This document shows positions 1-64,000 of a DNA stretch of 64,000 nt, one piece after another. The translations under genes and the position numbers were made by a program. The stretch lies in assembly GCA_039881145.1 (NCBI GenBank), contig JAYKKI010000013.1, positions 41,807,501 to 41,871,500 on the forward strand, read 5' to 3'. The notes below the pieces were generated by a model that saw only the letters and a list, made by a program, of their open reading frames with translations, was not told the DNA's origin and made no database searches. The DNA comes from Druceiella hillmani (lineage: Eukaryota; Arthropoda; Insecta; Lepidoptera; Hepialidae). Position 1 is the first letter of the stretch. Each line of letters begins with the position of its first letter.

Positions 1-3000
1 CAACGGTGTGGATTTTGGGTTGCCAGCATACTTTCTGTTTGTTTTAATTTTGGGTTGGGGTTAAGGGGGACGATTTGTATTTGGGGTGCATTTTCGAAGA
101 GGTTTGAGACTTACCTTTAGATATGGTATGGAAAGAAAATTGTTATTATGTAATTTGTATATAGGTGAAGTAAAACTCAAAGCTATACTTGTAGATTTTG
201 GAAATATTATAATATGCATGGCAAAAGAATATGAGCAGATAACCTTAATATGTATTTACTTCTATGTATATACCATTGTACCATCTTCAGTTGACGTGGA
301 ATAAGGGAAGTAATGGCTTCTAACTTGCATACTTTCTCACTTCTTGAACTGACATATACTTCTTAACAAATGCTCATTTGTTTTTAAGATACTTGACATT
401 ATTTTCTTCCAAGAAGCGAAACTGGCCTAGCCATGTTTAATGCCTAGCATCTGGCTTAGCATCTTCAGCTAATCTCTTATTGGGATTGGATTGTTGGTAT
501 AGCAAGATTATTTTTCTGAATCCTCTCAAAAATATAAGACTAAAATATCTGAACACTTTTATTTTTACCTTTTGGTAATTTATTATTCAATTAAAAACAG
601 ATTTTTCATTTGTTTTAATGTTTTCTGACATTTAAATGTTTTATTATCATATCATAAGCATATAATACATTTTTTTCTAGGAAATAAACTCTTGTCGCTA
701 TATATAAGGCCGATGTTCATCTAGTTGCGTTGTGTATAGCTTCGATTATACAGCGAGGCGCCTAGTGCGCGTGCAATTACTCTATACCCCGATGTTAATG
801 TTATTGATTGCAATCGTCTTATTGCGTACTCGGGAATCTGTAGAACTTGACTTGCTATGCCAATTTAATAACACCTGTACATTTAACCAAAAAGACATTT
901 TTATAATTTTTTCAGTATGACGTTCCCTTTTTATACCTACATTGTTGTCACGAATTCTCAAACATTGTTCCTCTAGTTTTTTCAATTAAGTTTGTATTTA
1001 TTCCAAACAAAATTTTTGATATTTCGCTTTATTTTTATATTGAAGCTTTGCTCATTATGTAGCGTCTTGCTTATTCCACCATTACAATTTACCTCCTGTT
1101 TTTATGTCATCTAGTGTCGCAAACTGACTAGTTAAGTTAGAAGCTATGAATACGCAATACTCCAACAAAAAGAAAGAAAGGGATGAATATAGTTTGTTTA
1201 TACTATGTATGATATAAAAGGTAACTAGTAAAATCCATATTCGTCCTTTTTTCTCCCCAACAAAACGATCTAAGAAATGTTATACGATATATCAATTGTC
1301 TCTTTTACTTGTCGCTACAGTTTGTCATGTCACGGCAGTCTTTAATGTTTTAGCCAGTGTTAGCAGTAGTTGTACTATTTGTAGGAACTGATGAAGTCAT
1401 TTGATACTAATATGAGGAATTAATGATGATTTCTTGCAAAGAAACCTTAGATTTTTGTTACATGTAAAGTAATAAAATATAATATTTAATAAGTAAAAGC
1501 AGGAATGACTTTTTTTAGTTTGTCGATGCACGGTTTTGTTACAATTTATTTTTTCACGTGTTCCTCAGTATACGAGTATGCACTTAACTTAGCATGTTTG
1601 TTATTATATTTTATATTAACCTTGAGAGAGTTTTCATATTAATCAAGAAGGTGTCAGTATATTAAGAAGATATGAGATAAAAGTATAAGAAAGATGTCTA
1701 TATAAGGTAAAGAGTAAAACATTTTCTTACTTTTTACTCCCAGTTTTAACTCTGTAAATAATTTACAATATTGTTTTAGAGTTTAAATTTTATTAAAGTT
1801 TTTTATTGTATGTTTTATATTGGGAAAAAATTAAAGTTTTAATTTTAGAAAGATCTCCATCTGAAGAGTGCTTTCTATTTTCTCTCAATTTTCCCTCTAT
1901 TTTTGTACTTTGTTGAATTGTCTTTTAAGCATTTTGAGTGTATTCGGAATGATTTTTGTAATTCTATATTAATAAGGTTGAGTCAAGTTTAATAATGACT
2001 GTTTGGAAAGTGGACAAAGATATTGTTGTTCTGTTCCTGCTTTAAGTTGAATGTTTTTTTTTCCTTTTATTATTATTTTCTCTCAATTTTTTTCTCAATT
2101 TATGCATTTTTAATTATATTCTAAGCATTTTAAGTTGTATTGAGTATGATTTTTATAATTCTATTAAGGTTAAGTTTCAAAATGGATGATACTTTTTGAT
2201 GTCATTTTCTCGCTTTAAGTTGAATGTTTTTCGTTTTAGCATTCTTGCAAAATTTTTTTATTATCTCATTAATAGTTTAAATTCTAAAGACATTGTACTT
2301 AAGATACATCGTACTTATGATGATGACTTTTGGTTCTTGTTCTATTTTTTTCGTTTAACTTTGGCACTTTTCTATTGATTCTACAATAGCTGATCATTAT
2401 GCAAAAGGTTTAATTTTGGTTTGGAAAATTCTAAGAAATTTTACAAAATGCCTGATTTTTATTTTCTCATTAGGTTTTGGATTTAACTCTAAATTATGAG
2501 TTGGTATTTTGTTTAATATTGCATATAAACTTGTATCGATTTTGGTTGCACGTTTTTGTGTTTTTATTGTTTTTTTTTGCAATTCTATTAACAATACCAC
2601 CGAGGTGAGAGATTATTTTCGTTTGAAATTTAATGATAATTGGAAATGTTTTATTTTATATATTTATATACATATGTATTTATTTATTTTTACCACATGT
2701 TTTTTTTAAATCTGCATGTTTACTTTAAAAAATTGAAATATTAAAAAGTTTTGGTAAATAAATAAAATATAAATATAAGGTTTTGGTAAGAATGAAATCA
2801 AAGGGGGATACTATAAATGAAATTCAATGTAGGGTTCTACTTAAATTAAGTTTTTATTATAAGATTAATAAAAGTATTTTTTCATTATCCATGATTGCTA
2901 TTTCCGATTTAACGTGGAGAAGCATTTATAAATTGTTTGTTTTTTAATTTGATTATCGATGATGTCATCGCATGACGTTATATATTTTTCTTTATATACT

Positions 3001-3135
3001 TATTTCATTAGCACGGCACGCCCCATGATTATAGTTAATGTTAAGTTTTGATAATTTTGTAATTTCCACTGTACGATTTGTTTAGTGTTTTGCCCTCTCT
3101 TTAGTTGTACGTGTGTTGTGCTCTTTCTGTTTTAG
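1..3135 (+). other. Probable par-1 intron (5' part cut by window)
   Basis: AT-rich non-coding sequence upstream of the first recognisable par-1 exon. I see only short chance open frames, T-rich runs and no convincing exon or mobile element. It is called intron because the next exons belong to the C-terminal half of par-1, so the kinase-domain exons must lie before the window. Confidence 0.5.
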
Positions 3136-3195
3136 GCCGCTCGACGGGACTACTCCGAAGCATGTTGTAGGTGCCACTCCCCACTCCCTTGTCGG
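3136..3195 (+). CDS. par-1: par-1 candidate 60-bp exon (spacer region)
   Basis: A GC-rich island flanked by a good polypyrimidine acceptor (ctctttctgttttag) and a gt donor (gtaatt). It is exactly 60 bp, starts with one base and ends with two bases of split codons, so inclusion or skipping keeps frame. Read in that phase it gives PLDGTTPKHVVGATPHSLVG, a Thr/Pro/Gly-rich stretch typical of the disordered MARK spacer. Its last two bases (GG) join the first base of the exon at 9989 (T) to make a Gly codon, leading straight into the KA1 frame. A second frame is also open but looks less protein-like. I infer a cassette exon of par-1; the exact family counterpart is not recognised. Confidence 0.6.
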
Positions 3196-4616
3196 GTAAT
3201 TATTCATGCCTTTTGTTTGTTTTTGTTTTTTTTAGTTTCGCTTTTCGACCTGTTTTGTTTTATTATCTGTAACTGTGATCCATAGACAATTGTGATATTT
3301 TTTTATATTTTTGCCGCCTTTTTTAGGTTAGCTGTTTATTTTTCTTAAGTTACTAGGAAGATGATAATTTATGATATTGTGAGTCATGAGATTGTTATGT
3401 ATAATATTAAGCAAGAAGGGGGTATATGCCATTATCTACCTTAGACTATCACACAGTTTCATACTAAGAAAAAAACATTTCAATTTTTTTATATTTTGGA
3501 AATAGTCACTTTGAATATATTTTAAATAAAATGACTAGAGAAGAGCTAAGTTAATGATATACTATGGTTTTTTAGTACGTACAAACTTTCGTTACATAAG
3601 AAAATTTTAATATGAGATTGAGAATAAATATATAATTCAGTTGTTCTTATAAGTAAAAAATTTAGTCACGAATGCAGAAAAACGAATAAATTATTTATTA
3701 AAGGAATAGTTCAAACTCGCATGATTGAACAATTATATAAAAATAACCTATTTAGTAAGATTAAAACTCACACAAATATAGAAACATTAAAAGGCACATA
3801 GTGTTCCGATTAGACTATTTACTTTAAATGTTAATAATTATTTTTATGATGTAATAAATATAGTGTTGTTCATTACTTGTCAACTATTTTGAATACAACA
3901 ATTCTTAATATTTTTGTTCAAATACAGGATATTTGTAATATTGAATAGAAATTACTGCTTCCTAGGTTTATTAAGCTTAAAAATGGCAATAGCTTTTGAG
4001 ATGAGCTTTTAAAAGAGTTTCAAATTGACATTATTGGACTATCCCCACAACTAAGGTTGTTGGGACAGTTCAAAAATGTCAACTTTTGGTTTAAAAGAGT
4101 TTTTATTTACGTTTGATTTATTGAAGAGGTTCTTTCAACGATACACCAACTACCTGGTAGAAAAAAGTGTCCGAATCCCAATTTCTATTTATCAGTTCCT
4201 AAGCCTGCGCAATCGATTCTTATTGTGAGAATGCCAATAATTTAAATTCAAGTCATTTAAGAAATGTTCGATCAGACCAATCAGTAGCCTAGGTTTTATT
4301 CTGATTGTCAGTTTCACTGGGATGATACTAGTGAAAGTTCTGTCCAAATTGATCCAGTAGTTTTGCGTGACTTTCTAACAAACAGAAGGAGATACCTGAA
4401 AATAGATAGGTAAAACTTTTCTTAAGGTATGTTTGATCAGGACAAAACTTAGTCTAGATTTTGATCTGAACCCATGCAATTTTCCAGTAAAAGTTTTGTC
4501 CACATTCCACTCTCTTACATGTTATGACGATAATTTTGATATACATTTTGTTTACGGTTGTAATTGGGACAAAAAAATTATGGCTACCTTTTCAATGGTA
4601 TTATCCCTCGCCTATT

Positions 4617-4842
4617 AAACTAGTTACAATATTAAAAAGGATAACAAACACTAGGATAATAACTTTTTTATGTTGTTATTTCTTGTGTTGTTATCCTCTT
4701 TAATATTGTTATTGTTCTTATACGTTTACTATATTATTATCCCTCTTTAATTTTGTCGTCCTTCCTCTATTAAACTAATTACAACATTAAAGAGGATAAT
4801 AGCTTTTTAACGTTGTTGTCTTCTTTAATGTTGCCTATCAAA
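4617..4842. repeat. Direct and inverted short repeats
   Basis: The motif ATTAAAGAGGATAA and variants occur in both orientations (about 4632, 4692, 4788 and 4821), so the region can fold on itself. Looks like a degraded foldback element. Confidence 0.45.
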
Positions 4843-6206
4843 ATATGTGTCACTGTATGTAAATGAATGAATGCCTGAAAGACTGAGCAAAATGTTTGAG
4901 TATGTTTGTTATAATTGTAAAATTTTTTAAAATTTATTTTGTGTGAAAAAAGTTGACAATTGAAAAATTGGCGCTATGATAAATAAATTGGAGCTATGAC
5001 TTTTATTCATTGTTAGATTCTCCCAACTCCGGTTGCAATAACAAACACCGGCTGGGAGCTATGGGATCGAAGCTAGCACTAGCCGTCGGATGGCACTATG
5101 CCGTCTGAAATAGTAGCTAGTGAAATAATTTTTAAAACTGGGCATAACCATTCAGAATTAATTTTTATAATGAGAATATCTTATCCAACGCATGTTCTAA
5201 AAGACCACTGCTGAGATTTGTAAAAATTTTATGGGCAAACATTCCTTATCATCTTATTGGAAATTAATATCAGATCTTAATGTTCTTAAACAGTGTCTTA
5301 CAGTGTCGCCTATGTGGAAATTTATTTTCCTTGGATTTAGACTGTCAAAGAAGCCAAATGATTCTACATCTAATAAATATATTATAATAAGAAATTCTCA
5401 CTGAGCAGTTGGGACCTTGAGAAACCTGGGTCCAGATCAATGTCATTAGTGGAAATGTCCAGTATATCGGATATTCCTATTCAGTTAATATTTTTGCTGA
5501 AATATAGCGTTTCAGAATACAGCTGTTACAGCTAGTTGTTGGTGCTCAGTCTTTCAGTCATTTATTCTATTACATACAGTTCTGGGCCATCTACCATTTA
5601 CCATTCGAGTTGGTTAAAGCTAATGCAACATTGGAGCGTAACAAATCTGAAGAGCTAGAAAATATTGTACTAAAAAAAAAACTATGTATGTAGTTTATTT
5701 TATGTGTGAATGGTTTTTCAAAAACAAAGGATTTTTTAAAATTTGCTAAATAGCTTCAAAGATTATTTAAGCTAGTTGTAAAATCTGATGTGCACTAAGA
5801 CAGAGAAGATACAGAACGTGTGTAAAATAGATTAGATTAGTTTATTTTTTTTTAAATTAATTAAATTTTTTTTAATTCAAAATGTACATTTCACTATTTA
5901 AAGTTGTGCCTTATTATACTCTAGGAACCTTTAAAAGTTACAAGTTTATGAGGTATACAAATAGAAAAATCTTTTGGAAACAGTTCTAAAAAAATGAATA
6001 AACACAAAGGAAAGCTTTAAAATAATGCTTGTTTCGAACATAATTATCTTATTTAAATTGCTAAAGAAAATATAATTGCATTCTATTTCATTTCCCAAAT
6101 GGGTGAATTTCAATTAATTTTATGTTTAATATCAATTTCAACTTAATTTTTATGTAAAAGATAAACATTTTGTAATTTCTTTCCCATGTTTAATTTAGTT
6201 GACAAG

Positions 6207-6548
6207 CCTTATTAAACTACTATAGTTTAAAAAGAGCTATGAATAGTTTCTTAGTTTCTTAATAAAAGAAAATTTAAGTTCAAAATAGATTTTCTAATTT
6301 CAAAATAATAATTATCTGAATATTAGTATTCAAAATTAGGTTCGTCTCATTTGCTTAAGGACTATTTTAACCTATTTTTTAACCCTTATTAAAGTACTGT
6401 AGTTTAAAAAGAGCTATTAATAGTTTCTTCACAAAAGAAAATTTAAGTTCACAATAGATTTTCTAATTTCAAAATAATAATTATCTGTATATTAGTATTC
6501 AAAATTAGGTTGGCCTCATTTGCTTAAGGACCATTTTAAACTATTTTT
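6207..6548. repeat. 177-bp tandem duplication (2 copies)
   Basis: CCTTATTAAA followed by a TAGTTTAAAAAGAGCTAT core recurs after 177 bp, and the match runs to the TTTGCTTAAGGAC segment of each copy. Two copies with few differences point to a fairly recent local duplication. Confidence 0.8.
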
Positions 6549-7014
6549 TTTGCTATACATGTGTACACAAATCGAGTTATATCTTGCATTTTGTAATATA
6601 GATTTTTTTTTTTAATAATGCTCTTTCAATTGCAATATTTTTTAAGTAGTATTTACAAAAGTATTTAATAATCAACATTTTTGCTTTTTAGTTTTTTCCG
6701 GTGACATTTTGTTATTAAAAAAAAGTTACTGCCAGTATTATATTGTATAGGTAGTCGAAGTAATGTGCTTTTCCTATCATAACTTTTTACTTTAATCCTC
6801 CATGGCTTTCATGTTTTCTTCTATTCACATTTGCTTTTTATTTTTTACCTTCGGTGACCCATCCTTTTCAGATTTATAAGTATCTTTTTTCTCGTATTAT
6901 TATTACTTTTCAATTTGTTTTTCTCCATGATATTTTTTTTAATATAATTTTTATTTTTATAAACATTGTTGTTGGTGTCAAAATACCATTTTATTTGCAG
7001 CTGTTGACTTGATT

Positions 7015-7112
7015 CTTGAATATTTTTTGGATTGTAGTTCTTATTACTTGCCTGTAAGTTTAATTAAACTTATAGGTAACTAATAAGAACTACAATCCAA
7101 AAAATATTCAAG
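7015..7112. repeat. 98-bp near-perfect palindrome
   Basis: Two 49-base arms centred between 7063 and 7064. The outer 32 bases of each arm (starting CTTGAATATTTTTTGG) are exact reverse complements, and the inner part differs at only a few positions. A transcript of the par-1 intron would form a long hairpin here. Confidence 0.9.
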
Positions 7113-7293
7113 TAAATTAAAAAAAAGCAAAATAATTAATTAATTATTTTTGACAATTATGATTTTTAAGAAGCAATGAAATTTGTCAACTATATAGTAA
7201 TATGATTAATACGTAAGAGGATATAAAGCACTAGGATTCATTTTCAACAAAATTTCTTTGTGAATGTAATTGAAAATATGTAGCTGTAAATTC

Positions 7294-7848
7294 AATTAAG
7301 GGTGGGGATTTAAGTAGTTGTATGATATTAAGAGTGGGAATTTATGTAGTTGTATGATATTAATAGTGAGATTTTAAGTAGTTGTACGATATTAAGGGTG
7401 CGAACTTATATAGTTGTATGATATTAAAAGTGGGAATGTAAGTAGTTGTATGATGCTAAAAGTGATAATTTATGTACCTGTATGATATTAAAAGTAACAA
7501 TTTATGTAATTGTGTGGTATTAAGGATGGGAATTTATGTAGCGGTATGATGTCAAGAGTGGGAATTTAAGCAGTTGTGTGATATTAAGAGTGTGAATTTG
7601 TACAGCTGTGTGATGTTAAGGGTGTGAATGTATGTAGTTGTATGATAAAAAGTGGGGGAATTTAAGTAGTTGTATAATGTCAAGAGTGGAAATTTAAGTA
7701 GTGTATGATATTAAGAATGGGAATTTATGTAGTTGTATGATATTGAGAGTGAGAATTTATGTAGTTGTACGATATTGAGAGTGGGAATTTAAGTAGGTAT
7801 ATGATATTAATAGGGGGATCTATGTAGTTCTATGATATTAAGTGTAGG
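7294..7848. repeat. 32-bp minisatellite, about 17 copies
   Basis: Degenerate tandem units of about 32 bp built around GTAGTTGTATGATATTAA and GTGGGAATTTA. Units differ by substitutions and small indels. Non-coding, inside the par-1 intron. Confidence 0.85.
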
Positions 7849-9489
7849 AAACAATTTCCATATTTCTATATTAAATAAGGAGATTGGAACTTTTCGTGCT
7901 TGAGTTTGTTGGTTTATGAAAGGAGTCTCGTATACTGTCGGGTGTAATTGTTAAAAAAATAAAAATGAAATTCCTAAATAGCGAAAATGAAAAAAAATAG
8001 GTCCTTAAAAGTTTTGTTCAAATCATTAATCAGATATATAAGAAATCTTTTTTTATGAAAAGTAAGGTTGTTTTTCATAATAGTTCGTAAATGCAATTTC
8101 TGCGGAAATCATTCAACTGGCAAGATGAAAGAAAACGCAAATTATGTTCCATATTATGGAGAAATCTTATATTTTTTATGAAAAGTCAGTTATTCTTCAC
8201 AATAGTTTGTAAATGCTGTTTCTGCGGAATTCTTTGAGCCAGCAAGATAAAAGAAAAAGCAGATAGTGTTGTATCCTCCATATACAGATTTATCTTACAA
8301 ATCCATGAGTTGTTTCGTCTAAAGAAGCCATTTAAACTCAAAAAGAGGGAAAAAGGCTTTCATTTTGACTATTGTCACACAATAAATGCCAATGTCGGTT
8401 GACAGTTTATTTTTAATTAATTTAACAATGGCTACAAACAAAAAAAACACTATCGGTATTGATTAGTTTTTGTAATAATTTCTAAAAACTTATTATGTAC
8501 TTTGTTACATTTTTATTTCTTATTAACAATTTTTTTTGTATTAAAAATATATGCACATTTAGGAAGAGAACCTTTTTTGTTTTGTATTTTTGCTCTTTCT
8601 TGTTTGTCAACTGCTTAATTTTGTTTATATTCTAAAAAATTCTAGCTCCTCAAAATTATATTCTGTTTCTGTAATGCCTTGTCCATTTCGCTAGTCTCCT
8701 TTTACCCATTTAGTTTTACAGTAATCTCGATTTAAAACAAGTGAAATGTATCATTAAAGCCATGTAAAAAATACATTGAATTTTGACATGACAGATAAAT
8801 TTAATTGTAGGACGATTTCTATTGCGCATTTTCACTGCTATGAATACATTGATATGAATTAAAGGCCTAGATATTTTGATTGCGCAAATTAATTAATTTT
8901 GTTTCGATATATTTATTTTTCATTAGTTGTAATTAATTAATTGAATTTTTCGATTAACCTAAAACCAATATAATATATTCTAAATATTAGTATTACCATA
9001 CTACGTATATTGCACTTCATTTATATGAATGTATAAACTACAGTGTTGCTAGTGGGATTAAATAATAAGAGGTTTGTTCTAAATATTTTTATTACTTATT
9101 TTTCAAATAATTCTGGTAAAGATAATTATGAAACTGATATAATTATCATTAGTTATATTTTCTCTTATTATAAGAAATTTCATGTTGCTACAAAATTCGG
9201 TACCAATTTTTATAGTTTTTGCCTAGTCTCATTTCATTAGTTTATACTTTTTGTTGTTTGCTTGTGTTTTTTTTGTCTGTCTAAAAAAATTGATGGGAAT
9301 CAACTCGTTTAAATGATAAAAAAAATTAACACAAATTCTTTGATTCCCATTTGTGATGTGTATAATTGTATTTACTATGGAGTTAGGATGATATTGACAG
9401 TATGGCATAGATAAAAAATTTTTTGTCTCAACATTTCGGTAGCAAGTGGTGGGCTTTGTAAAACTCAGAAATTTCTCTATATGAAGCAT

Positions 9490-9620
9490 CTATTTGCAAA
9501 ATTTCATGCCCATAGGTCTAAATCTATAGGCTGTGACAGGCAGACAGACGGGTGAACGGACATAATGAGATCATATAAGGTTTTCTTGTTTCACTACAGC
9601 ATCCTATGAAAGGTCTAGAA
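9490..9620. mobile_element. Fragment of dispersed repeat (GACAGACAGAC type)
   Basis: Contains CAGACAGACGGGTGAACGGACA split over short runs, followed by GATCATATAAGG and TTTTCTTGTTT. This order resembles the segment of a dispersed repeat also seen at 43795-44285. Only a short diverged piece remains. Confidence 0.4.
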
Positions 9621-9988
9621 TTAATCAAGTCAGAAGGTGGCAATGATTGCAGTACCAACTTAAGTGATATTAGCACCAAAATGTTGGGAACCTAGGGACA
9701 CATTTATATATGTAGGAAGGGCATATATTTTTTCTCGAGCCAACCGGCCTGAACAAAAAACGGTGTTCTGAGATTTGGTAAAATTTTTTTCTTAAAGTAT
9801 TCTACATATTGCACTCAAAATTAATACTGTCAGATATATGAATAACTTTCAAGATAGATAGAATAAATTGTTTTCTTCTAGATTTTGAATAATTTTCAAT
9901 AATATTGTGCTGATTTCTTTCAGTGTGTTGGTATATTAACTTGTGTTATACGATATATTTACGCCTTTCTTACCTTCCGCCGGCGCAG

Positions 9989-10135
9989 TCAGGGAAACGA
10001 GGATCAGGTGAAGCCGCGATCCCTGCGTTTCACTTGGAGCATGAAGACGACGTCGTCTAGGGATCCCAACGAGATAATGGCTGAGATACGCAAGGTGCTC
10101 GATGCCAACAACTGCGACTATGAGCAGCGTGAGAG
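9989..10135 (+). CDS. par-1: par-1/MARK kinase, KA1 domain exon 1
   Basis: Encodes [16 protein letters not shown] and [18 protein letters not shown], the diagnostic start of the kinase-associated KA1 domain of Par-1/MARK Ser/Thr kinases. KA1 binds acidic membrane lipids and helps autoinhibit the kinase, which phosphorylates microtubule-associated proteins and acts in cell polarity. The acceptor AG at 9987-9988 fits the phase of the 60-bp exon upstream; an AG at 9991-9992 would also keep the KA1 frame but in phase 0. The donor is AG|gtgcgt and splits an Arg codon that the exon at 11742 completes. Kinase, UBA and spacer exons are not in the window apart from the 60-bp candidate. Confidence 0.95.
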
Positions 10136-11871
<1,736 letters not shown>

Positions 11872-12256
11872 TGATCTTAACGATCTCAGCGTCTGTATTG
11901 AAATTAAATTTTAGTTCTATATTCCAAAAACAAGAGCTGTGTGAAAATGTATTAACATATTCAAGAACGCAATGGAATATAATACATGATGTACGGGTAA
12001 AATGAAATTGGGGAAAAATACATATTTTGAAAAAAAATATTAAATGTATTTAAATGAATTAAATACGTACTTTTTATGAATTACAAGTACATAAATCATT
12101 ATTTACAAAAAATATATATTTAAATATGAGATAGAGGAAATCTTGAATACGAAGACACTGTAAAATGTAATTATTCGAGGTATAAACATACAATTTCTGA
12201 ATTTTTTAGCAAGTCCTAGAATATGTACATGTAGACATAGTAACTAGTACAATTTT

Positions 12257-12348
12257 TCTGTATTCATTCAAATAATTATAATTATTGAATGAATACAGAA
12301 TACATGAAACTAACGTCCTGTAATTACAGGACGTTAGTTTCATGTATT
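12257..12348. repeat. Two adjacent palindromes
   Basis: 12257-12299 is an inverted repeat with arms TCTGTATTCATTCAA and TTGAATGAATACAGA. It abuts a perfect 50-bp palindrome, 12299-12348, centred on GTAATTAC, with arms containing CATGAAACTAACGTCCT. The second palindrome supplies the start of the first unit of the tandem array that follows. Confidence 0.9.
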
Positions 12349-12830
12349 ATTCAACAAATGGAACTTTGAGTAATTAAAGCATGGTAGCAAAATATAAATT
12401 ATAAGTAAATATACATCCTGTAATTACAGGACGTTAGTTTCATGTATTATTCAACAAATGGAACTTTGAGCAATTAAAGCATGGTAGCAAAATATAAATT
12501 ATAAGTAAATATACATCCTGTAATTACAGGACGTTAGTTTCATGTATTATTCAACAAATGGAACTTTGAGCAATTAAAGCATGGTAGCAAAACATAAATT
12601 ATAAGTAAATATACATCCTGTAATTACAGGACATTAGTTTCATGTATTATTCAACAAATGGAACTTTGAGCAGTTAAAGCATGGTAGCAAAACATAAATT
12701 ATAACTAAATATATGCAAATTTATTTCAAATCATGAAACTAATATCCTGTAATTAAAGGATGTTAGTTTCATGTATTATTCAACAAATGGAACTTTGAGC
12801 AGTTAAAGCATGCTAGCAAAACATAAATTA
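12322..12830. repeat. 100-bp tandem repeat, 4 copies plus a diverged fifth
   Basis: GAACTTTGAG recurs at 12361, 12461, 12561 and 12661, exactly 100 bp apart, then at 12790 after a 29-bp expansion. Each unit begins with TCCTGTAATTACAGGAC, itself a short palindrome. The first four copies are nearly identical, pointing to recent expansion. Confidence 0.92.
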
Positions 12831-13129
12831 TAGTATACATAAGTCTATTTGAATATATTATGTACAACTGTTCAATATTGATTTGTGTGCGAGAGATTTC
12901 TTAGAAATTGAGCCTTATATTAGACATGACTAGTAGAAATAAGTCTTACATCTACAGTATATTAATTATCCTTGTCGTCTAGTTTTTAAAATAATTAAAA
13001 TTCAAGTTTTATATGATATCATAAATGTGCAAATAGTGCCAATTATCTATTTGCCAATGTGCAACGTCTAGTCAAATGTTATGATGATAGATGAGTTTTT
13101 CACATTTAAATGAAATTAGCAAAGATCTT

Positions 13130-13322
13130 TGCTAGCAATTAGCAAAGATCTGAGCAATTAGCAGAGATCTTTGTTAATTGTACACCTGAAGATCTTATAA
13201 TATAACGAAACATAGGTTGTGGTAAAGAATTGAAATAAAGTAGAAATAATACTACATCACGTAGTTTCAGTTAATTGCGAATAATGAATTTCTACAAAAT
13301 TAACGCCAAATATATTCAAGAT
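13130..13322 (+). mobile_element. Partial foldback element
   Basis: Contains CACCTGAAGATCTTATAATA, GAAACATAGGTTGTGGTAAAG, AATAATACTACATCACGTAG and an end with AACGCCAAATATATTCAA (pieces of one continuous stretch). These match one arm of the palindromic element at 45933-46152 and the nested copy at 39057-39284. Confidence 0.75.
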
Positions 13323-14428
13323 CAGTTTTTATTTAACAGTTGGGAAAAACGTAAAATTAAAATTTAGTGTTCATTTTTAGGTCTATAAGATTAATCACAG
13401 TTTAAGCCACCGATGAAGTTTAAATGACAGTTTGTCATAATTTGGTAACATCAGCGACAGTTTCATTTTGTTGAGAGTTTAAACTGTACGTTCTTTTTAA
13501 TTGTGGTAGTTGGTGGTTTAAACTCCTGTTCATAGATGAAAAGTGACAATAGGGCCGCCCAGATATCAGCTTTTTAGGTTTCTGTCATTCTACCGAACTG
13601 TCATTTAGTAGTCTTATTACTCCAGTCATTATTTAGAAAATTTTTTTCAATTCTTACAGCTTATAATATTAATAGAGTTACATTATTAATTAATAGGTTT
13701 ACATTATTAGTTAATCAACACAAAATGGAAAATGCATGTGGCCATTCTGGTGAAGAAAATTATTGTTGAATGGTCTTCTTAATAAATATTTCCAACGCCT
13801 GTACATCGTTGACATCCACGGCATTTTGGTACCGTAAACAGACAAATAAAAGCTTCTTCATACAATCACATACATTTTATTTCCCTGTTGAATTGTAATA
13901 TTGTGCTGTACTTTACCTTGCAGAATTATAGAAATATTCTTTTCTCAGTAAAGACTCTTTTTTATGATTGTACGAAAGAATTACATTTAGAAAAGTCAAG
14001 TTCACACTCGCTACGCTGAGAAGGGTACTTATGCAATAATGCCACATTTCTTTCGTCTATCGAAATAAAAGATATAGGTAGATGCATTTCCATGTTCACG
14101 ACTTATAATAATTTGGTATATATGGGTGTATATATGTATATACATACATATATACAGCAGTTATTTCATTTTAAAAAAGATCTATAGAGAGTATTAATAA
14201 AAACAAATATTATTTATGAACGAAATTATTTATTTTTCCACATTACTGACTATGGTTAATCTATATTGGTTACGTCTTGAGATTTATAATTTTTCTTTTG
14301 AAATTTATTATAACATTTTTTAATGTAATATGATGATAAGTTACATGAAAAATAAGTCAGGCACAAACAGAAAGAGAAAAATTTGCCTCTATACTTTTGT
14401 CCTAGAGCCAAACTAAAATACTGTAGCA

Positions 14429-14738
14429 TTACATGGCCTACTTAATAACCACTTGAAATAATATGTGTTACATAGCTTACTTAATAACCACTTGAAATAA
14501 TATTTGTTACTTAGCTTACTTAATAATCAAATGAAATAATATTTGTTACATAGCTTACTTTATAACCAATTGAAATAATATTTGTTACGTAGCTTACTTA
14601 ATAACCAATTGAAATAATATTTGTTACGTAGCTTACTTAATAACCACTTGAAATAATATTTGTTACATAGTTTACTTAATAACCACTTGAAATAATATTT
14701 GTCACATAGCTTACTTAATAACCCACTTAAAATAATAT
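14429..14738. repeat. 39-bp tandem repeat, about 8 copies
   Basis: Units of the form TTACATAGCTTACTTAATAA followed by CCACTTGAAATAATATTTG. It ends about 50 bp before the acceptor of the last par-1 KA1 exon, so copy-number change would alter the distance between branch-point candidates and that exon. Confidence 0.92.
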
Positions 14739-14787
14739 CAATAATTGGTTAATGTATAGTAAAATATATTGAAACTTTGCTTTCCAG

Positions 14788-14846
14788 GGACAAGCATAGG
14801 ATTCAAGAATATTGCGTCGAAGATCGCCAACGAGCTAAAACTGTGA
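14788..14846 (+). CDS. par-1: par-1/MARK kinase, KA1 terminal exon with UGA stop
   Basis: Acceptor tgctttccag. The first two bases complete Gly, then TSIGFKNIASKIANELKL and a TGA stop at 14844-14846. This is the canonical C-terminus of MARK/Par-1 kinases, so the normal protein ends here. Codons after the stop stay open in the same frame for 612 codons, annotated separately. The stop is followed by C, the leakiest context for UGA. Confidence 0.95.
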
Positions 14847-14876
14847 CTGCCCCTGCACAGTGACACAGTGGAGGGC
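14844..14876 (+). promoter_or_regulatory. Candidate stop-codon readthrough signal
   Basis: UGA followed by CUG. A possible stem starts 3 nt after the stop: 14849-14852 pairs with 14873-14876, A14872 bulges, and 14853-14856 pairs with 14868-14871 (two G-U pairs), leaving an 11-nt loop. UGA-C and a nearby 3' structure are features of known readthrough stops in insects. The stem is short and was found by eye, so it is suggestive only. An AG at 14867-14868 in the same stretch could also serve as an in-phase splice acceptor. Confidence 0.45.
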
Positions 14877-16685
14877 GAGCGTCTTTACTTTCCCCGCTCG
14901 CTTCCCGCCTCGCGTTCCGTCGATATACACCCCTTCCTCTTGCAGACAAGCTTCGCCGAACCCTGCGCTACCCCAGCCGCTAGAAAGCTAGCTAAACGAC
15001 AGAGTCACCACATTGAGGTGGCCGAACCTTCCACTTCGATGTCCAAAACCCCAATGGACGACGTGCAGCCTTTGTCTCTTACATTCAAAAACCCAGCCGA
15101 ACCCATGGTAGAAATGCCAACAGATACGAGAAAGGAAACTAGAAAATCAGCTATGCCAAAACTGTCAAAGAATCGCAGTTTACTTGTTCAGGAGAACGAA
15201 GCAGATTTGGCATTCTATTTCGGAGAGAGAGATTCCAATCAGATTGATATCATGAAAAAGAACGGTGGACGGAACGTTAAATCGGCGCGGAAATATTTAA
15301 AGAATCAATCACTTGAAGAGCGAGCGGCGATTGATAGTGCTAGTAGCGACTTTTTTAACGTAAAATATGAGGCCGTAAAGACACAAGCTCCCAAAACCAA
15401 ACGTAGCGATTCGATACAGAAAGTGCCAAAGGAGGAGAAACACAGCAGTAGCAAAAAGAGGAGTGGTCAGAAGCGGCAGGATGACTTGGCAATCGACTAC
15501 ATTGAGCTGGCAAAGCGCTACAAAGAGAACGCCCGTCAAATGAGGTCTGTACTCAAACACTCTGTCACTGAGGGGGATTCGAGAATTTCAAAGCAGGTTC
15601 TAAAAGATAACGTTAATCGTAAGGAGGAGGAGAAATTGGTTAGGCGTAATACAGCCGAATGCACACTCAAGTTGCCAAAGCTTCACGTGGCTGAATCGAG
15701 CGATTATGAATTGGATAGTTCGGATTCGCCTTCACCCAGTCCCGCTTACGCCGCTAGAGAGCGTTTCAAAAATCAGTCAATGGCGAGTCGAGCCGAACGG
15801 GACGAAGCGTGGAAACCGGAGGTTCCAAAACGAATGGACAGTCTTACTGTTGATAGGCGACCCTCTACGAAGCGTGATCGTAATGAGAGTGTTCGTCGGA
15901 ATGCTTCTTTTAACATGGATTCTGATTTGCAAGTGGCGTACGATGAGAGTTTGAAATTTAGCACAGTAAGTGGTTCGACACGGAGTTGTAATACTGCGAG
16001 GACGCCATTGTTAAATACACGCCGGGCTGCGAGACAGATTTCAGCTGAAGATATGGTGCAAGTCGCGAACGGAGGCGCTAGGAATAAGAACGGTAGTCTT
16101 AGACATTTTATCACAGTGGGAGACGATGGCTACGCGACTACTGGGTCATTGAGGCTTCACAGAGCAGCCAGAAGTGATTTTCGCATGTACGAAAGCGCAA
16201 GAAGAGCTGAAATGGTCAATAATCCCGTGTATTACATTCAAAAGACACCAGACGGGGATATGCAGCCAAGATCGAGTCTTTCCTTGAGGATCGATTCTTC
16301 AGATGATGCCAAAACGCTTACACCTTCTGCAACGATGGAACGTCGAACCGGAAAACCCACAAGTTCATCAAGCGAGAGTAAAAAGTCAAAGAGGCACCGA
16401 CGTGTGGATTATGTGTCGATCGATGATGAAATGGCTCCGAAATCGATATCAGGCGAGAAGGTTCCAAAACGATCGGCAAGGAAGGCCGAATCAAGTAAAG
16501 TGAAGTACCCAACGTGCGACTCGCTCAGTTCTGCTTCCCAGAATAGTTTGAGCAGCTGTCAGTGTCTCAGCATCGAGCCGCATCCGAAGGCGATGGAGCT
16601 GAGCGAGGTAAATCTATCAACATTCACCGGCGGCAGCACCGACTTCTCGGCAAAAGACAGCGTTCCCGAATCGTTTGACTTTTAG
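14847..16685 (+). CDS. Long in-frame open frame after par-1 stop (candidate C-terminal extension)
   Basis: 612 sense codons directly after the par-1 UGA, in the par-1 frame, ending at TAG. The first ATG is at 15039 (codon 65), yet the 64 codons before it look equally protein-like (for example LYFPRSLPASRS), which argues the frame is entered from upstream rather than started there. The product is basic and Ser/Arg/Lys-rich, predicted disordered, with no recognised domain. It has four K-N-x-S-[L/M] motifs (15168, 15300, 15768, 16086); the last, KNGS, fits the KXGS site that MARK kinases phosphorylate. Acidic/serine tracts (SSDYELDSSDSPSPSP) and an F-rich, acidic end follow. GC content is clearly above the flanks. 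It could be reached by UGA readthrough, or by splicing from 11860 to 14869 (dropping the last 18 KA1 residues). A separate gene starting at 15039 (548 aa) is the weaker alternative. Confidence 0.8.
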   Translation: MPLHSDTVEGERLYFPRSLPASRSVDIHPFLLQTSFAEPCATPAARKLAKRQSHHIEVAEPSTSMSKTPMDDVQPLSLTFKNPAEPMVEMPTDTRKETRKSAMPKLSKNRSLLVQENEADLAFYFGERDSNQIDIMKKNGGRNVKSARKYLKNQSLEERAAIDSASSDFFNVKYEAVKTQAPKTKRSDSIQKVPKEEKHSSSKKRSGQKRQDDLAIDYIELAKRYKENARQMRSVLKHSVTEGDSRISKQVLKDNVNRKEEEKLVRRNTAECTLKLPKLHVAESSDYELDSSDSPSPSPAYAARERFKNQSMASRAERDEAWKPEVPKRMDSLTVDRRPSTKRDRNESVRRNASFNMDSDLQVAYDESLKFSTVSGSTRSCNTARTPLLNTRRAARQISAEDMVQVANGGARNKNGSLRHFITVGDDGYATTGSLRLHRAARSDFRMYESARRAEMVNNPVYYIQKTPDGDMQPRSSLSLRIDSSDDAKTLTPSATMERRTGKPTSSSSESKKSKRHRRVDYVSIDDEMAPKSISGEKVPKRSARKAESSKVKYPTCDSLSSASQNSLSSCQCLSIEPHPKAMELSEVNLSTFTGGSTDFSAKDSVPESFDF

Positions 16686-17350
16686 AATCATTTTTTTTTT
16701 GCAAAGAAATATTAGTTCGGCGACACTTTTATACCTACAAAATATTATTAAAATTTAATGGATATTTAATAGGGATATGAAGTTTTTTATCGATTCATAA
16801 AAAATTTAAATTAACTTAATAAATATATAAAAAAATTAAAGACTGTCACTCTCGTGTCCCGTTTAGTTGCATCTGTCATCTTTCTGCCTGTACATTTTTG
16901 ATGAAACACAAAATTTTGTCTCCAGTGATAAAATAGTATAATAAATATGCAAGCGTATTGTATTAATTAATTAAATAATAATAATATTTAAAGAGAAATG
17001 TTAGCGGTCGTTCTTCTTGATGTTGCGCCGATACATCGACGCGGCCCTATTGAATTGTTTTGTAATGTAATTAAATAATAAAAAATAATTAAAAAATCTA
17101 TTATAATTACTATTATGTATAATTATTATTAATAGTTATTGATTGTATCGTATTCAAATCGACTCGACACAGTTGAAAATGTTTAAATTTTTTGCAAAAA
17201 ATAAATTAAAACGCAAGTTAAATGTCGATGAACGACGAAGGCAAACGGCAAATACAAAAGCAGATGAAATGAAATTATAATTAATAAACTGTAAAAGTAT
17301 ATTTAAGTGTAATTGGTATAGAAATCTAATAAATACAGAAAAATAAATGA
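16686..17350 (+). terminator. Likely 3' UTR and poly(A) signals of par-1
   Basis: AT-rich sequence after the TAG with several AATAAA hexamers, for example 16818-16823 and 16940-16945, and further ones near 17205-17345. Which is used cannot be told from sequence. Confidence 0.5.
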
Positions 17351-17521
17351 ATTAAATAATTATATCGATGATGTGGAAATATGATGTTCTTTGTCATTTT
17401 TCTAGAAATTTCTTTACAATTATGAAATGTGTATAAACTTGTTCAGAATAGAATGGATGTTCTCTTGTCTCCTTGTTTTTTTCCCAAATCATTATTAAAT
17501 AATTTTATACATATTATGTTT

Positions 17522-17540
17522 ACATACATACATATATACA

Positions 17541-17603
<63 letters not shown>
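17522..17603. repeat. (TA)n / TACATA microsatellite
   Basis: Dinucleotide tract preceded by ACATACATAC units. Confidence 0.97.
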
Positions 17604-17606
<3 letters not shown>

Positions 17607-18370
17607 ACTATTTATATATAGTAAACCAATACACAAACACACACAAAACAGCTTTTATTAGTAATAAATGAAAGTATCTGATAATTAATTTTTATTTTTT
17701 TTAACATTTTCTTTAATCCACCATGACATTTATGACAAAATGGAGGACATCTTAATCATAGATACTCAATTTTGAATTAACTGTCAAGCTAGTAATGTCA
17801 CTGTCACTAATAATACCATTACCAGACAATCGGATAATAATGTTACATTTTAGTTGCTCCGTAACATTGTGATGGAAAAATGATAGATCAAAATGCTATC
17901 TACCTTAATTTTTCATTTAATTTGGTGTTGAAAAACAAGTTAAATCTTTTTTTTTATAAAAAATTTACATTTTATTAAAAATATATTTTGAACTGTAATG
18001 GAAAATTTTTGTGGAATGGAGTATGACAGTGAAACAGTTTAAAGATGGATTAAAATAGAAATGCAGTGCACGGAAACAGAAAAAGTTTTAATTGAAGGTA
18101 AGTTTGAAAATAACGGTGAACTAGTAAAATAAGATTATCTCGAAATACTTTTCGATTCTAGATGAGTAACTTTTCTTGACAACACAGGTGTAACTGAAAA
18201 ATAATTCTCATATTAGTTTTGTTATTTAATTTAAAATATTAATAAAATTGATGGAATTTTACTAAGAAAGAAAATGATCAGAATTTTACAAAGAAAAGGA
18301 ATTTGGAAGAAATCTGTCGCCAAGCTTATCAGGCCTGTATGTAAATGGATAATAATACTGCATATATTAA
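17604..18370. other. Intergenic, nothing recognised
   Basis: AT-rich sequence with only short chance frames, up to the TTAA target site of the next element. Confidence 0.7.
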
Positions 18371-19033
18371 CAGTTTTAGTGCCATGGTTTTTTACTCATA
18401 TATACTTAAAAATGCCAATGAAATCTTTTGTTTTTGATGTCATTTACCCTTGTCTCGAAAAAACACTGTAACTCTTCCAAAAATTATCCAATTTTAATAA
18501 TTTTTTCGGTGTTTTCTTAAAAAAAACTTGACCAAGGATAATAAAATACAAAGAAAATTATAGAATTGTATATTGTGAAAAAAATTATAACAAAAACTGA
18601 AATCAAGGTCACATCGTCATTTTCGCAGTCCGGTACATCCTCCGTATCAGCAAAATAATTGTTATCGTCACTATTATCACTATTGCTCAAAATTTGCATT
18701 ACGCCAAATTGTGAGTGGACCACAATGTCACTCCCACTATCACTTTCTTCACAACTTGAAGAACGATAATTTTCACTTGAATTATTTTCATATTCCAACA
18801 TTATGGGTTAAAAATTTTCTTTTCCTCGATCCTTTTTATATTGTAATTAATAATAATATTATAATTTGAACTTTATGTACATACACGTAGAAAGATAAAA
18901 AATTAATGACGTGTGCGAGCGACTTCCCCTACCGCGCACTAAACAGCAACTGATTTCGCGAACGCCATCGTGCTCGTGGCAAATTTAGTTAGTATGCGCA
19001 CGAGTGCGATGGCGCTCGTCAGCACTCTAACGG
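18371..19033 (-). mobile_element. piggyBac-type deletion derivative, copy 1
   Basis: Flanked on both sides by TTAA (18367-18370 and 19034-19037), the piggyBac target. Read on the minus strand it starts CCGTTAGAGTGCTGACGAGC and ends with GGCACTAAAACTG, forming imperfect terminal inverted repeats. A subterminal inverted repeat around GAGCGCCATCGCACTCGT lies near the 5' end. Its sequence matches the element at 26191-26850 in the opposite orientation. At 663 bp it is far shorter than an autonomous piggyBac (about 2.4 kb or more); the transposase core is missing. Confidence 0.88.
18517..18801 (-). pseudogene. Acidic N-terminal ORF of piggyBac-like transposase, truncated
   Basis: 94 codons starting MLEYENNSSENYRSSSCEES, then a run rich in Ser/Asp (SDSGSD, SNSDNSDDNNYFADTEDVPD), the acidic composition typical of piggyBac transposase N-termini. 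After about residue 66 the frame enters unrelated hydrophobic codons, marking the internal deletion. None of the catalytic domain is present. The same start, with differences, is kept at 26420-26611. Confidence 0.6.
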
Positions 19034-19037
19034 TTAA

Positions 19038-19689
19038 ACGTATAAAAACATTTTAAACTATGAAGACGTTAATGATCTTGTTTGGAATAAAAATAATATT
19101 TAACAAGTCACAAGTATGAGTGCAAAAGGAATAAAGATGATGTGGCATTAACTGATTGATCATTATACATATAATGGTTTCATTTTAACCACACCCATAA
19201 GTCGTATTTAAAAAAAAAAGACATCTTTCAAGTAATGACTTATATTCTTTTTATCTATTAAAACCCAATTAAAAGTAGTCCATTTGTCATATGGCAACTT
19301 TAAAGTGTCAGAAATGTTTTTATTGTTTTTTGAGAAATTATTTTTTTCATTTGACATTATTTTTTTCATTTTTACATTATTTTTTTTCAGTATTCCATTG
19401 GTTTCAGACACCACAAATATCATAAAAAAAGAGCATTTTAAACAGTGAACACTTATTTTCACTGAAGTCATTTGGTTGGCTTTTTTAAATTTTTTATGTT
19501 TACTGCAAACCATTACATTTTTAATAAAGGACCCCTCTATTTTTTTGAAAAACAATGCTTTGCGTGTTACTATGTAAAAAATGATAAAATACATCACCTT
19601 TATTATCAAAACAAATTTGAATCAAAAGCATGCAACACAAAGAGTGCATTCCATTAGCTGATTGCATTGCTCAGAGAGCTTATCGTGTC
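19038..19689. other. Intergenic, nothing recognised
   Basis: AT-rich; a 133-codon minus-strand frame (19208-19609) is Lys/Phe/Ile-rich and looks like chance. Confidence 0.6.
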
Positions 19690-20850
19690 TGCCACTTGAT
19701 AACTGCCGTCATTGTGGTCCTGAGCAAAATGTCATTAATCACACAATTTTTTACACCAACGCCGACCCACATATCGAAGTAGATTGTTGTGGTTGTTCAC
19801 TTGTCAATTTGACTTTGACACATGGATATATGAAATTTACATAAGTAATTTATGATTGTACATAAAATAGTTTACTTATGTGTTAAACTTGGTGATGGGA
19901 AAAATCACTTTATGTGACTCCGAAAAGTAATAGAAGTAAGTGTTTACATCAGAAGATGCGCGACGTGCAAATGATTATCAAATTCCTATGAATATTAAAT
20001 TACACCTTCAGAACAGGCTATTTGAAAATATACCACAATTCGTGGTCATCCTATTAGATTGTAATGTAAATAAGCATATTGCTTTTAATTTTTGAAAGAA
20101 TAAGTTTAAATTTTATAAAAAAAACGTAAAGAATTTACAATATTTTTTGAATTTCAAGCAGCGCCGCAAACGCCCTGTTATTGGTTAGAAGTCAGATGAC
20201 GTCACATACCAAAATTGAATGTTCTCATTCTTTTGGTATATAGGCATTGATATTGATAATAATATTTAAAACACAAATATTACTTATATCGAAATGATCT
20301 TCACACAAAAACATTTGAGTGAGCTGTAATGCTGTTTGGATCTCTTTGAAATGAACACCTTGTGTCGACTTTTTATAGATGTATTTGTACATTGTATCAC
20401 TACACACCATTTTAATATGACAGTAAATAATAATCCCCTTCAGCGGGCTTGACTGTTTGTTTTCATTGTGTGTGATGTCACATTAGCCGCCATTACAGAA
20501 ATTACGTTTTTACCGCAAGTTCGAAAATTCAAATTTTAAAAGTGATTTGTATAAAAAAATAACAGCATATATCCTGGTAATAAAAATGTAGTGTGTTTAT
20601 AATGCAAAACAGAACAATTTTAAAAAATCAAGTCAAATAGCGTATTACTGTTAGTGTAAAGTGTTATTTATTAATATATAAATAAATATAACATTATCAC
20701 TCTTCTTTGTTCAATAATCGTCACCGCATTGATTACGAATACGCGTTGCTCGTAACCTGTTCCATTTTGATTGACAACACTGACAAGCAATGAGAATGAT
20801 CGCAGCCGTGAGCATGAGCGTTGCTAGTGTTTGTTGGGTTATAACTTCAT
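19690..20850 (+). repeat. Dispersed repeat family, copy A
   Basis: Shares TTGTCAATTTGACTTTGACA, ATATGAAATTTACATAAGTAA and a later GTTGACAA..AGCAATGAGAATG..CGTTGCTAG block with copies at 25985-26187 and 32205-32830. A segment near 20100-20700 has no counterpart in copy C and may be an insertion. No coding potential seen; TE class unknown. Confidence 0.6.
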
Positions 20851-21376
20851 ATGGGGTGGCGACTAGTTAGGCAAACAACAATTTAGAGGAATACTACGAA
20901 ATGCACTGTAATAATATTTTCTATTTAAGTCCTGATGTCATATTTGTTGGGAAGAAATTTATAGTTTCATATTTAATCATTTTTGAATATTTTCATATGA
21001 ATGTAAAAATGTCCAATTAATGTGCATGCCAATAATTTGTCTTGAAAATGTTATTACATTGGATTTGTTCAGTTACAATTTTTTATGCAAAGAGGTGTGA
21101 AGTGTTGACTCATCTGATTTAATACCACATACTTAATGGGTTAAAAGAAGTTACAAGGATATTGGGTGACTTTAGTGTTGAGAAAGTATGTAAAGGACAG
21201 GTAAAATGGGTTGTTTTTCTGTAAATGATTGATAAGAAAAATATTTCTATTTCCAACTAAAGTATTTGGTATATTGTATTTACCCTGTTATACAGTACTT
21301 TTTCTATTATAATTTTATTGCACTAAAATATATATTATTACCTCAAACTACTACTAAAAGTGGTATTGATATATAT
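20851..21376. other. Intergenic, nothing recognised
   Basis: AT-rich sequence without coding or repeat signal that I can see. Confidence 0.6.
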
Positions 21377-21555
21377 CAGTGATACCCAAAATGGTCCAGG
21401 TGGACCCCCAGGGGTCCACGGGACTCAACGGGGGTCTACATTGGCGTAAAAAAAGTATGGGTGTGGGAATATGGTAGAAACGTAGCAGCAGGGAGTCCAC
21501 CAAAACCAGTAAAATTTTGAAAGTGGTCTACGAGAAAAAAAGTTTTGGAACCCTG
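21377..21555. mobile_element. hAT-type MITE
   Basis: Starts CAGTGATACCCAAAATGGTC and ends AAGTTTTGGAACCCTG, imperfect inverted ends of the CAG(T/G)GnTnCCCAAA type seen in hAT elements. The GC-rich interior includes GGACCCCCAGGGGTCC, a hairpin. No clear 8-bp target duplication is visible. Non-autonomous, 179 bp. Confidence 0.65.
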
Positions 21556-23898
21556 GAAGTTTGGAACCTGGAAATTATAACATGGATCTTATAGATTACA
21601 AAAATTATAGAAATTATATTTATTTTGTTTTCGTGTTGTCACTCATCAATAAAAATTGCTGGCATTGGTGACATATTCAATGCAATATTGTACAGATAGA
21701 ACAAACTTGTCATTATTTTTCTAGGATAGGGCGGTGTCGAAAAATGTAAGTCAAGAATTTGCAATGATTGATGAAACTCCATTTTGGCAGTGCACAACTA
21801 GACATTGTATTTACAATTATATAAGTATTACAGCAATCGTAAAGTGAACTGATTTCGAACACGGAAAGATGATCCCAAAAATTGAAAGTCTTAGGGTTGG
21901 TCCCCAATTTTTTGTTGAACTAGTGCTTAAATATTAAGATATTAAAAAAATGGCTAGCAGAGAAATGGTTTCAGAAGACACATAGATACAAGTCTTGCAC
22001 ATAAATATTATATCGATAAGTGTACTTTATTCAGGCCATTGTTAAATAGGTATAGCAAGCTGGTTTCTATACACTATTTCAATGTTTACGCAGATGTTCA
22101 GCATTCTCCAATTCATGTCCAAGCGTCGTATGGTGTCATCAAAGCCAGTCGGTGAACATTTTATTCGGCTATGAATATTGAACAATACAACTGCAAAAAG
22201 AAAAATTTATTATAAGTTTACTTTTGCAGAAAGAAAGATTGATTGTAAAGGTAACTAAGTGCTTTCATAAGTTCCTGTTCTCATAGAGGTACTGATTATT
22301 CTAATGAAACGTTAACGCGTTATTATGATTTAGAGAATGTTGAAATTAAAACAAATTTTGTCAAAATAAAAAAATTTTCATCTTATATTTTCCAGAGGAG
22401 TTGGAAAAAATATTCTTGGTATGTAGATTTAAAAAAAAATGTTTACCACAGTTCCTGGTATATCTAATCTTCAATTTTAAAATTTGTTATGGTATATCGA
22501 TAAAAACTGTATGGTGCCTGTATATAGATTGAATATAGCCTAATAAATTTTAATTAAACTTTTTAATTGCACTTGGAATACATTTCATTATAATAATTAG
22601 AATTCAATTTCAAAGAACTAATTTAAAATAAGATATCTATAACTAATTTAAAATAAGATATCTATGCAGGTTGTAGTTTGTTTCGTGACCTACTTTCCAA
22701 TACTGCTTATTAATAATTGTAGAAAGTAAGTTATCCTTGGCCACTTCAAGAGGTTGTATCTCAAATACCGTTCTTAGGCTTGACCTAAAATTTTTGGTCT
22801 CTATAAGGTAATGTTTCAATTCAAGAAAAAATGTTTGGAGCACTAAACAGGAAAAAAACCCCTGTTTTTGGGGTCACTCATAATTGTAAGGTAGACTTGA
22901 CCGCATTAAGGTATTGTGAAAATATGTATTGTTTAAAGAATGCCTTAAAAAATAAGCTAAGATCCTGAATACATTTGTTGTTTGCTCATCGTTCTGACTG
23001 ATAGGCTTATGATTTATTTTTTTTCTTATGATTTTCCTTCAATAGTGAAATTATATAAATTTTGGATTTTTATATAGGGAATCAATGGAATTTTTAAAAT
23101 TACCATTACTCGCTGTACAATTTTATAACACTACTCGCTTTACAAATTAATAATTACTATATGAACTTGGGCTATTTAATCATAATGGGGTTGGATTAGT
23201 TAATAGCCCAAACGTAACTTGCTCAATCTTTGTGTCCGGTCTATCGATTTGACATGTATAGACAGCTTAGTCTCTTGCTTTGGCACCAGGCTACAGGTCA
23301 ATAGGAGTAATTCCAAATTAAAATTAAACTACTTTTTAAAAAACTACTTTTTACTAACACAATTTATAAATAAATTATTAATCCGAAATTAAAATTCCAA
23401 AAACCTTCGACTGAAACCGGTGGGTCTGTACCCCAATGTGTTAAGTATAATGGGCTAAACAAAAGTTTTAATTCCGTCCAAATTGATTAAGTAGTTTTTT
23501 GGTCAGAATATAACGAAGAGACAAAAATTGTGCTCTTCCAACGGTTTTATTTTTAGCGCATATAATTAAGTAAAAATTGCATCGGAGCATTGGTGGTTAT
23601 TGAGTAAATATAGCAATTTTTAAACCATATTAAACTATTTTATCAAACTTTATGCATAGAAGTAGTTTGATAAAATATTGATTAAAGTGGAAGAAATTTT
23701 AGAAAATTGATCGTTCAAGAACTCATTGTGAAGAAAATCTTACAAATAATTTATTTACCTAAAGAAAGCATGTCAAATGTTGATCAATTCATAGGCATAT
23801 CCAGTAGCATAGAATAATATATTGCAGTCAACAGGGGAGACGGTAAATTTAATAGGAACTTGGGTATAAAATGAAGTATACATTTCAAAAAAAAAAAA

Positions 23899-23945
<47 letters not shown>

Positions 23946-24454
23946 TAAAATATATAGTATAAAATGAAGAATATATTTCATATGCAAAAGGCAATAAACT
24001 CAATATCCTAAAAACATTAGAAATAAACAAATATATAAGAGACACAAACGTTAATGAATTAAACGAACAACTAAATACAATATCATCACTCATACTTAAT
24101 ATCTTCTAGACATATAATCCAGCTACCCTTTAAAAGAAAAGAAAAAAAATGAGAGATATGTATAGTTAGTTGTATAACCTTGTTCTATCTATCAGATACC
24201 CTTAATATTGTATAAATATATTACTAAGAATAATATGCATTTAATTTTATTACATACACTGGAACATTTGCATTGTATAACCTCATAGACTAACATCAGT
24301 TTAATTTATTATACTCACTGAAATACAAATGTAACTTTCCGAAATATAATAAAAACTACACCACTCCCCTACAATAAACTCACAAACCCGGCTTCTACTA
24401 TTGTTTTGTGTAATATATAATTACTGTTGGAAATGCCTAAGAGTTAATCTTTGC
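21556..24454. other. Intergenic with minor repeats
   Basis: AT-rich. Contains a 25-bp direct duplication at 22617-22665 (AACTAATTTAAAATAAGATA followed by TCTAT, twice) and a (TA)n tract at 23902-23942. No gene recognised. Confidence 0.7.
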
Positions 24455-24560
24455 TAATAGCCCACCTGAAGACGTTGAAATACAATGAAACCTAAGTCCT
24501 GGTAAAGAACTTAAAGAAAGTAGAAATAATACTAAATCACATAGTTTTATTTAATTGGGT
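24455..24560 (+). mobile_element. Half copy of foldback element
   Basis: GTTAATCTTTGCTAATAGCC, CACCTGAAGACGTTG, then AAGAAAGTAGAAATAATACT and TTTTATTTAATTG. Matches a single arm of the palindrome at 45933-46152. Confidence 0.75.
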
Positions 24561-24869
24561 TTAAAATGAAGAGCGATAATATGCAAATCTCTCAAAAAAC
24601 GTAGATGGAATTTCCCATGTTGACATGTGGAATTTCTCAAAACATTTATCGTAAACTGATAACAAGATAATACATATTTTCGAATGTAGAAGATATATTC
24701 TATCAGGTTTTTTATTCAACTGATAAAACATCAGCTGCCTGTATCACTTATGGGATAAGCTTATGTCAAAGTAAGTACTCATATAAATCAACAAACTTAT
24801 GTAAACGCCACTTCTCATGTAAACAGACGTCTTGCCAAAAACGTTTATATATTCAATTATTATTTAGAC

Positions 24870-25797
24870 ACCTTCTGATCAAAAAGTGTCCAGAATTTTT
24901 CAATAAAACGAAAACAGTTCAATTATTATTCGATATTCATTTTGTTCCCTTCAAAGTCATCTCTATTGCAAGCAATACACATATTCCAACATTTCTTTCA
25001 ATCTTCAAAACACTTTTCATAACCAATTTAGGTCTTCAGCTCCTACGAATTCTCCTTTATCACCTCAATCATCACCAAATGCTTTCCGCAAAGTGGTAAC
25101 TTGAGTCATGGGAACAGAAAAAAGTCACAAGTAGCCATGTCAGGCGAACATGGAGCTTGTGGAACAGTATGAAACTTGTTTTTGGTCAAATAATTGTGTA
25201 AAAGATGAGATGCATGAGCCGGTGCGTTGTTGTGGTCAAGAAACCACGAGTTGTTTCTTCAAAATTCTGGCATCTTGCGACTAACATTTTCCCTCAAATG
25301 CTTTAGTACACTCACATAATACTCCTCATTTACTGTCTGGCCTGGTGGAAGAAATTCGGGGTGGCCCACACAACGACGAGCAAAGAAAACAGTTAACCTT
25401 GATTTTGGATTGACTCTGTCGTGGTTTTTCAGGTTTTGGTTCATCTGACAACCGTCATTTCGATGAATGATAAACTCTTTGTACCACTTGTACGCTTGTG
25501 TTTTCAACATTGTCGACTCCTCGTAGGTTTTTCAAGATTTTCGACACTTCCGCACATGATATTTTATTAGAAACACAAAATTACAGGCAAATGCATTCCT
25601 CAATTAAATTCGACATTGCGAAACACTGACTTCTTTACAAAGCTATCAGGCATGAATTTCTGACAGATTGCGCTCAAAAAGATATTTGAGCGCCAGATGA
25701 ATGATGTACCAACCTAGAAAAAATCAGATTTTGACAATGTCTCAAGTGCGGTTTGTTTGAATGGGGAATTCGTGGTACTTTTTGATCAGAAGGATCA
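24870..25797 (-). mobile_element. Broken mariner element
   Basis: Inverted ends: CCTTCTGATCAAAAAGTGTC at the left and the reverse complement of CTTTTTGATCAGAAGG at the right. On the minus strand, pieces of mariner transposase are readable: an N-terminal helix-turn-helix remnant, then PKSRLTVFF, EFLPPGQTVNEEYYVSVLKH, WFLDHNNAPAHAS and CSPDMATCDFFLFP. About 930 bp remains of a usual 1.3 kb, with a deletion between the DNA-binding and catalytic parts. The usual HHDNAPAH is DHNNAPAH, so the second catalytic Asp is Asn; the third (SPD) is kept. Several stops and frameshifts: inactive. Confidence 0.88.
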
Positions 25798-25984
25798 AAT
25801 GTGGGCTTTACGAGATTGTGGACTTCATTATTGATAATTTTTTGAGAATGGAGAGTCAAAGTGATGGATTTTGTATATATGAATATAAACAGAGTATAAA
25901 ACGAGATGATTATAACCAATAACATTATATTACTCATAAGTGATCCTGGTCTGGAGACACATTATTTCAGTTAATGTGTTAACA

Positions 25985-26187
25985 CATTATTCTATGTGAT
26001 CGCAATGGTCAAAATGCTTACTGTATCATTCTACTTGGCGACCGTGGTCGTTGCAGGCATGATTAACAAACATCATTGATAGTGTCATTTACGAACAGTT
26101 CGAGTCCGTATCGACATAGATCATTACAGTTATTTATCTATCGATTTGACGTGGACACACTGATATATGAAGTTTACATAAGTAAAT
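25985..26187 (+). repeat. Dispersed repeat family, copy B (truncated)
   Basis: TGTATCATTCTACTTGGCGA and ATATGAAGTTTACATAAGTA match copy C at 32205-32830. It is cut off at the TTAA where the second piggyBac derivative begins, so that insertion probably interrupted or truncated it. Confidence 0.6.
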
Positions 26188-26190
26188 TAA

Positions 26191-26850
26191 CCGTTTGAGT
26201 GTGCACGAGCGCCATCGCACTCGTCCATGTACTAACTAAATTTGCCACGAGCGCGATGGTGCTCGCAACATCAGTTGCTGTTTAGTGCGCGGTAGGGGAA
26301 GTCGCTCGCACGCATCGCTAATGTTTTATCTTTCTACATGTTACATAAAATTCAAATTATAATATTATTAGTAATGACAATATAAAAAGGATCTAGGAAA
26401 AGAAAATTTTTAACTCATAATGTCGGAATACGAAAATAATTTGAGTGAAAATGATCGGTTTTCAACTTGTGAAGTAAGTGATAGTGGGAGTGACATTGTG
26501 GTGCGCTCACAATTTGGCGTAATGCAAATTTTGAGTGATAGTGATAATAGTGACGATAACAATTATTTTGCTGATATGGAGGATGTACCGGACTGCAAAA
26601 ATACGATGTGACCTTGATTTCAGTTTTTGTTATAATTTTTGTTCACAATATATATTTCCATAATTTTCTTTGTACTTGATTATCCTTGTACAAGTTTTTA
26701 TTAAGAAAACACCGAAAAAATTATTAAAATTGAATGATTTTTGGAAGAGATACATTTTTTTTTCGAGACAAGGGTAAATGACATCAAAAACGAAAGATTT
26801 CTTTGGCATTTTGAAGTATATATGAGTAAAAAACCGTAGCACTGAAACGG
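26191..26850 (+). mobile_element. piggyBac-type deletion derivative, copy 2
   Basis: TTAA at 26187-26190 and 26851-26854. Starts CCGTTTGAGTGTGCACGAGC and ends GTAGCACTGAAACGG; the inverse of that end is CCGTTTCAGTGC. Subterminal inverted repeat of GAGCGCCATCGCACTCGT against ACGAGCGCGATGGTGCTCG. Length 660 bp, close to copy 1 at 18371-19033 and in the opposite orientation. Confidence 0.9.
26420..26611 (+). pseudogene. Acidic N-terminal ORF of piggyBac-like transposase, truncated
   Basis: 63 codons, MSEYENNLSENDRFSTCEVS followed by SDSGSD and SDSDNSDDNNYFADMEDVPD. Same protein start as on the minus strand at 18801. Both copies remain open through the acidic segment and stop soon after. No catalytic domain. 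Confidence 0.6.
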
Positions 26851-27090
26851 TTAAGTAACTCAGTATAGAGGTTTCATTACAATAACTATCAAATATGTTT
26901 AAAGATATTAACTTTTCTCTGTTGCGTTATAGTTACATCTGTGAATGTGTTTAACACAAACTTAAATTTTAGATTTCCTCAAAAACTTCCAAAATTTACA
27001 AAATATAGTAAAATAATTCTGCACATTTTGTTTCTAGATAGTTTAAAAATAAAAAAAAGTCAATAAAAACTAAATATATGGTATAATTTT

Positions 27091-27096
27091 TTTATT
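27091..27096 (-). terminator. Poly(A) signal of the macro-domain gene
   Basis: AATAAA on the minus strand, 87-92 bp past the stop codon at 27183. The stretch 26855-27090 shows nothing else. Confidence 0.6.
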
Positions 27097-27182
27097 TGTT
27101 GACTTCAAAAAAAAAACCAAAAAATATAAAAAAAAACAGATTCATTTTCCATAACCACCAACTCTATTTTAAATAGACAGAT

Positions 27183-27484
27183 CTACTCCAGTGGGAAATA
27201 CAACTGCATCAACGTCTCGTATATATCGACGTCAACCTGCAGAAACGTGCAGAAGATCAACCTGTCTACAAAGCTTGCGCTCGACGCATCACGCTCGAGG
27301 AATGTCCTCGCTTCCGAGAGTGCAATGTGAGCCGCTAACCTATTTGGGAATCCGTAAATTCCTGTCGAAATGCACGGAAAGGCCATCGAGCGAAGTTCCG
27401 GTGAGATGTGCGAGAGACACTTTTGATAGCACGATTGAAGCAAAGATGCAGATTTATCATGAGGACCCACTGTCTGGATTACAT
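27183..27484 (-). CDS. MACROD-type macro-domain hydrolase, exon 4 (last)
   Basis: Completes the split Tyr, then VIQTVGP and SMAFPCISTGIYGFPN, the second substrate-binding loop, and the C-terminal VDRLIFCTFLQVDVDIYETL block typical of MACROD1/2, ending YFPLE and TAG. Acceptor tttttcag. Between TVGP and the next helix the loop is shorter than in vertebrate MACROD proteins. Confidence 0.95.
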
Positions 27485-28626
27485 CTGAAAAAATGAAGAT
27501 TTGGTTAGCAAGGTAGTGCTGAAAAATACTGGAATAACGACTCTAAAAATTACTTGTTTGTGAGAAAAAAACCGAATATAAGAATAGAAATAAAATTTAT
27601 AAACAAGCGTAAGTGAACCTAGAAAATTTGGAAAATCCGTTCATTATAGATGCTGCCACACTCAACACCCGCAGCTATGTTGAGGATATACTCTACTTCT
27701 TTTATGAACAAAGTAGCTGTTATTTGTGACTTTGTCCCCATAAAAATTTACTTCTGTTCGAATATGATATTGTGTAGGTGGTACTGAATTTATTATGGTA
27801 GTTTTGCAATTATCAGAATCATTTAGTGAAAATACAAATTACAAGTTATCTGAAATTTAGTGTGGCGGAAATTCTCAATAAGTGCAGACAGTTGTCTAAG
27901 TTCTGCGTTTATTTGTGTATTCACTCGGGCAGGCATAACTTGTAATGTGCATCACTGATTACTCCTGTGTGTACATAACCCCATGAGTGTAAACCTACTA
28001 TTAAGTACATTGTAAAGTTGTTAGTGGGTTGTTAAAGTGTGAAACTTCCTTGAATGTCATTTATTTACGTAGTATGCCTTTATTTCGTTATTTATTTAGC
28101 ATAGTGACACTTTGTATCGATACTTTTTACATAAAATTCATTTTAATAAGTTTTATCTTTGCCCTGATTTGTATTTGTTGTTTGGGTTAATTATATATTT
28201 GTTTATTCCACTTCTTTTCGTCAAATCAAAGGAAGTCAGTCACACAGTCATATCATTTAAAAAAAATAATCCACCACCATGGAACATTCGTGATGTCCAA
28301 TTTTGACGACATCATATTTCCTTTTGAGGTATTGAAAAAAATCAAATACATAAATGATTGAAACAGAGCAGATAAATGACACAGAATAAAACCGGAATGG
28401 GCTACTAGGCTATATTTACACATTCATCACCATCCTCCTGACAAAAACTTTCCAAAAATTAACAATTTTTTGCTTTGTTTAAAAACTTTTTCTTTCATAT
28501 GTATATAATTTTTACCTTTGATGAAAGTAAAAAAAAAACCTACAAAAATTTGTTTATATTTTTATTTTCGATAAAACTGTAAAACCGTTATAATCTAAAA
28601 CTGTTTATTTTTTGTGTTATTATTAT

Positions 28627-28699
28627 TTAACACAAGCGCTTCTCACGGGTGCATCTCACAAAGATGCACCATAAACATAATCGGTAATGAATGTGTTAA
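28627..28699. mobile_element. Possible very small TTAA element
   Basis: TTAA-CACA at the left and TGTG-TTAA at the right enclose 65 bp. An internal hairpin GGTGCATCTCACAAAGATGCACC lies inside (arms GGTGCATCT and AGATGCACC). Length and ends fit a piggyBac-type MITE, but the sample is small. Confidence 0.35.
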
Positions 28700-31600
28700 A
28701 ACAAAAAAAAATACATTGAGCTCTATTCTTACATAAATATGTCATAACTTACTCATATAAACATATCATATGACAACACTAATACTCATACTATAACAAA
28801 GCAAACAAAATAAAATTAGGATAAGGTGCTTGTTTAAACAATAAAGCTGTCAATATAGCTACAAACTTCAAGAACGGATGGCACAAATAATTGATATATT
28901 CGCAAAGGTGTTCCATCTATACGGCACTAATTTCAAATCAATTGTCCTATCTTTCATAAAAACTGCCAAAACTGTCAAAACCAACACATAAGGATTTGTT
29001 TAAAAGGCGCTTATGCTAGATGTTTTAGCGTATTGCTTTCATAGACGTTTTAATTTTTTTTGTATTGCTATGAATTGGATTTCACTTGTACTCTTAACTT
29101 ACAGAGTATGTTAATATAATAGTCTGTGATGCTCTGAAATTATCATCACAGTTTGTTATGTAAGATGCAAAAAATATGTCAATGGTCTGATGGTAATGAA
29201 AGCATGTAAAATAAGACTTAGGAAAGGATGCGAGTCCACAAGGCGACCTGTGTCAGATAGGATTTGTAAAACAGGGTCACCATCGTTAAAACAAATTTTT
29301 CAAAGAATCATGATTATTAAAATGTAAAAACGAGTGCAACGTGACACATATGTAATCAACAGATTTTTGGTTAACCACGAAAAGATTAAGTATGCACTCA
29401 GTACCCTACGTTGCCACCCACACTACATTATATATTATCATACTATATTTTGGTCAGTCCTACTATATATTACAAAGAAAAATTATATTATGAAAAATAT
29501 TATGTTTCCATCGTTAAATAAATTATACAGTGATACGTACAGAACAATTATAATGACAAAACTTTCATATAATAGTTTGCTTTTGATACAATCAGTTGGC
29601 TTAACCAATTACTGTTTCTCGATTCAAATATATATTTTCAGAATTGATAATAGCAAATCAAATAATTAAAAATATAAACAAAAACAAAGAGTTTGAACAT
29701 ATACATAAAAGCATTTTGAAAACTGATCAACCGCTTTCAGAAATACAGATTTCGCATTTACTTAATATTTTAAAAATTATTTTCTTCTTTCACAGAAATC
29801 TCCATTTCTGTGACATCTGCTTTCGCAAAATAATTTTTTCAGTGGTGAAACTAAAATGGGAGGAAGCGAGGAATAAATTTTCTTCATTAAAATAATGGAA
29901 TATGAAATGTTAATTTTACATTCACGTAAATTTGAAATGTTTAGACTCGTATAAAGACATTTTTAAAAATAAGAGTGTTAAGACAAAAAATAACTCAAAA
30001 TATAAACGGAAAAATAAACAAAAGTTAAAAATTAATCTGTACCCTTCGTTTTTCCAATTTTCCCAAAAAAATACTATATTTTTGCAAACTGTCAAAAATG
30101 ACACATAATTCCTCCAAAAAAGTTGGTAACCCTACCGGTAATCTCGCACTTAGATGTTTCCTGATTACACATGACAAGTGTCAAAAACAGTATTTTAAGT
30201 TTATCACTTTCAAATACTACAAAAAAGAAAGAAAATTTACATTATGTTTTGTTTTGACTATGAGCGCAATTGTGAACAAAGTATATTTTTGACACATGTT
30301 AAATGTTGGTAATACAGTTAACAGAATATGTGAAATATAAAATAAATGACTTGCATAAGGTTTTGATTTTTTTTTCCTGACTGTACTCTAAAGTGCCAAA
30401 TTTTAACCTTATTTTAATTTTTAAAATTTTTTTTACCTGACTGTTGTACTAAAGTGCCAAATTTTAACCTTAATAAGTACATAGATTTTGAGGAAAAATA
30501 ATAAAGTCAAAATTTTGAAAAAAATAGTTTTTCTCTTAAACTATTTGACTATTTCTAACGATTTTTACATGATTAACTAAGATATATTAAACATACTTAG
30601 GAAAACACCTGTAAAAATATATTTTAAATAAAAAGAAATATTTTTTCTTCCTTCCAAGCGATACCTACAGTTTTTTTTCCAACTGTTTACCTCTTGTTAT
30701 GCCTGTATCATATATTTTCATAACAATTTCTATAAACGGTTAGCCAGGGAAATTGATAACGAACAGCTTTACATAATATAACAGACAACGTCTATCTGAA
30801 TAGACAGACTTAGTCAAAAAATTTACCCGGATTTCTGTTTGTCCCTAATTAGTTGACCATGATTATACACATGTATGTACTTTGCTACACTATTAATTAT
30901 ATAAATATTGTTTTAAAAAAATCTTATGATAAGTACAATTCCTCGACAAAAAAATTATCTTTTGCATTAGTCATTTCACAAGTTCCCAAAAATATTATTA
31001 CATAACCGTTTATTTATATTTTGTGGGTAAAGTAATAATTTTACAGATATTAATTTGAACAATATGATGGATGTGCCACAACTGGAGACTTAATTTGCAT
31101 TTGAGATGTGTAACTCATGAGTGACAGATATAAAAGATATATCCCACATGTTATGATCATACCTATCACTCGCTCACTTGAAATCAAAATGTATCAGTAT
31201 ATCACTAGCTCGGGAGTGATCGGCGTCTTTTTCGTTTCACCAAATCAATCATTTCACTCACTCGTTGCGTCGTGGAGATAGATATAAAAGTATATGTTTT
31301 GACATTACATGAAAGAGAAAGAAAACGAACGAACTGTTTAGTCAAAAATGCAGCTGGAACTATGTAAACGACGTAGCTACTCGCGATCCAATGTGAACGC
31401 TGTGATAAAGTATACTTTAGTTCGCTCAAAACATTTGCGTAAAAAAACACTTGTTTTCTTTTATTTCAAAATTCTAATTTATAATTGTATAAATATGCCA
31501 ATCAAAAGTTATTTTATGTATAATTTGAATCTAGGTTGACAGTCCTAAATCCTAAACCTGCAAAGTATTAGACAAAGTGGATACTCTTGCAGAATTTATT

Positions 31601-32204
31601 ATTATTTTCAAACAATAGTTCAGTCGTTCTGTGGTACAATTATTACTATTTATCACCATGTTGTATGACCATTGTTTAACGTATGCGTAATAAATAATTT
31701 CGTTAATAACTCGGAGTACTGAGCTGCTGAGCTAGAGATATAAATGAGTGATATATATCTTTCCAATCAAATGATATATATCACTCTTTTCTTTTCATCG
31801 ATACATTTTACGCACCTCTAATTTGCACTAGTCCAGTTTAGGAGTACACAGCCTCCAGAATAATGTAAGTGCGCCTTAACATGTTGCGACATGCCGTGTT
31901 TGCAAACAAGATCATGGGGATTCTGCGTAGTAGATAATTAAAAGGAAATGTTTACACACTCGGTTTATTATATTTCCATGTTATTAAAGAAGATTCTGTC
32001 TAGAATTTTATGATTGCCTGGAAAGCTTACTTTGCCTTTTAACAAAACATTCATTAGCGTTGTTATACATGAACATAGTGACGATGAATAGGTGCTCAAA
32101 CTATAATAAACAAAATTATTTTATTTTTAATACAAATTAATTAAGCCATCTTTTATAAGTTAATTTTTAGGTTTAAATAATTAAACTAGGAACTTGTCAT
32201 ATAG

Positions 32205-32830
32205 TATGTCCCACTATGTGATAACAATGTTCAAAACGCTGGCTGTATCGTTCTACTTGGCGACCGCGGTTGTTGCGGTCATGATCAAAACGTTATTGAT
32301 GGCATCATTGTTCACAACGACTTCGAACCCACACTGACTCGTGAATCGACGTGGGTCGTTTATCTGTCAATTTGACATTGACACATTGACGTATGAAGTT
32401 TACGTAAATTAATTATTTCATGTTTGAATATTAGATATGGTGACGGAGAAAATTACCTTATGCAGCTCTGAGAAGTACCTAAGAGAAATAAAAATAAAAA
32501 TGCACCAGAAGACCCAAAATGTGCAACCATTTAATTTTCATAGAAATTAAATTGCACTTTTAAAATTACTGTATGTGTAAATGATTGTCTGATTGTTAAT
32601 TCATAATAAAAAATACAATGCTATAATCTCTTTAGTTTTGTCAAATACCCACTATTACCTCATAGTTAGAATACGCATTATTTATACCCGTTCCACTTGG
32701 ACTGAAAGTTACATCGTTGACAAGCTAGTGGAATGGGTTTAATCGCGGTCGTGGGCGCAAGCGTTGCGAGCAGCTAGTGGTACATACTCATAGTCGTTTC
32801 ACTCACAGAGTGTTAGCGTTAAAATTCAGC
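32205..32830 (+). repeat. Dispersed repeat family, copy C
   Basis: The longest continuous copy: TGTATCGTTCTACTTGGCGA, TGTCAATTTGACATTGACAC, ATGAAGTTTACGTAA, then CATCGTTGACAAGCTAG and a GCGTTGCGAGCAGC block. Compare 19690-20850 and 25985-26187. Confidence 0.6.
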
Positions 32831-33705
32831 ATGGTTATATATATTCAAACACAAAATTGTAAAAGGATATCCTTTAAAAAAAGTTTTTTAGGGTATCTCT
32901 CCTACATGTTGAAGTTTTATGATAATTGTGTATATGACTATCTCATTTGAACCGGAATATATACAATTGAATGGCGCGACTAGAGACGTTACTTGTAAGT
33001 AATAAGTCTTCTTTTTCACTACTTAAAAAAATCTCATAATAACAGTGGTAAATACATTTATATTCTTATCCATAATGTAACTATATTTGCAATTAAACCC
33101 TTCACAGTGAAACACTGTACCTGCCCAAGTGGGGCACAGTGGCATTGGCGCGGAGTGCTTTATAAGCAATTGCACGTAGCTTGCCCTAAATATATGACAT
33201 ATATCCATCACATATTTATAAATATTTGAAAATACGTAATTTATGATATTCAAGCAAAGTTATTGAATTATATGACCTGTAGCTTGAACGCACAAGCCAA
33301 ATGGTACCGCTGTGTGTAATTTTAGATGTTAGTTTATAAAATTCATACCAACCTCACAAAGTATGAAATTAAAAGTAAAATCACTTCGCAGAAATCTTCT
33401 ATATCAAATTAAAATTGATTACGTCATTTTAAGCGCCAACATGTAGGGGCAGAGTAAGTTACATTTGCATAGTTTACCACGGCCATATTTAGAATGAAAC
33501 AATCCATGTATTGTTTTTTCTATTAGCGCATTCTCACTCACACACACAGAATCACCATGTGTATTGGTTATAAAGATCTGTCAAATGTCAGTCAAAGTAA
33601 ACGAACTTTAATGAAATAACTTTATATAAAAATATACAGTTTTCCATTTTTTAAAATACACCTGTTATATTCTGCCAGTGAATTTAATGAACTGAATTAA
33701 TTGTT

Positions 33706-33763
33706 ATGATGTCTGTGCACAGTTGTGACAGTCTAGAACGGTATAATGTATATTGTCATACAG
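33706..33763 (+). CDS. Candidate first exon of unknown gene
   Basis: ATGATG start, 19 codons (MMSVHSCDSLERYNVYCHT) and one base, then a gtgaga donor. It is phase-matched to 34006-34093, giving a Gly codon at the junction. No family recognised. It lies on the strand opposite to the macro-domain gene, inside its intron. Both splice sites are good, but the coding stretch is short; a chance match or a TE fragment is possible. Confidence 0.3.
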
Positions 33764-34005
33764 GTGAGATTTTGGAATTTTTCTAACATGGCAGACCAAA
33801 GCCAGTTTTAAAAATTACTTGTAGATGGTTGAAAAAATAAATTTTTTTTACATTTTTTTGAAGTTTGAGTTCACTAGAATATCTGGTAAAGATGGTAAGG
33901 TAGTATTTGGATAAATAAGCCAGTTACAGCCGAGAGGTGAAACGGGTGACCCTTCGAACAAAAGACAGCAGACTTATTTTGTGTTTCAGTTGTTTGTATT
34001 TTTAG

Positions 34006-34093
34006 GTATGCGCCGACAACAAAATTTAGAAGCAATGAACATTCCGTTGACCGAGAAAGACCTACACTATGGGCCTGGTATAGATGATACCGT
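34006..34093 (+). CDS. Candidate second exon of unknown gene
   Basis: Acceptor gtatttttag, 28 codons including MRRQQNLEAMNIPLTEKDLH and YGPGIDDT, then a strong donor gtaagt at 34094. If not spliced, the frame ends at TAA (34095-34097). The composition is more protein-like than the surroundings. A next exon is not certain; ACATAACAGG after ccgcag at 36590 would keep phase, but I cannot support it further. Confidence 0.33.
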
Positions 34094-35682
34094 GTAAGTT
34101 GACAAATTTCATGATTTATTCATTCCCAAATTTTCAAATGCGTTTTTCTCCAAACCACGTTTTTTAAATCGGTACCCAAAATTTCTCGAAAACCAATGAA
34201 CCGATTGCCTTGAGGTTTTTTTTGGTTATTCTATACACTATTATCTAGTACTTGTCATACGATTTTTTTTCCGTTACTTAGTTTTTGTTTTATAGGCAAG
34301 GTAATAATTAATTTTTGGGCCAAAAATCATCCATTATGTTCAGACGTTTGCCATTTTGTCATAAATCGATGTTTTCAAAATCAGCTACGACAAGTACTAG
34401 ATTATTTTTTAAAATAATCTTTTTAAATAATCTTTTTGGTTTCTATTTAAATAATCTTTTTGGTTTTTTCTTTTGAGATGATTTTTGAAGATACGCTGGT
34501 GGTACCCAGTTTTTTTTAGTGTTCCAAGTATCATCCAATATCCTTGTGCATTTTTGGACGCAGTGATTGTCAACGTGTTTGTTTGGTTCCCAATTTTTGA
34601 CACCTTAACATATGTACTTATGCAATATAGCTTTTGATCTTGAGTCACCGAAAATGACAAATTAGCGAGAAAATTAAGCAAGGAGTATAACATTAGAGAG
34701 AGTCAGATTGGTAAGAACTTTGGTAAGAGGACTCTTGGTAATAATAAAATAAAATATACTTCACTTATTACATAAATATAAACATATATACTGTTTAATA
34801 GCTTGCCCTACCCAAAAAGCACTGCACACCAATGCTGTTAAGATTCTGCACTTTTAAGGTCCTAAAGCAAAATCGTCTTTTGTGGCTAATAACATACAGG
34901 CTTTTTCATTCATTTTAAGCAATTGTCCTTATTGGCATTACCTTAAGGTTTCATTACACACAGTGTTCAGGAATAGATATCGGACAAAGAAAGACGCTAT
35001 TTGTTGCCTATAAAGGAATAAATTGTCATTGAAATAAAACATAACATATGTCCTTTTTCTAATTGAGCGCAAACAATTTTACACATAACTCTTTTTAATA
35101 AACCCAATACTTGCCCGGAGGCGGTATTTACCCGTAGTGGAGATGTCTTCGCAGCTGTTCATGGGTTATTCCCCTGAGCAGTAAAAAAATGTGCTTAAGT
35201 ATTGTGCATACGAAAAAGATGACAAATAATCTTATTTTAAATTTTCTGAAAAAACGTCATCTTTTAAATTTTATTTTAACAACAAGGAATAACTATTTTT
35301 CAGGCAAAAATAACGTCTTTCTTTGTCCGACACTTATTTCCAGACACCATGTATATCTTGTATTGATCCTACATTGACTCATAATTTGAATTGTATCATA
35401 CTAAACAAATTATTCACGTCTATTCATAAGGTCCAACTCTATTTTCTTAATTAAACTTAATAACCTTCTTAATTAATATTTGTACGACACTGAAAAAAAA
35501 ATTAATAATTTGGGTGATTTATATTTACTAAAAATAATTGAATATCTCCACCTAATGCGCAAACTCACGTTCATTGCAGTTAAAGTGTTACACAATTGGT
35601 ATGTTTTGTTTCTGAACATCGGTAATTTTTCTGGACACAATGGTTTGCGAGACAGATAATTCTAGCTCTTAAAAAGACTTAC

Positions 35683-35758
35683 ATTTAGCAGGTAAGCAGT
35701 AACCTCCGGTAACCTTCGCCTGTCCCGTTGGACATCCGCCAAGCGAAGAACATTCCTC
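35683..35758 (-). CDS. MACROD-type macro-domain hydrolase, exon 3
   Basis: 76 bp reading EECSSLGGCPTGQAKVTGGY then CLPAK and one base of Tyr; this is the GGCPTGxAKxTxGYxLPAKY block of MACROD proteins. Acceptor ttttgtag and donor gtaagt on the minus strand. Confidence 0.95.
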
Positions 35759-36980
35759 CTACAAAAATTTCAACAAATTTTGTATACATTCATTGCTTTA
35801 TTTATTTATTTACAAAATCTATATGTATAATGAGACAGTAACAAGCGTATGTCTGTGCACGCATCACATAAAAGCTATTGGATTGTTTTAATGACATTTT
35901 GCAGTTTTACAGCTCGCCTCCTTCAATATCTGGAATACAAACCACCACGCTGTTTCTTCTTGGGATTGAGCATTTAATTAACAGGTTACTACATAATTAT
36001 TAAAAGCAGATGTTTTAATTTTTAACCAATTCATTTAATTTTTAACCAACTTTAAAAAAGAAGGGGTTCTCAATTCGAATGTATTTATTGTGTATGTGTT
36101 ACCTCATATCTACTGCATTTATTATATATATCTAATTATTGTCTTTGACTGAAAGAGATTGCTCATGTAGTGATAAGTCTGTCAAACCTTTTTACACATA
36201 TGTTACGGCATAGACTAAAGCCAGACTTTATAGAGTGTTGGATTTTGTTTCTTCTAGTCAAAAGATAATTCGTAGATAGATGACATATGTCGCACATGAA
36301 TAAACTAAAATCAGGTGTCATCAAAAGAGAGGGTTGCGTGTTAGCGAAAGCAAAAACATCACAATAACAACGAGGAAAAAATTAACAAAAGCTCAATCAC
36401 GGATGCGGCAATGCACAAATGTCAATAGACAACATTGTTTTCACTCAACTCGGTCATCCGTTGCGATCCAAAATAGTCACACTATTTTTTTGCAAATCGT
36501 TTAATCAATTAACCACCTTTTTTTCAAATCACAAATTCACGCAGACCAGATCCTATTATCAATTATTTAATCAGCTTTGTTAGTATTTTATTTACCGCAG
36601 ACATAACAGGAGAATATATCCGGGACGCTCTGCATCAGTTGACATTCTGAATGTAACTTTTTATCATCATCTTAAGATATCTAAAAAACTGTCTGTTTAA
36701 GCTTCAAAGTCAGAAAAAAGGACCTAAAAAGTTAAGCAACAAAACCAGCATGTTACATAGGAGACAACTTGTTAAAAATGTTAATATTATATTAAGTATA
36801 ACATAAAACTTTTACAATTATTAAATAGTTGTTTTAAAAGACTAATATGTAGCATTTTATTAGCGAAGATTAAAAAAAATGACATAATTCTATATCAAAA
36901 AAATTTGTTAATATAATCAGGATTCGCACTATGCACATTTAAGTGTACGTAACATTTCTATTAAACCACTAATAAATATT

Positions 36981-37400
36981 AACTAGCATGACCCGTGCGA
37001 AGTCTTCGCATTATTTATTCCATTATGAAGCTCAGATGACAGATCAAACAAATATTTTACTAAAATTGACATATGGAGGCGCAAGTATCAAAAGCATTGA
37101 GCTAAAGCGCCACTTTATTTATACGTGAGTGGATTTGAAATTAAACAAAAATTTTACCGACCGTCAATCATATCGACGTTGAGCCGTTAGATGGCAGCAT
37201 TGCTGTTTTGTGTATATAATTTTAATAATTAATTAATTTGCAAAAACAATAGCAATAATAAATTTTTTAGTTGTGGATGCCGGTAGAGCAAGCAATTATC
37301 TATAAAATGATATATAATTTATGTGGATTAGTTGTGAGGTTTTTTCTAAAAAGGGAGTGTAACATCTTAACCTTAGTGTATTAATATATATGATGATGAT
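36981..37400 (+). mobile_element. SINE/non-LTR-like repeat, copy 1
   Basis: About 420 bp starting AACTAGCATGACCCGTGCGA and ending in a TATATGATGATGAT tail. A copy at 56603-57030 in the same orientation differs at only a few positions over the whole length. The simple ATG-type tail and lack of terminal inverted repeats suggest a retroposed, RTE-tailed element. No ORF of size. Confidence 0.75.
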
Positions 37401-38017
37401 ATTATTTTTCACAACGTAAACACTCGGTTATATTTTGATGAGTGATCAAAAGAGAATGCTGTTTTCGGTCTAGTCATGAACAAAGACGAAACATATAAAG
37501 AATTATTCTTGCCTCTATTTAAGTTTTTTATTTTTCTTTTGTTTGCGCATAGAACTTTCCTAAAGTAAAAAAAAAATTCATCTAAATATTTAATATATGC
37601 CCTAATGTGAAAGTAGGGATGTTAGTGACAATTATATTTCATGTTATCGATACTTTTATTCAAGTAAATAAATACTCATCTATCCTTCAGATCAACCAAG
37701 TTAAATATGCCCATAAAAATCTGAGAAAGGAACGTGCACCTTAACCGGACTAGTTTGTATGTCACAATAAGACTTACATTTTTTATCTCATACATACAAT
37801 GGCGTCGGCTGGTACATACATATATATACAACACGTCTGGTTGGGTACTAAAGAGGATAAAAGGTTTATAGGATCAAATAAAAAAACAAAAAAAATTAAG
37901 AATAATGAAAATATCCAAAATCACTTTAGTTTATAGTTTTTTCCTAGTTAGTTACAATTGAACTAGAAAAGCTACAAATCCCTGCACATCCCGGTGGAGT
38001 ATTTTAAGTCTTTCAAG

Positions 38018-38200
38018 CTGCTGTCGAATCTGAACCTACCATCAGAAACCTTTCCAGCAATACTCAAACATACAGTGAATAAAGAGAATATTGAGTTCAG
38101 GAAGATACTTAAACTTCTTGGAATTTGTTGGAGCTGACATTTCAATGGGTAGTCACCTTTGATCTGACATTTCAATGTATCCTTAGTCATCTTAAGAAAT
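38018..38200 (+). pseudogene. Possible BEL/Pao reverse-transcriptase fragment
   Basis: One frame reads YFKSFKLLSNLNLP and later FRKILKLLGICW, resembling the BEL/Pao FxLRKWxSN..KxLGxxW segment of reverse transcriptase, then hits a stop. Too short and diverged to be certain. Confidence 0.35.
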
Positions 38201-38609
38201 ATGGTAATGTAGCAAACAAAATTCTGCCTAAATTATGAATCACTGCTCAGGGATAATAAAAAGGACGCATTCTTCACCGAAGCCTGTTTCTACCAGATAG
38301 CACCCTCAAATAGTTCGACAAAAGTGACATATCATCAAATGGTTCGAAAAAGTTGCACTTTGAAAATAGAAAATTGAATTAATGAATATTTATCATGAAT
38401 ATTTTTCATGTAAAAGGTCTGGAAACCCAAGACTCTAAATAGGAACTAAGGTACCTAATTGTCACGCAGATGTTTAACACAACTTGTTTATTACCTTTTT
38501 TACAGCTATTAGTTAAGTAAATCGACCTCAAGTGTATTGTCGACCTCAAATTGTTACAGATCTTATGGTGAGTCATGTTTAAAAGAAAATACAAGCATAC
38601 GAGCTTTGT

Positions 38610-39695
38610 AATACAGCATTCAGTAAAGATTGAGAAGTGGCCAAGAACTGGTCGACAACTTGCCTCACTCCAGTCAATCTTCAATGTTTTCAACTGACGA
38701 AAATGCCAACAAAGGAAAATATGACATAAATTGTGAAAAAGAAAACATCATTCAAGCTTAAGAAAGACAGATCAGGATCTTAACATGTCTCAAATTTGTT
38801 TGCATCATTTTGTTGTGTTTTGGGCGTGAGATGCATTGCAGTATGGCTTGCTCCAAAGGATTTTCCCCAGAAAGGTTCCGCTAAGCAGCTAAAGACTAGT
38901 TTGAATGAGCCAGTTTTGATCAAAAATTCATGAAACACATTTTAACGAATAAGGAGACGTTGGTTTACAAGTTTGACATGCTTAACAGCAAGAAAGCTTC
39001 GGAATGGTAATTCAATAGGATACATCATGTCAAAGACACCCAAAAATCAAATTATTGAATATATTTGGCATTAATTTTGTAGAAATTCATTATTGACAAT
39101 TAAATGAAACTATGTGATGTAGTATTATTTCTACTTTCTTTACCACGACCTAGGTTTTGTTGTATTACATCTTCAGGTGGGCTACTAGCAAAGATATGTT
39201 GTAATACAACGAAACCTAGGTCGTGGTAAAGAACTTAAAGAAAGTAGAAATAATACTACATCACGCAGTTTCATTTAATTGTGAATCAAATTATTCTTTG
39301 ACTATAGCCTATTCGCCCGGAATGCCTTCCAGAGAGGAAAACTGTCAACAAACAATATTAATTAGATGTTATGAAGCAGAAAATAAGTTCACTAGAAAAG
39401 GCCACATTCTTGGAATAACACTGCTTGGTTTTTGCACCATGATAATATGCCATTCCAAACATCAACCCTCGTATACCGAGTTTTGACCAAAAACTCAAGT
39501 ATCGATACCGATCCAGAATTCCTCTTGATATGCCTCTTTGTGACCAAGCTCAATTTATCATTTCATGGAAGATATTTTGAGATCATTAAAGCCATAAAAC
39601 AAAATTCGAAGGAGCTGATGGCCATCAAAATGTGCTTTAACAGTATTGCATCAAATGGATTTTTTGAAGGTGACAAAACAAATTTAGCGGTGTAA
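38610..39695 (+). mobile_element. Broken mariner element with nested insertion
   Basis: Mariner transposase pieces in shifting frames: STDENANKGK, FMKHILTNKETLVYKFDMLN and SKKASEW (counterpart of TGDETWVYEYD...SSEW), then after the nested element LFFDYS, WFLHHDNMPFQTS, and a C-terminal SNGFFEGDKTNLAV. The first catalytic Asp region reads NKETLVY where GDETWVY is usual, so it is dead. Frameshifts and stops throughout. The insertion at 39057-39284 splits the body between SEW and FFDY. Confidence 0.8.
39057..39284 (+). mobile_element. Foldback element nested in mariner, with 11-bp target duplication
   Basis: Flanked by the exact 11-bp direct repeat ATCAAATTATT at 39046-39056 and 39285-39295; removing the element and one repeat restores continuous mariner sequence. 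The element starts GAATATATTTGGCATTAATT, contains inverted arms (ATTAAATGAAACTATGTGAT against the 3' TAATACTACATCACGCAG) and a short loop around CTACTAGCAAAGAT. The left end has about 45 bp not mirrored at the right. Confidence 0.88.
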
Positions 39696-39932
39696 TCCAA
39701 TTAAACATTGGTTTTTTAATGAATGATTCTTAGTATTTATTTAATGGAATGTAAATCCTCATTAAAGCCATTCTGTTTCTCTACGTAATTTAATTTTCTG
39801 CAGCCATTTGTTGACCATTGACTACTCCAAGACCAAATGTGCATTGCGTTGTACAATGTATGGTTTCTGTTATACAAACATTTTTTACAAAAGTGAACAT
39901 ATTTTTACATTGAAACATTTTCAAAATCATAC

Positions 39933-40025
39933 CTGAAGCTGTTCTCCAGCCGCCCTGTGTATAGCCCCGTCTACTCCACCCCCGCGCTTCAACTGAGAGT
40001 TTGCAGCATTCACAATTGCATCGAT
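39933..40025 (-). CDS. MACROD-type macro-domain hydrolase, exon 2
   Basis: 31 codons: [20 protein letters not shown] then [11 protein letters not shown]. This is the catalytic loop of MACROD ADP-ribosyl hydrolases. Acceptor atgttgtag and donor gtatga on the minus strand; phase 0 at both ends. Counting from the exon-1 Met, the key residues are N131, N134, D144 and H148, with the same spacing as N171, N174, D184 and H188 that I recall for human MACROD1. Confidence 0.97.
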
Positions 40026-40471
40026 CTACAACATAAAATACTGTAAAAAATACAAGTTTACCAAACTTTCTTTAAAAAATTTACGAAAATTTAAGTAAAT
40101 TTAGTTTTACCATCGTAAAATATCTCCTAGCCTGAAAAGGGACACAGGGCTATAATAATGCACCAAAAAACATGATGATTATATTGCATATGGCCACAGA
40201 ATTTAGCTATGTGACCACTTGTTGGTAAAAATAAAAGAAGATTATATGGCAGACTTGTTGGTAAAAATAAAATAATATTGATTAAATGGCAGTAAATATT
40301 CATTTGTCTGACAAATATGGTCAGAAACAGAGTCATATGTGGCTCTCCATGCATTTGTTTCCTCTTTTAGATTAAAAATGGATTGACAAATGGATTTCAG
40401 TGATAATCACACATTCTATAAATATACAGATAACAATTTTGCAATACACGGAAATTACATCATGACCTTTG

Positions 40472-40475
<4 letters not shown>

Positions 40476-40516
<41 letters not shown>
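40476..40516. repeat. (TA)n microsatellite
   Basis: Pure dinucleotide run. Confidence 0.97.
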
Positions 40517-40520
<4 letters not shown>

Positions 40521-43008
40521 TATATTTGGTGCATGCACAAGGCAAATGGTTGATAATTATGATACTACGCACATCCAAATATTCCACTTCATGTTCCCTA
40601 CCTACCAGGAATGAAGCAAGTAACAATCGGAAGTAATTGGTGTGTTATTTTTGTGACCACACATAAGTTTTTCCAAACACTGTATATGTGGACGTTAAAG
40701 TAATGAAGAAATAAAAATGTCCATATTTCACCATCAATGATAATAAGGTGTTTGCAACATGTGTAAAAATAAACACCTGATTAATGTACGTCATAGTTTT
40801 CAAGTCATGGATAATGATGAATGACGTTTAAATGCAATAAATTGGGTATAAATATTTTTATTCAATGATTGAAATAAAATTTTCCACCAATCAACTTCAA
40901 GTCATTGTGTGTCAAAAGTAATTAGATAAGATATTCCATTCCCTAAAATTGAATTCCATACTATAATATTTATTGGTAACCATAGAATGGCGAAGATTGT
41001 GAAAGATATAGATCCTCTCTTTTTCGATTTCATTATTTGTTTGCGGCATTATGACTTCATGATTACATATGATATGACTTAGTGTTTTGGTGTGAAGCTT
41101 TGCGGGAAAGCAATAAAATTCTGTTTTTTTAGGTTAAAACACATCTTTTGGGGAAAATACCATAATTTTTGGTTACTCAGATACATTTCCAGTAATTTTA
41201 GACATTTTTTAAAAAATTGTCAAATACCCTATTATGCTATTTCCCTTAATAATAAATAATTGCCTGATCGCCGTCAATTCAAAATTATTTTTAGAAATAA
41301 CGATTGCGGACTGTTCTAAAGAGATGTAGACTCTTACAATGGAGTCTGGTCTACAAGCTACATTTTACATTTATAGATGGCGGCCTTTTATTTTACGATC
41401 ATATTAATAATACTTTTAAAGACTGCATTTAGGGTACTCGAGAATTTTACAATAGCAACCACATTTCTCAAAATATTAGAGGACAATCAAAAAAATTAAT
41501 AATTTTGTTGAATTTTTAAAAATTATACCTTCGAAAGAAATTATTTGGGTAAACTGGGTTCTAGTTTACCCAAATTTAAATCATTTGGGAACTTAGATTT
41601 TCTATTTTGGATAAAAATCTCAAATTATTTACTTTTCTCTACTAAATGGGAAAAGAATTAGAAGAACAATGAATTTTACACAAACTTTAACAGTATCCAT
41701 AGAGGGCAAAAGTTGTATTCCAGCAATTGAATAAAAGCATTTAAGAACTTGCTCTTTTCTCTTGAAAGTGTTTTTTTATTCTTTTCCTATCTTTTTTGAA
41801 CAAATTATCAGTTAGATCTTTTGGAATAACGTTCATAGAAATCTGGAAGAATCCTCTTCAAAATGCTTCGACACAATTTAGGAAAAAAATATTCTTCCCA
41901 TAATTTTATATTGAAAATCATGTTTAAAAATAATATTTTCACATTCTTTTAATCTGATCGCCATTCTGTTAAAAATGGAAAAATATCTAATGTAGAAGTG
42001 TTTTATTTAGTTAATAATATAAAAAGAGTCTGCCTAGGGCATGCTGCACACGCCCTTGATAGGTTTCCTAGCCATAAATACGAAACTCTGTAGCACAAAG
42101 ATAACTGTTCACCTTGATAAAACTTTGTCTCTGTATGAAAAAGTTTAGTAAAAGTACAGTCAAAAACACCTCAAGATTTACACTATAGTTACAAATCTCG
42201 TCCCTATGCTGCTGAGATAAGGTTGAGTGAAAATTCAAAATTTAAAGTGCTGTCGGCTGTGTTTATATACTAAATTACACTTGATTTTATCTCTTTATTT
42301 CATGCATATATACACAGTTAGCATAATGTCTGGTATACCGCCCTTTTCATGTTAAAAGATAAAGACACATTGCACACATGCATTTTATTCAAGTTATTTG
42401 TATAGAGTTTCTATGAACTACAAGCTACAAACAGCTACATTTACAACCAGCCTACCAAACTAACCAGCCTAACAAACTACTAAAACGAACCAGCTACATT
42501 TTATAAGTAAACCATTAATAAAACTAAAATGTACTAGTAAATGTACTAAAAAACTACTAGAGGCTACTTAGCTGCAATACTTTTCCTTTTAATTTCTTTG
42601 TATATACCATTATTATGAATACTCTATTTATATTTTATCTATTAAATGCTTACTCAGATATTTAAAAATAGTGGCTTAGTTGGTAGGGGATGGGGATGCA
42701 TAATTTTAACAAAAACAACCTAAAAAAACTTAATATTTAATTTTAAAACTTAATATTTAATAAATTGGATCCCCGCATCGAAAAAGTATTCATGACATAC
42801 ACTCAATTTTTTAAAAACTTGTGCAATGAGATTTTTACACCAAAAAATTCAAACCAACTTCACACATTAACACATGTAGGGGATGTCTCCATAATAAACT
42901 TTGTAGGCATTACAAATATGTAAAACAATGCCAAATTTCAGGTCCATAGCACTAATAGTTTGCAAATAAAACGGCTAACACATACAGAGGGACATGGCAT
43001 GGCAATAT

Positions 43009-43366
<358 letters not shown>

Positions 43367-43794
43367 GTGGAAGCTTCAAAAACTAGTAATCATAAGCTTT
43401 CAAATGAACTATTGCATTTTTATATTGAAATATTTCTATTTGAACAATATGGAAACGAAAAAACAAATATTCAGATAGTTGTTGATAATAAAATATTATT
43501 TAATTTTTTTATTTTTATGAAATCATTTATCACAGAAGTAGTTCTTAACAATCTTTTGTAAATAAGAACTTTAAGCTAAAAAGGAAGAACTTTTTAGTTA
43601 GAAAAAACGTTAAAGGTTAGAAGCTTAAAGCTCTTTTGATGAAGCATCTAATGGCATGTTTGGAAGGGGGTTAAAATATTCTAATGGCACATTGTGACGT
43701 GCGTTTCGGCCTGCTTTGAGTCTTGTCGGCTCTTTTGACTTAATTCGGCCAGCTTCACATTGTGTCGGCTAACAGTATTATAAAATTAAAAGGA

Positions 43795-44285
43795 TCTTAA
43801 TAGACCGACAGACAGACAACGAAGTGATAATTCATTGTATGTCTATCAGTCTGTCAAGATCCTTTTCCTCAGGAACGTGTGGAGGTTTATGATCCCTTGG
43901 AGCTGTAAAAAATCATGCTTCTAAGATAATGCAATCAAGAAGAATCCTAAAATACGGCCATTTATGCCATATATTTTCACTCGCAAATAAATCAAAACCT
44001 ATATGGTACTTCTCGTTGACATAGAATCATGAAATTTGGCAAGAAGTAAGGTCTCACAGCACAAATTGGAAATTGCTAATTTGTAGTTATATCACATAAA
44101 TACTTATCTGTGAAAGGTGTAGTAGCCAATATATAATTGTTTAAATAACTAATATAAAATAAAATATACATTTTTTGAATAACTTAATAGGAATATTATG
44201 TACCATTAAAAGTTTATAAATGCCAAAATGTGTATGGAACCTTCGTAGTGCAAGTTACACTCGTGCTTGACAGTTTTTATTTTGT
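43795..44285 (+). mobile_element. Lepidopteran-type dispersed repeat, diverged
   Basis: Ordered segments: GACAGACAGACAACGAAGTG, then TCAGGAACGTG, TCATGAAATTTGGCAAGAAG, and a closing GTATGGAACCTTCGTAGTGC..CTCGTGCTTGACAGTTTTT. This order resembles the 3' part of a repeat I know from many moth and butterfly genomes. A short inverted repeat AAAAGGATCTT/AAGATCCTTTT surrounds the GACAGAC block. Identification is from memory of the family, not a search. Confidence 0.55.
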
Positions 44286-44344
44286 TTCACATTAACATGC
44301 TCAACATATTTATTGTAAGTTAAGTAAGCATTTAATAGATAAAA

Positions 44345-44430
44345 TATAAATAAATAAATAACTTCAAATAGTTCATTTTTTAGTAACCAGTAAATAAATA
44401 ACTTCAAATAGTCCATTTTCTAGTAACCGG
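44345..44430. repeat. Short tandem duplication, about 46 bp x 2
   Basis: ATAAATAACTTCAAATAGT, CATTTT and AGTAACC recur in order, with point differences. Confidence 0.7.
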
Positions 44431-44698
44431 TATAACAAGAAGGAAACTACTTTAAGATCGATAGGGGGACTATGCTTTAAGATATAGATAAGATTTACGA
44501 TAAGGAGTCGAGAGTCAGATATTAAAGATACTATTAACTTGGGTTGATATGGAGAGTTTAGTCCCAAATTGTGATAATACAATGTACTATATAGCAGCCA
44601 GACGAAAATGTAATCTTTCTATGAGAGCTGATGTAAAGGTGTAGCAAAGAGTTAACTGAAGCAGTGCAAAAATACAGATCGATAGATATATTTTTCGA

Positions 44699-44925
44699 CA
44701 AAGATCACAACTTAAATACTGCATGAAAAATAGAATTCAGTATCTTTATTTTAAATAGATTAACTTTTTTAAAATCTTTATACAATTGTTGACCTTTTAA
44801 AGGCCACTGATAAAGATCACAACTTAAATACTGCATGAAAAATAAAATTCAGTATCTTTATTTTAAATAAATTAACTTTTTTAAAACCATTATACAATTG
44901 TTACCTTTTAAAGGCCAATTGATAT
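44699..44925. repeat. 114-bp tandem duplication (2 copies)
   Basis: Both copies begin AAAGATCACAACTTAAATAC and include CCTTTTAAAGGCCA near the end, with few differences. Confidence 0.88.
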
Positions 44926-45711
44926 ATATGTCAGTACATTCGATTTGACATGATTGTTTAAGGAAACATTGAAGAGGAAAATGTAAAGTGGGAAAAAAGG
45001 ACTTTCTATTTTTAGTTAATTTCCTGCTAAAGGAATTTTACTTTCCGTTGTTAATGTAAATATGTATGTGCATGAGGTAAATAAATGGCTGATGCAAAAG
45101 GAAATACATTTAATTTTAATGTAATTTGACTTTTTACAAACTTTTAGGTACATTTATTCTTTCCAAACTTTTGCTTCCGATTTTGCCAGTTTGTTTTCAG
45201 TTGAGGTAGCAGGTATTGTCCCTGATCCAATGATACTATTATAACATCCGTCTTATGAAAATGTTAAATTTATTGCTGTTTAGGGCTCAGTCCACTAAGA
45301 AAAGTTTTTCAAAATTCAACCCCTAAAGTTGTGAGAATAGGGGCAGATGATTGTGTAGGAATTTGGAAATAATTAAATTTCGAGACAAGAAAATTTGTAT
45401 TTAGATTTTCGAAGAGAAATAAAGAAATAAAAAATGCAGTCATAGTCTCTTTTTGTCTGGGCAAAGCCGGGATGGGCCATTAGTAGTTTTAATATGCACG
45501 TTGCAACATTTCTTGACATGTTGCCTTAAACAATTTTAATTATTGACTAAAAAACACTAAGTTTCAAACAACAGATATTATGTCATTTATCAGGACAAAA
45601 CGCAGCCTTTACAAGGGCACGTTGAAAGTTCTTAGTCTGGCAGTGAAAAACTCAACTTTTTAGTTCAATAATGTCTCCTTTCAGTTTTTTCGCACTTTGA
45701 CCAAAGACTTT

Positions 45712-45755
45712 ACTGAATTGCACTTTAGGGTTTAATCCCTAAAGTACAATTCAGA
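45712..45755. repeat. 44-bp hairpin
   Basis: CTGAATTGCACTTTAGGG pairs with CCCTAAAGTACAATTCAG around a short TTTAATC loop; one mismatch. Confidence 0.85.
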
Positions 45756-45932
45756 AAGGTCTGCAAAATACCCATTTATGGCTACTAACAGATTTGGAAG
45801 GGGTTTTTTTTGGCTTTAGAATACCTATTCTATCTACCTAGAAGTCAGACGATAGTTGAAATTTTAAATTCACGGAGTCGGAACATTAACTTTCTTGTAC
45901 TTGACTGAGCAGAAAAAAAGCAAACTATATAC

Positions 45933-46152
45933 CAATTAAATGAAACTACGTGATGTAGTATTATTTCTACTTTCTTTAATTTCTTTATCACAACCTAGGT
46001 TTCGTTGTATTGCAACATCTTCAGGTGGGCTATTAGCAAAGATCTTTGCTAATATTCCACCTGAAGATGTTGTAATACAACGAAAGCTAGGTCGTGGTAA
46101 AGAAATTAAAGAAAGTAGAAATAATACTACATCACGTAGTTTCATTTAATTG
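45933..46152. mobile_element. Complete palindromic foldback element
   Basis: 220-bp near-perfect palindrome centred between 46042 and 46043 on AAAGATCTTT. Arms begin CAATTAAATGAAACTACGTG. Because of the symmetry both strands carry a 69-codon open frame starting MKLRDVVLFLLSLISL. It abuts the tandem array of half-elements to its right. Confidence 0.92.
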
Positions 46153-47404
46153 TGAGAAAATTCATAGTTAAAAGATGATATTGTTTATAATGTTAAGAAT
46201 GGAATAGTTACAAAAGAAGTCTATTTAAGTGAGGGGTTTCAGGACCAACTGATATAGGGCTCTGTTACAGTTGCATACTCCATATTTTTTTGTAGATTTA
46301 AATTGAATATATTTGGCGTTAATCTTTGCTAATAGCCCACCTGAAGATGTTGTAATACAACGAAACATAGGTCGTGGTCAAGAACTTAAAGAAAGTAAAA
46401 ATAATACTACATCACATATTTTCATTTAATTGTGAGAAAATTCATAGTTAAAAGATGATATTGTTTATAATGTTAAGAATAGAATAGTTACCAAACAAGT
46501 CTATTTAAGTGAGGGGTTTCAGGACCAACTGATATAGGGCTGTGTTACAGTTGCATACTCCATATTTTTTTGTCGATTTAAATTGAATATATTTGGCGTT
46601 AATCTTTGCTAATAGCCCACCTGAAGATGTTGTAATACAACGAAACCTAGGTGTGGTAAAGAACTTAAAGAAAGTAAAAATAATACTACATCACGTAGTT
46701 TCATTTAATTGTGAGAAAATTCATAGTTAAAAGATGATATTGTTTATAATGTTAAGAATGGAATAGTTACAAAAGAAGTCTATTTAAGTGAGGGGTTTCA
46801 GGACCAACTGATATAGGGCTCTGTTACAGTTGCATACTCCATATTTTTTTGTAGATTTAAATTGAATATATTTGGCGTTAATCTTTGCTAATAGCCCACC
46901 TGAAGATGTTGTAATACAACGAAACATAGGTCGTGGTCAAGAACTTAAAGAAAGTAAAAATAATACTACATCACATATTTTCATTTAATTGTGAGAAAAT
47001 TCATAGTTAAAAGATGATATTGTTTATAATGTTAAGAATAGAATAGTTACAAAAGAAGTCTATTTAAGTGAGGGGTTTCAGGACCAACTGATATAGGGCT
47101 GTGTTACAGTTGCATACTCCATATTTTTTTGTCGATTTAAATTGAATATATTTGGCGTTAATCTTTGCTAATAGCCCACCTGAAGATGTTGTAATACAAC
47201 GAAACCTAGGTGTGGTAAAGAACTTAAAGAAAGTAAAAATAATACTACATCACGTAGTTTCATTTAATTGTGAGAAAATTCATAGTTAAAAGATGATATT
47301 GTTTATAATGTTAAGAATGGAATAGTTACAAAAGAAGTCTATTTAAGTGAGGGGTTTCAGGACCAACTGATATAGGGCTCTGTTACAGTTGCATACTCCA
47401 TATT
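46151..47404. repeat. About 280-bp tandem array (4.5 units) with two alternating types
   Basis: TGTGAGAAAATTCATAG recurs at 46151, 46431, 46710, 46990 and 47269, spaced 280, 279, 280, 279. Each unit joins one arm of the foldback element to a segment ending GTTGCATACTCCATATT. Two unit types alternate: one with CATAGGTCGTGGTC and CACATATTTT, the other with CCTAGGTGTGG and CACGTAGTTT. The real period is therefore a 559-bp dimer. Confidence 0.93.
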
Positions 47405-47751
47405 AGTAGAAGGCGTACAATGACGTTTTTTATTAACAAACCAAAAACGGATATATGAGATAGACTGATTGGATGACTAAGTAGTAGAATTTAATACACG
47501 CAAAAGAAAATAGAAAAGAAAGTAATATAAACGAAATATATACTTTTAATGTGAAATGCTTAGAAACAATTGACGAATAAAATATATTAGTAAAAAGTTT
47601 TAAAAAATTTTACTCACTTTCCCAAAAATTTTATAACCTTTTAAAGATGTCAATATTATCCATTTTAAAATATTGAAATATTTTTATTGTACTTAAAATA
47701 ATGGTTAAAGGTGCAATCGATCTCAATTCAGGCAAGGGGTTTACCTTCATA

Positions 47752-48098
47752 GTCTCAGATATTATTCAATTGCATATATGTTAAAATTCAAGGCAACGCA
47801 TATTTTTCAGTTTCGTCCAAAAAAATTCTAGGAAAGATGGCATCATGAGTGCCATTTCCGGGGTGCAATTTTCGGTAAAATTTTAAAATGCTCATATCTC
47901 TGAAACGGCTCAAGATTTTGGATTTTTTTTTATTTTAAAGACAAAAAAACTAACCCAAAATCTTGAGCCGTTTCAGAGAAATGCCATCTTTGGAGGCCCA
48001 TATCTCGGAATCAGAATTTTTTTGGACGAAACTAAAAAATATGGGTATATTTTTTTACCTTCAATTTTAAGATATATGAAATTAATAACATCGGAGAC
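47752..48098. repeat. Large imperfect inverted repeat (foldback)
   Basis: Perfect 22-bp inner arms: CTGAAACGGCTCAAGATTTT plus GG at 47900-47921 and its complement at 47955-47976. Homology extends outward (CAGTTTCGTCCAAAAAAATT against its diverged complement, and GTCTC..GAGAC at the ends). The left arm has about 25 bp extra. Confidence 0.85.
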
Positions 48099-50274
48099 TA
48101 CAAAACATTTTTTTCTTTGCTTGCTGTAATTGCAACGAATCACACCTAAAATATTATTCAATACCAAATTAAACTATTAGTTATGCAATGGTGACTAATA
48201 AAGTCTAACAAATTATTCACTACATGATATTTTTAAATAAAATATATATTTCCCGAGAAAAATAGTGTAGTATAATTATGTAAAAATTACAATAATAACT
48301 ATGGTTTCCATAAAAAAAGATTGATCAGCTGTGAGTCAGATCTGTGCACTGAGAGTTCCATTATCAAAGAAAATTGTGTAATCAATATTTGAATATCACA
48401 TAACCGAAGAAAATTCTGAGTTTAATAACCAAAGCGAATGGGATCATTTTGAAGCAAATAGGACCATCTCGTAATTAGCTATTACTTTTTCTATGTTTAT
48501 TAGATGTATAACGTAATAATAATTTTTTACTGTGATATTAATTGAAACATATTAACATTGCTATAAATATTTTTATGATTGATTTATATTATATATTAGA
48601 AACGTTTAGTGTAATCATTCTTTTAATTAATTAAACTTGTTGGAAATTGGGAAAGTGTTAATAAAAATACATAATTATAAAAAGTGCTAATTTTCTTGTA
48701 ATCTATATTCCGTAATATTTTCCAAGTATTTCATGTAAAACTTTGAAACACCATTTTGCAATTAGTTTGTGATTCGCTTTAATTTCATATCTTTAGTGTC
48801 TTGATTTACAAAACTTTTTGAATGAATTAAAAAGTGTTTTTATCTTGACTACAGTCTATGGGGTAGCAAATGGTTCAAGATTTAGATAGACGTTTAAATG
48901 ATTAAAATTATTATGCTGTCAGCTGGGGATCTTTTATATTATTTAACTAAATGTAATTTAGCAAGAAATATATTTTAGCAAAAGTAAATTTTTCATACAA
49001 TTTGATTTGTTCTGATTTAATTAAAAGAATGATTAGACTAAACATTGTTCAGGATAGACCCAAGAACTGTTCACTGTTTATATTAAAAAAAATTAATTTT
49101 CCATAAAAATTGAATTTTTGCAATGGATTTACGTGTTGCAATTTTTTCCACTTTATCACCATGTGATTAAATACTGTACTTGCAAATTATAACACAAATT
49201 GATAAATATTAAACAAAAAAGCCTAGAATACATAAAACAGTAAAGAATAAAAATTGCATAAAAAAACGTTTGGAATGTGTGCCTGCCATTTGTCAGCAAT
49301 AAATCCTTGTTTTATTCATAAAATCACTGACTGCAATTACTTTTGTTAAATACATTCGTTTAAGTATATTCTTTTTTTTGGAAAAGTGAATTTTCCACTG
49401 TCGTTAGAATGCAGTTATAACAAAAAATTGAATAAAAACTTGTCAAGTACTAGTAGAACTCACACTACGAGGATTCTGTGCACATTAAGGCTCCCGTAAA
49501 GATAAATAGAGATACATGTAATAGAATTATATAGAAGGGTATATAGAATTTCCATTTAAAAATTTAAAAAAATTAATTTTTCGTAATGTGATTATATAGC
49601 CATATATATTTACATTGCAAAATTATAATTTTTAATTTCTTTGCATACTATAATTTTCACAGGTGTAAAAACATGATGCTTGTTTAAAAAATTATAGACC
49701 TAGTATAATGGCTATACAATCTGTATAGCCACTGTATCTGTACAACCTTTGCACAGGTTTCTAAAAACCCTATTTTCTTCATAATTTTAGGTTGAGTAGT
49801 TTCAGAAATGGAGTTGGGGTCAAATATTTTTCTGGGCTATTTTTTATATCTTTTTGAAGACTTAAAACTAAGAAGGAAATATTTCATTAGCCCGAAACCG
49901 CCCATTACATATGGAATTTAAAAAATAATATGAGTACCTAATTTGCCTCATCTAAAATTTCCTTATAAATACGTCAAGCATTTTCCGAGAAAAAACGGCT
50001 GACAGATACGTGAGGGATCTTATTAGTTTCCGTTTTTCCTTTATAGGTATGAAACCCTCAAGGTTTCGCGGTTTATTATGGAAACATTAAACATTACGCC
50101 GTTATAACGAGAAAATAAGAATAAATTTATGAAATAAATTACAATGATATTTTTCCCTTCTATACATAATTTATTATTCTCGTAACGGACAATCATCCTA
50201 GTTCATCACCGATGCGATAAGCCGGATGATAACATCTGCAAAATTTGTAAACAAAAATAAATTATGTATTTTAC

Positions 50275-50649
50275 CTCCAATTTCGTTATGTCTCCACGGA
50301 ATAATGAAACCTTATTAGCCAATTGCTTATTAAGCGATGGATTAATAGTAATCTTTCCAATCTCTTTCAAATCTTCCGCCGTTGGCTTCGTTTTATTTAC
50401 GACGTTATTTTTAACCGCATACTCGGACCATTTCTCTACTCCGTCTAGTGTTATAAATTCATTAGTTTTGTAGAATTTTCTTTTTTTCTCCAGTGGTGCG
50501 TTCAAATAGAAGTCTTTTTCTGATTTCCAATCTGTACTAGACATTGTGGCTGTGCCAAAGCGTTCAGCTTTAACGTATACGTTGACAAACTGACGGTATA
50601 ACGTAAAATGCCGGCTGATAGAACCGGGTGACAAAGAAGTAAATGCCAT
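50275..50649 (-). CDS. MACROD-type macro-domain hydrolase, exon 1
   Basis: The gene is complement(join(27183..27484, 35683..35758, 39933..40025, 50275..50649)), 281 aa; all phases agree. MACROD enzymes remove mono-ADP-ribose from acidic protein residues and hydrolyse O-acetyl-ADP-ribose. Exon 1 gives the N-terminus and the pre-domain helix region (KKRKFYKTNEFITLD, then VSLFRGDITKLE) that precedes the macro domain in MACROD1/2. Start chosen at 50649, the first ATG; the frame is open a little further up only through a TTG. Residues 1-35 hold Arg, Lys, Ser and Thr and only one acidic residue, as in a mitochondrial presequence. A second ATG at 50544 (Met36) would give a shorter form without it. 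Minus strand, tail-to-tail with par-1. Confidence 0.93.
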
Positions 50650-51331
50650 GTTCAATTTTGTTTTGAAGTGCTGTCAAAAATGTTGCCAGATCTTAAAAAA
50701 TCATGCATAAAAAAATATGTGCGTATTTTTTAAATTAATGTATCGAAGTTGGTAGACTCACCTATTTTATGGAGAAAATCTTTCTTTATACTAATTTATA
50801 TTTTATAACTGTTTTCACAATTAATGGTTATAGGTATAAACTCTGAAAACAGGTTGTTCTTTATTCAAGCAATGATAAATTAATTTAAGACGATGCGATA
50901 TTAATTTATAATTTTAATTTCGTATCTCGCTTTATAAGATTACATTAAGCCGACCAGGTCCCATTGAGATATTGTAAGATATTATTATAATTATATAACA
51001 TGGATTGAGCTGCTACTTTTAAATTTATCATTCACAATTTAGATAGCCTAAAAAAATGTATGGTTACATTTAATTGTGGAAGACAGACATTTAAACAGTT
51101 TCATATTATTTTGAAAATAATTTTATTATTTCAACTAATAACATTTATAACACGTCATTAATATTTATAGATCTTTATTTCACAAGGTTGCAAACTTCTT
51201 TTTCTGTGCATGTACCTACAAAAATATTATGTTCGTGTATGTTCAGTCTGGCACCAGTTGATTATACTGACCGTGATAATAATTGATTGATACATGGTAT
51301 TACACGATTAGTCTGATATCAGTCAAATTCA
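50650..51331. other. Region upstream of the macro-domain gene
   Basis: Should contain its promoter, but I see no clear TATA box or known motif. AT-rich, no gene. Confidence 0.5.
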
Positions 51332-51388
51332 TTAGTTTGGGCCACTTTGAGACCTCTTGTCTTGGCATAAGTGGGATATATGTATAAG

Positions 51389-51444
<56 letters not shown>

Positions 51445-51628
51445 TATATTCTTGATTCTTCAATTCGTTCATTTTGTTGTTCTCCAGTTTCTCACGATGC
51501 TCATTCTCGTTCGTTAGGAACATAAACGTGTTTCGTGCTTTCTGAATGTTTCTTTTTTTCATTTTTTTTTGTTTTCGCCGTTTTGCTTCAGAACTGGCAA
51601 GATCTCCTCCTCTTTTACGTTTGGGCAT
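51332..51628 (-). CDS. Basic ORF, possibly transposon-derived
   Basis: 98 codons starting MPKRKRGGDLASSEAKRRKQ with many Lys/Arg and a charged helical stretch (NENEHREKLENNKMNELKN), then running into a (TA)n tract that codes Tyr-Ile repeats and ends SQSGPN. The Ser-x-Glu-Ala-Lys/Arg-rich start recalls the basic N-termini of Helitron replicase proteins, but no catalytic domain follows, so this is a weak resemblance. Upstream on the same strand are a TATA box and many heat-shock elements. Could be the surviving 5' end of a mobile element. Confidence 0.35.
51394..51449. repeat. (TA)n microsatellite
   Basis: Dinucleotide tract inside the basic ORF at 51332-51628. Confidence 0.95.
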
Positions 51629-51805
51629 TGTATAAGTTTTTATTAATAATACACTAAGTACACTTTAAATATTAATGACATTTCATTTTCTATTTATATT
51701 CAGTCACTGTATCACTTTCATTACACATACGTTACTGTTTGTTTTTATTCAGTTACTGCACTTCACTGACAAGAAATTGGCGTTCAAACCCACGACGGAT
51801 CTTGC

Positions 51806-51813
51806 TTTATATA
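51806..51813 (-). promoter_or_regulatory. TATA box
   Basis: TATATAAA on the minus strand, between the heat-shock-element cluster and the basic ORF, about 180 bp upstream of its ATG. Confidence 0.5.
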
Positions 51814-51845
51814 CCCCTAGCAAAGGGTAGCCCCACCATACAAAA

Positions 51846-52075
51846 AAGGCTTCGAATGGTCCACAATATTCCAGAACGTTCTACAACATTTGAGAGTATT
51901 CTGGAATGTTCCACAATGATCTGGGGTGTTCCGGGATGTTCCCAAACGTTTCAGACTAAGCCCAGACATTCCATAATATTCCAGAATGTTCCGGAATGTT
52001 CTAAAATGTTGTGGAATGTTCTCGAATACCATTGAATGTTCTGGGCTGTTCTAGAAATTTCTAGAGGACGAAACT
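51846..52075 (-). promoter_or_regulatory. Cluster of heat-shock elements
   Basis: Dense alternating nGAAn and nTTCn pentamers, the binding unit of heat-shock factor. Clear examples: ATTCCAGAACGTTCTA (51878), ATTCTGGAATGTTCCA (51898), ATTCCAGAATGTTCCGGAAT (51978), GGAATGTTCTCGAAT (52013) and TGTTCTAGAAATTTCTAGAG (52047). Many lie on a 10-bp register around GGAATGTTCC. The motif is symmetric, so strand is assigned from the TATA box and ORF. Confidence 0.75.
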
Positions 52076-52619
52076 TCCAGCCCTTAAGCATGCCCTTCAG
52101 GAAAAACAGGAACCTTATTCATGGATGGGAGATAGGGGGCTACCACGCCATATAACTCCCTTGATCATACCAGGACTCGTTTTTGAATTTTAGCGTTATT
52201 AACTTGAATAGTGAATTGGCATTTGGGGAGTTCTTGTAGACTCAAAGACACAAACATATGTTTCATCTGTGCATTAGAAATTCAAACGTAATAGTATAGA
52301 AAGGTAAACGGAAAGAGAAATTTTGATTTACTGCGTTTGCGGGCAATTTAAAATTTTGGAAGATAAGCGAAAGGATTGCAATTTTTTGAATGTTAAAAGG
52401 GATTATTATTAATAAATCTGATGAATAGGGTCTGTTTTGAGATGAAATTGTTTTTGTGCATTTACTTAAAATTAATTATGCTTTTGTCTCTATTGTTATA
52501 GAATAGATAATATCAATTTATTTCCGCCATATTATTGAAAATAATTTGTGGTGAAATGTTTTAAAAACTCAATCATTGGTAACACTGCGAAATGCTGCCT
52601 ACTGGTACAACTCCCCACG

Positions 52620-53285
52620 TGTTTTTGACATTTAATATTTTTTGTTTACCTAACGCTTGCAAATAGTTTGTTTTTTTCCGATAGAAAAGAGTAAAAAACG
52701 CGATAAAAGTGTCAACTTTCTTTTGAGGAGTCAGAAACAATTTTGGCTCCTATAGAATCCAGGAAAACCATAATCGAGAATAAAAAAGCGACGCTGTGTC
52801 TTGGCAACGTAAGGAAAAACATGGAAGATGTTCTATGAATGGTGTCCATCGGGACGTTAAACAAATGGGACAAGTTCAGTTTAGCGAAAATGTAAATTTC
52901 TAATTTTGGTCAAGCACCTCCTTTAGTAGTACTGTCGAAACAACGATTCTTCGATTCTAGCGCAACGAAAATTTTGCGCTCATTACAATATATGGCATAA
53001 AAATAAAGCTCTATCGATTAAATCGATTAAAAAATAGGTCCAGAACTTTGAAGAATATGGTTCAACACAGAACATTTCCCGAAACACTTGTCAGTCGGTC
53101 ATTGAAAATTTCCGCGCCAAGTTGCAGCAGTATCAAAAAAATGAAGGATCGCATATGGACGATGAGATTTTTAAGAAATAAAATCTCAAATTGCGTACTT
53201 TCAGAATAAATATAAATTTTTTTTTTCATATAACTATTTATTTTTATCATCATATGAAATGTTAACGGACTTTCGGACCATCTGT
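52620..53285 (+). mobile_element. Possible degraded DNA transposon
   Basis: One frame near 53036-53150 reads NFEEYGSTQNISRNTCQSVI then ENFRAKLQQYQ, reminiscent of the helix-turn-helix region (FEETGS) of some transposase-like proteins. Stops on either side. Class undecided. Confidence 0.25.
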
Positions 53286-55186
53286 ATAATGATTGCTATT
53301 AATATCATGTAATGCTTTAAATATAATAATTACAGTAAATTTATATAATTCTAGGATTTTTATTTATTATTTTTATACGGTATTTAATGTACAAATACTA
53401 TAGGAAGGGATTTATTGTTGTAGAAACGATCTCTTTCTTCAACTAAAGTAGTAAATAATAAAATATATTAGGTATAATGGAAAACTGCAATAGAAAACAG
53501 TTGGAAAACAAACAAAAAATAATAAATATTAAGTAATTAATATGTGAAAAATGAAAAAAATGTATAGGTACAGAAATTTAGTAAATACTGACTACAATAA
53601 AAGATAGAATTTAGAAGAAATAGGTTTAGGGAGGGGACGATAAGGAATTACAGAAGGAATTTTCTTTCAGATGACCTGTGAACACGAGAATTGACACGTA
53701 TATCACAGTCCAAGTTATACCACAGCATTATTGTTAGCATGAATAGTGAAAAATATTTATAAAAATAGTATCATGTTTGGGAATATTCGTTTGAAACTAT
53801 TTTGTTAGAAAATAATGAACAGCGCCATCTATGGTCTATAAGTTAAATTTCATTCATTCCCTACAATGAGAATTACTGATGGCAATAGAAACATTTATAT
53901 AAGTTGGCTGATAGGTGGCGTTAAGACACTAACTGCATGAAATTATTATTCAGTGCTTCACCAATATATTTAAAAGTTTTGCTTAAAAAAGCTGGTCTAG
54001 GGACAATTGAACTGTAAAATGAGTGACTCCACATCAGTATTGTCATTGTTAATATTGAAATTGTTTATTGTATAGATTTGTGTACAGTTAATTTCAAAAG
54101 TTCGCCCTGCCATGCACAATTCAAGAGTCTCACGGGAGAATCGATGTAGATATTCTTAAAATCAGAAAGATACAATACTAAATAACAAGGGGAATAACTT
54201 CTAGCTGACTGCTTGTCGAAAACTAAAAAATGGGGTTTCGGAAGAAAATGGTTGCCAAAAAAATAAAATACAAAAGTAGAACGAACACTTAAAGATGCCA
54301 GATCGGATATTACATGTTATATCTTGTTTACGAAACGACATCTGAACTTAACTGAAAAAAGTCCCGAAACTATCAGTTAAGCTAGAGCCAGTGTTACAGC
54401 GAGTCTTTAAAAACGGGTTCAAGGTCTGTAATTGTAATTAGTTTAAATTGGAACCGAGGATATAACACAAGACCGTTCGTATTTTCAATAGTGATAACAT
54501 CAGCTTCAGTATTGGTTGGGTGCGTGACATCAGCGCCGCCTAGCGGCAGCAGCTTTATAGCCGCTTCAATTTTATTAGTACGCTTCAAATTAACGGCCCT
54601 AGGAAATGTTTACATGAATAATATAAAAAATAACGAATACTAGCAAGACTTTAGTTGTCGGTACCCATAATATATAATATCCATTTGTTTTAAGCTCAAT
54701 AAAGTGAATAAAATAATAAATATATTATAATATTTCAACCACAAACAATGCCAGACGGAATGCATTTTGTACTAGCTATCCATTAATTTTTTTTTATCTA
54801 ATTTCCAATTCGATATTGGAAATCTGTAAAATTTATAATTTGTTATTTCTACAATCAGAATAACTATCGTGTAATATTAAGAAAATTTGCTTTTATTGCA
54901 TAAAAAATTGGGTATGAGTTCAGTATAGAAAAAATATTAATTTTAGTGACTTTTTTAAAATTAATGTATATACATAAAAAATTACGTATTTGCAAAATGC
55001 GACTCAGTATTGCAAAGAAATGTACTTGCAACAAATGTTTTTATTTTGTTGTTGCTGAAGCATTTTTCAATATTTTTATTTTACATATAGAATTATATAA
55101 TATACACTTAATGCTAATAATAACGATTTACAAAGTATTAAAATGTAAATAATTATGACTTTAAATATTTAGTTAATATTAAAAAT

Positions 55187-55249
<63 letters not shown>

Positions 55250-56602
55250 CTTTAAATTTCCTGTTTTTTGGCTGATAAACCGTGAAATTCTCATTGTTGC
55301 TAAAATACATTTGTTCCCCATTATTAATATATAATTTAGAAATATCATAAACTAAATTTAGAATATTTAATAACATTTTTTTAAGATTGATAGAATTAAA
55401 TGTTTTTATTAATAATAAGTGAGTTAGATATCCTCTTTTTAAAATTTTGAAAATTGCGCTTAATCTCTTGTTTAACTTTTTCTCTTATTATCACCAATCG
55501 GATTTACATGTTTGGTAAATATGTAATATTTAATTACAAATTCAAAGTGAAAATAGTCAAAAAATTGCAACATAAGAAATTAAGGTATTATTGTAATTTT
55601 TTTATTCAATAAATTTTTCATAATAAAATAATGAGTACTGAGACCTATTTTTTTAAATACATCGTTTTTTTATATATATTCTTTCATTAAGACATCAGTG
55701 AAATTCGCATTTTTGCTGAACTGAATTGGTTCCAGAAGTAAGCATGACAATATACATAACTAAATTATATTATATATTACAATATTTAACAGGAGCCTTA
55801 AGATATTTCCCGTTCCGCCACAGCGAGCGCTGCGGTCGATTTTGTTACCCCCACTTTGTGTTCGCACCAAGCCAACAGGTCTTAAGCTAAGTCGGGAAAA
55901 CTTATTGGATCAGGGCTGAAAAAACACATAAACAAAAAAAGTGAAAAAGAAACTGTAACAGTACTTTTAATTATTTCTGTATTCAGAGAATTAATATCTC
56001 TCATGGTGGTGTTTGCTTATGTTTATAGATAATTTAAAAACAATTTTAGTTAGTGCATCATTATTTTATCGGAATATTAGAAAGATGGCTAATGGGAAGT
56101 GATCTTCGATAAGGTACATAGCATATGGCTTGACCATTCGGGTAATCGAAAACAATATTTAAAAACCCGTTTTTCTGCTGGTCTAGGGCTAAAAATCTTA
56201 TTTAAAATCTTATTTAAAGAATCGTGTTTCCGATATCCACCACACGCGGTCAAGACTCTCAGCCGGACTTACTGACAGCTAAAAACGTATTTCTGTTTCT
56301 GATTAACTGTCAGTCGAGTCGGAACAAGAGTCTACTTTACCGACTGTACCCTATTGCACGGTCTAATCGATAACGTACGCTGACAAAATATCTTTTTAAT
56401 TGTCATTAAATCCGACTGAGAGTCCTGACCGTGTGTGGTGCATAGAGGCGTTTGTGTACATCACCTAATTTTCACCAAAAACCTGGTCGTCTTTAGGAAA
56501 AAAGTGGCCGATTTTAGGATAATTGGATACATGATGAAACAATCTCTATTAACTTCTAAAATACTTTCAATTTAAATATACAGTAGCTAAGTAAATAAAT
56601 AT
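53286..56602. other. Intergenic, little recognised
   Basis: AT-rich. A (TA)n tract at 55192-55245. GC-richer patches near 54380-54600 (minus-strand frame with LLPLGGADVTHPTNTEADV) and 55795-55880 look like TE-derived sequence but are not identified. Confidence 0.55.
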
Positions 56603-57030
56603 AACTAGCGTGACCCGTGCGAAGTCTTCGCATTATTTATTCCATTATGAAGCTCAGATGACAGATCAAACAAATATTTTACTAAAATTGACATATAGAG
56701 GCGCAAGTATCAAAAGCATTAAGCTAAAGCGCCACTTTATTTATAAGTGAGTGGATTTGAAATTAAACAAAAATTTTACCGACCTTCAATCATATTGACG
56801 TTGAGCCGATAGATGGCAGCATTGCTGTTTTGTGTATATAATTTTAATAATTAATTAATTTGCAAAAACAATAGCAATAATACATTTTTTAGTTGTGGAT
56901 ACCGGTAGAGCAAGCAATTATCTATAAAATGATATATAATTTATGTGGATTAGTTGTGAGATTTTTTCTAAAAAGGTAGAGTAACATCTTAACCTTAGCG
57001 TATTAATATATATGATGATATGATGATGAT
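56603..57030 (+). mobile_element. SINE/non-LTR-like repeat, copy 2
   Basis: Starts AACTAGCGTGACCCGTGCGA and ends in a TATGATGATATGATGATGAT tail. Nearly identical to 36981-37400, the tail being the most variable part. Confidence 0.75.
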
Positions 57031-57330
57031 TCTTACAGGAAAATTTACCATAGATCCTAAAATAGCAGATTTTAAAATTATGAGAAGTTGAATTTAAAAA
57101 ATACTGATGGGGTCGATATTTGGTTAATTCATTATATGTTGGTTGTAGATTAATGGACGATTAAATAAGCGAGAGCAATCGGATCTAGTCCGAAGTTTTC
57201 TGGCATTTAAAGATAATTGAATTATAAATCTTAAACTATGTTAAAAGCCAGGGTTCAAGGTTCAATTTCTCAGTGATTGCTTCTGTCAATCAAAATGTCT
57301 TTGATTAGTTGCGATTATATTTATTTAAGT

Positions 57331-57840
57331 AACTAGCTGTGCCCGCAACTTCGTTCTCTCAGACCTAAAGAAAATATTATTAAGTTAACTGTAAGATTGA
57401 TTACTTAAGTAAACTTTTTTAAGCAGATGCATTTAGTTTTTAAAAATCAAATTACCATATATATTAGTTGGTTGATCGCGATGAAGCATCTATATACTAC
57501 CCAAGATCCAACATACAATCAGTGAAAACTTCATCGAAAGCCGAACAAATTTCCAATAAAATTAATTGCAGGAAGACGATCAACAACGACGACTGCCCTC
57601 ATGCGTTTGCCCGCATTCAAGTTGCTTGCTCAAACACCTACTCCTCTCACACTACTTCATACTTCACTTCTGGGCATGTCAATTTCGTCATTGTATGGCC
57701 CGGTGGAAAATTACAATGCGCGATTTATATACACGCAGCGCCATCTATTAATGTACACAGGTACACTATACACGTATGTAATTACTACGCGTCAAGCAGC
57801 CTATGCACTTGCTTATTCTTGGCGTTGTCTAATGCAATGA
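57331..57840 (+). mobile_element. Related SINE-like repeat
   Basis: Begins AACTAGCTGTGCCCGCAACT, a start I associate with dispersed repeats in insects, and includes CAGCGCCATCTATT near 57738. A 131-codon frame inside (57468-57863) has no recognised similarity. Confidence 0.4.
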
Positions 57841-58058
57841 AAATGAATTTTCGAAAATTTTAAATTTGCATATCTACTCATTAAGTGAAACGATTACAAT
57901 GAAATAAAAACTATTTATTATTTCAAGTTAGCCACTATGTTGTTCCATAAAATTTAATTCAAATTGGGTTAACAGCTTTTACATGATGGGTGCACGAATA
58001 AACACACAAAAACATAAACAGGCAAAAATTCCCAAACTGGTTTTAACATGTTCTATAC

Positions 58059-58192
58059 CAGGGGTTCCCAAACTTTTTTAATTCGCAGCGCCCTTACAGA
58101 TTTGGAATTTTTTCATGACGCCCTTGTTTTTAATATTACTACATCGAAGTTAATCAGGTACAAAAAAAAATAAAATTTTGTACTGAAACTCA
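58059..58192 (+). mobile_element. hAT element end, truncated
   Basis: CAGGGGTTCCCAAACTTTTT is a typical hAT terminal inverted repeat, followed by GCAGCGCCC. No matching right end is visible; a (TA)n tract follows. Confidence 0.5.
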
Positions 58193-58194
58193 CA

Positions 58195-58257
<63 letters not shown>
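58193..58257. repeat. (TA)n microsatellite
   Basis: Pure dinucleotide run. Confidence 0.97.
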
Positions 58258-58259
<2 letters not shown>

Positions 58260-58686
58260 TTTGAAGGTTTATGCATTATTTGACTACATTATGTGAAAAT
58301 GCCCCATACAAAACACAACTGGCTTATGACGTCACTGCCCCGTATTTAGCATTCATTATAAAAGAGTTTATTAAATATATTTAGTATCTCGTTAAATATT
58401 GCGTTTAAGTTATATATTGCATATTATAATTTACCAAATTTTTTTGTGTGGAAACCAAATTCATAATAACTTCTTCTATTTAATGAAAAAATTGACACTT
58501 TTCCTATTTAGAAGTTTCGATTAATTGTTTGTTATATGCATTATTTATATCATCCCAAAGTTTTTTTAAACTTACTCTACAGATTTAAAACCTTCTTACA
58601 AACAATACCGACATCAGTCAAATATCCTATTATGTACGTATTTTACCAGAGCAAGATATAGATAGATGTGGCGCTTCGCGGCGCCA
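58258..58686. other. Intergenic, nothing recognised
   Basis: AT-rich, no gene or repeat seen. Confidence 0.6.
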
Positions 58687-59265
58687 CTGCCACACCCCGA
58701 CACTCCATACTAGCAGATTTAATTGCCTACACTGTATATACGTACTCGCCTGTCTGTATCCGTTTGTGTGTGTGCATAAATCAATGTAGGGCTTTCTACA
58801 GCGTGCAGTAAAGAATATTTACTAATACTGCATATCGGCATAACACCGACACTCCACATTAGCTAATAGAATTAATTGCCTACACTGTACATACGTACTC
58901 GCCTGTCTGTATCCGTTTGTGTGTGTGCATAAATCAATGTAGGGCTGTCTATAGCGTGCAGTAAAGAATATTTACTAATACTGCATATCGGCATAACCCC
59001 GACACTCCACACTAGCTAATAGACTTAATTGCCTACACTATTACATACCTACTCGTCTACCCGTATCCGTTTGTGTGTGTGCATAAATTATTGTAGGGCT
59101 GCCGCTTCGTGTGGGCACACCCCGACACTCCATATAAGCGAACAGATTTAATTGCCTACATTATTACATACGTATTCGTCTATCCTTATCCGTATGTGTG
59201 TATGCGTAAATTAACGTAGGGCTATCTACAGCGTGCAGGTAAAGAATGTTTACTATTACTACATA
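58687..59265. repeat. About 150-bp tandem repeat, 4 copies
   Basis: GACACTCCA recurs at 58699, 58848, 59001 and 59124 (spacing 149, 153, 123). Units carry TTAATTGCCTACACT, CGTACTCGCCTGTCTG, CCGTTTGTGTGTGTGC and GCGTGCAGTAAAGAATATTT; the third unit is shortened by loss of the last block. Confidence 0.9.
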
Positions 59266-60290
59266 TGGGCCTCGATCGTTGCGGGCAATCGCGCCGTTCG
59301 AGTGAGTTGACGCTATACGTCAGCAACATAGCTGTTTCTCTTTCTAACGAATAGCATCGATCGAATGACTGTCTCGACAGCACGGTGACGCAGTACTTTA
59401 TACCGGGCTGCACGTCTTTATTATTATCGAATTGTAAAAATGAAATTATGTAAATAAATATTTTATACTATGTGAAAGTGATTTGATAATACTAATATTG
59501 AGATAGAATTTGAAAAAAGGTACTTAGTGTGGATCCTAAAAACGAAATCAATTTTTTTAATAAAAATAAATTTTGTTCACTTATATATGTGATACAATGG
59601 AATAAGGTCTTCGTTTTACTTTTGACTCTTAATAAACTATATAAAAAGCCTACAGCCGACACTACAAGGATACCTTTTCCAACCACATCGAGTTCAAACA
59701 AAACAATGTCTTTTAAGAATAGTTTGAAATTTAAAACTGCTCAGTGACTCGTTTTTAGACATAACATTATAGGTACTAACCAAATAAGTTGGTGATACAA
59801 AACAAAATTATTTACAACCAAAAAGGAAAACAAAACAATCTCCAATTCCCTTGATTTTATTGCTTTCTAGGCCCTCGCACACAGCGCAATAACGAACAGT
59901 TATATTGAATTATTATGAACAGTTATCAATTAAGACTGAATTATACAAATTAAACTCAACCAAACATCGCAAAATTGAACCAATACACACGCGCACGCAA
60001 CAAGCGGCAACCTGGGATCGCGTACTTGCGATCGCGCGCTTGATGGTACCCGTTATCTGCGGGTGATGTTAACCTGGCGGGGGAGGTGAGTGTCGCTTCT
60101 TTACGCAGTAATAGTTAGTATTATTTGCCTTTTGAGAGCATTTTGCGTACCAGAACACTTTTTCTGAGCAGTGAACAAAATTGAGCTGCAACGTTCGCGT
60201 TGGTGACTCTGAGCTCTCAGGTTCGGGTCGGTGACGCTTAATCCGGTAAACTCTGCTCCCTTCGTCATCGGCTGCACCCTGCGCACTTTT
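59266..60290. other. GC-richer intergenic patches, unidentified
   Basis: 59270-59420 and 59985-60290 are GC-rich relative to the window (for example GGGATCGCGTACTTGCGATC), without a convincing exon. 60290 marks the edge of the satellite. Confidence 0.5.
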
Positions 60291-63200
60291 TGATTAATGT
60301 ATTATTTGAGTATAATTTAATATCATACGCGAATGCTATTGTGTAATAATTCATGTGTATACAGTTAGTGTATAATATTTTATTTGAGAGTAGTTTGATA
60401 TAATACGCGTATGTTATTGTGGTATAATTCAAGTGTATACAGTTAGTGTATAATATTTTATTTGAGAGTAGTTTGATATAATACGCGAATGCTATTGTAT
60501 AATAATTCAAGTGTATACAGTTAGTGTATAATATTTTATTTGAGAGTAGTTTAATATAATACGCGAATGCTATTGTATAATAATTCAAGTGTATACAGTT
60601 AGTGTATAATATTTTATTTGAGAGTAGTTTAATATAATACGCGAATGCTATTGTGTAATAATTCAAGTGTATATAGTTAGTGTATAATATTTTATTTGAG
60701 AGTAGTTTGATATAATACGCGTATGTTATTGTGGTATAATTCAAGTGTATACAGTTAGTGTATAATATTTTATTTGAGAGTAGTTTGATATAATACGCGA
60801 ATGCTATTGTATAATAATTCAAGTGTATACAGTTAGTGTATAATATTTTATTTGAGAGTAGTTTAATATAATACGCGAATGCTATTGTATAATAATTCAA
60901 GTGTATACAGTTAGTGTATAATATTTTATTTGAGAGTAGTTTAATATAATACGCGAATGCTATTGTATAATAATTCAAGTGTATACAGTTAGTGTATAAT
61001 ATTTTATTTGAGAGTAGTTTAATATAATACGCGAATGCTATTGTGTAATAATTCAAGTGTATACAGTTAGTGTATAATATTTTATTTGAGAGTAGTTTAA
61101 TATAATACGCGAATGCTATTGTATAATAATTCAAGTGTATACAGTTAGTGTATAATATTTTATTTGAGAGTAGTTTAATATAATGTGCGTATGTCATTGT
61201 GTAATAATTCAAGTGTATACAGTTAGTGTATAATATTTTATTTAAGAGTAGTTTGATATAATACGCGTATGTTATTGTGGTATAATTCAAGTGTATACAG
61301 TTAGTATATAATATTTTATTTAAGAGTAGTTTGATATAATACGCGTATGTTATTGTGGTATAATTCAAGTGTATACAGTTAGTATATAATATTTGATTTA
61401 AGAGTAGTTTGATATAATACGCGTATGTTATTGTGGTATAATTCAAGTGTATACAGTTAGTGTATAATATTTTATTTAAGAGTAGTTTGATATAATACGC
61501 GTATGTTATTGTATAATAATTCAAGTGTATACAGTTAGTGTATAATATTTTATTTGAGAGTAGTTTGATATAATACGTGTATGTTATTGTGGTATAATTC
61601 AAGTTTATACAGTTAGTATATAATATTTTATTTGAGAGTATTTGATATAATGTGCGTATGTTATTGTGTAATAATTCAAGTGTATACAGTTAGTATATAA
61701 TATTTTATTTGAGAGTAGTTTGATATAATACGCGTATGTTATTGTGGTATAATTCAAGTGTATATAGTTAGTGTATAATATTTTATTTGAGAGTAATTTA
61801 ATATAATGTGCATATGTTATTGTGGTGTAATTCAAGTGTATATAGTTAGTGTATAATATTTTATTTGCGAGTAGTTTAATATAATACGCAAATACTACTG
61901 TGTAATAATTCAAGTGTATATAGTCAATGTATAATATTTTATTTGAGAGTAGTTTAATATAATACGCGTATGTTATTGTGTAATAATTCAAGTGTATACA
62001 GTTAGTGTATAATATTTTATTTGAGAGTAGTTTGATATAATACGCGTATGTTATTGTGGTACAATTCAAGTGTATATAGTTAGTGTATAATATTTTATTT
62101 GAGAGTAATTTAATATAATGTGCATATGTTATTGTGGTGTAATTCAAGTGTATATAGTTAGTGTATAATATTTTATTTGCGAGTAGTTTAATATAATACG
62201 CAAATACTACTGTGTAATAATTCAAGTGTATATAGTCAATGTATAATATTTTATTTGAGAGTAGTTTAATATAATACGCGTATGTTATTGTGTAATAATT
62301 CAAGTGTATACAGTTAGTGTATAATATTTTATTTGAGAGTAGTTTGATATAATACGTGTATGTTATTGTGGTATAATTCAAGTGTATACAGTTAGTGTAT
62401 AATATTTTATTTGAGAGTAGTTTAATATAATGTGCGTATGTTATTGTGTAATAATTCAAGTGTATACAGTTAGTATATAATATTTTATTTGACAGTATTT
62501 CATATAATGTGCGTATGTTATTGTGGTATAATTCAAGTGTATACAGTTAGTGTATAATATTTTAATTGCGAGTAGTTTAATATAATACGCAAATTCTACT
62601 GTGTAATAATTCAAGAGTATATAGTCAATGTATAATATTTTATTTGAGAGTAGTTTAATATAATACGCGTATGTTATTGTGTAATAATTCAAGTGTATAC
62701 AGTTAGTGTATAATATTTTATTTGAGAGTAGTTTGATATAATACGTGTATGTTATTGTGGTATAATTCAAGTGTATACAGTTAGTGTATAATATTTTATT
62801 TGAGAGTAGTTTAATATAATGTGCGTATGTTATTGTGTAATAATTCAAGTGTATACAGTTAGTATATAATATTTTATTTGAGAGTATTTCATATAATGTG
62901 CGTATGTTATTGTGGTATAATTCAAGTGTATACAGTTAGTGTATAATATTTTAATTGCGAGTAGTTTAATGTAATACGCAAATTCTACTGTGTAATAATT
63001 TAAGTGTATATAGTCAATGTATAATATTTTATTTGAGAGTAGTTTAATATAATACGCGTATGTTATTGTGTAATAATTCAAGTGTATACAGTTAGTGTAT
63101 AATATTTTAATTGCGAGTAGTTTAATGTAATACGCAAATTCTACTGTGTAATAATTCAAGTGTATATAGTCAATGTATAATATTTTATTTGAGAGTAGTT

Positions 63201-64000
63201 TAATATAATACGCGTATGTTATTGTGTAATAATTCAAGTGTATACAGTTAGTGTATAATATTTTATTTGAGAGTAGTTTGATATAATACGTGTATGTTAT
63301 TGTGGTATAATTCAAGTGTATACAGTTAGTGTATAATATTTTATTTGAGAGTAGTTTAATATAATGTGCGTATGTTATTGTGTAATAATTCAAGTGTATA
63401 CAGTTAGTATATAATATTTTATTTGAGAGTATTTCATATAATGTGCGTATGTTATTGTGGTATAATTCAAGTGTATACAGTTAGTGTATAATATTTTAAT
63501 TGCGAGTAGTTTAATGTAATACGCAAATTCTACTGTGTAATAATTCAAGTGTATATAGTCAATGTATAATATTTTATTTGAGAGTAGTTTAATATAATAC
63601 GCGTATGTTATTGTGTAATAATTCAAGTGTATACAGTTAGTGTATAATATTTTATTTGAGAGTAGTTTGATATAATACGTGTATGTTATTGTGGTATAAT
63701 TCAAGTGTATACAGTTAGTGTATAATATTTTATTTGAGAGTAGTTTAATATAATGTGCGTATGTTATTGTGTAATAATTCAAGTGTATACAGTTAGTATA
63801 TAATATTTTATTTGAGAGTATTTCATATAATGTGCGTATGTTATTGTGGTATAATTCAAGTGTATACAGTTAGTGTATAATATTTTAATTGCGAGTAGTT
63901 TAATGTAATACGCAAATTCTACTGTGTAATAATTTAAGTGTATATAGTCAATGTATAATATTTTATTTGAGAGTAGTTTAATATAATGTGCGTATGTTAT
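60291..64000. repeat. 78-bp AT-rich satellite, about 47 units, continues past window
   Basis: Units contain TTTATTTGAGAGTAGTTT, ATAATACGCG, ATTGTGGTATAATTCAAG and GTATACAGTTAGTGTATAAT. Spacing is 78 bp (for example 60431 to 60509), with occasional 77-bp units. The left part (to about 61600) is more uniform; the right part has a higher-order period of five units (389 bp), seen at junctions near 62457, 62846 and 63391-63782, with one seven-unit stretch (545 bp). Because 78 is a multiple of 3, minus-strand frames of up to 445 codons are open; these are not genes. Confidence 0.97.

Follow-up and report, generated by a model that had tools for sequence, protein, structure and literature searches.

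We propose that the stop codon of a par-1 gene is read through to yield a minor PAR-1 isoform with a 612-residue C-terminal tail, a reading to which we give a probability of roughly 0.7. The stop, a TGA followed by a C, is located at 14844-14846 on the + strand of the window, i.e. the whole stretch of 64,000 nucleotides that was analyzed. Two properties that characterize readthrough loci are found here. The stop context is leaky (UGA-C at 14844-14846), and the in-frame second open reading frame is under selection, as established for tail residues 103-612.

The end of par-1 and the frame beyond it

The polarity and tau kinase PAR-1/MARK has a central role, and its KA1 domain is usually considered the end of the protein. 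The exons that encode this domain, the stop and the sequence that follows it are located as follows.

9993..10135, + strand: par-1 exon, N-terminal part of the KA1 region, donor phase 2
11742..11860, + strand: par-1 exon, middle of KA1 (...RISG), donor phase 1
14788..14846, + strand: last canonical coding segment, GTSIGFKNIASKIANELKL then TGA
14844..14846, + strand: UGA stop with C as the +1 base, proposed readthrough codon
14847..16685, + strand: in-frame extension of 612 codons plus TAG (1839 nt), predicted to be disordered, net charge +22

The intron before the first of these exons is in phase 0 if the exon begins at 9993; a second CAG is present 4 bases upstream. The spliced segments 9993-10135, 11742-11860 and 14788-14843 were used as the KA1 query. 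This query matches positions 3-45 of the 45-position Pfam KA1 profile (E 9.3e-21). It also matches the solved chain of MARK1, 3ose_A (E 1.1e-56), which ends on the same leucine. An earlier note on this DNA had placed the canonical end of KA1 at the UGA, and the ends of both the Pfam profile and 3ose_A agree with this placement. Judging from this C-terminal KA1 sequence, which is closest to those of the MARKs, the gene can be assigned to MARK/PAR-1. The kinase and UBA domains, for which a kinase/UBA query gave no match within the 64-kb window, are expected upstream of it.

The KA1 domain thus stops here at the same residue as in the solved vertebrate MARK1. Three of the four distinct MARK sequences matched in the PDB end at the last aligned residue, and 1v5s_A ends 6 residues further. 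A long tail is absent from all four, a weak contrast given that these sequences are expression constructs. We also considered a recent nonsense mutation inside a longer protein. This is unlikely because KA1 and the solved MARK1 end at this very residue.

Past the TGA the same frame stays open for 612 codons, up to a TAG at 16683-16685, as had been noticed earlier. No other stop-to-stop frame of the 64-kb window is as long. The runner-up, of 474 aa (60265-61689), lies almost wholly within a tandem array. Assuming independent bases at the GC content of the tail, the probability of 612 open codons is about 3e-14. This value, together with the selection signature obtained with the homolog P0001 (see below), led us to reject a chance open frame. 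For the first 64 codons openness is weak evidence, as 12% of dinucleotide shuffles are open there too, and the coding evidence for this part is a single-sequence codon score. Compared with dinucleotide shuffles that stay open, codons 1-33 after the stop are coding-like with P 0.009 and codons 1-64 with P 0.003, in a small test whose score table was trained on codons 101-612 of the tail itself.

The start of the extension is free of ATG, in line with the earlier note. The first in-frame ATG is found at 15039, 64 codons on, and from 14847 to 15038 no ATG is present in any frame. This bears on the view that the tail belongs to a cistron or gene of its own, translated from an ATG at 15039 or further on by internal or downstream initiation. 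Such a view would agree with the listing of the three homologs P0001, P0002 and P0003 as proteins that each begin at Met and are not fused to KA1. However, a gene caller for which TGA is a stop would give the same listing either way. Moreover, the sequence is coding-like before the first ATG, in a stretch of 192 nt that has no ATG in all frames, and a single GC block runs on from the KA1 acceptor; both the coding score and the GC continuity disfavour a separate gene starting near 15039, which the earlier note had named as an outcome that would speak against its reading. The ATG at 15039 has a T at -3, which we take to be a weak initiation context. Finally, for a separate gene the match in frame with par-1 would be a matter of chance (1 in 3). 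We consider a separate gene very improbable.

Six segments measured between 14788 and 16685 have a GC content of 0.43 to 0.62, whereas both flanks are at 0.24. From this continuous high-GC block, the end of KA1 and the tail look like one exon. No AATAAA or ATTAAA is present within 14847 to 16685, the first such signals past the tail being at 16747 and 16818. The ordinary par-1 mRNA therefore probably carries the tail, notwithstanding variant poly(A) hexamers inside it (AGTAAA at 16377 and 16494, AATACA at 15648 and 16014).

Several repeats were recorded in the window. Two of them are in the last par-1 intron: a 39-bp repeat in about 8 copies (14429-14738), just 5' of the terminal exon, and a 100-bp unit in 4 copies with 98% match (12316-12713), probably a recent expansion. 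A 280-bp tandem unit is present in about 4.9 copies, 96% matching, at 46042-47404. About 48 copies of a 78-bp unit form a tandem array (60295-64000) that runs to the window end and coincides with a chain of long overlapping minus-strand open frames (60265-63869). On the minus strand, an open frame at 27186-27542 matches the Macro domain (Pfam PF01661, E 1.7e-11) and is part of an unrelated gene or mobile element.

Homologs of the tail and selection on its sequence

The closest homolog, P0001, is a protein of 512 aa from a 2844-base contig and spans tail residues 103-612. The two sequences are identical at 468 of 510 aligned residues (91%), and differ by 42 changes and one 2-codon indel, with no stop. 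The mean BLOSUM62 score of the 42 changes is +0.48, versus about -0.4 in neutral simulations, and +0.48 was reached by none of 300 such simulations at each of six substitution loads. The absence of stops is by itself weaker evidence, since 7% of the simulations at 60 substitutions are likewise without stop. At the level of sequence comparison, these data demonstrate protein-level selection on tail residues 103-612. It had been suggested that the frame be checked for breaks in close relatives; it is intact in one relative, P0001, at the protein level and from tail residue 103 onward.

Two distant homologs were detected, P0002 (628 aa, E 6e-22) and P0003 (849 aa, E 6e-18), with 32-34% identity. 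They are the only two matches at E <= 0.001 among 4408 candidates, which were proteins of about 604-1923 aa. Two further protein searches, with at least 8000 and 344 candidates, returned P0001 alone, although their length range included P0002 and P0003. These searches are thus insensitive to distant relatives, so that an absence from them carries little weight. Both P0002 and P0003 likely adjoin a par-1 gene. Their N-termini gave no convincing similarity to tail residues 1-102 in six comparisons (P 0.04 to 0.41), a low-power test because residues 103-250 fail in it too (P 0.50 and 0.66). A search for orthologous DNA across the stop found 0 relatives in viral and prokaryote genome collections, where few are expected. 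Taken as a whole, the coding character that had been ascribed to the extension is upheld by the codon score from the stop on, by the conservative changes relative to P0001 and by the distant homologs.

Decoding of the UGA

In the mechanism that we propose, the end of KA1 and the 612-codon frame would share the terminal exon of the par-1 mRNA. The majority of ribosomes would terminate at the UGA, giving the ordinary PAR-1 kinase. A minor fraction would decode the leaky UGA-C, perhaps aided by a hairpin about 21 nt downstream. The readthrough product would be PAR-1 with its KA1 intact, followed by a basic and largely disordered tail of 612 residues. Because KA1 is intact in this product, the tail would add to the kinase and replace nothing.

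14868..14908, + strand: hairpin, predicted to begin about 21 nt 3' of the stop

Among the 359 windows of 45 nt scanned in the tail in 5-nt steps, the one at 14867 has the lowest energy, and when 14866-14910 is shuffled, 7 of 500 versions are as stable (z -3.1). However, the longer piece of 120 nt (14847-14966) is unremarkable, with z -0.15 and 87 of 200 shuffles folding as well. The hairpin is only suggestive because the 45-nt piece was picked after seeing the fold and because its 120-nt context is unremarkable.

The tail could also be linked to par-1 by alternative splicing that skips the stop, and two acceptors would be candidates for this.

14869, + strand: possible alternative acceptor gacacag/tgg, phase 1
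14946, + strand: possible alternative acceptor ttgcag/aca, phase 0

Joined to the last KA1 donor, the acceptor at 14869 would drop the last 19 residues of KA1, the stop and the first 7 codons of the tail. It shares phase 1 with the donor at 11860 and has the same pyrimidine fraction as the canonical acceptor at 14788 (0.61). The acceptor at 14946, joined to a phase-0 donor before 9993, would replace the whole KA1 by the tail from codon 34. Of all acceptors scanned between 14788 and 15199 it has the highest pyrimidine fraction (0.83), and its phase 0 agrees with that of the intron before 9993, provided that the exon begins there. However, splicing from either KA1 donor (10135 or 11860) to this second acceptor is out of frame, and its phase-0 donor, in an exon before 9993, is putative. 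The stretch of 33 codons that separates the stop from 14946 is coding-like (P 0.009), an argument that hardly bears on 14869. For either acceptor, a match of splice phase is expected by chance 1 in 3. That P0002 and P0003 are not fused to KA1 also speaks against splicing, though weakly, as they are 2 matches among 4408 candidates and the searches are insensitive. In view of these points we regard a splicing origin as rather unlikely.

In principle, a UGA is also open to editing to UGG and to decoding as selenocysteine. Here, no SECIS element is present among the 7 Rfam matches (E <= 5) obtained for 14700-18500. In a D. melanogaster study, no sign of editing was seen at the 217 testable positions, about half of the A positions in its readthrough events (PMC3840789). 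Editing of the UGA to UGG or selenocysteine insertion is thus the least credible way past this stop. We infer that the tail is linked to par-1 by readthrough and not by splicing; the rate of readthrough and all functions of the tail discussed below are put forward in the same sense.

The tail and known insect extensions

Readthrough of par-1 has a precedent. Table 2 of Dunn et al. 2013 (PMC3840789) gives for D. melanogaster par-1 (FBgn0260934) a C-terminal extension of 696 nt at 2R:15370912-15371608, with a PhyloCSF of 654.90 and a predicted NLS. This kind of isoform is thus already described. The coding character and the readthrough proposed in the earlier note are supported, and its question of whether such an isoform is described is answered for the kind by the fly extension. 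Compared by this table entry alone, the fly extension belongs to the same gene by name, is located past a stop and is PhyloCSF positive, and its predicted NLS fits the basic character of the tail described here. The two differ in length (696 nt versus 1839 nt), and the table is silent on which par-1 stop is concerned and on whether par-1 was one of the extensions assayed with reporters. The par-1 readthrough literature, judged largely by title and abstract, yielded no version of 612 codons that has this core and this C-terminus.

According to the main text of the FlyBase paper, 328 genes are annotated with readthrough, the extensions measure from 4 to more than 1000 aa (mostly 8-300) and UGA is the commonest readthrough stop; par-1 is absent from this main text (PMC4528330). 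For bumblebees, 851 readthrough candidates are reported, with par-1 unnamed in the main text, and UGA-C is given as the favoured context (PMC7826183). Fly readthrough extensions are described as tending to disorder and as rich in short interaction motifs (PMC4999894), and many fly-mosquito extension pairs as being without visible similarity (PMC5100048). Our tail has in common with the Drosophila, Anopheles and Bombus catalogues the UGA-C, the selected in-frame second open reading frame and the disordered tail with conserved islands. At 612 residues it is longer than most FlyBase extensions and, unlike many fly-mosquito pairs, it keeps a near-invariant core in homologs at 32-34% identity. This strong core stands out, although the divergence of the homologs is undated. 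We therefore file the tail as a long, unusually conserved case of already known insect readthrough.

The conserved elements of the tail are located as follows.

15651..15653, + strand: first of five conserved R/KxxS/T sites, tail residue 269
15825..15860, + strand: conserved motif PKR[MIV]DSLTVDRR, tail residues 327-338
16035..16112, + strand: most conserved block, QISAEDMVQ[VI]AN[GC]GARNKNGSL[RC]HFI, 26 residues, tail residues 397-422
16668..16685, + strand: conserved C-terminus E[ST]FDF plus TAG

The other four R/KxxS/T sites are at tail residues 332, 340, 354 and 417. At all five sites a serine or threonine has R or K at -3 in each of the four sequences (the tail and P0001-P0003). The motif PKR-x-DSLTVDRR, the QISAEDMVQ block and the C-terminal [ST]FDF are common to P0002, P0003 and the tail. 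The E[ST]FDF end has the phi-x-phi-COOH form that we take to be that of a class II PDZ ligand.

Regarding its structure, the tail is predicted to be largely disordered. It comprises 69% disorder-promoting residues, with a net charge of +22. AlphaFold2, run with an alignment of 2 sequences, gave a mean pLDDT of 38.9; 8 of the 612 residues reach 70, and the best block corresponds to residues 221-230. No Pfam match above the cut-off was obtained for the tail or for P0001-P0003. Compared with the PDB, the tail gave an unconvincing best match (E 0.046), and a 4-row profile gave none up to E 10.

The sequence elements nevertheless point to possible functions. With its five basophilic sites the tail may be subject to phospho-regulation, its basic stretches hint at nuclear or RNA contact, and a PDZ protein could dock on the hydrophobic C-terminus. 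Autoinhibition by KA1 may also be altered by the tail, although this we only infer. A further reading, which we regard as rather unlikely, is that readthrough attaches to PAR-1 an ancient, regulated docking module that is kept across distant animals. Such a module would consist of the conserved core, the five basophilic phosphosites, which could serve 14-3-3 binding or kinase feedback, and the phi-x-phi PDZ ligand. If this is true, the leaky stop would set the fraction of the kinase that joins a PDZ scaffold or enters the nucleus. A conserved 612-residue readthrough tail would represent a little-noticed PAR-1 isoform with testable docking and localisation signals. Its conserved core provides a concrete probe for the tail in other arthropods, and for the question of why readthrough tails persist.
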